From assembly GCF_002077945.1 (NCBI RefSeq), contig NZ_LVYD01000002.1, positions 434,001-498,000 of the forward strand: DNA of 64,000 nt, in the 5' to 3' direction. This document shows positions 1-64,000 of this stretch, piece by piece. The DNA is from Niastella vici. GTDB taxonomy: Bacteria > Bacteroidota > Bacteroidia > Chitinophagales > Chitinophagaceae. The first letter of the stretch is position 1. Each line of letters starts with the position of its first letter. The translations under genes were made by a program, and so were the position numbers. The notes under the pieces were generated by a model. That model was not told the DNA's origin and searched no databases. It was given only the letters and a program-made list of their open reading frames with translations.

Positions 1-1436
1 AGATGTTCTAAAACATCAGTTTTACTGATGCAAAGAGTCCTTTTCCCCTTATGACATACCATTACTTTGTCTTCTTTGGTACCGCAAACGGCCAGTGGCT
101 GGGAATATTTGATGGTTACGGGATCCCCTGTAACATACACATTCGCTAAAGCATCCACGGCAATGGAATGAGCTACGGCGCCAAAACTCAGGTCTTCACT
201 TCCTTTAGCCACCCACTGCTGCACTCCATTGGTATTGTATTTTACCGTGGTATAGTTAAGGTCGCTCTGCCCCGTTACATATACATTGTCAAAACCGTCA
301 AGCGCAATAGCAAATGCACGATGGTCAAAATCGGTGCTGGTATACCTTGCCGCCCACTGCTGAACGCCATTTGCATCATATTTAACTGTGGCATAGTCTT
401 CTTCGTCGGTCGTAAATCCGCTTTGTCCGGTTACATATACGTTTCCCATGCCATCCACGGCAAGAGCGGATGGCCTGGATACGATGTGCTGGCCAACAGG
501 ACCATCATAGGTAGCTTCCCATTGCTGTACACCAGCTGTATTGTATTTAACTGTAAGGTAATTCGTTATTGAAAATTCTTCTCCTTCAAACTGAATGAAC
601 CCTCTGATAGAACTTCCTGTTACGTAAATATTGCCGTTAATGTCGAGGGCTATATCTCTGGCCGCATCATCATTGTTAACCGGGCCGTTGTACCTGGTAA
701 CCCATTGTTGGTTTCCGTTTGAATTATACCTGACCGTTGCAAAGTCATTACCGGTTCCAACGCCCTGACTAATTCCTGTTACAAACACATTACTATTATC
801 GTCCACCGCCAGGGCAATTGCCGCATCAAAGCCATTTGACGGGCCATTATATCTCGCGACCCACTGTTGTACGCCAGTTGCATTGTACCTGATAGTGGCA
901 TAGTCCATACCAGTTCCCGAACCTGCGCTTGGCCCTGTCACATATACGCTACCGGAAGCATCTACTGCTATACGCTTCGGGATACCATGGCTAATAAAAT
1001 TTGAAGAACCGTCTTCACCGTTTCCAGGGCCATTGTACCGCGTAACCCATTGCTGCACGCCATTTGCATTGTACATAATGGTCGCAAAATCCAACCCGGT
1101 TCCGCTGCCGGTACTTTCTCCTGTAACATACACATTGGCATTTTTGTCAATGGCCAGCGAAAATGCCTGATCAAGGCCATTGCCAGGACCGTTATAGCGC
1201 ACCATCCACTGCTGCACTCCATTAGCATTATATTTAACGGTAGCGTAGTCGCTTCCGGTTGCCGTGCCTGCTGTAAATCCTGTTACATAAACATTACCGT
1301 TGTCATCGACGGCTATATCGTTTCCGACAATATCTTTTGTCACCCATTCCTCTTTGAACTGAGCAAAACAAAGAACCGGGACCAGAAATATGAAAATAAT
1401 AAGCAACGACATCTTCAGAAATTCATTCTTTTTCAT
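1..1436 (-). CDS. Secreted SBBP-repeat beta-propeller protein (3' end outside window)
   Basis: An open frame runs from an ATG at 1436 to the left edge with no stop (478 codons visible). The N-terminus is a signal peptide of about 25 residues ending LCFA before QF. Seven complete units and one shortened unit of the pattern VDxxGNVYVTG, then DYATVKYN, then GVQQWVxRYNGP follow. These are SBBP repeats, which fold as beta-propeller blades and usually serve surface-exposed or secreted proteins. After the last unit, near the edge, the frame reads VCHKGKRTLCISKTDVLEHL. This CHKG...LxxHL motif is known to me from C-terminal regions of Chitinophagaceae and Flavobacteria surface proteins, so a T9SS sorting domain may follow outside the window. 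Ligand and function are unknown. Confident as a gene, moderate on family. Confidence 0.85.
   Translation of the reverse strand, partial: MKKNEFLKMSLLIIFIFLVPVLCFAQFKEEWVTKDIVGNDIAVDDNGNVYVTGFTAGTATGSDYATVKYNANGVQQWMVRYNGPGNGLDQAFSLAIDKNANVYVTGESTGSGTGLDFATIMYNANGVQQWVTRYNGPGNGEDGSSNFISHGIPKRIAVDASGSVYVTGPSAGSGTGMDYATIRYNATGVQQWVARYNGPSNGFDAAIALAVDDNSNVFVTGISQGVGTGNDFATVRYNSNGNQQWVTRYNGPVNNDDAARDIALDINGNIYVTGSSIRGFIQFEGEEFSITNYLTVKYNTAGVQQWEATYDGPVGQHIVSRPSALAVDGMGNVYVTGQSGFTTDEEDYATVKYDANGVQQWAARYTSTDFDHRAFAIALDGFDNVYVTGQSDLNYTTVKYNTNGVQQWVAKGSEDLSFGAVAHSIAVDALANVYVTGDPVTIKYSQPLAVCGTKEDKVMVCHKGKRTLCISKTDVLEH
70..1330 (-). repeat. Tandem coding repeats of the SBBP propeller
   Basis: Eight diverged copies of a unit, with the conserved VYVTG codons spaced roughly 145-200 bp apart, make up most of the visible gene. 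They encode the propeller blades and are diverged at DNA level, so this is an old protein repeat and not a recent expansion. Confidence 0.75.
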
Positions 1437-2230
1437 AGCTTATATTTTTGTGATCAACTATTAAATACAAACATTTTAAGGATGCCCCGGGGTGGTTTTA
1501 AAATCCGTACACTTGTAGCATGTTCGTTAGGGAAAGATCTTTATAATAGAACCAGGAAACAGTGTAATTATATTTACAGGTTGGTCCTTGAGAATTCCGG
1601 GTCACAATAATTTCACGGGGAGTGCATTACGTGGTTACTTCACATTCAGGGATAGAATAGAAAGCTACGCCAATTCCAGCATAATACGTCAGAAACCTGA
1701 TATAGATCATAACGAAGGTCGATCTGCTTCTGATAACAACCTGATCATGAAATGTGGGCATGTGCAGCAGCGAAAAATGCAGCCATCAAATATAAACAAA
1801 CGCTTACATGAACGAAATCTTCCATTCGCCACTCCTTCAGGATCAGATTCAAAAACTGATATCGCTCATTGAATAGATTACGCAAATAGCCTTACTTTGC
1901 AAATCACTTTGCACTTCATTCAACAGATTACTTCATGCTCATTCAAACGCATTTGCACCTGCATACTTCCAATATCTCCAATTATCCGCCGAAGAACTAT
2001 CCTGTTGCAAACCTAATTTATGGATACAAGTATCACCACAAAAAGAAATGCTTCTTATTATGCATCGATAGAAAAGTCAATCTGGGAATTAGACTTGAAT
2101 TCTATAGTTGAAAAGAACAAGCCATACCACCACTCCCCTGTCGATTGGGAAGAAACGAATAAGGAAATTTAGAAGGGCCCACAAAACCAGCGTTTTATGA
2201 ACCATTTAATATTATCATAGCAACTTCCTT
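1437..2230. other. Gene-poor 794-bp stretch, possibly decayed coding DNA
   Basis: No convincing gene. On the minus strand around 1640-1750 a short stretch reads TYYAGIGVAFYSIPE, which resembles the last strands of small outer-membrane beta-barrel proteins, but it is interrupted by stops in all frames. A plus-strand frame at 1588-1872 (94 codons) has no recognisable domain. It may be the remains of a dead gene plus the promoter of the propeller gene. Confidence 0.3.
2020..2172 (+). CDS. Small hypothetical ORF (50 aa)
   Basis: ATG at 2020 opens a 50-residue frame that is acidic and hydrophilic (ends VDWEETNKEI). It has no signal peptide, membrane segment or family I recognise. It stands alone between two minus-strand genes. 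It could be a real small protein, a fragment of a lost gene, or chance. Confidence 0.2.
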   Translation: MDTSITTKRNASYYASIEKSIWELDLNSIVEKNKPYHHSPVDWEETNKEI

Positions 2231-2992
2231 CTATTCTGTTACATAAAACTCAATATTATATTCAGTTTCACCCAGGTAACCGTATTTCCCAAAAACTACG
2301 GTCTTGGTTTCTTCGTTGTTATCATCGGCATGTCGGTTATTGAGTAATAATCTTTTACCGGCATATACAGCTTTGATGGTATATTTTCCGATGGGCACAT
2401 CTTTCACCATAAAAGTACCGGCCACCTCCTCTACAGGTCTTTCAAAAGAAGCAGCAGTGGTTCCATCAATAAAACCGGTTTCACCAGGGAAAGGAGTAAA
2501 TGACAATTTTACTTTTGTAAGATCCACATCGGCCCCAAACTGGTACAGGTCAACATGCGCACCATAGTAACCGGTACCACCCGGCCGCTGGCCACTTAGC
2601 TTCCATGTAAAGTTTCGCACAGCGCCATTGGCTTTATTAAAAGCATCACTTTTATCTGGCTCCAGGTCAAATTTGTAGGTTTGGCCGTAAGCAGTTTTGG
2701 TAAGCTGGGCTTTGGCCGTCCAGTCGCCTGCCGGGTCATCGGGCAACGACACCTGGTATTTCCCATCATTATCACTGGAACCAAATAGATAACTGTTATA
2801 CCATACGGTATGCTCAATGGTTATGCGGGCATCTTTCACCGGCTGGTTTTTGGCATCGGTAACAACACCGCTCACTATGCCTTTTTTCGTTCCGGGCGCT
2901 CCGGGATCTTTGTCATCATCATTTTTGTTACAGGCTGCTAAAACCGCGCTGTAGATGAATGGCAGCAACACACTGCACACTTTATGTTTCAT
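2231..2992 (-). CDS. Lipoprotein with carboxypeptidase-regulatory-like domain
   Basis: 253 residues from the ATG at 2992. A GTG at 3019 is also in frame but would put nine extra residues before a good lipoprotein signal, so the ATG is preferred. The signal ends in a lipobox (VLAAC, Cys about 21), followed by an Asp/Lys-rich linker typical of Bacteroidota surface lipoproteins. Residues about 35-110 (GIVSGVVTDAKNQPVKDARI) match the start of a carboxypeptidase-regulatory-like (transthyretin-type) beta-sandwich; the remainder is beta-rich and lacks a known catalytic motif. It follows the membrane protein at 3029-3679 by 36 bp and is probably co-transcribed. Role unknown; it is likely anchored in the outer membrane. 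Confidence 0.75.
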   Translation of the reverse strand: MKHKVCSVLLPFIYSAVLAACNKNDDDKDPGAPGTKKGIVSGVVTDAKNQPVKDARITIEHTVWYNSYLFGSSDNDGKYQVSLPDDPAGDWTAKAQLTKTAYGQTYKFDLEPDKSDAFNKANGAVRNFTWKLSGQRPGGTGYYGAHVDLYQFGADVDLTKVKLSFTPFPGETGFIDGTTAASFERPVEEVAGTFMVKDVPIGKYTIKAVYAGKRLLLNNRHADDNNEETKTVVFGKYGYLGETEYNIEFYVTE

Positions 2993-3028
2993 TTGTAATA
3001 ATTTTTGAGCTTTGATCACCAGCCGCTT

Positions 3029-3679
3029 TCAGGCGACCTTTGAAAGCGGCAATTTTTGTTCGGGAACACTATCAGACTCATTATCTCCGGGCATAATGAG
3101 CTGGCTCTTTAAGATCTTTTTGAAGCAATAAGCAACAACGAGCGCGGCCGGACTACTGATTGACAACCAGGTGGCCAGATCCCGCGCAATTCCGGGGAGG
3201 TTCTTATAGAAAAGAAGAAAAGCGCCCAGCCCTATAAAAATGCCGGCTATCGCTGCCAAAAAATAAACCCCGATGCATTGCCGTACCCATTTTGTTGGAA
3301 ACTTAACCAGCGGTTTTAATTGTATGGCATTGATTATACCAATTGACAGGAACATAAACAAAATGTCGAAGGGAACGAACAGGGTATAGTAACCGAGCCA
3401 GAACGCCCACGGGGTAAAAAATAAGAACGGCCAAATGCCCGCCAGGGTTTTCCGGTTCCCTACAATTTGCAACGTTTTGTTCTGCGTTCTTACGAGAAAG
3501 AAAACAAAAACAAATAAAGACAGGGTATGCATTATAAACTGCGGGGTGGTTAACAGTTTATCATGATCGCCGGTAAAACCGTGCGCAATAAGCGGATGAA
3601 GAAGCCCCAGGGCGCCGCAATAAACGGCCAGGTTGCCTGTTACCCAGTTTTTTAAAAATAATTTTTTAGCTGATTCCAT
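3029..3679 (-). CDS. Polytopic inner-membrane protein of unknown function
   Basis: 216 residues from the ATG at 3679 (an upstream ATG at 3712 adds 11 residues and is less likely). About six hydrophobic segments are visible, including WPFLFFTPWAFWLGYYTLF and GVYFLAAIAGIFIGLGAFLL, with a basic and acidic C-terminal tail. I do not recognise the family. It is divergent from the AraC regulator at 3765 (85 bp apart) and upstream of the lipoprotein gene, so the two minus-strand genes are probably the regulator's targets. Confidence 0.7.
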   Translation of the reverse strand: MESAKKLFLKNWVTGNLAVYCGALGLLHPLIAHGFTGDHDKLLTTPQFIMHTLSLFVFVFFLVRTQNKTLQIVGNRKTLAGIWPFLFFTPWAFWLGYYTLFVPFDILFMFLSIGIINAIQLKPLVKFPTKWVRQCIGVYFLAAIAGIFIGLGAFLLFYKNLPGIARDLATWLSISSPAALVVAYCFKKILKSQLIMPGDNESDSVPEQKLPLSKVA

Positions 3680-3764
3680 ATATTTTCGATTGACAATACA
3701 AAGCACCGCCATTTTACAGACGGGAAAAGGGGTATTTTCTGCCTAAAATGATATATTTTACGAC

Positions 3765-4766
3765 ATGGCTTTACAGGGAACGGTCATTCGCACTATTTTT
3801 CAAACGGCTACTTCATTTGGAGCAGCCTTCGATACACTTTGCCAGCTATCTGGTATCAGGCCCGAAGAGATCAGCGACTCCGAAAACATGGTTGAATGGG
3901 AGAAAGCGGCGCTCATTTGGGTGCCTCTGTTAAAGCTGTCGGGCGATCCATTGATTGGCCTGCATATAGGTATGGGCGTAAACACCCTGCTTCAGGGTAT
4001 GGTTGGCTTTTTGATCCAAAGCAGTAAAGACCTTGATCAAAGCCTTCAGTTATTATGCCGCTATGGCCATATGACATCGCCAATGGTTGAATACAGGTAT
4101 ACCGTCAAAGAGGAGGCTATTCTTGAAATAACGCAGAATAAACTGTGGCTAATGAAACATCCGGAACCAGCCAGGCATGCCAATGATTTTTTATTAGCAG
4201 CCATTGTAAATACCTCCCATACCCTGTCGGGTAAGCACATTGTTCCTTTACGAATTGAACTGGCTTACGAAATGCGGGAAATTTCAGAATACAGAAAGTT
4301 CTTTGGCTGTGAGGTGCTTTTTAATAAAGATACCAACCGCATAGTGTTAAGTAAAGAAGCCGTATCCACCCCTATACTCACCAGCGATCAATCGATGTTT
4401 CAGTTGTTCAACTCTATTGTAGCCAATAAGGAAGCGCTGTTGGAAACTAACAGCACGGCAGAAAATTTAAAACAGGTATTATTCATGCAGTTCAGGGGAA
4501 GAATACCTACCATTGAAGAAGCAGCCTCCGCTTTGAATATGACACCACGCAATTTGCAACGCAAACTGTTGCAGGAACAGACCACCTTCCGCGATATTGC
4601 CGGAGAAATAAGAAAAGAAATTGCCATCCAGTTAATGGAAAACCCGGCCATAAAGATCTCCGAGATTGCTGACATCTTAGGTTATTCAGACCTTACGGCA
4701 TTTAGAAAGGCCTTTAAATCGTGGACGAATGCAACGCCACGGGCAATAAGGAAGGGGCAGTTGTAG
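3765..4766 (+). CDS. AraC-family transcriptional regulator (arabinose-binding-like N-domain)
   Basis: 333 residues. Residues about 15-200 resemble the PF12625 N-terminal domain (GLHIGMGVNTLLQGMVGFL and following), which is found in AraC regulators that sense small hydrophobic or fatty-acid-like ligands. The C-terminal 100 residues hold two helix-turn-helix motifs of the HTH_18 type (IEEAASALNMTPRNLQRKL and ISEIADILGYSDLTAFRKAF). It is transcribed away from the membrane protein/lipoprotein pair, the usual arrangement for a local activator. It ends 24 bp before the convergent hybrid sensor gene. The ligand is not deducible. Confidence 0.85.
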   Translation: MALQGTVIRTIFQTATSFGAAFDTLCQLSGIRPEEISDSENMVEWEKAALIWVPLLKLSGDPLIGLHIGMGVNTLLQGMVGFLIQSSKDLDQSLQLLCRYGHMTSPMVEYRYTVKEEAILEITQNKLWLMKHPEPARHANDFLLAAIVNTSHTLSGKHIVPLRIELAYEMREISEYRKFFGCEVLFNKDTNRIVLSKEAVSTPILTSDQSMFQLFNSIVANKEALLETNSTAENLKQVLFMQFRGRIPTIEEAASALNMTPRNLQRKLLQEQTTFRDIAGEIRKEIAIQLMENPAIKISEIADILGYSDLTAFRKAFKSWTNATPRAIRKGQL

Positions 4767-4790
4767 AAGTGTAGTGTAACTTTGGCAACA

Positions 4791-7700
4791 TTAATTGCTT
4801 TTTAGCAGATCCGGTGTGTTATTATCCCCTTTTCTTGCTTCCATATTTTTGACATATTCACTGGGTATTTTGCCATACTGTTTTTTAAATTCCCTGCTGA
4901 AATGCCGCCTGTCGTAAAACCCAACGGCAAAAGCTATTTCGTTAACTGTTTGATTGCCCTGCTGTAATAGCATGGCCGCTTTTTTAAGGCGGATGAATTT
5001 TACAAATTCATTCACCGACATACCTGTCACCGCTTTTATTTTTTTGTAAAGTATGGGGATACTCATAGCTACTTTTTTAGAAAGCAATTCTACGCCGAAT
5101 TCAGGATCGTCTATATGTTCTTCAATTATCAGAGCGATCTTTTCTAAAAATTCCTTATCTACTGTATTAACAATACTATCCCCAGCAGTTTTTACCAGCG
5201 GGCCTTCAGCCTGGTTTTCTTCAAGTATATGCCTGCTGAATTTCCGGCGCAACTTTTCTCTCGAAGCCAATAAATTCCTAACATTCAATTCCAGCACTTT
5301 TGTACTGAATGGTTTGGTAATGTAAACATCTGCGCCTGTTTCGAGGCCGGTTACCTGGTCGCTTTGAGTGCTTTTGGCAGTGAGTAATATCACGGGTATA
5401 TGACTGGTACGCTCATCTTTTTTTAATTTTTCGCACAATTCAAATCCATCCATCTCCGGCATCATTACATCACTGATGATAAGATCGGGAAGCTGTTCGG
5501 TAGCCGTTATCCATCCCTGCAACCCGTTTTCACATACCAACACATAATACTGAGAGATAAACGCCTGTTGAATCAATGCGCTGAGTTCCGGATTATCTTC
5601 TGCAATAAGAATGGTGTTCTTTTTATTCCCGGCTTCTTCGCACTGTTCAATAGCAACAGGAACGGTTACCGGCATTTCTTCCGTTTGCATCACAGGTTTG
5701 GCTTCTTCGGTAACAGGCAATAAATAATTCATTCCCTCAAAATGTGCATTACCCTGCAAAAGCGTTACCGTAAAAATGGTTTTACCCTCGCCTCCATTAG
5801 CAGCAGGCTCACTTTCTACTTCTATCTTTCCTTTGTGTAACTCCACAATATGTTTGGATAACGCAAGACCAATTCCATAACCGGTGTTTTGCATACCGTG
5901 ATCGGCTACCTGAAAAAAATTGGTAAATAGCTTATCAAGATATTGCGGTGCTATGCCCCTTCCATTATCTTTTACTGAAATGCTGACCGTTCTTTTATGC
6001 ATTTCTGTATGTAGGATGATCTGTCCGCCCGGAGGGGTGAATTTAAATGCATTGGTAAGCAGGTTAAAGAATACTTTTTCCAACTGTTCCCGGTCAAAAT
6101 AGAGCGGAATGTTTTCTGCATCATGGATAAAGGAGATTTTTATATCCCTGGCCAGGGACAGTTCCCGGAAACTTATATAAATTTCCTGTAGAAACGGAAT
6201 AAGGTCATAACGGCCGATATGTAGTTTTAAATGTTGCGTTTCAGCTTTCCGGAAATCCATTAGTTCGCTTACCAGTTTCAACAGGCGATTGGCGTTTGCT
6301 TTCACCTGTGTCAATTGCTGCTGCTCAAATTTGTCTTTCTTTTTTCGATGAAGCAGTTGATCTACCGGCGTTATGACAAGTGTCAGGTGCGTTCTTATTT
6401 CGTGCGAAATATTGGTGAAAAAATTCAGCTTTAACTGGTGCAGTTCATCTTCTTTCTTCAGCAACGCTCTCAGATAGAAAAACCTTGTTATAAAAAATAA
6501 GACGATAACCAATAGAATAGTATAGATACAGTAAGCCGGCCAGGTAAGCCAAAAAGGTGGAAGTATTTTTATTTCAATAGAGATGGGCTTGCTCCATATG
6601 CCATCATTGTTGGCTCCTTTTACCCAAAAAGTATAGTTTCCGGGCGACAGGTTGGTATAAACAGCCGATGGCGTACCTGTTTCGTTCCAGCCCCTGTCAA
6701 ATCCCTCCAGTTTGTAAGCATACCTGTTTTTGCTGCTCTTGATAAAATTCAACAGCGCAAACTCAATGGTAAATACGTTCTGGCGATGTTTGAATTCAAT
6801 TTTTTTGACAAATTCAATATTCTCTTTGATAAGCTTGTCACTGCCGGCTATTTCTATATTCTCATTGAATAATTTCAGCCCGGTAAAAACAAGTTTGGCG
6901 GCGTGTTTATTTGTCTCAATTTTATCAGGGAAAAAGCTGGTGATTCCATTTAGTCCGCCAAAGTAAAATTCTCCCTTACTGTTTTTCAGGTAAGAATTGT
7001 AATTGAACTCGTTTCCTGCTAATCCATCCCGTGTTGTATACGTTTGAACCGTGTTTTGCACCGGGTCAAACTTTATCAATCCTTTATTTGTACTTAACCA
7101 GAATTTTTCCCTGTCATCAACAAGTAATCCGAAAATATTGACATTCAACAATTCACCGGATGCCGTAAAACGGGTTATTTGTTTATCCCTGCTGTTATAG
7201 CTTGCAAGACCGCCAGATGCGAGACCAAACCAGATATTTCCTTTTCCATCGTCGAGGATACAGTTTACGGCAAGTGCGGCATCCATTACCCTTGCGTTAT
7301 TACCCGATGCCAGGTACAGGCCGTTTGCTGTTCCTATCCAGATATTATTGAAATGATCTTCATACAGGCTGTTTGCCACAAGGCCGGGGAATTGAATCGC
7401 ATTCACAGCATCCATAGGTTCCAGGGTTGTATTATTTTTCCGGAAAACCTGGATGCCCGTATGGGAAGCTACCCATAAGCGGCCTTTGCTGTCTTCCAAC
7501 ACTGAGCTTATTTCACTGATAAGCGTTGCCGGATCATTTTCTTTATACAAATACCGGGTAAATGTTTTTGTATTCCTGTCAAAAACATTCAGTCCTCCCC
7601 CGTGTGTGCCTACCCATGGATTACCGGCTTTATCGAGGTAAACAATTTTTACAAGATTGGAACCAAGACTTGCTTTATCACCGAGTTTATTTTTGTAAAT

Positions 7701-8903
7701 GGTAAATACTCCTGATTGCCTGTTAAAATAATTTACCCCTCCCCCTTCGGTACCAATCCATAAATTATGCTGGCTATCTTCAACAATGCTGCTTACTACA
7801 TTATTGCTCAGTCCTGAGGGGCTGCCATTGCTTTGCAATATATTGAAAGAGGTGCGGTAAGCGTAAACACTATTGGCGCCCCCAAAATAAGTACCTATCC
7901 ACATGGAGCCGTTATTATCCTCAAAAAGACTATAAACAGAGTTCTGGCTCAAACTTCTTTTATCAAGGGCATCATGTTGGTAAGAACTGATAGATCTCGT
8001 ATCCGGATCAATGATACTAAGTCCCTCCTGCGTACCCACCCATATTTTGCCATTGCCTGCAATTGTTATTTTCCGGATACTATTATTAATAAGGCCCTGT
8101 GCTGTTTTGCCGGAACGATAGAACGAACTGAAAGTACGGGTAGCGGCATCGTAGAGGTTGACGCCGTCATTTTGCGTGCCTATCCACATACGATGAAGTG
8201 AATCTTCAGCAATCGTGGTAATATAGTTGGCATTGATGCAGCCCGCTTTGCCTGGCTCATGCCTCAATGTCTCCATTTGATACCATCCGTTGACATTTTT
8301 CATTATTGTCAATCCGTTATCGGTACCAATCCATAAATTATGCTGCTGATCCTCTGCAATAGAGCGAACAATATTTCCTGCAAGGCCGTTGCCGGTTGAA
8401 GTGCTGTAAAATGATTGAAAATTATTTTTTTTGCGGTCGGTTAGCAGATACAGCCCGATGCTGCTGCCTACCCAGATATTTCCCCCGTGGTCTTCAAAGA
8501 TGCAGAAAATGTTTCCCTGCCTTTTTCCATTTATCCATACCCTTTCAAATACATCTTTCTTTGGATCATATCTGTTTAACCCTGCAAGGGTACCTACCCA
8601 AAGGGTTCGGCGGGAATCGCAAAAAAGGGAAGTGATGTTATCATGAGAAATGCTGTTGCTGTCTTTACTATTATACCGGTACACCCTAAAACGGGTACCG
8701 TCATAGCGGTTCAACCCAATTTGCGTACCAAACCATATAAATCCCGTTGCGTCCTGGGCAATGGATAAAACCGAACTGCTGGTGAGTCCGTTTTCTACCC
8801 CCAGTTGATTGAAGTCCATGTTCTGCCCATATGTATTCATTAAAACAGAAAGGCATGACACCCCAATTACCATGCACAGCCGGGATACTGTTTTAAAAAT
8901 CAT
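4791..8903 (-). CDS. Hybrid two-component sensor/regulator (HTCS) of PUL 1
   Basis: 1370 residues from the ATG at 8903; an in-frame ATG at 8936 would place 11 residues before the signal peptide. Order: signal peptide (1-27), about 650 residues of Reg_prop blades (repeated LWIGTxxGL..., two seven-bladed propellers), a Y_Y_Y domain (about 700-790), a transmembrane helix, HisKA with the phospho-acceptor at about H834 (SHEIRTHLTL), HATPase_c with N box NAFKFTP and G boxes DNGRGIAP and GYGIGLAL, a receiver domain with the phospho-acceptor Asp at about 1145 (ISDVMMPEMDG), and an AraC-type double HTH. HTCS proteins bind an oligosaccharide in the periplasm and activate the adjacent polysaccharide utilisation locus; the divergent SusC gene starts 397 bp away. 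Odd point: the near-invariant Pro of the H-box is His (about residue 839). Confidence 0.93.
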   Translation of the reverse strand: MIFKTVSRLCMVIGVSCLSVLMNTYGQNMDFNQLGVENGLTSSSVLSIAQDATGFIWFGTQIGLNRYDGTRFRVYRYNSKDSNSISHDNITSLFCDSRRTLWVGTLAGLNRYDPKKDVFERVWINGKRQGNIFCIFEDHGGNIWVGSSIGLYLLTDRKKNNFQSFYSTSTGNGLAGNIVRSIAEDQQHNLWIGTDNGLTIMKNVNGWYQMETLRHEPGKAGCINANYITTIAEDSLHRMWIGTQNDGVNLYDAATRTFSSFYRSGKTAQGLINNSIRKITIAGNGKIWVGTQEGLSIIDPDTRSISSYQHDALDKRSLSQNSVYSLFEDNNGSMWIGTYFGGANSVYAYRTSFNILQSNGSPSGLSNNVVSSIVEDSQHNLWIGTEGGGVNYFNRQSGVFTIYKNKLGDKASLGSNLVKIVYLDKAGNPWVGTHGGGLNVFDRNTKTFTRYLYKENDPATLISEISSVLEDSKGRLWVASHTGIQVFRKNNTTLEPMDAVNAIQFPGLVANSLYEDHFNNIWIGTANGLYLASGNNARVMDAALAVNCILDDGKGNIWFGLASGGLASYNSRDKQITRFTASGELLNVNIFGLLVDDREKFWLSTNKGLIKFDPVQNTVQTYTTRDGLAGNEFNYNSYLKNSKGEFYFGGLNGITSFFPDKIETNKHAAKLVFTGLKLFNENIEIAGSDKLIKENIEFVKKIEFKHRQNVFTIEFALLNFIKSSKNRYAYKLEGFDRGWNETGTPSAVYTNLSPGNYTFWVKGANNDGIWSKPISIEIKILPPFWLTWPAYCIYTILLVIVLFFITRFFYLRALLKKEDELHQLKLNFFTNISHEIRTHLTLVITPVDQLLHRKKKDKFEQQQLTQVKANANRLLKLVSELMDFRKAETQHLKLHIGRYDLIPFLQEIYISFRELSLARDIKISFIHDAENIPLYFDREQLEKVFFNLLTNAFKFTPPGGQIILHTEMHKRTVSISVKDNGRGIAPQYLDKLFTNFFQVADHGMQNTGYGIGLALSKHIVELHKGKIEVESEPAANGGEGKTIFTVTLLQGNAHFEGMNYLLPVTEEAKPVMQTEEMPVTVPVAIEQCEEAGNKKNTILIAEDNPELSALIQQAFISQYYVLVCENGLQGWITATEQLPDLIISDVMMPEMDGFELCEKLKKDERTSHIPVILLTAKSTQSDQVTGLETGADVYITKPFSTKVLELNVRNLLASREKLRRKFSRHILEENQAEGPLVKTAGDSIVNTVDKEFLEKIALIIEEHIDDPEFGVELLSKKVAMSIPILYKKIKAVTGMSVNEFVKFIRLKKAAMLLQQGNQTVNEIAFAVGFYDRRHFSREFKKQYGKIPSEYVKNMEARKGDNNTPDLLKSN

Positions 8904-9300
8904 TGAAACAAAAATATAATAAAAATATACCTGCACCTGCTTTTTTACCGCTCATTTCACAGGTGCGATTGTATAAAACGAAAATAATCTTCATTGAGAA
9001 ACAACATCTTAGGGGGTGTTTAAAATATTCACACCAATCATTTATAAGGCTCACACCAGTTTCAATGCCACCAATGATACTTTGCACCAGACCTATTAAA
9101 ATGGATGGATCCTGACAGAAAGAACTAAATAAAATGCCATCCACTAAAACGATTGTTTAATTAAACTTAACCACATGAAAAAGAAGGGCTATTCCCGCAG
9201 GTTCCGATTTCTGCACAAGGGGCCACCAGCTTTTCCAGGGCGGTAACCATCGTCATCATCATTTAGCCAATTCTCAATTCTCACATCACAAAAACCAAAC
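8904..9300. promoter_or_regulatory. Divergent regulatory region between HTCS and susC-like gene
   Basis: 397 bp with no full gene. A -7-like element for the plus strand is ATACTTTG at 9077-9084, a weak match to TAnnTTTG. On the minus strand TATTTTTG at 8909-8916 is close to the HTCS start. The HTCS binding site should lie here. A 23-codon frame sits in the presumed susC leader (separate entry). Confidence 0.4.
9175..9246 (+). CDS. Possible short leader peptide upstream of SusC
   Basis: ATG at 9175, stop at 9244-9246, 23 codons. The peptide is very basic (MKKKGYSRRFRFLHKG...). It lies 54 bp upstream of the SusC start. It may be a translated leader, a remnant of a longer SusC N-terminus, or chance. 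Confidence 0.2.
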   Translation: MKKKGYSRRFRFLHKGPPAFPGR

Positions 9301-12300
9301 ATGCAAAAAAGACTGCTAACTGCAAAACTACTCTTTATTGTAATTGCCCTTTGCGCATTTGGCCCGGCAATGGCACAAACAGTTAAGGGGAAGGTAACCG
9401 GGGGAAATAAAGCTCCCCTTTCCGGCGTATCGGTTCAAATCAAAAATTCTTCAAGAGGCGCCACAACAAATAATAATGGTGAATTTTCCATTGTTGCCGA
9501 TCAGGGTACTGTGCTCGTTTTTTCTTTTGTTGGGTATAAAACACAGGAAGTGATAATTAACGGAAGTCAGCTTACCATAAACATGGAGCAGGCTGCTGAA
9601 ACAATTCTATCAGACGTGGTAGTAGTGGGGTATGGCACCAGGAGCAAACGTGACGTGGGGGGAGCCGTGCTTTCAGTAGATCAAAAATTCATGAAAGACA
9701 GGCCCGTAACCAATACCATTGCTGCATTACAGGGAGCGGCACCAGGACTGGTAATTACCCGCAGCAGCGGACAGCCGGGACGTGAAGGATGGTCGGCCAA
9801 CATAAGGGGCATCACTTCGCTGGGAGCAAACAATTCACCCTTGGTGATCATTGATGGAGTGGAAGGTGACCTGAACGCCCTGAACCCAAACGATATTCTC
9901 AGCCTGTCTATACTGGAAGACGCAGCCGCTGCATCCATCTATGGGGCTAAAGCAGGCGGAGGTGTAATACTGGTAACCACCAAAACCGGAGGCGTAAACC
10001 AAAAAACGAAAGTCGACCTCACTTCCCTGTACACCTGGAGAAAACCCTTCGCAAGACCCGAGTTGATCAGTTCCCGCAGGCAGGCAGAATTGCAAAACAT
10101 AGCACGGATAAACGGGAATGCCAATCCTGACTTTACAGACGAACAGCTTAACTGGCTCGACGATCCTGCAGTAAATGAGGTATGGAACACCAATACAAAA
10201 TCATGGGACTATTATTACAATAATAACCTGGCCGGTATCCTGATGCGTGACCAAAGCCCGCAGCGGAACATCAACCTGTCGGTAAGCGGGGGTGGCGACA
10301 AATCCTCGTTCCTGTTTTCAATGGGTTACTTTGATCAGCAGGGTGTTTTTAAATTCGGACCCGACCAGTATAGCAAGTTCAATGCACGGTTAAATTATAC
10401 AAACAGGATCTCCAAAATATTCAGCTTTGATTCCCGCCTTTCCTTTGCAAAAGAAAATATCGACGCTCCGCCGGTTGGTATTACCGGGGAGGGATTAATG
10501 TATAACATTTACTCGATCCGCGCCAGCCGTAATCCGATCTTCACGCCCGGCACCAATGAATCCAAATATGCTTTTATCGGCACTATCTCCAATGCCTATC
10601 CCATCCTGAAAGATGGCGGCTATGACTACGAAGACCGTTACAATATGAATGGCGTTTTTAGTTTGTCGGCCAAACAGGTTGCGAAAGGCCTCGATCTTAA
10701 AGCTGTATATAGCCCGGGAATGGTGCTTTCGGACCGCGAAATATTTAACAAAACAGTTCCCCGCTGGTCAATCGATCAAAATAAGATACCGGTTCCCGGA
10801 ACTTCTATTAACCAGGTCAGCTCGTTGAGTAAAACCAATCCACATACGATTAACCAGAATTTCTTTTCTACGGTGGATTATGACCAGGCTATTAATGAAC
10901 ACCATTTTCATTTATTGGGCGGGTATGAATTTAAATCTTATAAATTCGACTGGGTGCAGGCAATACAACGGGCTTTGTTGCTCAATGACTTTCCTACACT
11001 CAATTTCACCAGTCTTGCCACAGCCGATATCGGGAACGTAGGCGATAATATCCAGGTCAATACGTGGCAGTCCTTTTTCGGCCGGCTCTCCTATAATTAT
11101 AATAAGAAGTATTATTTAGAAGGAACACTGAGAAGAGATGGAAGTTCCCGTTTGGCACCGGGAAATAAATACCAGAACTTTCATGCAGTGAATGCATTCT
11201 GGAGGGTTTCCGAAGAGCCGTGGGTTAAAACGGCGCTGCCCTGGCTCGATGAAATGAAGATCGGTGCTTCTTATGGAACCGCAGGTGGTGCGCAAACTTC
11301 CAACCCAAATGCAAACAACTATGATTTTCAACCGTTCCTTTCAAGGGGATTCTATCCTTTTAACGATTCCCGCACCGCTTATTTCTTTCAGGCAGATCTG
11401 CCTTCACAGAGCAAAGCCTGGGAAGTGATCAAAACCACTAATTTCAGTTTTGATATTGAATTACTGCAAAGAAGACTACGCCTTCACTACGATTACTTTA
11501 TTAAAGAAAATAACAACGTATTCGTTAGCCAGGTATTACCGGCCATGTTGGGAGTAACTCCGAATGCTGCAAACCTGGCAGCAGTTCGTGTAAAAGGCTG
11601 GGGCGTTACCCTGAACTGGAACGACCGGTTTAACAATGGAAGTTATTTTATCTCGGCTAATCTGAGCGATGATAAAAATAAAGTGACCCGCTACGACGGC
11701 TCTCTTGTATATAATTCCGGAATTAATACCAGCCAGCTCGGTCAGTCTACCAATTCGATCTATGGTTACAAGGCAGATGGATATTTTAATGATGACCGGG
11801 AACTTATCGGCTATCCGGTGCTTACACCCGGCACTGGTGTTGGAGACATCAAATTACTGGATGTAAATGGTGATGGTAAAATAAACAGCGGCATCGGTAC
11901 ACCCGCCGATCATGGCGACCTGGTGTATTTGGGGAATACCAACCCCCGATACGTTTTTGGTTTTAATACGGGAGTAAACTGGAAAGGGTTTGATCTATCG
12001 GTTTTGTTTAATGGTGTTGGTAAAAGAAGCATTCTTATGGAACCTTACGCCACCATGGCTTTCTTTGACAGTTGGCGGATGCCTTTAGCGATACACCAGG
12101 ATTACTGGACGCCCGACAACAGGAATGCAAAATTTCCAAAACTTCGTTTTGCCGACCGCATCAATAATCAAATTTCCTCCCATTGGGTTCAGAATGCCAG
12201 CTATATCCGCTTAAAAAACCTGCAGATAGGTTATACACTTGAGAAGAACAAACACCGCCTGAAATATCTCGGTGATATTCGTTTCTATCTTTCCGGACAG

Positions 12301-12420
12301 GATCTATGGGAAAAAACAGGTATGTGGTATACCTATTACGATCCTGAAAATCCAGACAGGGTAAGTTTTTCTTATCCACTGTGGCGTAGTTATTCAGTTG
12401 GTTTGAATGTCACCTTTTAA
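9301..12420 (+). CDS. SusC/RagA-family TonB-linked outer-membrane transporter (PUL 1)
   Basis: 1039 residues. A signal peptide ends PAMA before QTVKG. Next is a carboxypeptidase-regulatory-like domain (about 27-100), then the SusC signature SDVVVVGYGTRSKRDVGGAV (about 105-125), the TonB plug (RGITSLGANNSPLVIIDGV; SIYGAKAGGGVILVTTKTG) and a long C-terminal barrel ending in an aromatic residue (VGLNVTF). It imports oligosaccharides across the outer membrane using TonB energy, with the SusD lipoprotein 54 bp downstream acting as lid. The downstream GH88 and DUF2264 genes suggest uronic-acid-containing ligands. It is probably activated by the divergent HTCS. Length is normal for the family. Confidence 0.95.
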   Translation: MQKRLLTAKLLFIVIALCAFGPAMAQTVKGKVTGGNKAPLSGVSVQIKNSSRGATTNNNGEFSIVADQGTVLVFSFVGYKTQEVIINGSQLTINMEQAAETILSDVVVVGYGTRSKRDVGGAVLSVDQKFMKDRPVTNTIAALQGAAPGLVITRSSGQPGREGWSANIRGITSLGANNSPLVIIDGVEGDLNALNPNDILSLSILEDAAAASIYGAKAGGGVILVTTKTGGVNQKTKVDLTSLYTWRKPFARPELISSRRQAELQNIARINGNANPDFTDEQLNWLDDPAVNEVWNTNTKSWDYYYNNNLAGILMRDQSPQRNINLSVSGGGDKSSFLFSMGYFDQQGVFKFGPDQYSKFNARLNYTNRISKIFSFDSRLSFAKENIDAPPVGITGEGLMYNIYSIRASRNPIFTPGTNESKYAFIGTISNAYPILKDGGYDYEDRYNMNGVFSLSAKQVAKGLDLKAVYSPGMVLSDREIFNKTVPRWSIDQNKIPVPGTSINQVSSLSKTNPHTINQNFFSTVDYDQAINEHHFHLLGGYEFKSYKFDWVQAIQRALLLNDFPTLNFTSLATADIGNVGDNIQVNTWQSFFGRLSYNYNKKYYLEGTLRRDGSSRLAPGNKYQNFHAVNAFWRVSEEPWVKTALPWLDEMKIGASYGTAGGAQTSNPNANNYDFQPFLSRGFYPFNDSRTAYFFQADLPSQSKAWEVIKTTNFSFDIELLQRRLRLHYDYFIKENNNVFVSQVLPAMLGVTPNAANLAAVRVKGWGVTLNWNDRFNNGSYFISANLSDDKNKVTRYDGSLVYNSGINTSQLGQSTNSIYGYKADGYFNDDRELIGYPVLTPGTGVGDIKLLDVNGDGKINSGIGTPADHGDLVYLGNTNPRYVFGFNTGVNWKGFDLSVLFNGVGKRSILMEPYATMAFFDSWRMPLAIHQDYWTPDNRNAKFPKLRFADRINNQISSHWVQNASYIRLKNLQIGYTLEKNKHRLKYLGDIRFYLSGQDLWEKTGMWYTYYDPENPDRVSFSYPLWRSYSVGLNVTF

Positions 12421-12474
12421 ATACCGGTTGTTCATTCTTCATGTGATTGTATATCTCAAAAAAATTATAGCACA

Positions 12475-14211
12475 ATGAAACTAGCATATAAAAAAAATTA
12501 CCTGATCATATTTGGTTCGGCGATCCTGGCAGGTATGATAATGACCGGGTGTAATAAAAAACTCGACCAGTTTTCACAAACCGCTATCACGGATAATATC
12601 TTTTGGAAAGATTCAGGCCAGTTAATCATGGCTACCAACTATCTCTATACCAGCCTGCCCGATTTCAATTCGGCGTTAGATGAGCTTATGAGTGATTTTG
12701 CCGTGGACATCAGGACAACAACCGTCAATGCCATCAGTGAAGGATCACGCACAGCGCCAGCTAACGACGCGCAATGGTCAAATCCATATGCCTTCATCAG
12801 GGCAGCGCATAACATTATGGAGAAATCGGCCGCCATCCCTGATGGCCCCATGAAGACCTATTGCATTGCCCAGGCACGCTTCTTCAGGGCGCTTGCGTAT
12901 TTTAACCTGGTAAAAGCATATGGCGATGTTCCCTATTTAAGCAGGACCATTACCGGTCGTGAAGATGAAACTTTGTACACGCCCCGGACCGACAGGCGGA
13001 TAGTAGTGGATTCTATTTATGCCGACCTGGATTTTGCAGCAACAGTTTGCCCGCAGCCCGATCAGTTACCTGGCACCACCACAACAACCGGAACGGCTGG
13101 CAGGGAATATGGCCGCATAACCAGAAGTGCGGCGCTTGCATTAAAATCAAGAATAGCACTCTATGAAGGGAGTTGGGAAAAATTTCATGGCGAGCCCGAG
13201 TTAAGCGGACCTAAAGACCCAAACAAGCATTTCAGAATAGCTAAAGAAGCTGCACAACTGATAATAACGGAAAACAAACATAGCCTGTATACAGCCGATG
13301 GCCCGCTTAGCTTTCAAAATCTTTTCAGGTACCCGGGCGAAACATACGCAAAAAATAAAGAAAATATACTGGCACGCCTGTATGGAAAAAGCATTACCGA
13401 AAATGTGGCATCAAATGCTTACCTGCGCACAGCGAATACAGACGGCGGTAATGCTGCAACACGTGCTCTTGTAACGACAGCCTTATATACTGACGGATTG
13501 CCTGCAGGCAAATCTCCTTTGGATTCCAACGGAAAAGAAACAGGCCTGCTAACCGATTATCAGAATCGGGATCCCCGGCTGATACAGACTTTATTTAAAC
13601 CAGGAGATCCTTATGCATCCATTGCAGGCGGCAACCCTGTTTATGGCAACACCTATTACTATCATCAACAGAAATACTTCACAGGGCAGACAGACTTTAT
13701 AAACTCAGCTTCGTTCCTGGATTTTATCGTTATTCGTTATGCGGAAGTTTTATTAAACTATGCAGAAGCCACGTATGAATTGAATGGCAGCATATCTGAT
13801 CAGGATCTGGACCTCTCTATTAATCTTCTGCGCAAAAGGGCTACCAATAATGACAACTCGAAATTATCCTTGCTTACTAATAGTTTTGTGAGCGTTAATG
13901 GTTTGAATATGCGGGAAGAGATCAGGCGGGAACGCGCCATTGAACTGGCGTATGAAGGGCATCGTTATTGGGACCTGATCAGGTGGAAAACGGCAGAAAT
14001 TGAACTTCCAAAAGCTATCCTGGAACGCAAATATTTTAACGATGTAAATTATGGCGGCAGCACTAAACCGCCTTTATTGAACGGATATGTATTGTTCGAG
14101 GCGGCCGATAAACGGAAATTCGATGTTGCCAAAGATTATTTATGGCCCATACCCACCGCACAAATCGGATTAAGCAAGGGTACATTGACACAAAACCCCG
14201 GTTGGAATTAG
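12475..14211 (+). CDS. SusD/RagB-family glycan-binding lipoprotein (PUL 1)
   Basis: 578 residues. The lipoprotein signal has a lipobox ending MTGC (Cys about 26). The TPR-rich N-terminal SusD region (ITDNIFWKDSGQLIMATNYLY; ARFFRALAYFNLVKAYGDVP) and the C-terminal signature region (ILLNYAEA-like; IRRERAIELAYEGHRYWDLI, PIPTAQIGLSKG, ending QNPGWN) are all present. It is surface-anchored, forms the lid of the SusC channel and captures the glycan. It is followed by a stem-loop at 14268 that may lower read-through into the enzyme genes. Confidence 0.95.
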   Translation: MKLAYKKNYLIIFGSAILAGMIMTGCNKKLDQFSQTAITDNIFWKDSGQLIMATNYLYTSLPDFNSALDELMSDFAVDIRTTTVNAISEGSRTAPANDAQWSNPYAFIRAAHNIMEKSAAIPDGPMKTYCIAQARFFRALAYFNLVKAYGDVPYLSRTITGREDETLYTPRTDRRIVVDSIYADLDFAATVCPQPDQLPGTTTTTGTAGREYGRITRSAALALKSRIALYEGSWEKFHGEPELSGPKDPNKHFRIAKEAAQLIITENKHSLYTADGPLSFQNLFRYPGETYAKNKENILARLYGKSITENVASNAYLRTANTDGGNAATRALVTTALYTDGLPAGKSPLDSNGKETGLLTDYQNRDPRLIQTLFKPGDPYASIAGGNPVYGNTYYYHQQKYFTGQTDFINSASFLDFIVIRYAEVLLNYAEATYELNGSISDQDLDLSINLLRKRATNNDNSKLSLLTNSFVSVNGLNMREEIRRERAIELAYEGHRYWDLIRWKTAEIELPKAILERKYFNDVNYGGSTKPPLLNGYVLFEAADKRKFDVAKDYLWPIPTAQIGLSKGTLTQNPGWN

Positions 14212-14267
14212 CATTTATCCCGCTACAAGGGCAGTTTTTTCAAATAGCAGCTAGGTTAGGTTACAGT

Positions 14268-14291
14268 AAAACCCCGGCAAAGCCGGGGTTT
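14268..14291 (+). terminator. GC-rich stem-loop after susD-like gene
   Basis: Perfect 10-bp stem (AAACCCCGGC, loop AAA, GCCGGGGTTT). It lacks a long T tract, so it may be a partial terminator or an mRNA-stabilising hairpin separating SusCD from enzyme expression. Confidence 0.6.
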
Positions 14292-14345
14292 CCCATGATC
14301 TTCTGCAAAAAATCTACAACATTCAAAATCATTAAATATTAACCG

Positions 14346-15554
14346 ATGAGATCCAAAACGATCCTTTCCATTTGTTTTTATCTGATCTTTTGTTTACCCT
14401 TCAACAGGCCTGAAGCGCAAACATCTGTGCGGGAGGGAAAAATGCAACGGCTCATCAACGAAAACTTTGCATTTGCGGATTCTCAATACAGGTATATGAT
14501 GACCCTTATACAAAATGACAGGATGCCGCAGAGTTATGATGAAAAAAATAACAGGTTTATTACCTATGATATCAGTTGGTGGTGCAGTGGGTTCTATGCC
14601 GGCTCACTCTGGTATATCTATGAACAAACCCGGGACGAAATGATCCGCAAAGAAGCGGAACGCTGTCTTGGGGCTTTGGAACCCAATCAAAACTTTACAG
14701 GTAATCATGATATTGGTTTTATGATGAATTGCAGTTTTGGCAATGGGTATCGCATTACAGGAAATGCCCGGTATAAGGATATTCTTTTTACGTCCGCAGC
14801 ATCACTTGCCACGCGCTACAGGCCGTCGATACAAAGTATACAGTCATGGGATAAAAGCAAGCGATTTGAATGTCCGGTCATTATTGACAATATGATGAAC
14901 CTCGAATTATTGTATTGGGTAAGTAATAGCGGAGGTGATAAAAAGTATAAAGACATTGCCATTGCCCACGCAAACACTACACTTAAAAATCATTACCGGC
15001 CCGATCACAGTTCCTTTCATGTAGTAGATTATGATCTTACTACAGGCAAAGTTATTCGTAAAGTCACCTGGCAGGGAGCAGCCAATTGCTCGCCATGGGC
15101 AAGAGGACAGGCATGGGGCCTTTATGGTTTTACCACCATGTACCGCTTTTCAAAGAATAAAACCTATCTTAACCACGCCAAACATATTGCCGGCTTTATT
15201 CTGAACCATCCCAACCTTCCCAAAGATAAGATCCCTTACTGGGATTTTGAAGCGCCTTTTATTCCCAATGCCAACCGTGATGCTTCGGCAGGAGCTATAA
15301 TTGCCTCGGCTCTTTTAGAGCTTGGCCAGTATACTACCGGAGCAGAACGAAAAAAATATGTAGATGCGGCTACGCTGATGATCGAATCACTTTCAAGTTA
15401 TGCATACCGCGCAAAGCGGGGAGAGAACGGGGGATTTTTGTTAAAACACAGCACAGGTGCTTTGCCACAAAATTCGGAGATTGATGTACCGTTAGTTTAT
15501 GCCGATTATTATTTTCTGGAAGCACTCAAAAGGTATAAAGACTGGTATTTGTAA
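14346..15554 (+). CDS. GH88 unsaturated glucuronyl hydrolase
   Basis: 402 residues with a signal peptide ending PEAQ (about 25). GH88 enzymes hydrate the 4,5-unsaturated uronic acid left at the non-reducing end by polysaccharide lyases, releasing it from the oligosaccharide. Seen here: NHDIGFMMNCSFGNGYR with the putative Asp at 122, VIIDNMMNLELLYW with Asp 181 (the two catalytic Asp positions of the family), SPWARGQAWGLYGF, and RDASAGAIIASALLEL. The length fits the (alpha/alpha)6 barrel. The gene lies in PUL 1, 31 bp before the DUF2264 gene. The related family GH105 is possible but the motifs fit GH88 better. Probably periplasmic. Confidence 0.88.
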   Translation: MRSKTILSICFYLIFCLPFNRPEAQTSVREGKMQRLINENFAFADSQYRYMMTLIQNDRMPQSYDEKNNRFITYDISWWCSGFYAGSLWYIYEQTRDEMIRKEAERCLGALEPNQNFTGNHDIGFMMNCSFGNGYRITGNARYKDILFTSAASLATRYRPSIQSIQSWDKSKRFECPVIIDNMMNLELLYWVSNSGGDKKYKDIAIAHANTTLKNHYRPDHSSFHVVDYDLTTGKVIRKVTWQGAANCSPWARGQAWGLYGFTTMYRFSKNKTYLNHAKHIAGFILNHPNLPKDKIPYWDFEAPFIPNANRDASAGAIIASALLELGQYTTGAERKKYVDAATLMIESLSSYAYRAKRGENGGFLLKHSTGALPQNSEIDVPLVYADYYFLEALKRYKDWYL

Positions 15555-15585
15555 AAAATTATGTTCCGCTCTTAAAAAATAAAAA

Positions 15586-16845
15586 ATGGTTGTAAGATCT
15601 TTAATAACAGTATCGCTTTTTACACTTTGTATTTCAACAGGGATAGCTCAAAAGCAAAAAACCAAAGGAAAGACACCGGAGAGCAGCATGCCTACAGGTA
15701 TACAGGACCGTGCATACTGGAGTGATCTTTTATATAAAATGGCATCACCGGTAATTTTAAATTTAGCCAACGGTACATTGAAAAAAAACATGCCGGTAGA
15801 AAAAGCACCCGGTTATGGCCTGAATGCAGAAAAAGTAACTTACCTCGAAGCAGTAGGAAGGACCATGGCGGGTGTAGCTCCCTGGCTGGCATTACCGGAT
15901 GATGATACAAAAGAGGGCCGGCAACGAAAAGAATTGAAGGACGCATTGTTGAAAGGGATCGTCAATGCTGTAAATCCATCTAATCCCGATTATTTAAATT
16001 TTAGAACAGAGGCACAACCAATTGTTGATGCAGCTTATGTGGCCCAGGCATTCTTAAGAGCCCCGAAAGCGTTGTGGGAACCACTTGATTCCGTAACAAA
16101 GAAAAGAGTGGTGGAAGAATTTAAGTCGTTGCGAACAAGAACAGGGGCTTATAATAACTGGTTGCTGTTTGCCGGTATCAGTGAAGTATTTTTGTGGAGT
16201 ATTGGCGAACAACCCGATCCGGTGCGTATTGAATTTGCCAGAAGAAAGATCATAGAATGGTATCAGGGAGATGGCTGGTACAGCGATGGGCCTTCTTTTA
16301 GTATGGATTATTATAACAGCTATGTGATCCATCCCATGCTGGTTGATTTTTTTAAAGTGTTACTGGATAAAAAAAGGATAAGAACTGAGGATTATGAAAC
16401 AGCGGTAAAGCGGATGGTACGCTATTCAGAGTTTTCTGAACGTATTATTGCTCCTGATGGAAGCTACCCTGCATTCGGTCGCTCTATCACCTATCGCACC
16501 GCAGCATTCCAGGCATTGGCTCAAACAGCCCTTATGGAGAAACTGCCGGCATACATTGCCCCTGGGCAGGTGCGTGGCGCCCTTACCGCCGTAATGCATC
16601 GCATGTATGATAACTGCAATAATTTTGACAATAACGGATGGCTGGTATTAGGTTTCTGCGGACATCAACCGGAGATCGCCGATACTTACACATCAACAGG
16701 GAGTTTATATATGGCTACGCTTGGGTTTCTTCCGCTGGGGCTCGCGGCTGATAATAAATTCTGGACAGATCCTGCTACCGACTGGACCTCGAAGAAAGCC
16801 TGGAGCAGCCAGCCTTTTAAAAAGGATTATCATGTAGACTACTGA
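15586..16845 (+). CDS. DUF2264-domain secreted protein, putative uronic-acid-active glycosidase
   Basis: 419 residues with a signal peptide ending GIAQ (about 21). The whole chain fits DUF2264, an (alpha/alpha)6-toroid family: AVGRTMAGVAPWLALPDD near the start, NNWLLFAGISEVFLW, YQGDGWYSDGPSFSMDYYNS, and APDGSYPAFGRSITYRTAAF. Some DUF2264 proteins have been classified as beta-glucuronidases (GH154, as I recall), which would suit the GH88 neighbour. The Asp residues in GDGWYSDGP and APDGSYP are candidate catalytic residues (inference). It is the last gene of PUL 1 and is followed by a hairpin. Confidence 0.8.
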   Translation: MVVRSLITVSLFTLCISTGIAQKQKTKGKTPESSMPTGIQDRAYWSDLLYKMASPVILNLANGTLKKNMPVEKAPGYGLNAEKVTYLEAVGRTMAGVAPWLALPDDDTKEGRQRKELKDALLKGIVNAVNPSNPDYLNFRTEAQPIVDAAYVAQAFLRAPKALWEPLDSVTKKRVVEEFKSLRTRTGAYNNWLLFAGISEVFLWSIGEQPDPVRIEFARRKIIEWYQGDGWYSDGPSFSMDYYNSYVIHPMLVDFFKVLLDKKRIRTEDYETAVKRMVRYSEFSERIIAPDGSYPAFGRSITYRTAAFQALAQTALMEKLPAYIAPGQVRGALTAVMHRMYDNCNNFDNNGWLVLGFCGHQPEIADTYTSTGSLYMATLGFLPLGLAADNKFWTDPATDWTSKKAWSSQPFKKDYHVDY

Positions 16846-16886
16846 TGAAAAACCACTCCGGTAATGCTGGCAGGTGTAAAAAAACA

Positions 16887-16910
16887 GTCCCGGTGTAAAC
16901 ACACCAGGAC
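16887..16910. terminator. Hairpin between convergent PUL 1 and RND-adaptor genes
   Basis: GTCC-C-GGTGT, loop AAAC or shorter, ACACC-A-GGAC: an imperfect 9-bp stem between two convergent genes, with an A7 run on its left flank that reads as a T tract for the minus strand. It probably stops transcription in both directions. Confidence 0.55.
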
Positions 16911-16945
16911 TTCTAAATAACCCTTGAAGAGGAACTTGGTAACAT

Positions 16946-18049
16946 CTAATTTTTTAATGCCTGATACAAATAAACCTGGCGGGAGGCAATGACCCGGTCG
17001 CCGGCTTTCAAACCAGCCAGCACAAACACTTTATCTTCAATACGCTTACCCAATTGTACCGGCTGAATACGAACATTGTCTCCCGCATCCATGACCAATA
17101 CATGACTGCGATCGCGGTCAAATACCAGGTCATTGGCGTTAATGCAGGGCAGGTTATTGCCCTGGTGGCTATTGACCTCCACATTGGCAAACATGCCGGG
17201 CTTTAGAATAAAGTCGGGATTGGTGACGTTTACCCGCGCTTTCATCACACTGCTTTCGGGATCCAACTGATCGTAAATTTTTTCAATTTTGCCTTCAAAC
17301 ACCCGGTCGGGGTAAGAAAGTGTCGTGATCCTGACCTTATCACCAGGATGAATACCTGCAATATCAGATTCATAAATATTGACGATCACATATACAGTAG
17401 AAAGGTCTGCGATGGTAAACAAACTTTGACTGTTATCTAAACGAACCTGTGTACCCGAGGTAACGTTTTTTTCGACCACAAACCCCGACAGGGGCGTTCG
17501 CAATTCGTACACCTGCTGTTTACCACTCCTGTTCACCTGCAGCACCGCCTGGTTCTTCCGGTCCTCTGCCAGGGCCTTCTGATATTCACCTCGAAGCTGT
17601 TCCAGGTCCTTCAGGGAAGACAGGCCCGATTTATAAAGGTCCTCAGCCAGTTCCATAGCTCTTTGCGCATTGCTGAGATTGGTTTTGGAAACGGCGGCAT
17701 CTTTGGCAAACCCTGCCATTTCAGGGCTTTGCAGGGTAGCCAGCAGCTGCCCCTTTTTAACCCGGTCACCCTGCTGAATATTCACCCCTGCCGCGATGCC
17801 ACTAACCAAAGGAAAGATCCTGATCAACTTATCCTCCGCCGGCTGCACCTTACCATTTAGTATGGTCTGGGTTATAGAACCATTCGTTCGTACAGTATCG
17901 ATGAGCAACTGCTTCAGCATGGTACGGGTCATCACAAAACTGCGGTCAGGCTTCTGGTAATTTTTTTTCTTTTGTTGGCAGGCCGGCAAAAGAACGGCTG
18001 CACAAACCGTAAGGATAAAGCCAGATAATATTGAGATCTTCATCTTCAT
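16946..18049 (-). CDS. RND efflux periplasmic adaptor (HlyD/CusB-type lipoprotein)
   Basis: 367 residues. A lipoprotein signal ends LLPAC (Cys about 24). The family layout is visible: barrel-sandwich (lipoyl-like) half VSGIAAGVNIQQGDRVKKGQ, a coiled-coil hairpin (about 115-180, AVSKTNLSNAQRAMELAEDL), the second lipoyl half LRTPLSGFVVEKNVTSGTQV, a beta-barrel domain (VYVIVNIYESDIAGIHPGDK) and a membrane-proximal domain (KPGMFANVEV). It bridges the inner-membrane pump and the TolC-like channel encoded 14 bp upstream. The matching pump is the split CzcA/CusA-like gene at 26468-29628. The substrate is presumably a heavy-metal cation, inferred from the pump signature. Confidence 0.88.
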   Translation of the reverse strand: MKMKISILSGFILTVCAAVLLPACQQKKKNYQKPDRSFVMTRTMLKQLLIDTVRTNGSITQTILNGKVQPAEDKLIRIFPLVSGIAAGVNIQQGDRVKKGQLLATLQSPEMAGFAKDAAVSKTNLSNAQRAMELAEDLYKSGLSSLKDLEQLRGEYQKALAEDRKNQAVLQVNRSGKQQVYELRTPLSGFVVEKNVTSGTQVRLDNSQSLFTIADLSTVYVIVNIYESDIAGIHPGDKVRITTLSYPDRVFEGKIEKIYDQLDPESSVMKARVNVTNPDFILKPGMFANVEVNSHQGNNLPCINANDLVFDRDRSHVLVMDAGDNVRIQPVQLGKRIEDKVFVLAGLKAGDRVIASRQVYLYQALKN

Positions 18050-18063
18050 GTCGCTACATTCAT

Positions 18064-19329
18064 TTAGGGATTGAAAAATTCGGTTCCGGTAATAAAATTG
18101 AGTTTCTCCAATGCATTTATTCGTTGTAACTGCAGATTGTTCATTTGCAGAATATGAGTTTTATAGGAAGCATAGAGATCCAGAAACTCGAGCAGACTGA
18201 TGTTCCGCTTTTCAAAATTGTCGTATGCGCCCCTGATCACCCGGGCGAAGTTCGAGGTGAAGGCCGGGTCAACAGAATGATAAAGTGCATCCAGTTTCAA
18301 TGCATCCTGATAGCCGCCGGCCAGTTCATTGTCTAACCTGTTTAGCTGGTCCTGCAGTTGCACCCTGCTTTGTTCAACCTCAACTCTGGCCAGCCTGATA
18401 CTTCCCTGGTTGCGGTTGAACAAAGGCAAACCCATAGCCACCCCACCGGCAACATACCCTAAACCATATCCCGCCTTCTTATCATAGTTGAGTGAAAGCG
18501 TTAGGTCAGGATAGTTCATCGCTTTTTGTAATTTTAAATTGATGCCAGCATAATCCATATTGGCAATGGCAATCTTCAGGTCGTGCCGGTTGGCATGCGC
18601 TGAATCGAGAAACCTTAAATAAGGAACCTGTTGCGGTACCACTTTGGCATATGGTATCGCCGGCATTTGGGATTGAATATGCATCTTGCTATCGAACCTG
18701 ACAAAAGTTCTGAGCTCGGCCTGCAGGTCATTGATCTGTAATTGAAGTTCTGTTTGTTCCGACTGAAGGGTATATAGCAGGGATTGAATTCTTAGTATTT
18801 CCTTTTCAGCAATATTCCCTTTCTGGAAGATCAGCTGAAAAGCTGCCAGTGTTTTTTGCAGCGACCCAATCTCCTCATTATACAACTGCACAGATTGTTG
18901 GCGGTAATAAAGGGTGTAAAAGGTGCTCCTTAAACTGTATTTGAGCGTTCTGAGCAAATCGAAAAATTCATGCCACGCATTCGCTGTATTGATACGCGCC
19001 AATTGAATATTCTTGTTACGCTTCCCTGCCGTTTGTATTAATTGTGAAATGCCATACGTTTGCTGGCTGAACGCGTTGGTGTCTTTTATTTTACTATAAA
19101 GTCCATTGCTAAACGAAAAAACAGGATTGGCAAAAAGCCGGGCTGTCATTTCGCCGGCCCCTGCTTTATCAATATTATACCGCTGGGCCAGCAGCTGCAA
19201 ATTATTTTCAAGGAATTGCCTCTCTAATTCAGACAGGGTAAGGCTTAGCGTATCCTTCGTCTGCGTCATCGCAGCATTACTACACAAAAAAATTGCTGTA
19301 AATAACAGGCCCGGCAGTTTTAAAGACAT
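18064..19329 (-). CDS. TolC-family outer-membrane efflux channel (CusC/CzcC-like)
   Basis: 421 residues. The signal peptide ends AAMTQ. Two long helical repeats are rich in Leu/Gln/Asn, as expected for the outer membrane efflux protein family: NNLQLLAQRYNIDKAGAGEM in the first half, and GLPLFNRNQGSIRLARVEVE with the typical P-L-F-N-R-N motif in the second. It forms the exit duct of the tripartite pump. The start at 19329 is 86 bp downstream of the DUF4249 gene stop and 14 bp separate its stop from the adaptor start, so channel and adaptor are one operon. Confidence 0.88.
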   Translation of the reverse strand: MSLKLPGLLFTAIFLCSNAAMTQTKDTLSLTLSELERQFLENNLQLLAQRYNIDKAGAGEMTARLFANPVFSFSNGLYSKIKDTNAFSQQTYGISQLIQTAGKRNKNIQLARINTANAWHEFFDLLRTLKYSLRSTFYTLYYRQQSVQLYNEEIGSLQKTLAAFQLIFQKGNIAEKEILRIQSLLYTLQSEQTELQLQINDLQAELRTFVRFDSKMHIQSQMPAIPYAKVVPQQVPYLRFLDSAHANRHDLKIAIANMDYAGINLKLQKAMNYPDLTLSLNYDKKAGYGLGYVAGGVAMGLPLFNRNQGSIRLARVEVEQSRVQLQDQLNRLDNELAGGYQDALKLDALYHSVDPAFTSNFARVIRGAYDNFEKRNISLLEFLDLYASYKTHILQMNNLQLQRINALEKLNFITGTEFFNP

Positions 19330-19415
19330 GATTCGTTAATTAGACTTTCCATAAAAGCGAGTACGGTTTAAAGACACCCTTTTATGAAATAAGTCCTAAT
19401 CCGGAAACATTGTCT

Positions 19416-20231
19416 TTATTTATTAATGTCCTTAACAGCCTCGGTCTGTGTGTCTACATCGATCGCATAAAAATAACCATTGGCATTTCCTGAAATGTTT
19501 CCATGAACATTTGCGGGCGTGGAAGAAAGCAGGCCCTTCCAGTCTGTTTCCTGAAAAACGTTATACAAATAGGTGCTGTAGGCAGAAGAAAGAGAAAATT
19601 TATAAATGATGAGGCTATCGTTCAAACCGGCATGCAGGATGTTCTTTTGCTGGGTAAGCGGGTTCAGGGCATTGGGGGTACCGAACACATGTGAATAGCT
19701 GTAATTGTATTTGGCATTGAATTGCGAGGGGTCCCAACTATTGCCTTGCGACATGATGAGCCATTGCTGGGCAAAGCTGACGCCGAAAATATGGCGGGGT
19801 ATGGTTATGGTAAAGTCACTGCCCTGCTGTATGGTAAGCGGTATATAAGAGGAATCTATTGGCACTACACCCGTAAGCACATCAGTGGCCTGGTACTGTT
19901 TACCCTGGTAATTGATGTGCAGTGTATAAGGCTCACCGTAATTGTTGTTATTATTTAAGATCGCTGTATACACGCCGCTGTTTCCAATTTCTGTAAAGGT
20001 AATATCGTTGCTACCGTCAAACACACTGACTGCGGCGCCATTGACCGGCTTTACAGACAGCTCCGCCAACCCCGCGGGTTTGGTGAGGCGGATATATTGC
20101 CTTTCATTCAGGGTATTGATCCCTCCTTCTACAATAAGATCATAGTTAAATGTAGTGGAAGCGGTATTGTTCTTATTGCAGGCAATCACCAGCAACGACA
20201 ACAGCAGATAGGTATTTCGTATTTTTTTCAT
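19416..20231 (-). CDS. DUF4249-family lipoprotein, partner of TonB receptor
   Basis: 271 residues from the ATG at 20231, one base after the receptor stop codon; the upstream in-frame extension overlaps the receptor and lacks a signal. The lipoprotein signal ends LLVIAC (Cys about 18). Beta-rich; the early segment YDLIVEGGINTLNERQYIRL and the pattern around GVVPIDSSYIPL fit DUF4249, a family routinely encoded after TonB-dependent receptors in FecI/FecR-controlled operons. It probably sits at the cell surface as a ligand-binding accessory. The ligand is unknown. Confidence 0.75.
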   Translation of the reverse strand: MKKIRNTYLLLSLLVIACNKNNTASTTFNYDLIVEGGINTLNERQYIRLTKPAGLAELSVKPVNGAAVSVFDGSNDITFTEIGNSGVYTAILNNNNNYGEPYTLHINYQGKQYQATDVLTGVVPIDSSYIPLTIQQGSDFTITIPRHIFGVSFAQQWLIMSQGNSWDPSQFNAKYNYSYSHVFGTPNALNPLTQQKNILHAGLNDSLIIYKFSLSSAYSTYLYNVFQETDWKGLLSSTPANVHGNISGNANGYFYAIDVDTQTEAVKDINK

Positions 20232-20232
20232 T

Positions 20233-22833
20233 CTAAAAACTAAAACTATAACTGAATACCGGGGTAATACCCGAAAATGTTTGCTGCTCAAAAAGATCAT
20301 CATTACCCACCTGTGGATTTATCTTATACAACAATGGGTTCTCCCAATTATAGATATTATACAATCCCACAATAAAAGTATTGATCCATTGCCGCCCGTT
20401 TTTAAGTGGTACAGGAAGGGTATACCTGATATTTACATCCAGGTGATGGTAATCGGGCATTCTATCGAGGTTACGTCCGGGATAAATAGGCACCCTCACG
20501 CCTTGCTGTTCAAAGTAACCTGTAGGAAACGTAACCGGCCGGCCGGTTGTGTAGGTAAAGTAGGAATTTACCTGCAACGAATTGTTCACCTGGTAACTCA
20601 TCGATAGCTTCACCGCATGTGGTATATCATAATTGGCCACATATCTTTTACCGTTATTGATCTCCTTTATTTTCCGGAAAACTTTTGACCATGCATAGCA
20701 ACCTGCCAACCGGAATTTACCAAATTGATGTAGCGTGCTAAGTTCAAGACCATATGCATCAGACCTTCCTGTTCGAAGCTCATCCTCAATTAAGGGATTG
20801 GAGATGAGTTGGGCATGGTCTTGCAGTTCGAGCTGGTTCCCCATATATTTGTAGTAGGCGCCCAGGGAGAAAGACCCACGGCGGTACTTTCTTTTGTAAG
20901 TAAGCGAATACATATCAGCATATTGCGGTAAAATATGCGCGCTGGAAGGGATCCAGGTTTCCAGGGAAGAGAACGCCAGTTCATCACTTTGTACCAATTG
21001 CAGATACTGGTAATTACGGCTATAGCTGAACTGTACCGTAGCATGAGCACATAAGATATACTTCAACATAAGCCTTGGCTCAAATCGTACATAGTTTGTG
21101 TGCTCCCTTTCGGTAATGGGATCAAAGTCATCATACAATCTACGCTTTGAGTAGTTGCAAAATATACTCGTTCTTACACCGTATAATAGTCTTAAACGAT
21201 CACCGATGGAAATTTTTTGTGAGAAGTACAGGGCGTTTTCCGAAGCCCTTGCGCGGGGAATATTGCTATAGTAAGAATTTGCCCCGGTTGTTTCTCCCGG
21301 TATGAAAAGGTGAAAGATGCTGTTGAAACCAAACTGCATTTGATTGCCCGGTTTCTTAAAATAAGTAAAATCTCCTTTCACCGTAATATCCCTGATGCCT
21401 GTTAGCCACCTTTCCATGCCGGCCGAAGAATCAGCATTCACGTTCAGGGCATTTCTATAATTACTGTATATGGCCGACAGGTTTAAAAACAGCTTCGGGT
21501 TAAACACATGGTTCCACCGTAAAGTGGCGGTCTTGTTACCCCATTTATTCAGGTACCCATTGTCGGCATTAACCCTGTCGCGGCCAAAGTAGGCAGAGAA
21601 AAACAGGCGGTTCGAAGCATTCAATTTGTAATTGATCTTGCCATTGAGATCATAATAGGCAGCGTTCAGATTATACAGATCAAGGTCTTTATTCAGCAGG
21701 TTGGCAATACTTCTGCGGCCGGTGATCAAAAACGATCCCCGCTCTTTGACCACGGGCCCCTCCAGCGACAATCTTGCCGACAGCAGGCTCATACCGCCTT
21801 TAACGCGGAAAGCCTTATCGTCGCCGTCTGCCATGCGGGCATCGATCACCGAAGACAGGCGCCCGCCAAAATTAGCAGGTATCTCATCCTTATAAAGCTG
21901 GATATTTTTCAGGGCATCGGGATTGAATACAGATGTAATGCCAAACAGATGTGCCGGGTTGTAAACAACCGCTTCGTCGAGCAGAATAAGGTTCTGGTCT
22001 CTATTGCCGCCCCTGATAAACAGGCTGCTGCTGCCTTCAGTAATGCCAACCACTCCATTTTGCATTTGAAGGGCTTTTACAACATCGGCCTCGCCTTTAA
22101 AAAAAGGTTGCTCCCGCAACAGGTCCCATTGTAACTGTTGTGCAGGTGCGAAGGGTTGCAATGAATCAATACCGTTTTTCCTGGTAACAGTTACTTCCCT
22201 GAGCGCACTCACCTTTTTTTCTAATTGAATATTGAAAGACTGGTCTGAAGCCGTGAATGTGACCATGATCCTTTTGGCTGCATACCCAACACTGCTCACC
22301 AATAACTCATAGTTTCCGGCAGGCAGGGTCAGTGAATAAAATCCGTAGCTGTTGCTGCTGGTGCTTTGATTGAGCTGGAAAACGAAGATGTTCGCACCAA
22401 TAAGGTCTTCGCCATTTTGGGCATCGATCACATGGCCACTGAGCGTGGAGCTTTTCGTAGCTGGCACAATGATGATCTCCTCGGCAAAATATCTCCAGGT
22501 GAGCGGTGTGCCCTGCAGAAGATCGCGCAGGATATCTGCGACCTGGGCATCATAAAAATTCTTGTTGATGGTTTTCTCCATCCCCGGTTGAGTGGGTTCA
22601 AATGAAATGGGAAGATCATTTTGCATCGACAGCTTTGTTAAAGCATCCCGGAGCGAAATATTAAAAAAACTGATCGTAAGCCGCCTGTTCAGGGAACTTC
22701 GCTGTGCATTGGCATCGAAACCAAACAACAGAATATATACGAAAATAAAAATTGCCCCTGCCAGTAAGTTGCTCTGCGCAGGAGGTATGTGCACATGGTT
22801 ATCAATAAACTGTTTGCCCGGCCGGTTTGGCAT
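20233..22833 (-). CDS. TonB-dependent receptor with secretin/TonB short N-terminal domain
   Basis: 866 residues. A hydrophobic signal at about 25-44 ends DANAQ. Residues about 50-125 form an STN (FecA-type signalling) domain (ISLRDALTKLSMQNDLPISF; VADILRDLLQGTPLTWRY), followed by a carboxypeptidase-regulatory-like domain (TLSGHVIDAQNGEDLIGANI), a plug (QNGVVGITEGSSSLFIRGGN; ILLDEAVVYNPAHLFGI) and a barrel ending VFSYSFSF. The STN domain passes a substrate-bound signal to the FecR protein encoded 31 bp upstream, which controls the ECF sigma factor. The layout sigma, anti-sigma, receptor, DUF4249 is a standard transporter-transducer unit. The substrate cannot be told from sequence; metal chelate or peptide are options. 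Confidence 0.9.
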   Translation of the reverse strand: MPNRPGKQFIDNHVHIPPAQSNLLAGAIFIFVYILLFGFDANAQRSSLNRRLTISFFNISLRDALTKLSMQNDLPISFEPTQPGMEKTINKNFYDAQVADILRDLLQGTPLTWRYFAEEIIIVPATKSSTLSGHVIDAQNGEDLIGANIFVFQLNQSTSSNSYGFYSLTLPAGNYELLVSSVGYAAKRIMVTFTASDQSFNIQLEKKVSALREVTVTRKNGIDSLQPFAPAQQLQWDLLREQPFFKGEADVVKALQMQNGVVGITEGSSSLFIRGGNRDQNLILLDEAVVYNPAHLFGITSVFNPDALKNIQLYKDEIPANFGGRLSSVIDARMADGDDKAFRVKGGMSLLSARLSLEGPVVKERGSFLITGRRSIANLLNKDLDLYNLNAAYYDLNGKINYKLNASNRLFFSAYFGRDRVNADNGYLNKWGNKTATLRWNHVFNPKLFLNLSAIYSNYRNALNVNADSSAGMERWLTGIRDITVKGDFTYFKKPGNQMQFGFNSIFHLFIPGETTGANSYYSNIPRARASENALYFSQKISIGDRLRLLYGVRTSIFCNYSKRRLYDDFDPITEREHTNYVRFEPRLMLKYILCAHATVQFSYSRNYQYLQLVQSDELAFSSLETWIPSSAHILPQYADMYSLTYKRKYRRGSFSLGAYYKYMGNQLELQDHAQLISNPLIEDELRTGRSDAYGLELSTLHQFGKFRLAGCYAWSKVFRKIKEINNGKRYVANYDIPHAVKLSMSYQVNNSLQVNSYFTYTTGRPVTFPTGYFEQQGVRVPIYPGRNLDRMPDYHHLDVNIRYTLPVPLKNGRQWINTFIVGLYNIYNWENPLLYKINPQVGNDDLFEQQTFSGITPVFSYSFSF

Positions 22834-22864
22834 GAATGCTGTTTGCTTCTACTAACAACAATTG

Positions 22865-23857
22865 TTATCGCGAAATTATAAAAGTACTGTCTTTTTTAAC
22901 TATTTTAAGTTGAAGGGATGCGGCGATGATGTGCATGATCTGATCTTCGGTTTTTTGATTTAAATAAGCATTCAGCTTTTTTTCCGCTAATGCAGTATCC
23001 TGAAATACGACCCGCGTGCCATATATCCGGTTCAGGTCGCGGCACACCATTGACAGCGGAGTTTGAACATATCGCAATTTTTTATCCTGCCATGCTTTAT
23101 AATTAAGCGGAGCGGCAGCATCATAGCTTATGCTTTTAGTGTTGCGGTTGAACAGGGCCATTTGATTGGCCGTCAAAACAACTTTTTGTAAATTGGCTGC
23201 GGGTTGTTGATGCTCCATGGATACAGCACCATCATTAACGATCACCTGTATATTACCTGTATCTATCTTAATATCGAAGCTGGTGCCAATATCCCGCACC
23301 ACAATAGCTCCCAACTCAACAAGAAATTCATTTTTATCATCATGCACCACCTCAAAATACGCTTCGCCTTCGAGCAGCTTCACCTGTCGCTTTTGGTGAA
23401 AACTTCGCCTTATATAGCTTATGGCCGATCGTTCATTTAAAAAAACATGGCTGCCATCGGGAAGAACAATTTGCCGCCGCTCATTAGCTGTGTGGTAAAT
23501 GGTTTCTCCTGTTGAAAACCAATTGAACAATATGATCGACACGCCGGTAATCACTGCGGCTGCCAGTGCGCCAAACAGCAACAGCAAATTCCCTTTTCTT
23601 CCTACCTGCGGCTGCTCCTGTTCGCGCTGTACGCTGGCGCTCATCCTGCTCCAGGCATTATCAACATCGGCTGTTTTATAAAGGTTAAGTAAGGTCAACC
23701 GGTCACCCGCGTTCCTGACCGTATTATAGAACGTCAAATTTTCGGGTGAAGCGTCCTTCCACTGTTCAAGCGCTATCGCTTCAGCTGGCGAAAGCACCCT
23801 TTCCATTTCATCAAGAATGAGGTGGTAAGGTATATTATCTTGTTGATAGTTTTCCAT
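22865..23857 (-). CDS. FecR-type anti-sigma factor
   Basis: 330 residues. A cytoplasmic N-domain (about 1-85) is followed by one transmembrane helix (LLLLFGALAAAVITGVSIIL, about 90-110), a FecR domain (RRQIVLPDGSHVFLNERSAI, then VKLLEGEAYFEVVHDDKNEF) and a C-terminal DUF4974 segment (LNAYLNQKTEDQIMHIIAAS). It holds the sigma factor and releases it when the receptor STN domain signals. It starts 8 bp after the sigma gene and is clearly co-transcribed with it. Confidence 0.92.
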   Translation of the reverse strand: MENYQQDNIPYHLILDEMERVLSPAEAIALEQWKDASPENLTFYNTVRNAGDRLTLLNLYKTADVDNAWSRMSASVQREQEQPQVGRKGNLLLLFGALAAAVITGVSIILFNWFSTGETIYHTANERRQIVLPDGSHVFLNERSAISYIRRSFHQKRQVKLLEGEAYFEVVHDDKNEFLVELGAIVVRDIGTSFDIKIDTGNIQVIVNDGAVSMEHQQPAANLQKVVLTANQMALFNRNTKSISYDAAAPLNYKAWQDKKLRYVQTPLSMVCRDLNRIYGTRVVFQDTALAEKKLNAYLNQKTEDQIMHIIAASLQLKIVKKDSTFIISR

Positions 23858-23865
23858 GATACTTA

Positions 23866-24477
23866 TTAGACAGGCATTTCGTAAAAAAGTCCTAAAATTA
23901 TCGTGGCAATAAAAAATATAATCGAAAAAGCCACGTTGCCGGAAATGGCCTTACGAATTTTCTCATAGCCGATGGTCAGCTGGTTCTTCACTGTTTTAAT
24001 AGAAACATTTAACCGCTCCGCAATCTCCTGCTGCTTACACTTTTCAAATTTGCTCATTAACAATATCTTTTTGCATTGCGGCGGCAGGCCTTCGAGGGCC
24101 TTTTCTAGTTGCAACAGCTGCTCCTCCAGGGCTGCCGCCTCATCTTCATCGCTGTCGGGGATCCCTGAATTGACCTGGTATTGGGTAAACTTTGCCGATA
24201 GCCGGTTCTCCTGCCTGATCACATTAAGCGACCGGTTAACCACACTCCGCGAAAGATACGGTCTCAGGGAATGTGCAATGTTTAGCCGCGGGGCTTCCAT
24301 CCATATCTTCAACAGCACATCGTTCACGATCTCTTCTGCCGTTTCTTCATTTCTCACATATTGATAGGCAAGAACCAATAATCTACGGTAATGAGTGCGA
24401 TATAACTGCTCAAAAGCTTTTTGATCTTTCTGACAGATAGCGGCAAAAAGCTCCTTGTCTTTATCTTGATCAGGCAT
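23866..24477 (-). CDS. ECF RNA polymerase sigma factor with C-terminal membrane helix
   Basis: 203 residues from the ATG at 24477; an ATG at 24492 adds five residues. Sigma region 2 (FEQLYRTHYRRLLVLAYQYV, EEIVNDVLLKIW) and region 4 (LEGLPPQCKKILLMSKFEKC, EIAERLNVSIKTVKNQLTIG) are complete, as in FecI-like Bacteroidota factors. After region 4 the chain ends with a hydrophobic helix of about 18 residues (VAFSIIFFIATIILGLFY), which would tether the factor to the inner membrane near FecR. Expected targets: the receptor/DUF4249 operon and possibly the flanking efflux genes (inference). Confidence 0.9.
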   Translation of the reverse strand: MPDQDKDKELFAAICQKDQKAFEQLYRTHYRRLLVLAYQYVRNEETAEEIVNDVLLKIWMEAPRLNIAHSLRPYLSRSVVNRSLNVIRQENRLSAKFTQYQVNSGIPDSDEDEAAALEEQLLQLEKALEGLPPQCKKILLMSKFEKCKQQEIAERLNVSIKTVKNQLTIGYEKIRKAISGNVAFSIIFFIATIILGLFYEMPV

Positions 24478-24677
24478 ACACAGACTTGACATTCATTTAT
24501 AAATGTAAGGTAAATATGCATGACACCGAATCTGATCAAAAGTCCCGGTCAGCACTTAAAAAAATTATATTTTTTTTGCCGCCCCGATACCCAATCGCCT
24601 TCACATTACCTGATAAAAGTTCAATCGCTTTAGGACCCTATTTTCATTTTGTTGTCTTTATGGGTTGAATATTTCAT

Positions 24678-24812
24678 ATGTACAACAAATTGCGTTTAAT
24701 CTTACTATCCTTCAACTGGAAATTTGGAGGCGGAAACCGGGAAGAAGATCTGGATAAAGAAAAAGAGCCGGGGCATAACCGAAGCATGCCGCCGGGCAAA
24801 AGAAAAAGGTAG
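24678..24812 (+). CDS. Small hypothetical ORF (44 aa)
   Basis: ATG at 24678, stop 24810-24812. It begins with a short hydrophobic stretch (LRLILLSFNW), followed by a charged tail rich in Glu, Lys and Arg. It is the only plausible coding frame in the 337-bp gap between the sigma factor and glycosyltransferase genes, and lies on the opposite strand to both. It resembles nothing I know. Confidence 0.25.
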   Translation: MYNKLRLILLSFNWKFGGGNREEDLDKEKEPGHNRSMPPGKRKR

Positions 24813-24814
24813 TA

Positions 24815-25588
24815 CTACAAACGGGTGCTATTATTAAGCTCTTTTATCTTTACATATTTTACAAAATGATAAAATGAGCTCAACATTGACCAGTAGAACC
24901 CCTGGGCGCCGTTTAAAAAATTCCGCTCAAGCAAATAATACTTGACAAAATTGAGTGGTATTGAAAGCAATACCGAACATGTTGACTTATTACTTCCTTT
25001 ATTATTTGCCATCGCAGCCGAATACGAACTGTACCGGTTCATTTTCTCGAGGTACTGGTCAATACTGTGATAGCTATAATGTCGAATAATATGATTCGCT
25101 TTTTTTACCGGGCCGTTTACCTGTATGCCTTCATGCACTTTGTCGCTGGTAAAACCGCCTCTTTTCCTGTTGAACATTCGTAAAAAATACCGGCCGCTTT
25201 CCTTTCCGTATTTGAACTCCTTATTTAGAAAGACCAGGTTCATGGGAATTGAATACCCGGCATACGCCGTATCCAGTTCTGTAAACTGGCTTATTTCCTC
25301 CACCAGTTCATTTGATAACACTTCATCGGCATCTATGCATATTATCCAGTCGTTTACCGCTTTTGAAACGGCAAATTGTTTTTGTGAACCATATCCCTCA
25401 AAATGCCTGGAAAATATTCTGCAACCGTATCGCTTGCAGATGTCAACGGTATTATCGGTACTGTAGCTGTCGACTATTACAATTTCATTACACCAATATA
25501 ATTTTGACAGTGTTTTCTCAATATTGCGCTCTTCATTAAAGGTAATTATCACAGCGCTCACTTTGAGTTTGGAAGGAACAGCTTTCAT
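24815..25588 (-). CDS. GT2 glycosyltransferase, WaaE/KdtX-like (LPS core type)
   Basis: 257 residues from the ATG at 25588; an in-frame ATG at 25636 would add 16 residues not typical of the family. GT-A fold features: VSAVIITFNEERNIEKTL at the N-terminus, EIVIVDSYSTDNTVDI, and the DxD-type motif IICIDADEVLS. The middle (FNRKRGGFTSDKVHEGI) and the Tyr-rich helix that follows are typical of the WaaE/KdtX group, which adds glucose to the inner LPS core. Gene order after a PAP2 phosphatase suggests lipid A or surface-glycolipid remodelling alongside efflux (inference). Confidence 0.82.
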   Translation of the reverse strand: MKAVPSKLKVSAVIITFNEERNIEKTLSKLYWCNEIVIVDSYSTDNTVDICKRYGCRIFSRHFEGYGSQKQFAVSKAVNDWIICIDADEVLSNELVEEISQFTELDTAYAGYSIPMNLVFLNKEFKYGKESGRYFLRMFNRKRGGFTSDKVHEGIQVNGPVKKANHIIRHYSYHSIDQYLEKMNRYSSYSAAMANNKGSNKSTCSVLLSIPLNFVKYYLLERNFLNGAQGFYWSMLSSFYHFVKYVKIKELNNSTRL

Positions 25589-25735
25589 TAAAGGTGGCAC
25601 TATCCTGAGTGCAAATGTTTTTTTAAATAATGGCATTACTACACTATTTTTCAGGGATGATGGGGTGAGGATCAGAAATCAAATTGCAGCCTGGCCCTGA
25701 TGTCCCAACAGTTTATTACCATGACAAGCTTCAGG

Positions 25736-25751
25736 AATAAAAGTCCCAACC
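25736..25751 (+). repeat. Left copy of 16-bp inverted repeat
   Basis: AATAAAAGTCCCAACC. Its exact reverse complement is at 29710-29725, so the pair brackets the split RND pump and the PAP2 gene. It lies between the PAP2 stop and the glycosyltransferase start. Confidence 0.7.
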
Positions 25752-25776
25752 GTTACCATGTCTTTTTGTTTTGAGC

Positions 25777-26475
25777 TCAAAGCAAAACGCAACAGGTCCT
25801 CTTCCTGTCCTTCTTACAAATTTTCCCGGCCAGGTAGTTACCCAGTTCGGCACTCAGCATGCCAATAGCAGCTCCGGCCAGTATATCGGGCACCCAGTGG
25901 CGATTATTGAACTGCCGGGTCATGGCCGTTATAGTTGCTGCCGTATAACCAAATACGCTGTACCCCAACGAGCGGTTTCCATATTCATGGTCCAGAAAGG
26001 AAGCGTTCATAAAGGCATTGGCAGTATGGCCCGAAGGAAAGGAATTCCGGGCGGAGCCGTCGGGCCGCTCTACCCTGCTTGTATATTTCAGGGAATTGGT
26101 TAAACCCGCCATAATGAAACTGGAAAGCACATAGGAAACCACTGTTCTTTTTGTATTGTACTTTCCCCTGACCCCGGCGGTCTTGAGCGAAAATACCAGC
26201 GCTGCGGGTGCATATTGCAGATAGTCATCATAGTGATGGCAGAATCCGGGCATATACTTATTGCGAAGGTCACGAAAGTCCTTGCGATAATGCCAGGTAG
26301 CCATGCTCCCCGCCAGCAGGCATGCCGGAACGAAAGTTTTCCGTAGCAACTGATCATTATCAGTTGCTGCATATGCCTGGCAGGTTGAGTCCTGTGCCAC
26401 TACATGCAGCCGATTAAAAACTGCAAGGCAAATCAACACTATGTTGATTGAAATTTTTCCCCGAATACTATTCAT
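25777..26475 (-). CDS. PAP2-superfamily phosphatase (lipid phosphatase)
   Basis: 232 residues from the ATG at 26475, which overlaps the stop of the RND C-terminal frame (ATGAATAG); the longer frame from 26604 only overlaps the pump gene. An N-terminal hydrophobic segment ends VVAQ. All three PAP2 motifs are present: KYTSRVERP (KX6RP), SFPSGHT (PSGH) and RQFNNRHWVPD (RX5HX3D). The enzymes dephosphorylate membrane lipids such as lipid A or undecaprenyl pyrophosphate on the periplasmic side. The overlap suggests translational coupling to the pump, an unusual partnership. Confidence 0.88.
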   Translation of the reverse strand: MNSIRGKISINIVLICLAVFNRLHVVAQDSTCQAYAATDNDQLLRKTFVPACLLAGSMATWHYRKDFRDLRNKYMPGFCHHYDDYLQYAPAALVFSLKTAGVRGKYNTKRTVVSYVLSSFIMAGLTNSLKYTSRVERPDGSARNSFPSGHTANAFMNASFLDHEYGNRSLGYSVFGYTAATITAMTRQFNNRHWVPDILAGAAIGMLSAELGNYLAGKICKKDRKRTCCVLL

Positions 26476-28066
26476 AGCTGCCGGTTGTAGCATGCAGCAT
26501 AACCCGGGTTGCCCGTAGTTGAGCTGCTTTCTTTTTATGGATCCAGTAAAAAAGAACAGGAAATATGAAAAGATTAAAAATGGTATTGGTAACCAGGCCG
26601 CCAATAACTACAATGGCCAGTGGCCTGGATGCTTCGGAGCCAATGCCTGAAGAAAGTGCAGCCGGCAGCAGACCAATCGCCGCCATCATGGCGGTCATGA
26701 TCACTGAACGTAAGCGGTCGCGCACTGCATTGCGTAAGGCTTCGCTCAGGGACCCTGCTCCGCCGGGGAATTTCATTTCATTAAGGTTTGTTTTAAACCT
26801 GGTCAGCAGTATTACCCCATTCTGAATACAAATACCAAACAAGGCGATAAAACCTATGCCGGCAGAGATACTGAAATTCACTCCACTGAACAGCAAAGCC
26901 AGGATGCCGCCGATAATAGCGAACGGCACATTCCCCAACACCAGCAACGCATCACTGAACGAGCCAAAGAGTATAAAGAGGATAAAGAAGATCAACAGCA
27001 ATGAAAGCGGTACCACCAGTTGCAGCTGTTTGGTTGCACGCTGTTGGTTTTCAAAATCACCTGCCCACTGTATAGAAAATCCTTTGTCTAATTTTACCCG
27101 CGCATTAACTTTTTGTTGCGCCTCAGCGATCGTGCTGCCCATGTCACTGCCACGGATGGAGAATTTTATAGCGCCATAGCGCATGCCTTTATCCCTGTAA
27201 ATGATGCTGGGGCCAATACGTTTTTCAATATGGGCTATTTCGCGAAGTGGAATTTTGGCGCCTGATAAAGTTGGTACCCGCAGATCTCCAATGGCCTGGA
27301 TGTTATTGCGGAAATTTTCCGGGTAGCGAACCCGCAGGTCAAATTTGCGTTCACCTTCATATATCTGTGTGGCAGCCTCGCCACCAATCGCCATTTGTAT
27401 AACGGCATTGGCATCGGCTGTTGTAACGCCATACAAAGCCATTTTTTCCTGATTCAGTATAACGTTGAGCTCTGGTTGCCCCAGATTATATAAAATGCCC
27501 AGGTCGGCGATGCCGGCCACATCTTTGATGATGCCAAAGATCTGTTTCTCCTTTTCTTCGATAACTTTCAGATCGGGCCCAAAAGTTTTGATCACAATGG
27601 AACCCTTTACCCCCGAAACCTCTTCTGCCACATTATCCGAAATAGGTTGCGAAAAATTCAGGTCAATACCGGGGAAACGCTGAAGCGTATCATTCATCTT
27701 AGCGACAAGCGCCTCCTTGCTTACACGGCTCTTCCACTCCCGTTTCGGATAAAGATCTACCAGGAATTCCTGGTTATAAAACCCGGTAGGATCGCTGCCC
27801 CCATCGGGTCTGCCGGTTTGGGAGATCACCTGTTTTACTTCGGGGAAGGTGAGCAGGATGCTGCGGATCTCATTGGAAAGCATTACAGATTCTTTGAGGG
27901 AAGTACTCAATGGTCCGGTAGCCCGAATATAGATGGAGCCTTCTTCCAACTGCGGAAGGAATTCAGTGCCTACAAATTTGAAGCAGAACAAGCCGGCGGC
28001 CAACACAGCAATGGCTATAAAAAAGCTTTTTTTCGCATGGGTGAAACAAAGTTCAAAAAAAGCCAT
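26468..28066 (-). CDS. CzcA/CusA-like RND pump, C-terminal half (frame -1)
   Basis: 532 residues from the first ATG (MAFFELCFTHAKKSFF). Its frame in fact continues upstream without a stop into the A7 tract at 28116-28122, where it joins the N-terminal half after a one-base shift. It carries the second half of an HME-type RND protein: the second periplasmic loop (GTEFLPQLEEGSIYIRATGP, QISQTGRPDGGSDPTGFYNQ), the loop leading to VPLSLLLIFFILFILFGSF, and transmembrane helices 8-12 (FSISAGIGFIALFGICIQNG). No obvious start site exists at 28066, so as it stands it is probably not made independently. Joined to the first half it gives about 1053 residues, the normal length for CusA/CzcA. Confidence 0.85.
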   Translation of the reverse strand: MAFFELCFTHAKKSFFIAIAVLAAGLFCFKFVGTEFLPQLEEGSIYIRATGPLSTSLKESVMLSNEIRSILLTFPEVKQVISQTGRPDGGSDPTGFYNQEFLVDLYPKREWKSRVSKEALVAKMNDTLQRFPGIDLNFSQPISDNVAEEVSGVKGSIVIKTFGPDLKVIEEKEKQIFGIIKDVAGIADLGILYNLGQPELNVILNQEKMALYGVTTADANAVIQMAIGGEAATQIYEGERKFDLRVRYPENFRNNIQAIGDLRVPTLSGAKIPLREIAHIEKRIGPSIIYRDKGMRYGAIKFSIRGSDMGSTIAEAQQKVNARVKLDKGFSIQWAGDFENQQRATKQLQLVVPLSLLLIFFILFILFGSFSDALLVLGNVPFAIIGGILALLFSGVNFSISAGIGFIALFGICIQNGVILLTRFKTNLNEMKFPGGAGSLSEALRNAVRDRLRSVIMTAMMAAIGLLPAALSSGIGSEASRPLAIVVIGGLVTNTIFNLFIFPVLFYWIHKKKAAQLRATRVMLHATTGSYE

Positions 28067-28077
28067 GCAACCTTGCG

Positions 28078-29628
28078 TTACCCAGCCAATGAACAGGGTG
28101 TGTTTCTCGCGTACGTTTTTTTCAGCAGTACCGCCGCCAGTACAGGCACCAGTGTGAAGGTAAGGATCAGGGCGCCTAACAAAGCAAAACCGAGTGTCCA
28201 GGCCAGGGGCGAAAACATTTTACCTTCCACCTTCTGAAAACTGAAAATAGGCAGCAGGGCCGCCACAATGATCAACTTGGCGAAAAAGATACCCTTACCA
28301 TTTACCAGACAGGCTTTTTTAATGAGGCTAAGCTTGCTGAGCTTGTTGAATTTGTCCATACTGGTTTCCCGGGCCTTATGATCAAGCAAAACGAAAATGC
28401 CTTCCATCATTACCACTGCGCCGTCGATGATGATACCAAAGTCAATGGCTCCCATCGAAAGCAGGTTGGCAGGCATGCCTTTCAGCCGCAGACAAATAAA
28501 TGCAAAAAGCAGGGCCAGGGGAATCACCACTGAAACGATGATGGTAGTGCGCCAGTCGGCCATGAATAGCAGCACGATCAGTGTAACCAGGATAATACCT
28601 TCCAACATGTTATGCAATACAGTTTCTGTAGCATAGTTGATGAGCACATCCCGGTTATAGAAAGTTTTTATTCTTACATCATCGGGGAGCAGTTCATTGT
28701 TCAGTTTGGCAATAGTTACATTTAACGAGGCGATCACTTCGCTGGGGATTTCTCCTTTTCGCATTTGCACAATACCTTCCACAACATCGGGGTCTACATC
28801 GCGGCCCACCTGACCCAGTGGTGGCAACGACGATTCGGTGACCTCCGCAACATTCCTGATGTAAACCGGAATACCGCCCACATGCGTAACAATGATATTT
28901 TTTATTTCCCCGATATTACTTAGCAGTCCGATCCCTCTTACCACAAATGACTGGCCATTCTGCTCAATTACGTCGCCGCTGACATTGATATTACTTTTCG
29001 ACACCGCGGTAAAGATGTCGACCGGTGTTACACCATATTCAAGCGCCTTCTGAGGATCAACCGTGATCTGAAAGGTTTTTGTTTGGCCGCCAAAGGTGCT
29101 CACATCAGCCACCCCCGATACAGACCGGATCTCCTTTTCCACAACCCATTGCTGAATAGTTTTTAATTCTCTTACCGATTTGCGGTTGCTGGTAAGGGTA
29201 TACCTGAAGATCTCACCCGTAGGCCCATAAGGCGGTTGAATTATGGGCAGTATATTCCCGGGCAGCGATGCAGTACCGATAAGGTTACTGACCTGCATAC
29301 GTGCGAAAACATAATCTACCTTATCATCAAAGGCGATCTTGGTTACCGAAAGCCCGAAAAGAGACGAAGAACGGATGCTGATCTTTTTTTCGGCAGGGTT
29401 CAGGGCCATTTCTATTGGCCGGGTAATAAACTTTTCAACCTCTTCGGCACTTCTGCCAGGCCATTGAGTGATGATGGTGACCGTGGTATTGGTTACGTCG
29501 GGAAAAGCATCGATGGGTGTATTTTTAAAACTAACATACCCTCCCACCACTAATAGAAAGGTCAGGAAGAAAATGAAGAATTTATTTTTAAGCGAAAAGG
29601 CAAGTACTGCTTTTATGAATTTATTCAC
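28078..29628 (-). CDS. CzcA/CusA-like RND pump, N-terminal half (stops after frameshift)
   Basis: 516 residues from a GTG at 29628, which gives the usual family start (VNKFIKAVLAFSLKNK); the open frame reaches a GTG at 29682 but that start lies inside a hairpin. Transmembrane helix 1, the first periplasmic loop (DAFPDVTNTTVTIITQWPGR) and helices 2-6 are intact. Helix 4 has the metal-cation signature DFGIIIDGAVVMMEG with charged residues at about 396, 402 and 409, matching the D-D-E proton/cation relay of CzcA. The frame ends 15 codons after the tract AAAAAAA in the wrong frame (TYARN...). The protein would export Co, Zn, Cd or similar ions together with the adaptor and channel at 16.9-19.3 kb. 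Confidence 0.85.
   Translation of the reverse strand: MNKFIKAVLAFSLKNKFFIFFLTFLLVVGGYVSFKNTPIDAFPDVTNTTVTIITQWPGRSAEEVEKFITRPIEMALNPAEKKISIRSSSLFGLSVTKIAFDDKVDYVFARMQVSNLIGTASLPGNILPIIQPPYGPTGEIFRYTLTSNRKSVRELKTIQQWVVEKEIRSVSGVADVSTFGGQTKTFQITVDPQKALEYGVTPVDIFTAVSKSNINVSGDVIEQNGQSFVVRGIGLLSNIGEIKNIIVTHVGGIPVYIRNVAEVTESSLPPLGQVGRDVDPDVVEGIVQMRKGEIPSEVIASLNVTIAKLNNELLPDDVRIKTFYNRDVLINYATETVLHNMLEGIILVTLIVLLFMADWRTTIIVSVVIPLALLFAFICLRLKGMPANLLSMGAIDFGIIIDGAVVMMEGIFVLLDHKARETSMDKFNKLSKLSLIKKACLVNGKGIFFAKLIIVAALLPIFSFQKVEGKMFSPLAWTLGFALLGALILTFTLVPVLAAVLLKKTYARNTPCSLAG
28116..28122 (-). other. A7 slippery tract joining the two RND frames
   Basis: On the coding strand the sequence reads CTG AAA AAA ACG in the first frame. 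A -1 slip, or one extra A in the mRNA, gives CTG AAA AAA AAC GTA CGC GAG, which continues as KKNVREKHTLFIGWV without a stop straight into the second half. The junction restores an uninterrupted RND protein. It may be a mutation, a sequencing error in a homopolymer, or genuine slippage. Confidence 0.8.
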
Positions 29629-29668
29629 AGGCCCAATTAATTTGCCTGTATAGACACACTTGTTATTA

Positions 29669-29725
29669 AAAAGTCCCAGCACGCACGTTTAAAAAAAGAG
29701 CTTAATACTGGTTGGGACTTTTATT
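29669..29725 (-). promoter_or_regulatory. Stem-loop upstream of the RND pump gene
   Basis: On the minus strand AAAAGTCCCA is followed 37 bases later by TGGGACTTTTT, giving a 10-bp perfect stem ending in a T run, with a T7 run in the loop. It lies just upstream of the GTG start at 29628. It may be an attenuator in the pump leader or simply part of the 16-bp repeat. Confidence 0.4.
29710..29725 (-). repeat. Right copy of 16-bp inverted repeat
   Basis: GGTTGGGACTTTTATT on the plus strand, exact reverse complement of 25736-25751. It also forms the 5' arm of the leader stem-loop of the pump gene. Confidence 0.7.
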
Positions 29726-30041
29726 ATAAAGGGGTGTCTATAGAAGCAAACGCCCGGTTTGATCACATTCATTTGGGCCTTAAAGGGTAAACAAAGATCA
29801 CCCCGCAGCTGGGGGAAACACGTTTTATAGTTGTGAAGGACGGTCAATCTGTAAAAAGAGCAAGCTGTTGTCTTTCCTAAAAAAACAGCTTCTCCCCGGA
29901 AATCATTCCAGTCAGGCAGTAGGGTGAGCATGCAACTTCCAGAGCTACCCGGTGATCTTATATGCCGGGTATGTCTTTGGAAGATGTACTACATGCGTGT
30001 CATCATCCACGTGTTCTTTTGAAATGATCCTTGAATTCAAC
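29726..30041. other. Intergenic region, no gene supported
   Basis: 316 bp between the endonuclease-like gene and the pump leader. An 80-codon minus-strand frame at 29689-29931 overlaps the hairpin and shows no domain or signal, so I do not call it. It probably holds the pump promoter. Confidence 0.4.
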
Positions 30042-30824
30042 TTATTTGCTTTTCATTTTCAATCTAACCCAAACCGGCAGGTGATCAGAAGCTACCGGCT
30101 CATTTTCGACAACTGTTTGTACTACTTTAAAAACCTGGCCAGTTCGTTTACGGGCCATGATATAATCAATACAGGAGGTTGGCTTATCGGCAGGAATAGT
30201 AAACCGGGTAGTGTCATTTAAAATTTCCCAGTTTTGTGAAAAAGCTTTTATGACGGGTGAAGCAGGTTCTGCATTCAAATCGCCCGCCAGGAAAACCGGC
30301 TTTTTGAATTTTTCGGTGAGCTTATCAATCAGTTCCACCGATTGAAGCCGGTCAGCCTCCGTCAGGGAGAAATGGGTGCAAGCCAGCACATAATTTTTCA
30401 TTTCAACCACTACTACGCTGCGTTGTTCTTCCCGGCCCGGCAAAGGCATACCTTCCACTTTCAATGGTTTTTGCCTGGTAAGGATGCCGATCCCGTATTT
30501 ACCACCCTGATAATCGATTGACGCCCGGTAGGTAGGAACCATACCGGTCAACTTTGCCAACTCATTCAAAACACCAACTCCTTTGCTTCTTGAAGTGGCG
30601 CTATCCAGTTCCTGCAACGCCACTATATTGGCCCCGGTCTTATTGATCACATTCGCCACCCGTTGATAATTTACAACATTATCCATACCCCGGCAGTTAC
30701 GGACATTATAAGTAAGAATGGTGATCTCTCTATCATTAAAACCGGCTCTTTGCCCCGCAGCACTATAATGAAGGGGAAAGGCCATACTTATCAGCAAAAG
30801 GATCATTACAGAATACCGTTTCAT
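30042..30824 (-). CDS. Secreted endonuclease/exonuclease/phosphatase-fold protein
   Basis: 260 residues from the ATG at 30824; the frame extends to 30926 but the later ATG directly precedes a clean signal peptide (MKRYSVMILLLISMAFPLHY, cleaved near SAAGQ). EEP-fold motifs: ILTYNVRNCRGMDN, NIVALQELDSATSR with the metal-binding Glu, FLAGDLNAEPAS (GDxN), SCIDYIMA and the final SDHLPVWVRL. It hydrolyses phosphodiester or phosphomonoester bonds; a secreted member may act on nucleic acid or sphingolipid-type lipids. It is divergent from the GH16 gene, and its substrate is not deducible. Confidence 0.85.
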   Translation of the reverse strand: MKRYSVMILLLISMAFPLHYSAAGQRAGFNDREITILTYNVRNCRGMDNVVNYQRVANVINKTGANIVALQELDSATSRSKGVGVLNELAKLTGMVPTYRASIDYQGGKYGIGILTRQKPLKVEGMPLPGREEQRSVVVVEMKNYVLACTHFSLTEADRLQSVELIDKLTEKFKKPVFLAGDLNAEPASPVIKAFSQNWEILNDTTRFTIPADKPTSCIDYIMARKRTGQVFKVVQTVVENEPVASDHLPVWVRLKMKSK

Positions 30825-31130
30825 GTATTGTATTTTATAAATGCCAGGCGAAATTACCTGCTTTACCCTACTTACTACCAGCGCTATTTTGACACAAACC
30901 GATACTTTTTTCACTGCTTGCAACAAGGTCAGTAAGCGCTGCGTACGTGGAGTTATTGCTAAAAAGATACTAATATGTTACCGTGGAAAGTCATTAGATA
31001 AAACAATTTAACCCCTAAAATTTACCAAAATGTACCCGATCATTCAATAGAGATTAATTGAGATTTGACCTGCCTGTTAAATTTTATTTACATAGGGAAG
31101 CTACAAATTAACTAATCTCAAATTGCCATT
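30825..31130. promoter_or_regulatory. Divergent promoter region between EEP and GH16 genes
   Basis: 306 bp without a gene. Plus-strand GAGATTTG in the last 100 bp is a partial -7 element for the GH16 gene. Otherwise AT-rich and featureless. Confidence 0.35.
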
Positions 31131-31937
31131 ATGAAAAAATTAAATCTAATCGTTATTGTCTTTCTTTCTGTTATGATGGGTGCATCCTGTAAGAAAGGAG
31201 TTGCAGACGCCAATTCAGCACCAGAGCAACAAGCACGTCCCGGGGCAACAGAAGAAGCTACCTGGGTAACCCTCCTTCCCACCACTTCATTTAATTCGTA
31301 CAGCACTTACTGGAACAACCTGTATCCATGGGGGTCAGATCATAACGGATCGGCTCGTATGCGAACCCAAAATATTGCTACTTCAGGTGGGGTCCTCACT
31401 ATGACTGCTTACCCCGGAACTGTTAGTGATAAGGCAAGCATCCACTACTTTTCCGGCACCTGTTATGCCAAACAACAGGTTACCGTTAGCGCGTCATGGC
31501 CCAAATGGCGGGTTTCCGGTGAATTCCAGTGCCCTTCTGTTAAAGGTACCTGGCCGGCTTTCTGGTTAAACGGAGCTAATCAATGGCCACCCGAAAGCGA
31601 TATTATGGAGTTTAAAGGAAGCGCTACCTGCTGGACAAACACCTATAAAAATGAAAACGGTCAGTGGTCAAGTGTGGGCACATCGATTTCAGGCCCGGCT
31701 AACTGGCATACCTACACCGCCTATTTAATAAGAATTGGCACTACTAATAACGTGAGTATCGAATACTGGATCGATGGTACGAAAGTATCAACACAAACCG
31801 GTCAAAACTTCCTTAATGAACCGCTTAACTTAATAATTGACCTTCAGATGGAAGGTTCATCAGGTACGCCCGGCCCAACAGGAAACACTGTTATGAGTGC
31901 GAGAAACGTTACCATTCAAAGAAGCGCTACATTATAA
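31131..31937 (+). CDS. GH16-family glycosidase lipoprotein (probable beta-1,3-glucanase)
   Basis: 268 residues. The lipoprotein signal ends MGASC (Cys 20). The GH16 active-site strand is WPPESDIMEF: nucleophile Glu155, Asp157 and acid/base Glu160 in the E-x-D-x-x-E (beta-bulge) pattern. Upstream WRVSGEFQCPSVKGTWPAFW fits the strand that lines the cleft. GH16 enzymes cleave beta-1,3 or mixed beta-glucans and some galactans; the neighbouring GH128 enzyme favours beta-1,3-glucan. Expected on the cell surface. It has its own downstream terminator and is convergent with the next gene. Confidence 0.87.
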   Translation: MKKLNLIVIVFLSVMMGASCKKGVADANSAPEQQARPGATEEATWVTLLPTTSFNSYSTYWNNLYPWGSDHNGSARMRTQNIATSGGVLTMTAYPGTVSDKASIHYFSGTCYAKQQVTVSASWPKWRVSGEFQCPSVKGTWPAFWLNGANQWPPESDIMEFKGSATCWTNTYKNENGQWSSVGTSISGPANWHTYTAYLIRIGTTNNVSIEYWIDGTKVSTQTGQNFLNEPLNLIIDLQMEGSSGTPGPTGNTVMSARNVTIQRSATL

Positions 31938-31985
31938 GGATCATAATTAAACAGCAGCTTCACTATCATAAAGTTTAATTCAGGT

Positions 31986-32024
31986 TAAGCCAGGCCTTAT
32001 ACTAACAGGGGCCTGGCTTATTTT
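31986..32024 (+). terminator. Rho-independent terminator after GH16 gene
   Basis: Perfect 11-bp stem TAAGCCAGGCC / GGCCTGGCTTA with a 13-base loop, followed by ATTTTATAAAA. It may act in both directions, since the next gene is convergent. Confidence 0.85.
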
Positions 32025-32199
32025 ATAAAACAACGTGTTGGGAAAATTCACTGACAAATCATCAAGAAGAAGAAAAATAAACAAACAGGCTTTACTATGA
32101 AATTTTTTAAACCATATAGCATTAATACGCTTACTTCGTTTATTGTTTGGTTGCTTTCTCTGAATCAACTCCGTTTTCTCCCGAAATACAGGAACGCCT

Positions 32200-34452
32200 T
32201 CAGTATCCTTTCGTTTTTAATTCAGCCAACGTTGTTGTTTTTGTTTCCCCAGCTTTAACCGAAACAATTGGACAACTGCTGATAAACCCCTGTGGATAAA
32301 CCTTTGCAGGAATTTCATCAATAAACACCCTCACATGTGCATCGAACTTCGTCGGATTGGTGATGGTAATTGTGTTGCCGATCAGTTTTGCCTCTACATG
32401 ATCAAATACTACCAATTCCTTTTTACCGGAATTGATATAAATACCTGGAATCTGCGCCACAGTAAGCATGGCGCTAACCTGCGCCCACGTGTTGCCGTGA
32501 AATATATTACCGATATTTTCTATTCCTTCCCAATCGCTGAGGTTCACTCTTTCATTGATCCAGCCTATATGCTGATCTTTAACAGGACGATCTTCACGAG
32601 CAATGTACTGCATGATGTTGTGGGCCACATCGTATATCATGCCGAGGTATATTTTATTGCCGGTTGCCCTGTACAACTTAAACAAACAATCTCCCGATAA
32701 AGTACAAATGCCGGGGCCTCCATGTTTGTTTTGTGTGTTAGCCCATACAGCGCCGGTGGTTTTGATATCCAACTGCCCAAATAACGCGGATGCAGGAAAC
32801 TTATAATCGTACGTTACCATCCAGGTAGAACACAAACCGGCGGCATCTTCGGCATAACGCAGCCATTCTTTTTCTTTTGTTGTTTCATAAAGTGTAACAA
32901 AAGATTCGAGCATGGCGAATGCTGATTCCGAATCGTTGTTCTGCAAAATTTCACCGGGCCCTCCGCATGAAATACCTTTCACGGTAAAGTTTTTGTAGTA
33001 ATAACGTGCGGCTTCTTCGGCCACTGTCAGCCATTGCAGTTTGTTTTCAAATTTTGCCGCCAGCGCCAATCCGGCTATGGCCATAGAGGCACTGTTGCTG
33101 CCGCCCACTTTTATTTCGCCGGTTTCAATATCAATAAACTGACCCCATTGGTGATTTTGTTGCCAGAGGTTTACAAATGATTCGGACAATTTATTGAGAG
33201 GCTCCTTCCATGCAGCCGGCATTTTCCATTCTTTATTTTTTAACTGTTGTGACAAACAATACTTATATATAAAGTACAACGCATCAGCATTTTTACGCAA
33301 GAGGTGTAAATTGTCTGGATGCGCCCCCCCAAAACAATCGCTGCACCATTGGTTATTGCCTTTACCACAACCATAAAAGAAACCGCTATTTGACTGGCTT
33401 TGAGTAATGATCTTGTGATAATTCCTGAATGACCTGTCCGCAGAAGAATCGCACCCTATTTCACTTAGAGGAAGGGTAACCATCAAACCGCCAACCCAGC
33501 CTAATTGCCATTTATGATTCCAACTGTTGCCACCTAACGTATAGATACTGTCCTGCCCACTCCAGAATTCCCCTTCCTGTTTTTCCATCAGCTCAAATGC
33601 CTTGCTGAACGGCAGTTGGTTTATATAAGTTGAATGAGCAAAGCCTTTACGGATACTCAAAAATTTATTATTTAAATCTTTGGGTGAAGACAGATTACTG
33701 AACGTATAAATTTTATACCGGAAGGTTACTTTATCGCCCTGCTTCAGGTCGACCCCCGTTTCCCCGGATGGCGATAAGTGGGTCATGCTGTAATACATCT
33801 TACGTACACAGGGTGCAGCAATGGTGAACTCCGCCTTATTGCGTTGTTCATTTTCTTTAAAAATCAGAACACTGTTGCCCAATTCAGTGGCCTGCTCTGT
33901 CAGTATCCATATCCCCGTTTTGGTTTTGGGAAAATAAATGCCTATTGCCGGTGTTGAAAGGTCGCCTGTGTTGAGGTCTATTCTGGATTCGCCTGCGTAT
34001 TTATTCAACCTCGGCACATCGGTAATAGTTACGGGCGGGGTTTTGCTGTAATCTTTTTGCTTAAATAATGGAGGGTAATCATATTTCAGCACATCAAAGC
34101 GGTTACCGTTGTATGCAGCAGATGGCATGATGACATAATTATCCTTTGCCCAGTTGCTGAACAAAAAATTGATAGCCACACCCGCTTTTTCTGCATTTCC
34201 CTTTGCCAATTGAATGGTATAAATAGTTTCGTTGCCGGGAGCGGTGCTGCTTTCTTTTTTACATTCCCATACTGCATTATTCAGGGCAATAACTGAGCGG
34301 TTGCTTTTTAATGCAAACGCCTGAGGATCTTGAGACTGGCGGCCATTATAGTAAAGCGCTTCGACGGTAACGATAACACCTGATGAAAGGTTTTGTCCAA
34401 AGGTTTGTGAGCTAATAAATAAAAAAATAACAAAAACCTTAAAATCATTCAT
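32200..34452 (-). CDS. Large secreted protein, unrecognised; possible alpha/alpha-toroid glycosidase
   Basis: 750 residues. The signal peptide ends SSQTFGQ (about 19). The N-terminal third is beta-rich. The central part (about 290-640) is helical with repeated aromatic/Gly loops (GGNSWNHKWQLGWVGGLMV, NQWCSDCFGGAHPDNLHLL, GGPGEILQNNDSESAFAMLE, WINERVNLSDWEGIENIGNI), the texture of six-hairpin glycosidases. The last 90 residues look like a beta-sandwich. I cannot assign a CAZy family. It lies between GH16 and GH128 genes and is separated from the latter by a terminator, so it likely has its own promoter within 34453-34675. Confidence 0.75.
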   Translation of the reverse strand: MNDFKVFVIFLFISSQTFGQNLSSGVIVTVEALYYNGRQSQDPQAFALKSNRSVIALNNAVWECKKESSTAPGNETIYTIQLAKGNAEKAGVAINFLFSNWAKDNYVIMPSAAYNGNRFDVLKYDYPPLFKQKDYSKTPPVTITDVPRLNKYAGESRIDLNTGDLSTPAIGIYFPKTKTGIWILTEQATELGNSVLIFKENEQRNKAEFTIAAPCVRKMYYSMTHLSPSGETGVDLKQGDKVTFRYKIYTFSNLSSPKDLNNKFLSIRKGFAHSTYINQLPFSKAFELMEKQEGEFWSGQDSIYTLGGNSWNHKWQLGWVGGLMVTLPLSEIGCDSSADRSFRNYHKIITQSQSNSGFFYGCGKGNNQWCSDCFGGAHPDNLHLLRKNADALYFIYKYCLSQQLKNKEWKMPAAWKEPLNKLSESFVNLWQQNHQWGQFIDIETGEIKVGGSNSASMAIAGLALAAKFENKLQWLTVAEEAARYYYKNFTVKGISCGGPGEILQNNDSESAFAMLESFVTLYETTKEKEWLRYAEDAAGLCSTWMVTYDYKFPASALFGQLDIKTTGAVWANTQNKHGGPGICTLSGDCLFKLYRATGNKIYLGMIYDVAHNIMQYIAREDRPVKDQHIGWINERVNLSDWEGIENIGNIFHGNTWAQVSAMLTVAQIPGIYINSGKKELVVFDHVEAKLIGNTITITNPTKFDAHVRVFIDEIPAKVYPQGFISSCPIVSVKAGETKTTTLAELKTKGY

Positions 34453-34675
34453 TATATTCTTTTTTAAGAGGGCTCCAAAGCTACTTTCTGGCCTACTATT
34501 ATTTATACATCATTTTACCAATTACTGATGCTTTTTTACCTTTCCAACATAACGATGGGATGCAGCTATATCCTTGTATTTGTGAACCAGGTAAAACTAT
34601 CGAAGCAACTGTGAATAGGAAACACATAAGATCAACCAGGCATGGCGCTCAGTATCTACAAAGCACCATTTAACC

Positions 34676-34712
34676 TAAAAAAAGAGGTTGCCTCTAAATA
34701 AGAGACAACCCC
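34676..34712 (-). terminator. Terminator of the PUL 2 SusCD-GH128 operon
   Basis: On the minus strand GGTTGTCTCT, loop TATTT, AGAGGCAACC (one mismatch) followed by TCTTTTTTT. It lies 40 bp after the GH128 stop. The rest of 34453-34752 holds no gene. Confidence 0.75.
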
Positions 34713-34752
34713 TTGTTTTACCAAAACAACTGCTTAAAACAAAAAGGCTATA

Positions 34753-37700
34753 CTATTCTTTCATCATTTCTTTGATGAGGCGTTGCTGTCCATTGACCAC
34801 CTGTACGTAATACATACCGGCAGTCAGGTTCTTCATAGGTAAATAAGTTGTATTGTTCATCAATGACTTTGACAAAACGAGAACGCCCATGGCATTGTAT
34901 ACCTGAACCATGGCGGCCTTATCAACGCGGCTTACCCGAACGATCAGTTGTTGCTGCACCGGGTTGGGGTACAGCCTTATCTGCTTGTCTTCATCCTTAA
35001 CAATGGGCGCCCTGGTATTTACTTTAGCGGCTGTTAGCGCCAAAGGCATCAGGTTCGCCAGATTGCTGATGTTCTGTTCGCTCAGGGCATAGTTGTAGAT
35101 CCTGAACTCATCTACTGCCCCATTCAGGTAAGGATCGGAAAACTGTGATTTACCGATGTAGTTTAGACTGGTGCTTCCCAGATCGGATGGTTTAATGGTA
35201 ACACCCGTATTGGCGGCTACGTTTTGCCCATTCACATACAGCTTTACGGTATCGCCCAGCCGCCTGATGGCCAAATGCGTCCAGGTATTCAGTGCCCAGG
35301 TATAAGAATAGTTTACCTGCTGTTCAGCGCCTCCGTTCTTAATAGCGAATCGAACGGTAGATACCCCACCTGAAACGCTTGCCTGAGGTGATAAGAACAT
35401 GTATTGTGCAGTGCCGGTACCAAAATCAAAAATGCGCATCCAGGTAGCCAGGGAATCCATTCTTACCCAGGTAGAAATAGTGAAATCATTCAACGGGGCA
35501 AGCAATCCGGCACCCAATGATACATAAGAAGTGGAAGTACCGTTCAGCTTTACCGAGCTGCCGCTGTTCCCTGTAGTATGGGAAGCTGTTGCGGCCAGTG
35601 CGCCATGATAACCGCCCCACGCATCACGGGCAAAAGTACCTGAGGTTTCATCGAAGGCGAGGTACAGGTGTTGGCCGGCAACCGGAGTACCTGATAATAC
35701 AGCAGTTTCGGGACTGCGGCCGGCGTTATTATACGCCACAACCTTATAGTAGTAGGTAGCGCCATTGGAAGCGGTCTTATCTTCATACCGTATCGCATTT
35801 ATATTGCTTGCAATAACAGTATAAGTACCGGTGGCGCTGGAAGCGCGTGAGATCTCATATTTCGCATCGTACTGAAAGTCCCAGGTCAATGCTATTTGAT
35901 TATCGCCCGAAGCAGCATTGGGATTAAGCACGCTTGCCGGCGTTACCAGTGCATTTGTCGTGAGTTGCAGCACCGTTGAATTGGCGCTTTCACCGGCCGA
36001 GTTCAGTGAAGTAATCACATAATAATAGGTAGTGGACGGGCTCAAAGCGGTATCCATGTACTGCAGCTGAGTGGTCCTCGATAAAATAGTAGTGAATGGT
36101 CCGCTGGCGCTCAACGATCTTTTCAGGTTATAGGAGCGCGCATTGGAGCCTGCATTCCAGATAATAGAATCCTGCGTGGCAGATAGTACAGTACCGGTGA
36201 GGCTGGTGGGCGCTACAGGAGCTGCATCCCTGGTTATAACCAGGCTTCTGCCGTAAGCATAGGTAGTGCCATCCTTTGCATAGGCTTTTATGCGATAGGT
36301 GGCTTTGTCGAAAACACTGTCAATAAAACTGATCGTACTGCTATAGGCATAACCGGTAAACGTATTGATGCCAATAAAACCGGTATCCCTGCCATCGATC
36401 AATCTTTCCAGTACATAATTCAAACCGGTTTCGCCGTTCATGTCCTTAAACGTAAGCGTGGTTTTAAAATAGTCGTCACCATTTATGCTGTTCGTTAAAG
36501 GCGGCCCCACCAGTTTCCAGGTATGTACAAAGGCTTTGGCCGGATTGTACGCGAAATTCGACTTATCGGCTGCATAATATTTACCGGCTGGGGTAAGTGT
36601 ATCGGCCAATACCAGCGAGCGCTTGTACTGAACCCAATCGTATTCTGCATACCGCTCAACAAAGGAGGTAGTATCCAACACCTGTAAAATTCCTTTGATG
36701 TCGCTCAACTGTTTCTGAAGCGCCAGTGTGGTATCGGTGGGCCAGGTTTCGGTGGTCCAGTTGGCGCCATTGTTCCATTCGGTTATCCACAGCGGACGTT
36801 TTACCCGGTCGTAAATCGCTTTTAACCGGCTATACCATTGCGAAGGCGTTTGTCCACCCCAATAGCAGTGAATGGCTACATAATCAACCCGGTAATCCAG
36901 TGAATCGGTTTTTGCCAGGAAGTTGGTGATCCAGCTGCTTTCGGGATTGGCCGGTGCAGGTGACCCTATGCGGTAGCCCGATTGCATGAAGTCGGGCCAG
37001 TAGCTCACCGCCTGATCTACTGTCAGGTTCGACTGATCGCTTTGATCAGGTTCATTAAAGCCCGACAAATGGTTGATGCCGGTTTTGCTGTTGATGCTGC
37101 TCCATGATGGCCAGCCGCCATTTTGCCTGATGGCAACATAATTATAGTTACTGCTCGAGCTTCCGGCAATATTCCAGTCGTAATACCAGGTGCAATTCAG
37201 TTTATTGGGGTCCCAGCCGGCCTTTCCTTTTTTGCTCACCCAATCCCATTTGAACACCCTGATAAAGGAAACAGTGGTATCAAGGCCTTGCGGCATAGCA
37301 TTAACAATAAGATCGCTGTCGTTGGCAACGAATACACGGCTGTAGCCTGAACCATCTGCATTATTGGCCATGGTAGCCATATAGCCGCGGTGCAATTTGA
37401 ACGACCTGATGCGGTTATCGAATGCGGCCAGGCTGTCGTGATAGGTATTTATTTCATAGGACGTAGTGTTTCCTGCCAGGCTGGGTTGTGTAAATACATC
37501 CAGGGCAGCCTGCGAGGTTACATTACCATTTGGAATAACCGCTGTTCCGTTCTTATAAATGGCCACCCGTACATTGGCATTATTAGCGGCTGATACACCG
37601 TTGATGGTCACTTTACTCAACCAATTGGCGGTTACTGTAGCTGGCGGCACATTGTCGAAGATCAACCAGGCATCGTTTGAGTTGAGCGCTACGGTTGAGT

Positions 37701-38964
37701 TGATCAACGGGGAGTAATCGCCGGTAAGATGCAGATCGGTTTTACCCGGTACAGTGAAACTGGTATTAAATGTTGGCAGGTAAGAAGCCGATGCACCGGT
37801 AACGGTTACATTCTGCATGGAGCCGGTAACAATACTTGCGGGCGCATAGGCGCCGGAATCATAAGTTACCTCAGCTATTTGCATATCTACTGCGCCCGTG
37901 GGATAGTTCTTGCCAAAAATAAAACGGGGTGTTGCGGCAAACCGCTTTACCGATAATTCAGCAATGGAATAAAGAGCAGTAGGCCCTGTAAATGTAATAT
38001 AGTAAGTGGCGGATGTTGGCGCAGTAAAAATAAAGTCGTTCTTTTTAAGGGCCCTCACCGTGGTAGAGGTGGTGAGCGTTTGCGTGGCAATACGGCCGCT
38101 TGCGGCAGTGGTAGTGCCAATGCCTACTGTCATGCTTGAGCCGGGCGTACCGTTCGAGATATAGGCATACAGCATCGACAGGTCGTAGGTAACACCGGCC
38201 TCAAGCGTTACAGGGTAACTGTATACCGTGCTGCTATAGCTGCCGTCCCACCGCAGGAACAGGATGCGGCCCGTATACGTGGAGCCATTGTAGGTATGCA
38301 GGTTGCTGCCCGATGAGGCATTGATATCAAGGTAGCGCGAGGTACCTGCCGTAGTGGAATTGGCCACTGCAAACAGCGTGGTGGATGTGGGGTTCAGGAT
38401 CCATCCATAATCGCTGGGTTTACCGGTGTTATTGGGCGCTATACCTGCCCAGTTGGGGACCAACGAGGTATCGCTATTGGTATTTACCACGGTATCGATC
38501 TCTGCGCCGGCGGCAATATTCCTTATTTGTGAAAGGGGCTGCGATTGAATATAAGCCCCGTTTTGATAAATATGCGCCGAATCATTTTTAACGGCAATTC
38601 GAATGGTATAGTCCTGCCCCGCCCCTGAAGCAGTCAATGCAGTGCTGCCGCTGAGCGGCGCCGTGTATTTCAAATTGGCCGCATCGAGCGAAAGGCGAAA
38701 GCCCTTTAACAGCTCATTGCGTCCTTCTATATCCATGCCGCGCCCGGTGGCGGAATTCACCCTGCCTGTCAACTCAATGGTGTACGCAGCCGGGAGCGTA
38801 TGCGGTTTTACAACAGTGTCTTCCTGGGTAGCGTTGGTAAATGTTCTGGTAGTGGAAAGAAGGGTTTCACTTAAAGTACCCTTTGCAGGCAGGTTAGGCG
38901 CCTGTGCAAACAAGCATATTTTGCACAGGCACAACATAACCAGCACGAATAAAGTTTTATTCAT
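34753..38964 (-). CDS. GH128 glycosidase with FN3, LamG and T9SS sorting domains
   Basis: 1403 residues. The signal peptide ends LFAQ. An N-terminal beta-rich region of about 500 residues is followed by a GH128 (Glyco_hydro_cc) catalytic domain at about 560-800, with acid/base Glu638 in LSGFNEPDQSDQSN and nucleophile Glu729 in PLWITEWNNG. Two fibronectin-III domains follow (about 905-1000 and 1005-1090), then a LamG/concanavalin-like domain (about 1100-1290) and a type A T9SS C-terminal domain (RLYPNPVQQQLIVRV ... GMYYVQV). GH128 enzymes are endo- or exo-beta-1,3-glucanases. It is the last gene of the tandem SusCD operon and is exported through T9SS to the surface or medium. Confidence 0.88.
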   Translation of the reverse strand: MNKTLFVLVMLCLCKICLFAQAPNLPAKGTLSETLLSTTRTFTNATQEDTVVKPHTLPAAYTIELTGRVNSATGRGMDIEGRNELLKGFRLSLDAANLKYTAPLSGSTALTASGAGQDYTIRIAVKNDSAHIYQNGAYIQSQPLSQIRNIAAGAEIDTVVNTNSDTSLVPNWAGIAPNNTGKPSDYGWILNPTSTTLFAVANSTTAGTSRYLDINASSGSNLHTYNGSTYTGRILFLRWDGSYSSTVYSYPVTLEAGVTYDLSMLYAYISNGTPGSSMTVGIGTTTAASGRIATQTLTTSTTVRALKKNDFIFTAPTSATYYITFTGPTALYSIAELSVKRFAATPRFIFGKNYPTGAVDMQIAEVTYDSGAYAPASIVTGSMQNVTVTGASASYLPTFNTSFTVPGKTDLHLTGDYSPLINSTVALNSNDAWLIFDNVPPATVTANWLSKVTINGVSAANNANVRVAIYKNGTAVIPNGNVTSQAALDVFTQPSLAGNTTSYEINTYHDSLAAFDNRIRSFKLHRGYMATMANNADGSGYSRVFVANDSDLIVNAMPQGLDTTVSFIRVFKWDWVSKKGKAGWDPNKLNCTWYYDWNIAGSSSSNYNYVAIRQNGGWPSWSSINSKTGINHLSGFNEPDQSDQSNLTVDQAVSYWPDFMQSGYRIGSPAPANPESSWITNFLAKTDSLDYRVDYVAIHCYWGGQTPSQWYSRLKAIYDRVKRPLWITEWNNGANWTTETWPTDTTLALQKQLSDIKGILQVLDTTSFVERYAEYDWVQYKRSLVLADTLTPAGKYYAADKSNFAYNPAKAFVHTWKLVGPPLTNSINGDDYFKTTLTFKDMNGETGLNYVLERLIDGRDTGFIGINTFTGYAYSSTISFIDSVFDKATYRIKAYAKDGTTYAYGRSLVITRDAAPVAPTSLTGTVLSATQDSIIWNAGSNARSYNLKRSLSASGPFTTILSRTTQLQYMDTALSPSTTYYYVITSLNSAGESANSTVLQLTTNALVTPASVLNPNAASGDNQIALTWDFQYDAKYEISRASSATGTYTVIASNINAIRYEDKTASNGATYYYKVVAYNNAGRSPETAVLSGTPVAGQHLYLAFDETSGTFARDAWGGYHGALAATASHTTGNSGSSVKLNGTSTSYVSLGAGLLAPLNDFTISTWVRMDSLATWMRIFDFGTGTAQYMFLSPQASVSGGVSTVRFAIKNGGAEQQVNYSYTWALNTWTHLAIRRLGDTVKLYVNGQNVAANTGVTIKPSDLGSTSLNYIGKSQFSDPYLNGAVDEFRIYNYALSEQNISNLANLMPLALTAAKVNTRAPIVKDEDKQIRLYPNPVQQQLIVRVSRVDKAAMVQVYNAMGVLVLSKSLMNNTTYLPMKNLTAGMYYVQVVNGQQRLIKEMMKE

Positions 38965-39017
38965 ACAGATTGTTTATCGTTAGTAAATGGTATTGTTTGA
39001 CTAGTGTGTTTATTGTA

Positions 39018-40811
39018 TTACCACCCCGGGTTCTGCACCATCAAAGGCATTTTCCGTATTTCCGCATCCGGTATGGGCAACAGGTACATTTCTGGACGAA
39101 ATACGTGTTGGCGAATGGTATTTTCAACCGTATACGTAAACGTTAACCCTACACCTGTGGTCAATGAACCGGCGCTTCCCACCCGGGCCACATGCATCAC
39201 CTTGTTGTAACCGGTCGCCGTGCCATTGTACAGGGTCATGGCTATCTTCCAGCGGCGGATATCATTCCAGCGATGATCTTCATAGGCCAGTTCTATTCTT
39301 CTTTCGTTCTGAATGAACGCACGCATTTCGGCCTGCGTCATGCTGGGGTTCATGCCATACATATTGTCGATACCGGGATTAATGCCTGCTCTTGCGCGCA
39401 GCTCAACCAGCTTTGGATAAGCCAACGCGGTTTGACCGGTTTCATTGATCGCTTCGGCATAGTTCAACAGTATTTCGGCATACCGCATAATGGGCCATGT
39501 TCTGTCGGGACCGGCAGCACTGCCACCATAGGAGGCGGAGCTGTCGCACATTTTACGGATGTAGTAGCCGGTATTTGTTCCTGCCACGTATTTATCATTG
39601 GTTTCACCAGTGCCGGTAAACGTCCACACAAAATCCTGCGCATTTGAATTGGTAGCATATCTACTGCCATTATAGATCAACGTATAACGGAAACGTGGGT
39701 CCCTGTTGGCGTAAGGATTAGCGGCGTCATAGCCTGAGGTAGCATCGGTAATGGATTTCCCGTTTATCATGGGAAAACATTCTGCCAGGTTGTGTGTTCC
39801 TCTTGTATAATTGGCGCCGCTGCGGGTGGGCGGGTTGTATACATACTCGAAGTCTTTATTCGAGGGGCGGTACTTTCCGAAGATGATCTCGTTATTCACG
39901 CGGCTGATGAACATTTTATAGAACCCGAACCCTGCCTGCGTGGTATTATCTACATTCAATGCATAATAACCTGAATTGATCACTGCCTGGGCCGCATCGG
40001 CAGCAGCCTGCCAGCGGCTTACACTATACGTGGGATAGCTTACCACTGCGGCAATGCCAGCATCGGTGGTATTGGCCCCGCCATTGAACAGCGGACTGGC
40101 GGCATACAACAACAACCGCGATTTCAAACCCAAGCAGGTGCCTTTGGTAACGCGTCCGTAATCGAGGTTATCATATCCTGCCGGGTAAGCAGCGCCCGGT
40201 GTTGGCAACAGAGCGGCAGCGGCATCCAGCTCATTCGATACATAAGTTACCAGGTCGGCATAATTTGCCCGGGGAAAATTCAGCTTGTCAGTGATCACGA
40301 ATACTGAATCGCCTACATTGGGCACGCCGCCATAAGCGCTCATCAACTGCATGTAATACCAGGCGCGCAGGCACCGGGCCTCGCCCTGCATTCTCGACTG
40401 CATGGTTGCCGATAAAGGGGTTACAGGCAAATTCCTCAACAGCATATTGCAACGGCGGATATTGGTATAGGGTACAGACCAAAAATCGATCATCGTAGGG
40501 TTGGTAGTGCCCAGGTTGGTGGCCGATAAGGTGCCCTGGTACAACATCACCGAAGGCCGGTAAGCAGCGCTGTACGTATACTCGCCATCATCGACCGATT
40601 GCTCGGTATTCCCGTGCGTATCCCATCGTTGTTTATTGAAGGTGAAACCGATGTCGCCATAAATGCCATTCAAAAACTGAATGGTGCGAAGACTGTCTGA
40701 AAACACCTGTGTTTCATCGAGGCCGGCCGTTTTATTTTCAAGAAAGCCTTCCGATTTGGTGCAGGAGGCGAATATTACCCCAACAGCCAGTATGGTCAGT
40801 AATTTCTTCAT
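39018..40811 (-). CDS. SusD/RagB-family lipoprotein (PUL 2, pair B)
   Basis: 597 residues from the ATG at 40811, preceded by AAAAGAGAA; the upstream frame to 40832 lacks a signal. Lipobox FASC (Cys about 17). SusD N-terminal TPR segment (EARCLRAWYYMQLMSAYGGV) and C-terminal signature (AEILLNYAEAINETGQ; NERRIELAYEDHRWNDIRRW; PIPDAEIRKMPLMVQNPGW) are intact. It pairs with the SusC at 40878-44000 (66 bp upstream) and binds glycan at the surface. Confidence 0.95.
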   Translation of the reverse strand: MKKLLTILAVGVIFASCTKSEGFLENKTAGLDETQVFSDSLRTIQFLNGIYGDIGFTFNKQRWDTHGNTEQSVDDGEYTYSAAYRPSVMLYQGTLSATNLGTTNPTMIDFWSVPYTNIRRCNMLLRNLPVTPLSATMQSRMQGEARCLRAWYYMQLMSAYGGVPNVGDSVFVITDKLNFPRANYADLVTYVSNELDAAAALLPTPGAAYPAGYDNLDYGRVTKGTCLGLKSRLLLYAASPLFNGGANTTDAGIAAVVSYPTYSVSRWQAAADAAQAVINSGYYALNVDNTTQAGFGFYKMFISRVNNEIIFGKYRPSNKDFEYVYNPPTRSGANYTRGTHNLAECFPMINGKSITDATSGYDAANPYANRDPRFRYTLIYNGSRYATNSNAQDFVWTFTGTGETNDKYVAGTNTGYYIRKMCDSSASYGGSAAGPDRTWPIMRYAEILLNYAEAINETGQTALAYPKLVELRARAGINPGIDNMYGMNPSMTQAEMRAFIQNERRIELAYEDHRWNDIRRWKIAMTLYNGTATGYNKVMHVARVGSAGSLTTGVGLTFTYTVENTIRQHVFRPEMYLLPIPDAEIRKMPLMVQNPGW

Positions 40812-40877
40812 TTCTCTTTTATAGTTATACATCTGAAATTAGTTTTGTTAAGTACACCTGGTAGTCATGTTCTTCGC

Positions 40878-43800
40878 TCAGAACGTAGCGCTTATTCCAA
40901 AGTTGATGATGCGCTGAGGCGGATAAGTTACCCGGTCGGTACCCGAGGTAATTTCCGGATCGAGCTGGTACAGTTTGCTCAGTTTCGTCCAGGTGAACAG
41001 GTTGTACCCGTTGCTGTAGATCCTGATATCTTTCATCCGGAGCCTTTTCAACCAGGAAGCAGGTAAGGTGTAGCCAAATTCTGCTGTTTTTAATCGGATA
41101 TAATCGCCTGGCAGCAGCCAGAAGGTTGATACGTTGGCCCGGGTATCGCTGATGCCGGGAATAAATGTAAGGCGGGGGTATTTGGCATTGTCGCCCAGTT
41201 CAGGTGTCCATGCCTGTTGATGAACCGAAGTAAGGTTGGAACCGAAAGCCTGGATGGCTTCGCCGCCGCCACGCACATAAAAGTTGGCAGCGCCCTGGAA
41301 AAATACGCCTATGTTAAATCCTTTGTAACGAAGGCTTAGGTGAATGCCCGCTGTTGTATTGGGAATATTCGAGTAGCCCTGTACTTTTTGATCGTAGCCG
41401 TCTATTACGCCGTCGCCGTTGAGGTCGGCATATTTAAGGTCGCCGGGGCGTACGGTTTGCCCGGGTTTGGGACTTTTTACGATATCGGCGCTGTCTTTAT
41501 AAAACCCAACAAACGAGTATACGCGCTGCATGCCAATACTGTGCCCTGTATACGACATCCAGTCGTATTTATAAGAAGGTTCGTCCTGCTCCAGGATCTT
41601 GTTTACAGCATAGGAATATGTGCCCTTCACGGCAAAGCTGAAATCTTTCCCGATATTGCCATTGTAGTTCACTTCCACTTCCCAACCCTTATTGTTCACC
41701 TTGCCCAGGTTTACCGGGGGAAGGGTTTGCCCGAAAGCAGCCGACATGGAAGAACTTCTGTCGGTAAGGATATCGTACCGGTTATTATTGAAATAATCAA
41801 CTGTAGCGGAAAGCCTGTTGTTGAACAGGGCGAGCTCCAGACCAATGTCGAGTTTCTTTTCTTTCTCCCAGCTCACGTCCGAATTACCAAGCGTTCCTTC
41901 ATAAATGGCGCTGCTGGTATTGGCGCTGGGATTACCGAAGTACACCGCGCCGCCCGAGGTGTTCCAGGTAGGCAGGTAATAGTAGCTATACTTGTTACCA
42001 ATTTTGTCGTTGCCCACCAGTCCATACGAAGCGCGCAGTTTCAGGCGGTCAACAAAATGAACATTATCCTTGAAGAATTCTTCTTCCGAAATATTCCATC
42101 CCGCAGATGCCGCCGGGAAGAACCCGAAACGATGGTCTTTGGCAAAACGGTCGGACCCATTATATGCGCCGTTCAGTTCAAACAGGTATTTCATATGATA
42201 ATCGTACCCTATTCTTCCTGTAAAGCCCCGGAAATTATTGGGAATGAAATTATAACTGGCGGTGGTGTTCCTTTTCAATACCGAATTCTGGCTCATAAGG
42301 AACAGTCCATACACATGGTGTGTGTTATCAAAGGTCCTGTCGTAATTGAGCGCCACCTGTGTAGTGAGGTTGCGAATGGTACTGCCGCCAGAAGCGCCGC
42401 GGACCAACCGGCGAACCCGGTAAATATTCGTATTGCGGGCCGCATAGGTATTGGCAACAGGATTATAAATAAAAGAGGGAAAATCGCCGCCTATCATGCT
42501 AACGGTATATTTGTTATCCGGATCTCCATAGGTGGAAGCATAAGAAAGCGTTCCTTTCAAAGAAAGGCCGCGTGTAACAAAATCGAGTTTCTGGTTAACC
42601 ACACTGGCCAGGTTCATATTGTTCTCGAAAGTTCTTGTGTAACCCAGGTAGGTTAATCGGCCCACTACATTGTTCACATCATAGGCGGTGCCGCCGGTAC
42701 CGGGACTTTTTTGCCACTGGCTGTAGCCAAACGACCCATCGGGGTTATATACCGGATAGGCAAAGGGCGCCAGGGTTAAAAAGCTGCTGTAATCATAGAA
42801 CAGGTCGTTATAACCGTTGGGGCTGTTTACCTGCGGCTGGTTGATCTGGCTGATATTACCGGAAAGATCTAACCGCAGATCGGTGGTGCCTGTTGCTTTG
42901 ATATCGAGGTTTGAGCGATAGTTGTAACGCTGGCTATAGTAATTGTTATTGATGCCTACCTTGCTGCTGAAATCCTTTACCATACCATCCTGGTAAAGAT
43001 ACCCGGTGGAAATAAAGTATTTCACTTTTTCGGTTCCGCCCGAGATATCGAAATTACCGCGGTATTGCCTGCTGAATTTTTTGAACAATACTTCTCTCCA
43101 GTTCACATCAGGGTGTCCGTAAGGATCGGTATGGTCTCTGTAAGCGGCCAGGTCGGCATCGGAGAAATAAGCGTTGCCGCCATCATTTAAACTGGCCTGG
43201 TTATACAGCTTGGCCGATTCATACGCATTGAGGTAATGCGGAATAATATCGGGTTGTTGCAGACTGGTTTCACCGCGAAAAGCAATTTGCGGCGTGCTGA
43301 TCTTACCCCTGCGGGTAGCTACCAGCACTACCCCATTGGCGCCGCGTACACCGTAAACGGCCGTTGTAGAGGCATCTTTTAAAATAGAGATCGATTCAAT
43401 TTCATTGGGATCGAGCCGGGCGAATTGCTCGTAGGAAAATTCAATATCATCTACAACGATCAGCGGCGAATTACTGCCGGTGTTATAGGAACTCACTCCA
43501 CGAATATAAAAATCTGCGCCATCGGCGCCTGGTTTTCCCGAAGTTTGCTGGGAAAAGAAACCGGGCAGCCTTCCGGCCAATGTGTTCTGAACGCTTGCTG
43601 TAGGGTTATCACGCAGTTCCTTACCCGCAACAACGCTTACCGCCCCGGTCAGCGTTGCTTTTCTCTGCCGGCCGTAACCAACCACAATAACATCCGACAA
43701 ACCACCGCCTTTGAATTTCATGGTCACCGGCATTTCACTGCCCCCCACTTTCACATCCTGTGTTTCGTAGTCGACCATCGAGATCGTCAACGTATTGGAA

Positions 43801-44000
43801 TTGCCTCTTAAGGTTATTTTAAAACGCCCCGAGGCATTGGTAGAGGTAGCATTGCCCACTATGCCTTTTTCAATAACGTTGGCGCCTATAATGCCGGCAC
43901 CGCTTGAATCTGTGACAATACCGGTTACCTGCCGCTGTGCATAGGAAGTAAATCCCAACAGCAATACCGGAATAATAATGTATATAATGCGTTTCATCAT
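40878..44000 (-). CDS. SusC/RagA-family TonB-linked transporter (PUL 2, pair B)
   Basis: 1040 residues. The signal peptide ends TSYAQ. Carboxypeptidase-regulatory-like domain (RQVTGIVTDSSGAGIIGANV), signature LSDVIVVGYGRQRKATLTGA, plug (IRGVSSYNTGSNSPLIVVDD; TTAVYGVRGANGVVLVATRR) and barrel ending NFGISATF. It starts 42 bp after the SusD of pair A, so both pairs form one operon. Predicted to import beta-1,3-gluco-oligosaccharides, judged from the enzymes in the locus. Confidence 0.95.
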   Translation of the reverse strand: MMKRIIYIIIPVLLLGFTSYAQRQVTGIVTDSSGAGIIGANVIEKGIVGNATSTNASGRFKITLRGNSNTLTISMVDYETQDVKVGGSEMPVTMKFKGGGLSDVIVVGYGRQRKATLTGAVSVVAGKELRDNPTASVQNTLAGRLPGFFSQQTSGKPGADGADFYIRGVSSYNTGSNSPLIVVDDIEFSYEQFARLDPNEIESISILKDASTTAVYGVRGANGVVLVATRRGKISTPQIAFRGETSLQQPDIIPHYLNAYESAKLYNQASLNDGGNAYFSDADLAAYRDHTDPYGHPDVNWREVLFKKFSRQYRGNFDISGGTEKVKYFISTGYLYQDGMVKDFSSKVGINNNYYSQRYNYRSNLDIKATGTTDLRLDLSGNISQINQPQVNSPNGYNDLFYDYSSFLTLAPFAYPVYNPDGSFGYSQWQKSPGTGGTAYDVNNVVGRLTYLGYTRTFENNMNLASVVNQKLDFVTRGLSLKGTLSYASTYGDPDNKYTVSMIGGDFPSFIYNPVANTYAARNTNIYRVRRLVRGASGGSTIRNLTTQVALNYDRTFDNTHHVYGLFLMSQNSVLKRNTTASYNFIPNNFRGFTGRIGYDYHMKYLFELNGAYNGSDRFAKDHRFGFFPAASAGWNISEEEFFKDNVHFVDRLKLRASYGLVGNDKIGNKYSYYYLPTWNTSGGAVYFGNPSANTSSAIYEGTLGNSDVSWEKEKKLDIGLELALFNNRLSATVDYFNNNRYDILTDRSSSMSAAFGQTLPPVNLGKVNNKGWEVEVNYNGNIGKDFSFAVKGTYSYAVNKILEQDEPSYKYDWMSYTGHSIGMQRVYSFVGFYKDSADIVKSPKPGQTVRPGDLKYADLNGDGVIDGYDQKVQGYSNIPNTTAGIHLSLRYKGFNIGVFFQGAANFYVRGGGEAIQAFGSNLTSVHQQAWTPELGDNAKYPRLTFIPGISDTRANVSTFWLLPGDYIRLKTAEFGYTLPASWLKRLRMKDIRIYSNGYNLFTWTKLSKLYQLDPEITSGTDRVTYPPQRIINFGISATF

Positions 44001-44042
44001 TTTAGCTTTTTGAAGAAGTTTATTAAATCCATATTGCCCTGC

Positions 44043-45755
44043 TTACCACCCTTCGTTCTGCACCAGTTTGGGATTTTTCGATATTTCGTCATAAGGAATA
44101 GGCATATGGTATAACCTGTTCTGGAAAGCCGGAGTTGTTACAGTGACTACCTGGTAGGTAAGCGGCGTTCCATTGGTGATCTTCATACCGGTAATGGGTG
44201 TACTCATAACCTGAGCGGCAATTTTCCACCGGCGCAGGTCCCAAAAACGATGTTCTTCAAAAGCCAGTTCAATGCGGCGTTCATTTCTTATGAGATCACG
44301 CATTTCTGTTTGTGTTATACCAACCCTGATGCCATACCGGTTACTGCTGCCTGCAGTGATACCGGCGCGCGCCCTTAGTTTTATGATCTCGGCCACTGCA
44401 TTTTCCACCTGTCCCAGTTCATTCAATGCTTCGGCATTGGTGAGCAAAATTTCTGCAAACCTGAAAATGGGAAAATTGTGGCTCTGGTTCGAGAAAGCAG
44501 TGCTTGTAGTGAAGTTGCCGAGGAATTTTCGCAGGTAATAACCTGTTCTTGTTTGCACCTGGGCTGTTGCCGGATTATCGGGTTTATCTACGCCGCCCTG
44601 GTAAGTTTGCACTGCGCGGTTCAACCAGGTCAATCCGTTATAAAAAACAGTGGCGCCGAGGCGCGGGTCTCTTCCCGTGTAAGGAGCAGCTGCGTTATAG
44701 CCCGAAGAGGCATCGGTAATAGCCAATCCGTTATTCATGGGAAATGCATCTACCAGGTTTTGTGTTGGACTGGTAAGCCCATAGCATTGCACATTTGAAA
44801 CAACATAGCCAACAGGTGTTTGATAGGTTTCAAGCAGCGAGTTATTGGCGTTCTGTTTTGCAAAAATGAGCTCGGTATTCTTTTTATTGATGAACACATT
44901 GATAAAACCTGCGGGCGCCGTTCCGCTGGTCACCAGGGTATAATATCCCAATGCTTTAAATTCTGTTACCGCATCTGCCACTTTTTGCCAGCGGGTGGCG
45001 TCGGCAACGGGATAACCGGTCAGCGCTTTTTTCGTTGCATCACTTTCAACACCGCCGCCGTTAAACAACGGGCTTGCAGCATACAGCAATACGCGGCATT
45101 TCAGGGCAACGGCTGCGCCTTTTGAAGCATGCCCCCACTCCGCATCGGCGGCAGGATCGGCACGTAAACTGTCTTTGATAGCCGTGCACTCGTTGACGAT
45201 ATAGTCAACAGTTTGGGCATAGGTGGCACGCGGAATTTCGATATTGTCGTTCAATCCCAAAACCGTATCACCCAGCAGGGGTACGCCACCATATCTTTTC
45301 AGTAATTCCCAATAGAAATAAGCTCTTAAAAACCTTGCTTCGGCTTTCCAGTATTGCATATTGGTAGCTGAAATGGGCGTTCTCACAACATATTTCAGAA
45401 AAATATTGGCCCCGCGAATGCCATACCAGGCGTTCTTCCAGTAAGGATCGGGGTTATTGGTAAGGCTTACGGTGCCCTTTGAATAATTCTCTACCGTTGC
45501 GTTCAACCGGGAAGGCAGCGCATCATCGGTACCGGCATCCAGGTAGTCACCGTCGACCCAGTTATAACCGGCGGGCAGGTAGGTATAGATGTTATTCAGG
45601 TCATAGGCCGTTACCGTACCATTTTTATCGAGCGAGTCGAATGTAAGATCGGAAGTAAACCAGTCTTTGGGCTCGGTTTCATATTTCCGGCAGGAGCCCG
45701 TCATAACCATTAGTCCCGACACGAATATGGAAAGAAATAAAATTGAATTTTTCAT
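44043..45755 (-). CDS. SusD/RagB-family lipoprotein (PUL 2, pair A)
   Basis: 570 residues. Lipobox region MTGSC (Cys about 22). SusD segments: EARFLRAYFYWELLKRYGGV, AEILLTNAEALNELGQ, NERRIELAFEEHRFWDLRRW and MPIPYDEISKNPKLVQNEGW at the C-terminus. It starts 11 bp after its SusC partner. It is only loosely similar to the pair B SusD outside the signature regions, so the two pairs probably bind different glycan lengths or linkages (inference). Confidence 0.95.
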   Translation of the reverse strand: MKNSILFLSIFVSGLMVMTGSCRKYETEPKDWFTSDLTFDSLDKNGTVTAYDLNNIYTYLPAGYNWVDGDYLDAGTDDALPSRLNATVENYSKGTVSLTNNPDPYWKNAWYGIRGANIFLKYVVRTPISATNMQYWKAEARFLRAYFYWELLKRYGGVPLLGDTVLGLNDNIEIPRATYAQTVDYIVNECTAIKDSLRADPAADAEWGHASKGAAVALKCRVLLYAASPLFNGGGVESDATKKALTGYPVADATRWQKVADAVTEFKALGYYTLVTSGTAPAGFINVFINKKNTELIFAKQNANNSLLETYQTPVGYVVSNVQCYGLTSPTQNLVDAFPMNNGLAITDASSGYNAAAPYTGRDPRLGATVFYNGLTWLNRAVQTYQGGVDKPDNPATAQVQTRTGYYLRKFLGNFTTSTAFSNQSHNFPIFRFAEILLTNAEALNELGQVENAVAEIIKLRARAGITAGSSNRYGIRVGITQTEMRDLIRNERRIELAFEEHRFWDLRRWKIAAQVMSTPITGMKITNGTPLTYQVVTVTTPAFQNRLYHMPIPYDEISKNPKLVQNEGW

Positions 45756-45766
45756 AAACAGCTCCC

Positions 45767-48700
45767 TTAAAATTTAATGTTGAGGCCAAAGTTTACCAAT
45801 CGTTGAACAGGATAACCGCCGGAAAAAGATTCAGGGTCCCTGTCTTTGAAATCGGCCCTGGCCCAGGTCAATAAATTATAGCCATTGGCAAACACGCGTA
45901 CGGTTTGCAAGCGTATTTTACGGATCAGCGATCCGGGCAGCGAATACCCGATCTCTGCATTTTTCAGTCGCACGAAATTGTCGTTCCGCATCCAGTACGA
46001 AGAGATAGCCTGGTTATTGATGTTAGTACCATAGCTTAACCGGGGGTACGTGGCGCCGGCTGCATTGGCAGGCGTCCACCGGCCCAGGTTCTCACTCCAT
46101 GCCTGGCCTAAACCATTACTGGGGAAGGCCCAGTAATAGCTGCCGGCCATATAAGCCTGAATGTTCCTTACACCTTGCAACACCGCGCTGATGTCGAAAC
46201 CTTTCCAGCTTACGCCGAAGGAGATGCCATAAAATAAAAGTGGTTTGGACGTGCCTATGGCAGTTTGATCGTTCTGATCAATAACCCCATCGGCATTCAT
46301 GTCTTTGTATTTGATATCGCCCAATTGTGGTTTATAGCCAACCGTGGTGGCATGGGTGTTAAGCTCGTCGGCAGATTGATACAAGCCTTCGGCGAGGTAG
46401 CCGAAAGACTGCCCAACATGCCGCCCGGTTCTTTTCATCCAGTCGTAAGGCCGGTCTACTTCATCGGCGTACAGTACTTTCGATTGAATAGTTGAAATAT
46501 TGGCAGCAATGTAGTATTGCCATTTCTTATCGGTGTGTTGCCAGGTTAGCTGGCCCTCCCAACCGGAATACAGGTTCTTCCCAATGTTTTCATCAGGATA
46601 ATCGTTACCCAGCATCGTACTGTTCTGACCACGCTGCATAACAATGTCGTAATTTTTGTTGCGGTAATATTCTACTTTAAAGGCCAGTTGTTTTTTGAGC
46701 ACGTCGCCGCTGAGGCCAATATTCAATTTGCTGGCTTTTTCAAAAGTTATGTTGGGATTGGCAAGGGTGCCTTCGGTGATGGTGGTAACGCCGCCGGCGC
46801 TTGTACCAAAGTAATAACCGGGCCCATCATAAAAACGGGGATAGTATACAAAGTAACCCGGCTTATCCCATCCTGTTTTGCCATAAGAGCCATAGAGTTT
46901 CAAAGACGACACGAATGGAACATTGGCCATAAAGGCTTCCTGGTCTATATTCCAGCCCAACCCAATGGCCGGAAAAAAGCCCCGTTTGGTACTGCCATTG
47001 GTGGGATACCTGTTAGAACCGTTGTAGCCCCAGCTGCCTTCCACCATATAACGGCCTTTATAATTATAGGCCACACGCCCCGACATACCTGTGATAGTAT
47101 AAGGCAGATCGTATCCATTGGAAGTATTATAGCGGTTAACCAGTACAATGGCATTGATACCATTATCATTAAAAGTTTTATCGTAGCCAAGGCTGAATTC
47201 TTCATAATCGACCCTGCCCATGTAATCGATGCCATTTGAATTTCCCTGCGTACCATTGGTTCCGAATTGCGAATAAGACGAACCATTCTTCTGGAACACA
47301 GCAAACGATTTGGAACGGATGATGGATTCAGAAAGGCTTCCGTAATAAGCTACTTTGGCTTTTGTCCACAAGCCGGGTAATAATTCATCGAGCGTACGTT
47401 TCAGGTAAACATTCACCAGCACATCTCTTTTGTACGTTTGGCGATAACCCGTGGCTACCGTTTGCGCCCAGATGTTGTTCTGGTAGATCTGGCTGCCACC
47501 CAACGAACCGTTCTGATTTAAAATGGGATAGGCATTGGCAGGCGTAAGCAGTAAACTGGAAAGAATGGCACTGGTGGTGGCGCCGGGTTCGTTTGCATTT
47601 TGAATGCGGCCCAGTAAATAAATGCCACCGGTGAGTTTGCGGGTAATATTTACATCGACATTCGAGCGAATGACATAGCTCCTGAAATTATTATTGGTGT
47701 TATAAGAGTTGCTGTCGACCGTTTTAAAAAATCCCGACTGGTTTACATGTTCTACCGAAACAAAATACCTGGCAAATTTGCTTCCGCCCCTTGTGCTCAA
47801 GGTGTAGCGATTGAGCATGGAGCTGTTCTTGGTGATCTCTTTCCAGTAATTTACATCGGGATAACTGTAAGGATCGGTATGGTTTTGATAAGCATCGAGG
47901 GCCGTTTGGGAATAATATAACCCCGAGTTGGCGCTGTCGATGCCATCGTTACGAAGCGCCTCATTGTGCAGGCGTGCATAATCGTAAGCATTCAGGGCCT
48001 TCGGATAACCGAGCGGCTGCTGAGTGGCAGTTTGTACGGTCAATGAAACCTGCTGTTTTCCTTCAATGCCTTTTTTGGTAGTTACCAGAATGGCGCCGGC
48101 CGAACCGCTTACGCCCAGCATGGCCAGGGCGCTGGCATCTTTCAAAACGGTCACCGATTCAATTTCTTCGAGGTCATATTGCGTAAGCCCGGTAACTACA
48201 CCATCTACAATGATCACGGGCGACTGGCCTCTTAAATTAAAAGAAGCCCCATCGGCGCCGGGCTGGCCCGACAATTGAAACAAATTCAACCCCGCCATTC
48301 TGCCGGCAAGCGCATTGCCAAAAGTTGTTACCGGCGATTTCATAAGGTCATTATTATATACAGCATCTGCTGAAGAAACATTCAACCGTTGAGGCACAGT
48401 GGAATATAACAACTGAACAGGCTGCGGGCTTTTCAGTGGTACCAGCATATATTCATAATCCAGGGCAATGGAAAAGGAGTTATTTTCCCCCAATACATAT
48501 TCTTTATCCTTAAAACCGGCTTTGGAAATAATAATGGTGGCGCCGGCATTTGCCTCGATGGTAAAAACACCGTTTTGGTCGGTTTTTGCGGATATGTCGG
48601 TACCAGCCACTTTAACCAATGCCCCTGCTACGGGTGAATTGGTATTATCGAATACGGTGCCGGTATACTTTTGCGCAAGGCAACCGGCATAGCATGGATC

Positions 48701-48790
48701 GGTTGTTGTTTTCAGGGGTACTGCTTTTGACGAATACGTCAACAACAACGTACCCCAAAAAAGAACAAAACGAATAAGGGTCAATTTCAT
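45767..48790 (-). CDS. SusC/RagA-family TonB-linked transporter (PUL 2, pair A)
   Basis: 1007 residues from the ATG at 48790; the frame opens at a TTG two codons earlier. Signal peptide ends around SSKAVP, followed by a short Cys-containing stretch (DPCYAGCLAQ) not seen in the other two SusCs, and a regulatory-like domain (YTGTVFDNTNSPVAGALVKV). The usual VVVGYG signature before the plug is absent and replaced by TVPQRLNVSSADAVYNNDL; the plug itself (FNLRGQSPVIIVDGVVTGL; SALAMLGVSGSAGAILVTTK) and the barrel (ends NFGLNIKF) are complete. First gene of the PUL 2 operon. Confidence 0.93.
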   Translation of the reverse strand: MKLTLIRFVLFWGTLLLTYSSKAVPLKTTTDPCYAGCLAQKYTGTVFDNTNSPVAGALVKVAGTDISAKTDQNGVFTIEANAGATIIISKAGFKDKEYVLGENNSFSIALDYEYMLVPLKSPQPVQLLYSTVPQRLNVSSADAVYNNDLMKSPVTTFGNALAGRMAGLNLFQLSGQPGADGASFNLRGQSPVIIVDGVVTGLTQYDLEEIESVTVLKDASALAMLGVSGSAGAILVTTKKGIEGKQQVSLTVQTATQQPLGYPKALNAYDYARLHNEALRNDGIDSANSGLYYSQTALDAYQNHTDPYSYPDVNYWKEITKNSSMLNRYTLSTRGGSKFARYFVSVEHVNQSGFFKTVDSNSYNTNNNFRSYVIRSNVDVNITRKLTGGIYLLGRIQNANEPGATTSAILSSLLLTPANAYPILNQNGSLGGSQIYQNNIWAQTVATGYRQTYKRDVLVNVYLKRTLDELLPGLWTKAKVAYYGSLSESIIRSKSFAVFQKNGSSYSQFGTNGTQGNSNGIDYMGRVDYEEFSLGYDKTFNDNGINAIVLVNRYNTSNGYDLPYTITGMSGRVAYNYKGRYMVEGSWGYNGSNRYPTNGSTKRGFFPAIGLGWNIDQEAFMANVPFVSSLKLYGSYGKTGWDKPGYFVYYPRFYDGPGYYFGTSAGGVTTITEGTLANPNITFEKASKLNIGLSGDVLKKQLAFKVEYYRNKNYDIVMQRGQNSTMLGNDYPDENIGKNLYSGWEGQLTWQHTDKKWQYYIAANISTIQSKVLYADEVDRPYDWMKRTGRHVGQSFGYLAEGLYQSADELNTHATTVGYKPQLGDIKYKDMNADGVIDQNDQTAIGTSKPLLFYGISFGVSWKGFDISAVLQGVRNIQAYMAGSYYWAFPSNGLGQAWSENLGRWTPANAAGATYPRLSYGTNINNQAISSYWMRNDNFVRLKNAEIGYSLPGSLIRKIRLQTVRVFANGYNLLTWARADFKDRDPESFSGGYPVQRLVNFGLNIKF

Positions 48791-49294
48791 AAGCAACTAT
48801 TATTGGTTAAAGAATAAACAGGATGCAGGATGGTCGAAATGATTGGTTGCTTTTTACCTGGAAGTGAGTGAATGAAATTTTCCGGAGGCCGTACAAAGCA
48901 GCTTTCGATCATATGGCAACTGTTTTGGTTAGTTAGTGGGAATCAATCTCCTACGTAAATAAATTTCTAAAACATTTCGACTATTGCTAAGGGGATAATT
49001 CGTAAAAATGGGGGGTGGATTTCTTACATCGATGAAAAAACCGGAGTAAAACCCAAGTAATTGGAGAATGAGACCGAAGTTCAACTAGGTGATCACTTTA
49101 TGTAACACATATATGCAAAGCACCCGTCTTTTATTTGAACTATTTGGGGCCAGATTAGAAAATCGTTTTTTTATAAAAGGGCTGGCCGCCGGTCGTTCGG
49201 CCCGAACATCCCGGCATGTGAACAGCGCATTGCGGGGCAGGCTTATTTTTATAACTTTATCTGATACTTTCGAAAATGCCGTTAAAAAAAGTGT
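48791..49294. promoter_or_regulatory. Upstream region of the PUL 2 operon and of the hydroxylase gene
   Basis: 504 bp between divergent genes. Frames of 74-77 codons on both strands at 49085-49322 have no domain and overlap each other, so I do not call them. No HTCS or sigma/anti-sigma gene is adjacent, so the PUL 2 regulator is not evident. No clear TAnnTTTG element found. Confidence 0.35.
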
Positions 49295-50080
49295 ATGGCC
49301 TGGTACCAATATTTTCTGTTGATAGCGCTTATTATTACCCTACGTTATTTTATAATTGCAGGTATTCTTTTTTTAATTTATTATAAATGGCTACGCAAAC
49401 GCATTTCATACCGTAAAATACAGTTGCGGTTTCCTAAAAATGCCGATTACCGGCGCGAAATTGTATACTCGATCATTACCGTTGTCATATTTTCCCTGGT
49501 AACTGTATTATTCCTGTTCACGCCGTTGCGAAATAGTACGCAGTTATATTCACAGGACGCTAAATACGGGATTGTTTGGTACATAGCGTCATTTCCGCTG
49601 ATGTTTATAGTGCATGACGCTTATTTTTACTGGACGCACCGGCTGATGCATCATCCGGCTATCTTTCGAATCTTTCACCTGATGCATCACCGCTCAACCA
49701 ATCCTTCGCCCTGGGCGGCATTGGCTTTTCATCCCCTGGAAGCGGTTGTTGAAGCCGGTATTTTTCCTGTTCTGCTTATGGTAATGCCGCTTACGACCGG
49801 ACATTTTACGGTATTCTTTATTATAATGCTGGTATATAATGTATACGGCCATTTGGGATGGGAAATATACCCCAGATCGTTTAGCCGTCACTGGCTGGGC
49901 CGCTGGATCAATACGTCGGTTAACCATAATCAGCACCACCAGTTTTTTAAAGGCAATTACGGGTTGTATTTTCTTTGGTGGGACCGCTGGATGGGCACCA
50001 TTCGTGATGATTATGAGACAGGGTTTGAAGCGGTGCATGAGCGTGGACCCCATCAAGCTGCTGAACAAAGGTCAGCGTGA
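49295..50080 (+). CDS. Sterol desaturase / fatty acid hydroxylase superfamily protein
   Basis: 261 residues. About four to five membrane helices. The eight-His diiron cluster is visible: HDAYFYWTHRLMHH (HX7HX3HH), IFHLMHHRS (HX2HH) and, after two helices, NHNQHHQF (HX2HH). These enzymes use di-iron and oxygen to hydroxylate or desaturate lipids at the inner membrane. It stands alone, with 224 bp to the next gene. The substrate could be fatty acyl chains of sphingolipids, carotenoids or ornithine lipids. Confidence 0.88.
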   Translation: MAWYQYFLLIALIITLRYFIIAGILFLIYYKWLRKRISYRKIQLRFPKNADYRREIVYSIITVVIFSLVTVLFLFTPLRNSTQLYSQDAKYGIVWYIASFPLMFIVHDAYFYWTHRLMHHPAIFRIFHLMHHRSTNPSPWAALAFHPLEAVVEAGIFPVLLMVMPLTTGHFTVFFIIMLVYNVYGHLGWEIYPRSFSRHWLGRWINTSVNHNQHHQFFKGNYGLYFLWWDRWMGTIRDDYETGFEAVHERGPHQAAEQRSA

Positions 50081-50304
50081 TAACCATACTGTCGGCACAG
50101 GAAAACACGATGAAGAATGCCGCTGGCTTTTCTGGAAAAATGAAGCCGGGCCCCTGAAGTGGTAGATTGAGCAACGGCTCATTAATTTCGGCAGGTGCAT
50201 TTTTTTAAAGCCCGGAAATAATTACAACTTTTCAGCCGTAACGCTTGGACACCCAAAAGAACGACAATAAGAATAAGTATGTCATCAAAACAAAATAGAA
50301 TAGC

Positions 50305-50928
50305 ATGACGGATTTTTGGGAGAAGAACTTTCGGGAAAAACAGGAAATGTGGGGATCAATGCCCGCAAATTCTGCAATAGCAACAGCAGAAATATTTTAC
50401 AACAATGGATTTAATAAAATTCTTATTCCAGGTATCGGTTATGGACGGAATGCGCAGCCGTTTATCAATAAGGGAATGGAAGTAACAGGCATCGAAATTT
50501 CAAATACCGCCATGGAACTTGCTGAAAAACGTTACGGAAAAACGTTGAAAATTCATCATGGATCAGTAACCGATATGCCTTTTGACAGTAATCTTTATGA
50601 TGGTATTTTCTGCCATGCTTTAATTCATCTATTAGATGAGAAGGAAAGAACACAACTAATTGCCGACTGCTACAATCAACTTACGGAAAATGGCATAATG
50701 GTTTTCACTACCATTACTAAACATGCACACACGTACGGACAGGGAACATTACTCAGCAAAGACAGGTATGAACAGTTCGGCGGAGTGAAAATGTTTTTCT
50801 ATGATGAAAATTCAATTCAGGAAGAATTTACCTCCTATGGTCTATGTCAGGTTGATGAGATAGTAGAAAATTACCCATTTTATTTGATTCAATGCAGGAA
50901 AAAGCATATGATACCAATCATCGGTTAG
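50305..50928 (+). CDS. Class I SAM-dependent methyltransferase
   Basis: 207 residues, cytoplasmic. Rossmann-fold methyltransferase: motif I ILIPGIGYGRNAQPF, acidic loop VTGIEISNTAMELAEKRY, motif II-like HGSVTDMPFDSNLYDGIFCH, and post-motif region LTENGIMVFTT. Closest in look to the Methyltransf_11/25 and TehB-like groups that act on small molecules. No operon partner; 201 bp of gene-free DNA follow. Substrate unknown. Confidence 0.85.
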   Translation: MTDFWEKNFREKQEMWGSMPANSAIATAEIFYNNGFNKILIPGIGYGRNAQPFINKGMEVTGIEISNTAMELAEKRYGKTLKIHHGSVTDMPFDSNLYDGIFCHALIHLLDEKERTQLIADCYNQLTENGIMVFTTITKHAHTYGQGTLLSKDRYEQFGGVKMFFYDENSIQEEFTSYGLCQVDEIVENYPFYLIQCRKKHMIPIIG

Positions 50929-51129
50929 CCAGGCTGGATGGAAGTATATTTCCCGGCTTTCGCAAACCTGATCGTTGTAAGCACTTAACTGATTTAAAAA
51001 ACAAATAAAGCCTTATGTTAAAGACAGGGAATTGGAGTGGGTATTATAGTTTCTTAGACCCCGAGATTAACAAAATAAGAGGGTTATAACCCTAATTCAG
51101 CCAGGCAAAAGCCCCATGTAGTTTTCGTT

Positions 51130-52494
51130 CTACTTCGTTTTTATCCATTCATAACGCCCGTTTTGATTAACATAGAATTTCGTAACCTTTCCTTCTTCAA
51201 CTACAAATTCGCCACTGGCGCCCAGCAGGTTTTTAAATTGAAAATTAGTTTCCGATAGAAAAAGTAAAGGCATTTTTTGTGTAGGCGAAACGACGGCGAT
51301 AAGCCGGTCATTGACTCTTTGTATGGTGATCGTTCTGTTGGGGTCTATAGACAGTTTATAAGCCCCTACATATTTGTCAAGAATTTCTGGATCTACTTTT
51401 ACATCGCATTGCAATGGCTTTCCAAGTGTAATAACCGAAATACTGGCCGACAATTCATCTATATTAACAGCCCCGCTGTTACACAATATGGCAATAAACA
51501 GGTCTTCGGCAGGATAATATATTTCATTGGTCTTAAACCCGGGCATTCCGCCCTCATGTTCTATAGATTTAATACCGTTGCTTGTTTTTACAAACCACCC
51601 ATATCCATAGCCCGTTGTGGTGCCATCGGCCAGTTGAAAAGGTATAAATGCTTTTTGTAAAGTTTCTTTTTTCAGCACCTGGTAAGAATAAAGGCCATTG
51701 TGCCATTTAAGCAAATCGCCTGCATTAGAAATCAACCCTCCTGCGGCATATTCAATGGTCGGGCTCCAATAGTCGGCCATTTTAAAATCCGCGCCATCTT
51801 TCCGATAGCCATCCACCCGCCCCGGAATAATATTTCCATCGCTGTCAAAACAGGTATGGGTTAACCCCAGGGGTCTCAGAAGATTGTCCATTATATATTG
51901 TTGATACTGCTTCCCCGTTACTTTTTCAATGATATACCCCAACAGAAAATAACCTGAATTGCTGTAGGAAAACCTGGCGCCAGGTGTAAAGTTCAGGGGA
52001 TAATTTTTAAAGCTGTCGATCAACTGTTGGGGCGTAAAATCCCATCTCTCCATATTCTGGCCTGAATAATCAAGCTGCAGGTAGTCTTTAATACCTGAAG
52101 TATGGGTAAGTAAATGTTCAATAGTGATCGTGTGCCCTTTTGAAGGAAAGCCGGGAATAAATTTTTGCAAACTGTCGTGCAGTGAAATTTTACCCTGTTC
52201 CTGTAATTGCAAAATAGCCACGGCTGTAAATTGCTTGGTGATAGACGCAAGATTAAAGACCATGCCAGTGCTAAGCGGAACATTTAATTCGAGGTTGGCG
52301 CGACCGAATGCTTTTTCATAAATGATCTGCCCATGCCTGGCCACGAGCACTTCGCAACCGGGTTGCGATGGTATGAAATATCCGGCCAGCAGGCTGTCGA
52401 GTTTTTTCTCCATTTCACTGGCTTGTCCATGAGAAGCAATAACAGTAATTAAAAGACCGGCAATCAGTAAAAAACGCTTGTACAATACACGCAT
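51130..52494 (-). CDS. Serine hydrolase, class C beta-lactamase-like (penicillin-binding fold)
   Basis: 454 residues from the ATG at 52494; the frame also opens at 52530, but the later Met gives a compact signal peptide ending ASHGQ. Active-site motifs: NLASITKQFTAVAIL (SxxK) and RFSYSNSGYFLLGYI (YxN); HEGGMPGF takes the place of the KTG-type third motif. The C-terminal 90 residues form a separate lipocalin-like beta region (KYVGAYKLSIDPNRTITIQR). Such proteins act as esterases, D-aminopeptidases or peptidases and are rarely true beta-lactamases. It lies 116 bp downstream of the AraC gene on the same strand. Confidence 0.87.
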   Translation of the reverse strand: MRVLYKRFLLIAGLLITVIASHGQASEMEKKLDSLLAGYFIPSQPGCEVLVARHGQIIYEKAFGRANLELNVPLSTGMVFNLASITKQFTAVAILQLQEQGKISLHDSLQKFIPGFPSKGHTITIEHLLTHTSGIKDYLQLDYSGQNMERWDFTPQQLIDSFKNYPLNFTPGARFSYSNSGYFLLGYIIEKVTGKQYQQYIMDNLLRPLGLTHTCFDSDGNIIPGRVDGYRKDGADFKMADYWSPTIEYAAGGLISNAGDLLKWHNGLYSYQVLKKETLQKAFIPFQLADGTTTGYGYGWFVKTSNGIKSIEHEGGMPGFKTNEIYYPAEDLFIAILCNSGAVNIDELSASISVITLGKPLQCDVKVDPEILDKYVGAYKLSIDPNRTITIQRVNDRLIAVVSPTQKMPLLFLSETNFQFKNLLGASGEFVVEEGKVTKFYVNQNGRYEWIKTK

Positions 52495-52610
52495 TAGCAA
52501 AAAAAACAATACCAGGCATATTTGTTTCATGGCCGTGAGTTTGATGCAAACTCCGGGTTTTCTGACTTAATTCGCTGAAAACAAGTTCTCAAATCCGGAT
52601 TTGAGAATAA

Positions 52611-53747
52611 TTAGTTGTTTGAACCGATCGTTTTCAGGTATGCCGAGGGGGTTACCCCCTCTGATTGTTTAAATATGCGTTGAAAAGTAGCCTGAGAATT
52701 GAACCCGCATTCCATGGCAAGGGCCGATATGGTGAGTTGCTCAAGGCAACCGTTCCGGATCCTTAGTTTGAATTCCCCGATGCGATAGGCGTTTACCCAT
52801 TCGCTAAAGCTGGTTTGCTGGTGTTGGTTCAGGACCGTAGAAATCATTTTGGCAACAACGCCGGTATGCTTTGCCACGGCTTCAAGGTTCAATTCGGGGT
52901 TCAGATACAATTTGTCATCTTCCATGCTTTTTTGAAGCAGGCTCATTATTTGCGTACTCCCCTCTTTCGTTACACGGGAAATTGTCTTTTTTGCTTTTTC
53001 GGTATTAACAGCCAGCGAAATAAAGTATCCTTTTAACCCCAGCCAATAGATCATAATAGCAATCGGGATATAAATAGGATACCAGTCAAACTTGTTTAAA
53101 AGCCAATCACTATAGGCGGGATGAATATAAGGGATCAGATAAATGAACCAGATAAGTTGAAAAGCTAAAAATATGGTAATAAACAGTTGCAGCCATTTAC
53201 GTATAGCTTCTTTATCGGTATTACCAGCTGTAGTTTTTTCTTTTCGCAAAAATTTAAATGCAAGCAATACATAAATAGTAAGTGATAACCACCGCGGTAT
53301 ATCGGAATACATATTATAGCGATCGATAAAAAGCCCCCAGGGTTCGGGGTCATACTTTATAACTTTCATGTAAATACCGGTAAGGAAAATAATAGTTGTT
53401 AGCTGGGGAACAATATCAATGATGCCAGGCAGGAACTGAAGCCTGTGCCTGCGGGCAAGCCGGAAAGAAGGATTGAGCATTGATTGAATGTAAAAATAAA
53501 TGAGGGGCCCCATGGGCATTATGATGATCAAAGGCACCACCCAGGAAATAAATCGCAATATGTGGTTGGATTCCAGCATATGATTATGAATGCAATAAAG
53601 GTTCAAACTTGCCATTGACATCAGCAAAATGAGAAAGGCCAGCATACGGTTGGAACGTTTATTGACGGTACGGCGAAAAAGGAGAATGCATAGGATCAAT
53701 CCCTGTAGTGCACCCAGCAGGATAACGGTATTTAGAAAGGCTGTCAC
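52611..53747 (-). CDS. Membrane-anchored AraC-family transcriptional regulator
   Basis: 378 residues. The first ~240 residues contain about seven hydrophobic helices (LNTVILLGALQGLILCILLF; VVPLIIIMPMGPLIYFYIQS; IYIPIAIMIYWLGLKGYFIS), followed by a linker and a C-terminal HTH_18 domain (LEAVAKHTGVVAKMISTVL; ISALAMECGFNSQATFQRIF, PSAYLK). This 7TM-AraC design is common in Bacteroidota and probably senses a membrane or periplasmic signal. It is divergent from the envelope-transport operon starting at 53977, 229 bp away, and may control it. Confidence 0.88.
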   Translation of the reverse strand: MTAFLNTVILLGALQGLILCILLFRRTVNKRSNRMLAFLILLMSMASLNLYCIHNHMLESNHILRFISWVVPLIIIMPMGPLIYFYIQSMLNPSFRLARRHRLQFLPGIIDIVPQLTTIIFLTGIYMKVIKYDPEPWGLFIDRYNMYSDIPRWLSLTIYVLLAFKFLRKEKTTAGNTDKEAIRKWLQLFITIFLAFQLIWFIYLIPYIHPAYSDWLLNKFDWYPIYIPIAIMIYWLGLKGYFISLAVNTEKAKKTISRVTKEGSTQIMSLLQKSMEDDKLYLNPELNLEAVAKHTGVVAKMISTVLNQHQQTSFSEWVNAYRIGEFKLRIRNGCLEQLTISALAMECGFNSQATFQRIFKQSEGVTPSAYLKTIGSNN

Positions 53748-53976
53748 GTTTTTTTTGATTTGTATATCAAAAATAACCGCATTTTGGTATTACCGGTCAA
53801 GTACAGCGCCAATTGTTTGCTTTCTCATACAGAGGTATGATTCAGGTCATCAAATTACCGCTGTACGGCGTAAACATGGTGTTTAATCTCAGGCTACTTA
53901 AAATCAACCCCTTCCTTGACAACGATCATTGATGTTTTCGAATAGGAAGGCTAGCTTTCCTGTTAAATCGTGTTAA
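53748..53976. promoter_or_regulatory. Divergent promoter region with inverted repeat
   Basis: GTACAGCG at 53801-53808 and CGCTGTAC at 53859-53866 form an 8-bp inverted repeat 50 bp apart, between the AraC gene and the five-gene operon. It is a candidate operator for the AraC protein, but short enough to arise by chance. Confidence 0.3.
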
Positions 53977-54720
53977 ATGAGGTTTTGTGTTTCCCTTTTT
54001 TGGCTTTTATCAATTTCCAGTCTTTATGGGCAAACAGCCAGGGAGATCGTGCAGGCTGCTGATTCAAAAATGCGTGGCAATACTTCACAGGCTCAAATCA
54101 CCATTCAAACCATTCGGGCCACCTGGTCCCGTGAAATGACTGTAAAAACCTGGATGAAAGGAACCGATCTTGCCCTGATCCTTTTACAATCACCTGCAAA
54201 AGACAAAGGGATAGTGTACCTGAAGCGTAAAAAAGAAGTCTGGAATTGGATGCCCTCGCTGGAAAAAATAATAAAACTTCCGCCATCAATGATGAGCCAG
54301 TCATGGATGGGTACTGATTTTACAAATGATGACCTGGTAAAAGAATCTTCAGTAGTAAATGATTACGATCATAGCATTGTTGGTGATACTATTATCGACG
54401 ATCGCAATTGTTACATCATCCAAATGCTACCCAAACCCGAGGCGGCCGTGGTATGGGGCAAACTGCTTGTCTGTATTGATAAGAAGGACTTTCTGGAGTT
54501 ACACACTCGTTTTTATGATGAAGATGGAAGCCTGGTCAATACCATGAATGCTTCTGATATAAAGACTATGGATGGAAGGCTGATACCAACCCGGTTTGAA
54601 ATGATACCGGCCGGCAAGCCTAACCAGAAAACGGTGATGGTATATAAAGCGGTTATGTTCAACCGGCCCCTGGATGATGCATTTTTTACAACGGAGAAAA
54701 TGAAAATATTAAATGATTAG
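53977..54720 (+). CDS. LolA-like outer-membrane lipoprotein-sorting family protein
   Basis: 247 residues. The signal peptide ends SSLYGQ (about 19). Mature chain: AREIVQAADSKMRGNTSQAQ, WSREMTVKTWMKGTDLALIL, LKRKKEVWNWMPSLEKIIKL, SQSWMGTDFTNDDLVKES. This matches the lipoprotein-sorting (LolA/LolB fold, half-barrel) group that is often encoded beside lipid or lipoprotein exporters. A periplasmic carrier of a hydrophobic cargo is likely. Two bases separate its stop from the next gene, so it heads the operon. Confidence 0.85.
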   Translation: MRFCVSLFWLLSISSLYGQTAREIVQAADSKMRGNTSQAQITIQTIRATWSREMTVKTWMKGTDLALILLQSPAKDKGIVYLKRKKEVWNWMPSLEKIIKLPPSMMSQSWMGTDFTNDDLVKESSVVNDYDHSIVGDTIIDDRNCYIIQMLPKPEAAVVWGKLLVCIDKKDFLELHTRFYDEDGSLVNTMNASDIKTMDGRLIPTRFEMIPAGKPNQKTVMVYKAVMFNRPLDDAFFTTEKMKILND

Positions 54721-54722
54721 AT

Positions 54723-55940
54723 ATGTGGATCATCAAACTGGCATGGAAAAACCTGTGGCGCAACCGGAGCCGTACACTGATCACGGTGGCTGCCATATTC
54801 TTTGCCGTGATCTTATCCACTATCGCAGAGAGTTTAAAGCAGGGTGTTTTTGAAAACCTTGTAAAAAATGTGGTAAGCTTTTATACCGGCTATATCCAGG
54901 TTCACAAATCCGGATACCAGGATGAACAAATTCTCGACAATAGTTTTGAGCAAAATCCCACGATAGAAGCCACGATTTACAGAAAAAGTAACATTAGCAC
55001 TGTAACACCCCGCCTGGAAGCATTTGGGCTTGCATCCTCAGAAGACCTCACCAAAGGTTGCCTGATCACGGGCATTTCTCCCGAAAAGGAAAACAAAATC
55101 ACGGCGTTGAAAAGCAGATTGGTAAGTGGGCACTATCTGGATAATGATGACCGGTCTGTACTTCTTGCAGAAGGGCTGGCCGAAAGATTGAAACTTGGCA
55201 CAGGCGATACAGTTATCCTGATCGGACAGGGTTATCACGGTGCTACCGCCGCAGGAAAATACCCGGTGAAAGGTATTCTGAAATTTGGCTCGCCCCAATT
55301 GAATGATAAAGTCCTGTATATGTCTTTACCCGCAACGCAGGAGTTTTTCAGTGCCGAAGGAATGGTAACGTCTTATATCCTTTCAATCAGAACTGAAAAG
55401 GAATTAAATGCGAGCGCGGAAGCCGTTAAAAAAGCAATTGGGAAAAATTATGAAGTAATGACCTGGGAAGAACTGCTTCCAGATATAAAACAGCATATTG
55501 CCGCTGACTCTAACAACATGAAAGTAGTACAGGGCGTACTATACCTGCTGATCTGCTTCGGTATTTTCAGCACGATGCTTATGATGATGCTTGAACGAAA
55601 GTTTGAGTTGGGAATGCTGGTAGCTATAGGCATGAAAAAAAGCAGGCTGATCCTGCTGTTTATTGCAGAGTCTGTACTGACAGTACTGACTGGATGCCTT
55701 ACAGGCATACTGGCAAGTGTTCCATTGATCTTTTATCTCAATAAACATCCCATTCGCATCGGTGGTGACACGGCAAAAGCTTATGAGCGGTTTGGCTTTG
55801 AAGCCATTTTTCCAACTTCAACAGACAGCTCCATATTTGTATACCAGGCGCTGGTAGTTTTGCTGATTGGTCTTGGGCTATCCCTGTATCCTATTGCAAA
55901 AGTGATGCAACTAAAGCCTGTAACGGCTATGAAAAAGTAA
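54723..55940 (+). CDS. ABC transporter permease, FtsX/LolC/MacB type (first)
   Basis: 405 residues. Layout: N-terminal helix (LAWKNLWRNRSRTLITVAAI), a periplasmic MacB_PCD-like domain of about 200 residues, then three C-terminal helices (VLYLLICFGIFSTMLMMMLE; RLILLFIAESVLTVLTGCLT; VYQALVVLLIGLGLSLYPIA) ending LKPVTAMKK. This is a type VII ABC permease that couples ATP hydrolysis to movement in the periplasm, as in lipoprotein release. It is followed 11 bp later by a paralogous permease. Confidence 0.9.
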   Translation: MWIIKLAWKNLWRNRSRTLITVAAIFFAVILSTIAESLKQGVFENLVKNVVSFYTGYIQVHKSGYQDEQILDNSFEQNPTIEATIYRKSNISTVTPRLEAFGLASSEDLTKGCLITGISPEKENKITALKSRLVSGHYLDNDDRSVLLAEGLAERLKLGTGDTVILIGQGYHGATAAGKYPVKGILKFGSPQLNDKVLYMSLPATQEFFSAEGMVTSYILSIRTEKELNASAEAVKKAIGKNYEVMTWEELLPDIKQHIAADSNNMKVVQGVLYLLICFGIFSTMLMMMLERKFELGMLVAIGMKKSRLILLFIAESVLTVLTGCLTGILASVPLIFYLNKHPIRIGGDTAKAYERFGFEAIFPTSTDSSIFVYQALVVLLIGLGLSLYPIAKVMQLKPVTAMKK

Positions 55941-55951
55941 AAAAATGAAGG

Positions 55952-57166
55952 ATGATACTTCTTATGGCATGGCGTAACATATGGCGAAATAAAGCACGAA
56001 GCATTGTCATTATGCTTTCCGTTGCCATTGGCCTGTTTGCAGGCATCGGCGTACTGGCGCTGTATAAAGGAATGATGAAAAGCAGGATCAGGGCAGTGAT
56101 CGACTCTGAAGCCGGGCACCTTCAAATTCACCATCCCGATTTTAAAAAAGATAACCATCCTGCCTTTATACTACCCGATGCGAACGCACTGCTAAAAAAA
56201 GTGCAATCATTCCCCGCAGTAAAAATGGCAGTACCAAGGACCCTCGCGCAGGGAATGCTGGTCACCACAACGGGCAGCGCCGGGGTTCAAATCAATGGCG
56301 TAGTACCGGCGCTCGAATACAGCGCTTCACAATTAAAGCGTAAAATCATTGCCGGAGAAGGTTTTCACGAGGGAAAGAAAAACGAGATCGTCATTGGCAA
56401 AAAGCTGGCAGATAAAATGAAATTGAAGCTGGGAGCTAAACTGGTATTGACGTTTACGGATACAGCAGACAATCTCGTTTCATCGGCTTTCCGTGTGGCA
56501 GGTATCTATCAGTCAGGCAATGCACCCTTTGATGAATTGAATGTTTATGTTTCCCTAACCACATTAAACGAGTGGCTGCTCACAGGAAATTCCTTTCATC
56601 AAATTGCCGTGATCCTGAAAAACGATGATGATTTGCAAGTAATGCAGGATCAATTAAAAAAAACTTATCCATCATTGCTGGTTCAATCCTGGAAAGACCT
56701 ATCACCTGAAACAGAGCTGATGGTCAAAACAGTAGATGAATATTCCTATATCATTATGATCATTATCCTGGTTGCGCTTGCTTTTGGCATTCTTAACACC
56801 ATGTTGATGTCGATACTGGAGCGAACAAAGGAAATAGGGATGATGGTTGCGCTGGGAACAGCTAAAGCGAAAGTCTTTTTGCTGGTTCTCATGGAGACGG
56901 TTTTTCTTACCATAGCAGGAACACCTATCGGATTCCTGGCGGCATATATTGTTATCGGTTATTATCAGAAACATGGCCTGGATCTTTCCGGAATGGGAAA
57001 AGACATGATGGCCAGTTTCGGGTTCGAAACCACTATATATCCATCTTTCCCTTCGGAAAAACTCGTAATGATATTGGCTATGGTCATTTGTACAGCGCTG
57101 CTTTCCTGCCTGCTGCCGGCACTGAAAGCTTTGCGCCTGCAACCTGTGGAAGCATTAAGAAGATAA
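55952..57166 (+). CDS. ABC transporter permease, FtsX/LolE/MacB type (second)
   Basis: 404 residues with the same architecture as the preceding gene: LMAWRNIWRNKARSIVIMLS, a periplasmic domain (GVQINGVVPALEYSASQLKR), and FtsX helices (IIMIIILVALAFGILNTMLM; SILERTKEIGMMVALGTAKA; LVMILAMVICTALLSCLLPA). The EIGMMVALG coupling helix contacts the ATPase. The pair of unequal permeases is the LolC/LolE arrangement, unlike MacB, which is one fused protein. 11 bp to the ATPase gene. Confidence 0.9.
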   Translation: MILLMAWRNIWRNKARSIVIMLSVAIGLFAGIGVLALYKGMMKSRIRAVIDSEAGHLQIHHPDFKKDNHPAFILPDANALLKKVQSFPAVKMAVPRTLAQGMLVTTTGSAGVQINGVVPALEYSASQLKRKIIAGEGFHEGKKNEIVIGKKLADKMKLKLGAKLVLTFTDTADNLVSSAFRVAGIYQSGNAPFDELNVYVSLTTLNEWLLTGNSFHQIAVILKNDDDLQVMQDQLKKTYPSLLVQSWKDLSPETELMVKTVDEYSYIIMIIILVALAFGILNTMLMSILERTKEIGMMVALGTAKAKVFLLVLMETVFLTIAGTPIGFLAAYIVIGYYQKHGLDLSGMGKDMMASFGFETTIYPSFPSEKLVMILAMVICTALLSCLLPALKALRLQPVEALRR

Positions 57167-57177
57167 AAACTCAGTCT

Positions 57178-57903
57178 ATGGAAAAAACAGTCATCGATGC
57201 GCACAACATCAGCAAGATATACAACCCCGAAACCATCCCCGTGTATGCTGTGAACAATGTTCACCTGCATTTACTGGAAGGTGAGTTCACAGCATTGGTG
57301 GGACCGTCCGGTTCAGGTAAAACTACACTTCTGAATCTGATCGGCGGATTAGACAAACCCAATGAGGGAAACATATACATCAATGGCACCGATATCACGA
57401 AACTTTCAGCAGGCAAACTCATTGACTTCCGGTTGCACAATATTGGCTTTGTGTTTCAATCTTTCAACCTCATTCCGGTTCTTACCGCCAAAGAAAATGC
57501 CGAGTTCATCATGCTGTTGCAGGGTATTAAAAAAAGCGAACGGGAAAAAAGGCTGCAACAGTTGTTTAAAGAAATTGGATTGGAAGACAAGACCGATATA
57601 CGACCGTCGCAGCTTTCAGGCGGTCAGCAACAACGGGTAGCGGTGGCAAGGGCCCTGGCTTCCCGGCCCCACTTCATTTTGGCCGATGAACCTACTGCTA
57701 ATCTTGATTCTGTTTCGGCTTCCAATCTGCTTGACCTGATGGAAAAACTGAACCGGGAGGAAAATATGACATTTCTTTTTTCCACCCATGACCAACGCGT
57801 TATTGAAAGAGCGCGCCGGGTTATCACGCTGGTGGATGGCCGTATTGCTTCCGATAGTGCAGCCGTGCCTACCTCCATACCTCATGAGCAGGTTGTAACA
57901 TGA
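57178..57903 (+). CDS. ABC transporter ATPase, LolD/MacB type
   Basis: 241 residues from the ATG at 57178; the frame extends to 57088 but those codons overlap the permease. Walker A GPSGSGKTT (about 42-50), Q-loop FVFQSFNLIPVLTAKEN, signature LSGGQQQRVAVARAL, Walker B ILADEPTANLDS, H-loop FSTHD. The LTAKEN sequence after the Q-loop is characteristic of the LolD/MacB branch. It powers the two FtsX permeases. Its stop overlaps the next start (ATGA at 57900), implying translational coupling. Confidence 0.93.
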   Translation: MEKTVIDAHNISKIYNPETIPVYAVNNVHLHLLEGEFTALVGPSGSGKTTLLNLIGGLDKPNEGNIYINGTDITKLSAGKLIDFRLHNIGFVFQSFNLIPVLTAKENAEFIMLLQGIKKSEREKRLQQLFKEIGLEDKTDIRPSQLSGGQQQRVAVARALASRPHFILADEPTANLDSVSASNLLDLMEKLNREENMTFLFSTHDQRVIERARRVITLVDGRIASDSAAVPTSIPHEQVVT

Positions 57904-59042
57904 AAAGGTTTCTAATTATATTATCTGTTTTTTCCCCTTTATACCTGCTTGCGCAAGACAGCATGGCAAAGAAAAATGCGTGGTCGTTTTCCGGCTACCT
58001 GAAAGACCTGGAATGGGTTCGTTTTGAAAAAGGGTTTACAAACGTTGCCGCCACAAACCTGGTACACAACCGGATGAATATAAAATGGAATCCGGTGGAA
58101 AACTGGACGGCCCGGCTGGAGGTTCGAAATCGCTTATATTGGGGCGATGATGTGCGGGTACTACCAGGTTTTACGCAACAGTTACGCAATGAAAACGAAG
58201 CAGTGAATCTTTCCATAAAATGGTTCGAGGCAAAATCAGCCATCCTCCATACTAATGTAGAACGGCTTTGGCTGGAGTATAAAAAAACCAAATGGAATAT
58301 CCGCGCGGGAAGGCAGCGGATCAACTGGGGTATCACTAACACCTGGAACCCAAACGATCTTTTTAATAGTTACAATTTTCTTGATTTTGATTACGAGGAG
58401 CGGCCGGGCAGTGATGCCGTCAAAGGTCAGTATCTGGTCAATGATCTTTCAAATGTAGAGATAGCGGTCGCAGGCACGGGTCATCGGCCTGTTATAGCCG
58501 CGAGGTACTTCACCAATTACCACAAATACGATCTGCAATGGAACGCCGGGGTGTACCAAAGCAGATTTACAGCCGGTTTCGGCTGGGCGGGAAGCATCAA
58601 AGATGCCGGCTTTAAAGGAGAAGCACAATTCTATGCAGATCAGAAGAATGAAATTTCCCGCCTGCTGTTGGTACTGGAAGGTGATTATATGTTTAAAAAC
58701 GGATGGTATCTGTCTTCAGCTTTTTTGTACAACGAAAAAGGGATCGACCGGCCGCTGAACGATTGGACTCAACTCAAATTTCAGGCTTCACCCAGAAGCC
58801 TGATGCCTGCAAAATGGAATATACTGATAAATACTTCCAGGGAATTTTCGCCTGTCTTCAGCGGCAGTATGAACGTTGTTTATTCGCCGGGAATGAACAT
58901 GCTGATTCTTTTTCCGGCATTCCGCTATAATCTGAAAACAAATTTTGACATTGATTTCGTGTGGCAATCTTTTTTTGCAGAAACTGCCCGGTTCGACGCG
59001 CTTTCGCATACAGGCTTTTTACGCTTGAGATGGAGCTTTTAA
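57900..59042 (+). CDS. Outer-membrane beta-barrel protein (DUF1302/porin-like)
   Basis: 380 residues. The signal peptide ends YLLAQ (about 19). The rest is alternating hydrophobic/polar strands ending in an aromatic residue (LRLRWSF), as in outer-membrane barrels. NIRAGRQRINWGITNTWNPN resembles the conserved strand of DUF1302/alginate-export-like proteins, whose relatives sit next to lipid exporters in Proteobacteria. Coupled by an ATGA overlap to the ATPase gene. It probably forms the outer-membrane end of the transport route started by the LolA-like protein and the ABC complex (inference). Confidence 0.8.
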   Translation: MKRFLIILSVFSPLYLLAQDSMAKKNAWSFSGYLKDLEWVRFEKGFTNVAATNLVHNRMNIKWNPVENWTARLEVRNRLYWGDDVRVLPGFTQQLRNENEAVNLSIKWFEAKSAILHTNVERLWLEYKKTKWNIRAGRQRINWGITNTWNPNDLFNSYNFLDFDYEERPGSDAVKGQYLVNDLSNVEIAVAGTGHRPVIAARYFTNYHKYDLQWNAGVYQSRFTAGFGWAGSIKDAGFKGEAQFYADQKNEISRLLLVLEGDYMFKNGWYLSSAFLYNEKGIDRPLNDWTQLKFQASPRSLMPAKWNILINTSREFSPVFSGSMNVVYSPGMNMLILFPAFRYNLKTNFDIDFVWQSFFAETARFDALSHTGFLRLRWSF

Positions 59043-59167
59043 CCTGAAAAGAAAGCGTGTCTTATATGACTACCGGCACCCGCTAATTCTAATGATCTTT
59101 TAATATATCCCTCAGAGAAAATAGTCTGAACTTACGATACATTAATATTTACAAGCTAATATCTTAT

Positions 59168-60004
59168 ATGACTATATTTGTTTTTACACTAATTCTTTTC
59201 ATCGCATCTGCATTTGCAGGATTAATTGGATCCCTTACCGGACTGGGTGGAGGTGTGGTTCTGATACCTTTGCTGACCCTTGTGTTTAAAATAAATATTC
59301 ATTATGCCATTGGCACTTCATTGATCAGTGTAATAGCCACCTCTTCAGGCGCTGCAGCAGCTTATGTAAAGGAAGGGATTACCAATATTCGCCTCGGCAT
59401 GTTCCTCGAATTGGCCACTACCTCAGGTGCAATAATAGGGGCAATGACAGCCACTTTTGTTTCCACCAGTTTTATTGCTGTTACTTTTGGTGTTATTCTT
59501 CTCGTGTCAGCCATTACCTCCTTCATGAGTATCGATGAAAAAATAGATTCCGGTGCAAAGGGAAAATTTGCCAGTTTTTTAAAACTAAATAATAGTTTTC
59601 CAACAGGGGACGGCATGCGGGACTATACAGTTAAAAATGTTGCAGGTGGTTTTTTGATGATGAATATTGCGGGAATTGTGAGTGGTTTACTTGGAATCGG
59701 GTCGGGTGCTCTAAAAGTGATTGCGATGGATAGGGTCATGAGAATCCCCTTTAAGGTATCCACCACTACCAGTAATTTTATGATAGGTGTAACCGCTGCG
59801 GCCAGCGCAGGCGTATATCTTAAACGTGGATATATCGATCCGGGCCTTTCTATGCCGGTGGTATTAGGCGTTTTATTGGGAGCACTGATTGGGTCAAGAA
59901 TATTATTCCGTGCCGAAACCCGAATACTCAAAGTGCTCTTCGCAATAGTGATATGTATTCTTGCCGCTGAAATGATCTATAACGGAATAAAAGGCACATT
60001 ATAA
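59168..60004 (+). CDS. TauE/SafE-family permease (sulfite exporter-like), first copy
   Basis: 278 residues, about eight membrane helices. Family motifs: FAGLIGSLTGLGGGVVLIPL near the N-terminus and the repeat GIVSGLLGIGSGALKVIAMD in the second half, with IHYAIGTSLISVIATSSGAA between. TauE/SafE proteins move sulfite, thiosulfate, sulfoacetate or sulfide-derived anions. It is followed 9 bp later by a DUF1634 gene, a frequent partner. No Crp-type palindrome is seen upstream, unlike the second copy. Confidence 0.9.
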   Translation: MTIFVFTLILFIASAFAGLIGSLTGLGGGVVLIPLLTLVFKINIHYAIGTSLISVIATSSGAAAAYVKEGITNIRLGMFLELATTSGAIIGAMTATFVSTSFIAVTFGVILLVSAITSFMSIDEKIDSGAKGKFASFLKLNNSFPTGDGMRDYTVKNVAGGFLMMNIAGIVSGLLGIGSGALKVIAMDRVMRIPFKVSTTTSNFMIGVTAAASAGVYLKRGYIDPGLSMPVVLGVLLGALIGSRILFRAETRILKVLFAIVICILAAEMIYNGIKGTL

Positions 60005-60013
60005 AGATAAAAC

Positions 60014-60385
60014 ATGGAAAAGAAAATGATAGACGACAAACGTATTGAAATAATTATGGGCAACCTGTTGAGGTTTGGGGTATTTTTGTCTGCATTGGTA
60101 GTATGTACCGGATCGTTCATCTACCTCTTTCAGCACGGAAGTGCAACACCCCAATATCGTACCTTTGAGGGTGAACCCAAAAGACTAACGGAATTACACT
60201 CCATTCTCACATCCGCCCTCAACGGCAGGGGAAGGTCAATTATTCAATTCGGGTTGCTGCTGCTGATCAGTACTCCCATTGTCCGGATCATCTTCTCCAT
60301 CATTGGTTTTATCATGGAACGCGATCTACTGTATGCTTTAATTACCCTCGTTGTTCTTGCAACGATTATGGTGGGCTTGTTTTAA
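60014..60385 (+). CDS. DUF1634 membrane protein
   Basis: 123 residues with three hydrophobic segments (LLRFGVFLSALVVCTGSFIY; IIQFGLLLLISTPIVRIIFS; LYALITLVVLATIMVGLF). DUF1634 genes are commonly adjacent to TauE/SafE permeases and are thought to assist them; there is no known biochemistry. Operonic with the preceding gene. Confidence 0.88.
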   Translation: MEKKMIDDKRIEIIMGNLLRFGVFLSALVVCTGSFIYLFQHGSATPQYRTFEGEPKRLTELHSILTSALNGRGRSIIQFGLLLLISTPIVRIIFSIIGFIMERDLLYALITLVVLATIMVGLF

Positions 60386-60434
60386 ATCCATAAAGATGGT
60401 CAAAAACCGGCAAGCGCAGCAGTGAACAATGGTC

Positions 60435-60442
60435 TATCTTTG
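60435..60442 (+). promoter_or_regulatory. -7 promoter element of the Crp/Fnr gene
   Basis: TATCTTTG is a perfect TAnnTTTG element five to twelve bases before the ATG at 60447, implying a leaderless or very short-leader mRNA. No GTGA-N6-TCAC palindrome sits upstream at the spacing used by the other four promoters. Confidence 0.5.
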
Positions 60443-60446
60443 CCTT

Positions 60447-61094
60447 ATGACAAAACAGGAAATTAGCAGGCATTTCCCCAGCCTCGAAAAGGAACTGGTT
60501 GATGAAATGGTGGAAGTAGCAGATATTAAAACCTTTAAAGAGGGTGAAGTAGTATTGCGAACAGGACAAAATATCCGGTCTGCTATTCTGGTAATAGATG
60601 GACTGGTTAAGGTATACCGGGAAGACGAAGAAAGTTCAGAATTCTTTATGTACTACCTGGGCCCGGGTAAGGCATGCGCCATATCCCTCGTGTGTGCTTT
60701 GGGAAAAGGAACAAGCGGGCTCATGGCAAAGGCAACTACAGATGCAACTGTGATGTCTATACCGTTACCGTATGTTGATGACTGGATGGGTAAGTATAAA
60801 AGCTGGGCGCAGTTCGCTGTAAGTACCTATCGCGAAAGGTTTGAAGAACTTTTACAAACTATTGATCACGTTGCTTTCAGAAACATGGACGAGCGGCTTT
60901 TGTTTTATCTCAAAAGGCACCAGGAAAAATTTAAAACCAATATCGTTTCTATCTCATATACCGAAATTGCGCAGGACCTCAATTCATCCCGGGAAGTTAT
61001 CTCAAGACTTATGAAAAAATTAGCAGAAAGAGGAATGATTAAACAACGCCGCTCAGAAGTTGAAATCATTGATTTGGGGAAAGCGTTGACGTGA
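60447..61094 (+). CDS. Crp/Fnr-family transcriptional regulator
   Basis: 215 residues from the ATG at 60447 (an ATG at 60429 adds six residues). Cyclic-nucleotide-binding-like beta-roll at about 10-125, dimer helix about 125-150, and winged HTH at about 165-205. The recognition helix NSSREVISRLMKKL has Arg182, Glu183 and Arg187 in the R-E-x3-R spacing that reads GTGA half-sites in E. coli CRP. Four GTGA-N6-TCAC palindromes lie in the next 2.1 kb, the first overlapping the end of this gene. The sensor domain lacks the cAMP-binding RS motif and has Cys76 and Cys83. Predicted activator of the sulfur cluster. Confidence 0.92.
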   Translation: MTKQEISRHFPSLEKELVDEMVEVADIKTFKEGEVVLRTGQNIRSAILVIDGLVKVYREDEESSEFFMYYLGPGKACAISLVCALGKGTSGLMAKATTDATVMSIPLPYVDDWMGKYKSWAQFAVSTYRERFEELLQTIDHVAFRNMDERLLFYLKRHQEKFKTNIVSISYTEIAQDLNSSREVISRLMKKLAERGMIKQRRSEVEIIDLGKALT

Positions 61095-61104
61095 CCAAAA
61101 TCAC
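61091..61104 (+). promoter_or_regulatory. Crp/Fnr palindrome 1 (second TauE/SafE gene)
   Basis: GTGACCAAAATCAC (with flanks ACGTGA...TCACGT). Centre 61097.5. The -7 element CAGCTTTG at 61127-61134 has its TTTG core starting 33.5 bp from the centre. The gene starts at 61152. Confidence 0.8.
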
Positions 61105-61151
61105 GTTTTACTATGCTGACATGACCCAGCTTTGCATGCAATATAAATTGC

Positions 61152-61949
61152 ATGGAAATTTTCGGATATATAGCTGCTCTCCTGATTGGCATTTCGCTTG
61201 GGTTGATCGGCGGTGGCGGATCTATACTTACTGTTCCCGTTATGGTGTACCTGTTTGGATTACAGCCCCTGGTTGCTATGTCTTATTCGCTTTTCATTGT
61301 TGGTTCCACCAGTATTGTCGGTGCTGTCAGCAATTACAGAAAAGGACTGGTCAATGTAAAAGCAGCAATCTTTTTTGGCGCTTCATCTATAGCCACCGTC
61401 TTCCTCGTTAGGAAATATATTGTACCTGCCTTACCCAACACTATTTTAAAAATCGGGGGATTTCCTATTACGTCATCATTTATTTTGATGCTCCTCTTTG
61501 CTTTACTCATGCTGTTCGCTTCTGTAAGCATGATCCGTAAGCCCAAACAGCATTTTAAAGAAAAGGAAAATAAATCATCTATCCACTTTTTCGGGTTTAT
61601 TGGTTATGGTATCATGATAGGGCTCATTACCGGATTACTTGGCGCAGGCGGTGGCTTCCTACTCATTCCAACACTCGTTTTTTTGATTGGGCTTTCTATG
61701 AAAAAAGCCATTGGCACATCTCTGTTTATCATCGCTTTAAATTCTTTAATAGGCTTCCTTGGGGACCTTGGACATATTTCGATCAACTGGGTCTTTTTAC
61801 TGAAGGTAACCGGTATTGCTATTGCCGGTATATTGATAGGCGGCGCATTTAGTAAAAAAATAAAAAGTGAAAATCTAAAGAAAGGATTTGGATGGTTCAT
61901 CCTTATTATGGGGGTTATCATAATTGTTAAAGAAATTTTCTCCAGCTGA
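61152..61949 (+). CDS. TauE/SafE-family permease, second copy
   Basis: 265 residues, about eight helices. Motifs GISLGLIGGGGSILTVPVMV and GLITGLLGAGGGFLLIPTLV mark the two family repeats; KKAIGTSLFIIALNSLIGFL follows. The hydrophilic centre (MIRKPKQHFKEKENKSS) is the usual loop. It diverges clearly from the copy at 59168. Directly downstream of palindrome 1, with a predicted leader of about 11 bases. Likely exports sulfite, thiosulfate or a related anion produced during sulfide or persulfide detoxification. Confidence 0.9.
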   Translation: MEIFGYIAALLIGISLGLIGGGGSILTVPVMVYLFGLQPLVAMSYSLFIVGSTSIVGAVSNYRKGLVNVKAAIFFGASSIATVFLVRKYIVPALPNTILKIGGFPITSSFILMLLFALLMLFASVSMIRKPKQHFKEKENKSSIHFFGFIGYGIMIGLITGLLGAGGGFLLIPTLVFLIGLSMKKAIGTSLFIIALNSLIGFLGDLGHISINWVFLLKVTGIAIAGILIGGAFSKKIKSENLKKGFGWFILIMGVIIIVKEIFSS

Positions 61950-61959
61950 TCTTTTATGT

Positions 61960-61973
61960 GTGACCCAGATCAC
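61960..61973 (+). promoter_or_regulatory. Crp/Fnr palindrome 2 (rhodanese genes)
   Basis: GTGACCCAGATCAC, centre 61966.5. TTTG of GAGATTTG (61996-62003) starts 33.5 bp from the centre. The first intact gene downstream is the rhodanese at 62142; a rhodanese remnant lies between. Confidence 0.75.
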
Positions 61974-61988
61974 GATGTTTATAGTTGA

Positions 61989-62099
61989 TTAATCAGAGAT
62001 TTGCATCAGTATCTCCATACCTTAAACGAACACCTGGCTTCAGTGGATAAAAATGAAACTTATTATGTGTATTGCGCAAGTGGCTATCGCTACCAGTAA
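61989..62099 (+). pseudogene. Rhodanese C-terminal remnant
   Basis: The frame reads LNEHLASVDKNETYYVYC, then ASGYRYQ and a stop. It includes the rhodanese active-site loop (C-x2-G-x-R), which in intact proteins is followed by a further helix and strand. There is no start codon in a sensible place, and an in-frame stop at 61986 cuts it from anything upstream. It is the leftover of a larger rhodanese-containing gene, perhaps a persulfide dioxygenase or multi-rhodanese protein, lost between the permease and the present rhodanese. Confidence 0.65.
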
Positions 62100-62141
62100 C
62101 AGATAAGCAGATTTCTTACAATAATTAAAATAATTCAACTT

Positions 62142-62456
62142 ATGATATCCTTAATAAAACAATTATTCGGTTCTAAAACAGACCTGGAAATGATATTGAA
62201 AAATGGAGCTGTCATCCTGGATGTGCGAACGAAAAATGAATATGATGCCGGCCATATCCAGCATTCCAGGCATGTGCCACTTGATATTATCAGACAACAA
62301 CTAAATCAGCTGAAAAAATTAAACAAACCAATAATTACCGTTTGCAGAAGCGGCAGCCGTAGTGCTATTGCAAAAAGCCTGTTGCAAAATGCCGGCATAG
62401 AGGCATATAACGGCGGTTCATGGATCACATTCAAAAATAAATACGGAATAAAATGA
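62142..62456 (+). CDS. Single-domain rhodanese (sulfurtransferase)
   Basis: 104 residues, cytoplasmic, no signal. ILDVRTKNEYDAGHI and the active-site loop TVCRSGSRSAIA with catalytic Cys about 70; the C-terminal NGGSWITFKNKYG segment is typical of the GlpE/PspE-like group. It moves sulfane sulfur from thiosulfate or persulfides to thiols. Its stop overlaps the start of the next gene (ATGA at 62453), so the pair is translated together, matching the two halves of E. coli YgaP. Confidence 0.92.
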   Translation: MISLIKQLFGSKTDLEMILKNGAVILDVRTKNEYDAGHIQHSRHVPLDIIRQQLNQLKKLNKPIITVCRSGSRSAIAKSLLQNAGIEAYNGGSWITFKNKYGIK

Positions 62457-62683
62457 TAGCATACTTTAAGAGGTGGACGTTTTTCCGCTGGGTTAGGCTA
62501 ATTATGGGAATTGCAATTTTTATCCGGGGTGTATCAACCGGTGAATACCTCCTTTACCTGGCCGGTGCTTTTGTAACATTTATGGCTTTTGCCAATGCAG
62601 GATGCGGCATTGAGGGATGCGCAACAAATGTCAGGCTGCCTAAAAGCAAAATATATCATGATGGTAATGTTGATAAGAAATAA
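62453..62683 (+). CDS. Small two-helix membrane protein (DUF2892/YgaP C-terminal-like)
   Basis: 76 residues. Two hydrophobic segments (VRLIMGIAIFIRGVS; EYLLYLAGAFVTFMAFANAG) followed by CGIEGCATN, a Cys pair typical of Bacteroidota members. In YgaP this unit is fused to a rhodanese domain; here it is a separate gene overlapping the rhodanese gene by four bases. It probably recruits the rhodanese to the inner membrane. Confidence 0.82.
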   Translation: MIAYFKRWTFFRWVRLIMGIAIFIRGVSTGEYLLYLAGAFVTFMAFANAGCGIEGCATNVRLPKSKIYHDGNVDKK

Positions 62684-62706
62684 ATTGTTTCTGGCAAATC
62701 AAAGAA

Positions 62707-62732
62707 AAACCCCGACGGCGCCGTCGGGGTTT
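62707..62732. terminator. Bidirectional rho-independent terminator
   Basis: A perfect 26-bp palindrome (AAACCCCGACGGC / GCCGTCGGGGTTT) between convergent genes, with T-rich flank on the plus strand (TTTCTTT) and A-rich flank on the other (AAAGAAAAA). It serves both the rhodanese operon and the thioredoxin gene. Confidence 0.92.
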
Positions 62733-62734
62733 CT

Positions 62735-63106
62735 TTATTGCTGCGGATCTTTTTGCAATAATCGTTCTTCAATTACCTGTTGAAATACTTTTTTCGATAA
62801 CGCTCCCGGTTGCATTACAGGGATTCCTTCCACCGGGATAAAAAGAAATGTTGGAATACTTTGGATACCGAATACAGCGGCAAGTTCCTGCTCCGTTTCA
62901 GTATTGACCTTGTAAATTAATAACTGCCCTTCAAATTGTTTGGACAGATCTTCCAACACAGGAGCCACCATCTTACAGGGGCCACACCAATCGGCATAGA
63001 AATCGATCATAGCCGGAATCTTTCCCTTGTATTTCCAGTCCTTTTCTACTTCATAGTTGAAAACTTTATCTTTAAAATCCTGCGTTGTCATTTGTATTGT
63101 CGCCAT
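62735..63106 (-). CDS. Thioredoxin
   Basis: 123 residues, no signal peptide. The active site is FYADWCGPCKMVAPVLEDL; cis-Pro region IQSIPTFLFIPVEG. The N-terminal 30 residues are a little longer than E. coli TrxA and the C-terminal tail is polar. It is a cytoplasmic disulfide reductase and would also reduce persulfides on the rhodanese. Transcribed from palindrome 3, divergent from the DUF302 gene. Leader of about 11 bases predicted. Confidence 0.93.
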   Translation of the reverse strand: MATIQMTTQDFKDKVFNYEVEKDWKYKGKIPAMIDFYADWCGPCKMVAPVLEDLSKQFEGQLLIYKVNTETEQELAAVFGIQSIPTFLFIPVEGIPVMQPGALSKKVFQQVIEERLLQKDPQQ

Positions 63107-63153
63107 GTTTAAATTGTTTACTCCAAAGCTACTTTCTGCTGTTTCTCTGATTC

Positions 63154-63167
63154 GTGATATGAGTCAC
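63154..63167 (-). promoter_or_regulatory. Crp/Fnr palindrome 3 (thioredoxin)
   Basis: GTGATATGAGTCAC, centre 63160.5. On the minus strand TAGCTTTG (63124-63131) is a perfect -7 element whose TTTG core starts 33.5 bp from the centre. Confidence 0.82.
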
Positions 63168-63201
63168 ACTAAAAGCTCAAACCAAATCAAGGTAGCCAGA
63201 A

Positions 63202-63215
63202 GTGATAAAAGTCAC
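63202..63215 (+). promoter_or_regulatory. Crp/Fnr palindrome 4 (DUF302 gene)
   Basis: GTGATAAAAGTCAC, centre 63208.5. TATGTTTG (63238-63245) is a perfect -7 element with its TTTG core 33.5 bp from the centre. The gene starts at 63299, giving a leader of about 47 bases. Confidence 0.82.
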
Positions 63216-63298
63216 GACTGAAGCAACGGCATACATTTATGTTTGGTTTTTAATCATTACATCTAATCGTCCGGAAACCGGGCTTTAAAATCATAATT

Positions 63299-63685
63299 AT
63301 GAATTACAACATTAGCAAAAAGCTACAAATAAGTTTTCAGGAAGCTATCAATAAGGTAACAGACGAATTAAAGAAAGAAGGGTTCGGGATCATTACCGAA
63401 ATTGATCTAAAAGAAAAATTTAAAGAAAAAATAGGAGTTGATTTCAGGAGATATACAATTCTGGGCGCCTGTAATCCGAAACTTGCCTATGAAGCTGTGC
63501 AACTGGAAGATAAAATCGGCGTGATGCTGCCATGCAACATCCTGGTACAGGAACATGAAAACGGCGGGGTAGAAGTGTCAGCAATCAACCCAATGAACGC
63601 TATGGACGTTGTGAATAACGAGCGCCTATCATTACTTGCCAACGAAATCGGCCAAAAGCTACAAAAAGTAATAGCTAATATTTAA
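63299..63685 (+). CDS. DUF302 protein
   Basis: 128 residues, cytoplasmic. The whole chain fits DUF302: ISFQEAINKVTDELKKEGFG, EKIGVDFRRYTILGACNPKL, GVMLPCNILVQEHENGGVEV, AINPMNAMDVVNNERL. The two conserved Cys (GACNP and LPCN) are present. DUF302 proteins are widely found in sulfur-oxidation and sulfide-stress clusters; no proven reaction. Under palindrome 4. Confidence 0.92.
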   Translation: MNYNISKKLQISFQEAINKVTDELKKEGFGIITEIDLKEKFKEKIGVDFRRYTILGACNPKLAYEAVQLEDKIGVMLPCNILVQEHENGGVEVSAINPMNAMDVVNNERLSLLANEIGQKLQKVIANI

Positions 63686-63734
63686 AGTGAATGACAATGC
63701 ACCATCCGCAAAGTTAACCCGTAGTAAAAAAGCG

Positions 63735-63775
63735 AACAGCAACGGTCGCCTGCTAAATAGGCGGCCTTTGCTGTT
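63735..63775 (+). terminator. Hairpin after DUF302 gene
   Basis: AACAGCAA at 63735-63742 pairs with TTGCTGTT at 63768-63775; an inner GCC/GGC stem (CGCCT...AGGCG) extends it. Preceded by an A run and followed by an AT-rich stretch. Confidence 0.65.
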
Positions 63776-63777
63776 AT

Positions 63778-64000
63778 ATGAATACGACTGTACGCTATAC
63801 AAGATCCATATCAATCTGTTTAGCAACCTGTAAAAAAGATGGGCATAAAGCCAGCCTTGTAGATAACTGGTTCAGTAGCGGTGAAGAGGAATACAATTCG
63901 GCAATCATCTTCAGTTTTACCAGTGAAGGAAATGTTGGCTATACCTCTGAACCTGTTACAGTCTTCTGTTACAAAGTTTTGCCCGCTGAAATTGATCCTG
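63778..64000 (+). CDS. Partial ORF at right edge, possible lipoprotein
   Basis: ATG at 63778 opens 74 codons with no stop before the window ends. Early sequence ICLATCKKDGHKASLVDNWF resembles the start of lipocalin-like lipoproteins (C-K-K-D followed by a short W-containing strand), but the hydrophobic signal is short and the ATG sits against the hairpin. The real start may differ or the gene may be decayed. Confidence 0.3.
   Translation, partial: MNTTVRYTRSISICLATCKKDGHKASLVDNWFSSGEEEYNSAIIFSFTSEGNVGYTSEPVTVFCYKVLPAEIDP

Follow-up and report, generated by a model that had tools for sequence, protein, structure and literature searches.

The analysed DNA, hereafter the window, is a stretch of 64,000 nt of the Niastella vici genome (GCF_002077945.1, NZ_LVYD01000002.1, positions 434,001-498,000, forward strand). 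It encodes a Crp/Fnr-type regulator followed by a TauE/SafE permease, a rhodanese, a small membrane protein, a thioredoxin and a DUF302 protein, and four palindromic sites with putative -7 elements are found among these genes (Table 1). Translation from the ATG at 60447 confirmed the 215 residues and the R182-E183-x3-R187 signature that had been ascribed to the regulator. An alternative in-frame start codon lies upstream, at 60429, and would add one extra cysteine. Both PF00027 (36.6 bits) and PF13545 (41.1 bits) scored above cut-off, placing the protein in the Crp/Fnr superfamily. The cAMP-CRP equivalog model PRK11753 gave 40.2 bits, below its cut-off of 266. An AlphaFold2 model of the window regulator together with two other regulators (L064 and L065) was poor (mean pLDDT 58.5). 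For the 76-aa membrane protein, a Pfam search at 0.001 returned no match; PF11127 stayed below the cut-off with E = 0.11.

Table 1. Genes and candidate regulatory elements of the locus (positions in the window).
Feature	Position	Strand	Basis
Crp/Fnr-type regulator, 215 aa, two cysteines	60447..61094	+	cNMP_binding and HTH_Crp_2 domains
Cys77-Ala-x-Ser-x-x-Cys83 cassette, proposed thiol/persulfide sensor	60675..60695	+	cysteine conservation, 2-residue insertion
Recognition helix R182-E183-V-I-S-R187	60990..61007	+	residue conservation, residue 183/half-site match
Site 1, GTGACCAAAATCAC	61091..61104	+	exact palindrome; overlaps regulator stop codon
Site 1 -7 element, CAGCTTTG, A at -11	61127..61134	+	sequence; aligned with 50 other sites
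TauE/SafE permease	61152..61949	+	PF01925, 138.7 bits
Site 2, GTGACCCAGATCAC	61960..61973	+	exact palindrome
Site 2 -7 element, GAGATTTG	61996..62003	+	sequence, site alignment
Relic, C-terminal rhodanese domain of a probably lost MBL-rhodanese gene	62013..62090	+	similarity to L099 protein
Rhodanese, 104 aa	62142..62456	+	PF00581, 59.4 bits
76-aa membrane protein, perhaps YgaP-like TM	62453..62683	+	Pfam result, see text
Thioredoxin	62735..63106	-	PF00085, 82.4 bits
Site 3 -7 element, TAGCTTTG	63124..63131	-	sequence, site alignment
Site 3, GTGACTCATATCAC, for thioredoxin	63154..63167	-	exact palindrome
Site 4, GTGATAAAAGTCAC, for DUF302	63202..63215	+	exact palindrome
Site 4 -7 element, TATGTTTG	63238..63245	+	sequence, site alignment
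DUF302 protein	63299..63685	+	PF03625, 90.1 bits

The palindromes were located by a pattern scan of the window, which yielded exact GTGA-N6-TCAC matches at 61091, 61960, 63154 and 63202; 0.57 matches were expected by chance. A fifth palindrome at 5380 has no TTTG at gap 26 and was dropped. At all four sites TTTG follows 26 bp downstream, its first T (61131, 62000, 63127 on the minus strand, and 63242) lying 40 bases past the first G of the palindrome and 33.5 bp from its centre. The identical spacing reported in the preliminary description was thus reproduced from exact matches and read positions. In the 10.06 Mb N. vici genome, GTGA-N6-TCAC occurs 118 times, compared to 82 times for a reversed-pattern control, and because this enrichment is only mild, a global cAMP-CRP regulon was considered unlikely. 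Palindromes with a TTTG at any gap from 11 to 41 number 52 (35 in the control), and gap 26 accounts for five of them, namely the four window sites and C58:487738. Many unrelated sites of the same geometry would have spoken against the proposed regulon, but the 10 Mb hold only a single additional exact match. With the A at -11 included, the full pattern was found five times, compared to two for the control, which from this genome alone indicates clustering and no large excess. Allowing one mismatch gave nine matches (five exact and four with one mismatch), the same number as in the control, and these four are not claimed as targets.

The spacing was then compared across a family set of 61 regulator loci, consisting of the window and 60 relatives. 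These loci contain 98 palindromes. TTTG stands at gap 26 in 51 cases, but in three at most at any other gap between 0 and 46. In 50 of these 51 sites an A precedes TTTG by three bases (-11), and this base was not a selection criterion. No recognisable core was present at gap 26 in 18 of the 98 palindromes; 10 of the 61 loci contain no palindrome, and 29 contain no palindrome with TTTG at gap 26. Outside the family, the half-sites have drifted. When one mismatch was allowed in 40 such loci, 23 sites were found at the exact spacing and at most three at any of 20 shifts. Within 294 family genomes, 270 sites were counted, compared to 14 for the reversed pattern. The mild genome-wide enrichment of palindromes alone would be compatible with a chance coincidence or a spurious motif, but the comparative counts refute this explanation, and we regard its probability as negligible. 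The view that the four equal spacings could hardly arise by chance is thereby borne out, and the conservation across the family argues for a real, conserved switch.

To place the sites relative to transcription, we used mapped flavobacterial start sites (PMC9723704), which put TAnnTTTG at -12 to -5. On this basis the palindrome centre would lie at -41.5. The class II position proposed earlier is thus supported by the fixed spacing to the -7 element, with the start placed according to the same map. In seven of the 51 promoters a start codon falls exactly at the predicted +1. A T at -12 is present in just 14 of the 51 sites, and no -33 element is conserved. A protein bound at -41.5 could also act as a repressor, blocking polymerase until sulfur releases it; indeed, CstR and SqrR, known sulfane-sulfur regulators, are repressors (PMC9774590). 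Activation, however, would be in keeping with a spacing kept exact to the single base pair, a -33 element that has been lost and a -12 T that is weak, and operators of repressors are usually not expected to be held at one spacing. Repression therefore appears improbable, and positive control is what we infer.

Residues R182, E183 and R187 are present in all 61 loci of the family set. Glu181 of CRP, the equivalent of Glu183, helps to read the third base pair of the half-site (PMC11253593). In regulators with Glu183 the third half-site base is G in 161 and A in 37 cases, whereas in those with Val183 it is G in 5 and A in 47. Relatives with Val183 mostly use GTAA-N6-TTAC, and this joint change ties the regulator to the site. 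The same swap is reportedly known from classic CAP Glu181 specificity mutants. Palindromes with TTGA (FNR-like), GTCA, GTTA, ATGA or CTGA half-sites at gap 26 gave at most two matches in either group. A tree test for a repeated Glu/Val switch was set aside, since it provided too few independent pairs for significance (two on supported branches, three on all). Of the Glu183 loci, seven fall within the Val183 clade: GTGA sites occur in two of them, GTAA sites in two others and a mixture in a further two, while the last has no sites.

The presence of regulator and site also coincides. Among the 294 genomes, such a promoter was found in 100 of 139 with a regulator and in 31 of 155 without a regulator match (Fisher 1.5e-19, not corrected for kinship). 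The exact site is absent from 39 of the 139 regulator genomes, some of whose regulators are of the Val183 kind. Together with the conservation of the sites and the residue 183/third-base match, this co-occurrence supports the earlier proposal that a regulator of this RE-x3-R type binds the sites.

Which protein of this type is the main user was considered separately. N. vici encodes two matches to the regulator at E ≤ 1e-40, the window protein and a paralogue at C1:386837. The paralogue is 58% identical and has the same REVISR helix and the same cassette, and a further Crp/Fnr protein, L017, also carries RExxxR (RETTVR). One of these could be the main user of the sites, with the neighbouring protein in a minor role. 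We consider this unlikely, as a palindrome lies within -60 to +400 of the regulator match end in 42 of the 61 loci, directly downstream of a regulator of this type, and the paralogue has a site of its own, with a weaker TTCA core, beside its own TauE, MBL-rhodanese and YeeE genes. Most likely, the switch is under the control of the neighbouring protein. Of the 'locally encoded' regulon described before, the local control is likely, but it is not exclusive, given a same-helix paralogue with its own sulfur locus.

The first genes behind the 51 sites encode mostly sulfide and persulfide functions: TauE (17), rhodanese (15), MBL (10), OEP (4), sulfur transport (4), Pyr_redox (2), DUF302 (2), Trx (2), OsmC (2) and ClC (1), where domains overlap within proteins. 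TauE, rhodanese, MBL-rhodanese and SQR recur beside regulator and sites in varying subsets across the 61 loci. The Staphylococcus aureus cst operon combines genes of these four kinds, and PDB 3r2u is CstB. The window itself has no intact MBL-rhodanese or SQR gene. However, 62013-62090 matches residues 403-428 of the L099 protein (14 of 26 identical), a second palindrome precedes MBL-rhodanese in many relatives, and 139 bp separate the site 2 core from the start codon of the rhodanese gene downstream. In the past, site 2 probably served an MBL-rhodanese gene of which only this relic is left. This corrects the gene assignment of site 2 in the preliminary description, as the lost gene would have been its first. 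The divergent site pair 3/4 is also present in another locus, L098. Gene content and conservation together support a sulfur regulon under the four promoters.

Cys77 and Cys83 are the sole cysteines of the 215-aa translation. Cys77 is found in all 141 regulators and Cys83 in 127; in the remaining 14, including L064 and L065 (both Ser), Cys83 is replaced, so a dithiol mechanism is not universal. Within the cassette, a two-residue insertion with Cys77 is missing from the seven other Crp/Fnr proteins of the same genome that were aligned. FNR-type cluster ligands lie N-terminally, and the first 76 residues of the regulator contain no cysteine. The regulator may sense reactive sulfur through Cys77/Cys83. 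Within the same class II regulon the two cysteines might instead sense oxidation, NO, a metal or a cluster, with the sulfur genes as one output. A few of the targets have general roles in thiol chemistry or efflux (OsmC, TolC-like OEP, ClC), and cysteine sensors can answer several signals, OxyR and OhrR also sensing sulfane sulfur (PMC9774590). Such a signal is possible but doubtful, because it is sulfide/persulfide genes that recur as targets, both within the family and beyond it, and the cysteine-free N-terminus argues against an FNR-type cluster.

We favour, with a probability of about 0.72, a so far uncharacterised thiol-type Crp/Fnr protein that acts as class II activator of a cst-like persulfide regulon of Bacteroidota. 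Reactive (sulfane) sulfur would modify Cys77/Cys83 beside the former cyclic-nucleotide pocket, and the modified dimer would bind GTGAY-N4-RTCAC centred at -41.5. It would thereby cover the stretch where a -33 element is missing and recruit RNA polymerase to a weakened Bacteroidota -7 element (NAnnTTTG). TauE, rhodanese and membrane protein, thioredoxin and DUF302 would be turned on for sulfide/persulfide detoxification and export. In this scheme the sites, their spacing, the link between regulator and site and the target genes have sequence support; activation, polymerase contacts, the sulfur signal and the part played by the cysteines are deduced. At even odds, this represents a widespread, unnamed class of Bacteroidota activators, in which the cyclic-nucleotide pocket became a C-A-x-S/T-x-x-C persulfide switch for sulfide/persulfide genes with sites locked at -41.5, and which includes a natural Glu-to-Val and GTGA-to-GTAA change. 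If confirmed, it would provide a sulfur-stress regulator for Bacteroidota, a clear rule for class II promoters with the unusual -7 element of the phylum, a natural test case for joint change of recognition helix and sites, and possibly a polysulfide biosensor part.

In titles and abstract starts of the open-licence literature, no Crp/Fnr sulfur regulon of Bacteroidota was found, which is weak evidence of absence. The available text of review PMC9774590 names CstR, SqrR, BigR, PigS, FisR, OxyR, LasR and OhrR as sulfane-sulfur regulators, none of them Crp/Fnr, and contains no word beginning with Bacteroid-. The cst operon resembles the present regulon in the kinds of persulfide detoxification genes and in its two-cysteine regulator, but CstR is a CsoR-type repressor (PMC9774590), whereas activation is the most likely role of the Crp/Fnr protein here. 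Among regulators of sulfide-oxidation genes, FisR of Cupriavidus pinatubonensis and SqrR/BigR share the cysteine-based sulfane-sulfur control proposed here; unlike this Crp/Fnr protein, FisR is a sigma54 activator and SqrR/BigR are ArsR repressors (PMC9774590). The closest solved chain by sequence is PDB 3dv8, a 'transcriptional regulator, Crp/Fnr family' (E 2.6e-13, just 53 bits), with cysteines aligned to Cys77 and Cys83. FNR has the Crp/Fnr fold, class II activation and the half-site TTGA; unlike FNR, the window regulator has no N-terminal cluster cysteines and uses GTGA. In E. coli class II CRP-dependent promoters the site is centred at -41.5, with the activator covering the position of the -35/-33 element as proposed here. 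They also share GTGA-N6-TCAC read by R-E-x3-R (PMC11253593), but the N. vici promoters differ from them in having the Bacteroidota TAnnTTTG in place of TATAAT as -7 element, and in the two-cysteine cassette of the regulator.

The four GTGA-N6-TCAC palindromes and their TTTG cores were located in the window where the preliminary description had put them, and in each the first G of the palindrome lies 40 bases from the first T of TTTG (a gap of 26 bp between palindrome and core). Without the core, the palindrome was counted 118 times across the genome (10.06 Mb) and the reversed pattern, which served as control, 82 times. Requiring TTTG at any gap from 11 to 41 left 52 matches (control, 35). A genome-wide scan for the described geometry found a gap of 26 in five of these 52, namely the four window sites and one on another contig (C58:487738). 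The full pattern including an A at -11 is present five times, the control twice. By eye, the fifth exact site lies at the 3' end of an apparent Crp/Fnr-like gene, directly upstream of an ORF resembling an alpha/beta hydrolase. This layout is that of site 1; the likeness may be chance.

Features of the regulator locus and the fifth exact site (window positions unless a contig is named)
Feature	Position	Remark
Second TauE gene and DUF1634 gene	59168-60385	directly upstream of the regulator gene
Regulator gene	start 60447	cysteines 77 and 83 only
Site 1	61091	TauE downstream
Site 2	61960	rhodanese pair 139 bp downstream
MBL-rhodanese relic	62013-62090	26 codons, 14/26 identical; starts at most 10 bases from the TTTG of site 2
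GC-rich hairpin with T/A runs (by eye)	62700-62735	between convergent membrane-protein and thioredoxin genes
Site 3	63154	minus-strand promoter; thioredoxin
Site 4	63202	DUF302; divergent pair with site 3
Fifth exact site (L156)	G000:C58:487738-487781	

In a locus of the same genus (L098), a second palindrome with a TTTA core precedes MBL-rhodanese, rhodanese and membrane protein genes, and the divergent thioredoxin/DUF302 pair is likewise found. Relatives carry an intact MBL-rhodanese at the place where the window has lost all but the relic, and the promoter of site 2 today leads into the rhodanese pair. A second copy in the own genome (L107) comprises regulator, palindrome with TTCA core, TauE, MBL-rhodanese and YeeE, and this gene type is therefore present elsewhere in the genome. 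No GTGA-N6-TCAC was found before the second TauE/DUF1634 genes. The hairpin looks like a two-way terminator.

A regulator search of 294 Chitinophagaceae genomes gave a match at E ≤ 1e-40 in 139. Sixty listed matches, mostly top-ranked and thinned by hand, were combined with the window to 61 loci, which hold 98 palindromes. In 51 of these palindromes TTTG stands at gap 26, compared with three or fewer at each other gap from 0 to 46; 22 further palindromes have other TT[TC][AG] cores, seven off-by-one or degenerate cores and 18 none. At least one palindrome is present in 51/61 loci, and one with TTTG at gap 26 in 32/61. Alignment of the 51 promoters gives GTGAY-N4-RTCAC, N22, a non-A base (A never), A, two free bases and TTTG. 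The A three bases before TTTG, not a selection criterion, is found in 50/51; C directly follows TTTG in 30/51, T precedes the conserved A in just 14/51, and no conserved sequence was found at the usual -33 place. In the Flavobacterium psychrophilum start-site map, TAnnTTTG spans -12 to -5 (PMC9723704), which would place the conserved A at -11, the first T of TTTG at -8 and the palindrome centre at -41.5. The selected start codon coincides exactly with the predicted +1 in 7/51 promoters (L101, L112, L116, L119, L138, L140, L147), which suggests leaderless mRNAs.

A phylum search (247 Bacteroidota genomes, match at 1e-30 in 81) supplied 40 loci from outside the family, and a further 40, of greater divergence, were drawn from the family and phylum matches together. 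With one mismatch tolerated, the 40 outside loci hold 23 sites at the exact spacing versus no more than three at each of 20 shifted spacings. A group of relatives within a single other family (L190-L202) has half-drifted sites, pairing GTGA with TTAC or else GTAA with TCAC, at unchanged spacing. Possible self-regulation was noticed at L213, with a TTTG site at gap 26 just upstream of its own regulator gene, and at L204 and L205, with a bare palindrome there.

The regulator has a cNMP-binding domain and a Crp HTH; it was not identified as CRP itself, scoring far under the equivalog cut-off. Cys77 is conserved in 141/141 regulators and Cys83 in 127/141, and 53/141 have a cysteine at 84. The cassette holds a two-residue insertion; of nine proteins aligned among the 18 own-genome HTH_Crp_2 matches, two have the cassette and seven lack it. 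In 3dv8, the nearest chain of solved structure, the positions of Cys77 and Cys83 are both occupied by cysteine.

Arg182 and Arg187 are invariant (141/141), and residue 183 is Glu in 100 regulators and Val in 41. Glu183 loci have 55 GTGA/TCAC palindromes with TTTG at gap 26 (at most four at another gap) and one such GTAA/TTAC; Val183 loci have 22 GTAA/TTAC palindromes with this core (at most three at another gap) and two GTGA/TCAC. The third half-site base before TTTG/TTTA cores, counted in the loci having such a site (67/100 Glu183, 20/41 Val183), is G 161 and A 37 times for Glu183, and G 5 and A 47 times for Val183. CAP Glu181 mutants prefer A:T at this position. The E. coli CRP counterparts of 182, 183 and 187 are Arg180, Glu181 and Arg185, and Arg185 and Glu181 read the third base pair (PMC11253593). 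The tree requires at least three changes of the Glu183/Val183 label; with just two independent site-bearing pairs on supported branches, the correlation is not significant after kinship correction. Inside the Val183 clade sit seven Glu183 loci, whose sites are GTGA (2), GTAA (2), mixed (2) or absent (1), and the Val183 locus L267 has a GTGA site, counter to the pairing.

A count over the 294 family genomes gave 270 full patterns versus 14 for the reverse. The pattern is found in 100 of the 139 genomes with the regulator (some of the 139 have only the Val183 kind) versus 31/155 without a match at 1e-40, which may contain a more distant relative (Fisher 1.5e-19, uncorrected for kinship).

First genes behind the 51 promoters encode TauE (17), rhodanese domain (15), MBL (10), outer-membrane efflux (4), sulfur transport (4), pyridine nucleotide-disulfide oxidoreductase, DUF302, thioredoxin and OsmC (2 each) and ClC (1), tallies that overlap, MBL and rhodanese frequently being domains of one protein. 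The MBL-rhodanese resembles the structures 3tp9 and 3r2u, the latter being S. aureus CstB. One oxidoreductase matches a type III SQR model and the other the CoA-disulfide reductase model, both below cut-off. Among the later 80 loci, 21/32 Glu183 sites precede a gene of the query set (once the regulator itself) and 15/26 Val183 sites a sulfur-set gene or OEP.

This comparative evidence argues that the proposed class II regulon at these sites is real. Our best inference is that it activates and would answer to sulfane sulfur via Cys77/Cys83. A literature search (titles and abstract starts) returned no Bacteroidota example of a cysteine-cassette Crp/Fnr protein controlling cst-like genes. The individual parts are of known kinds.
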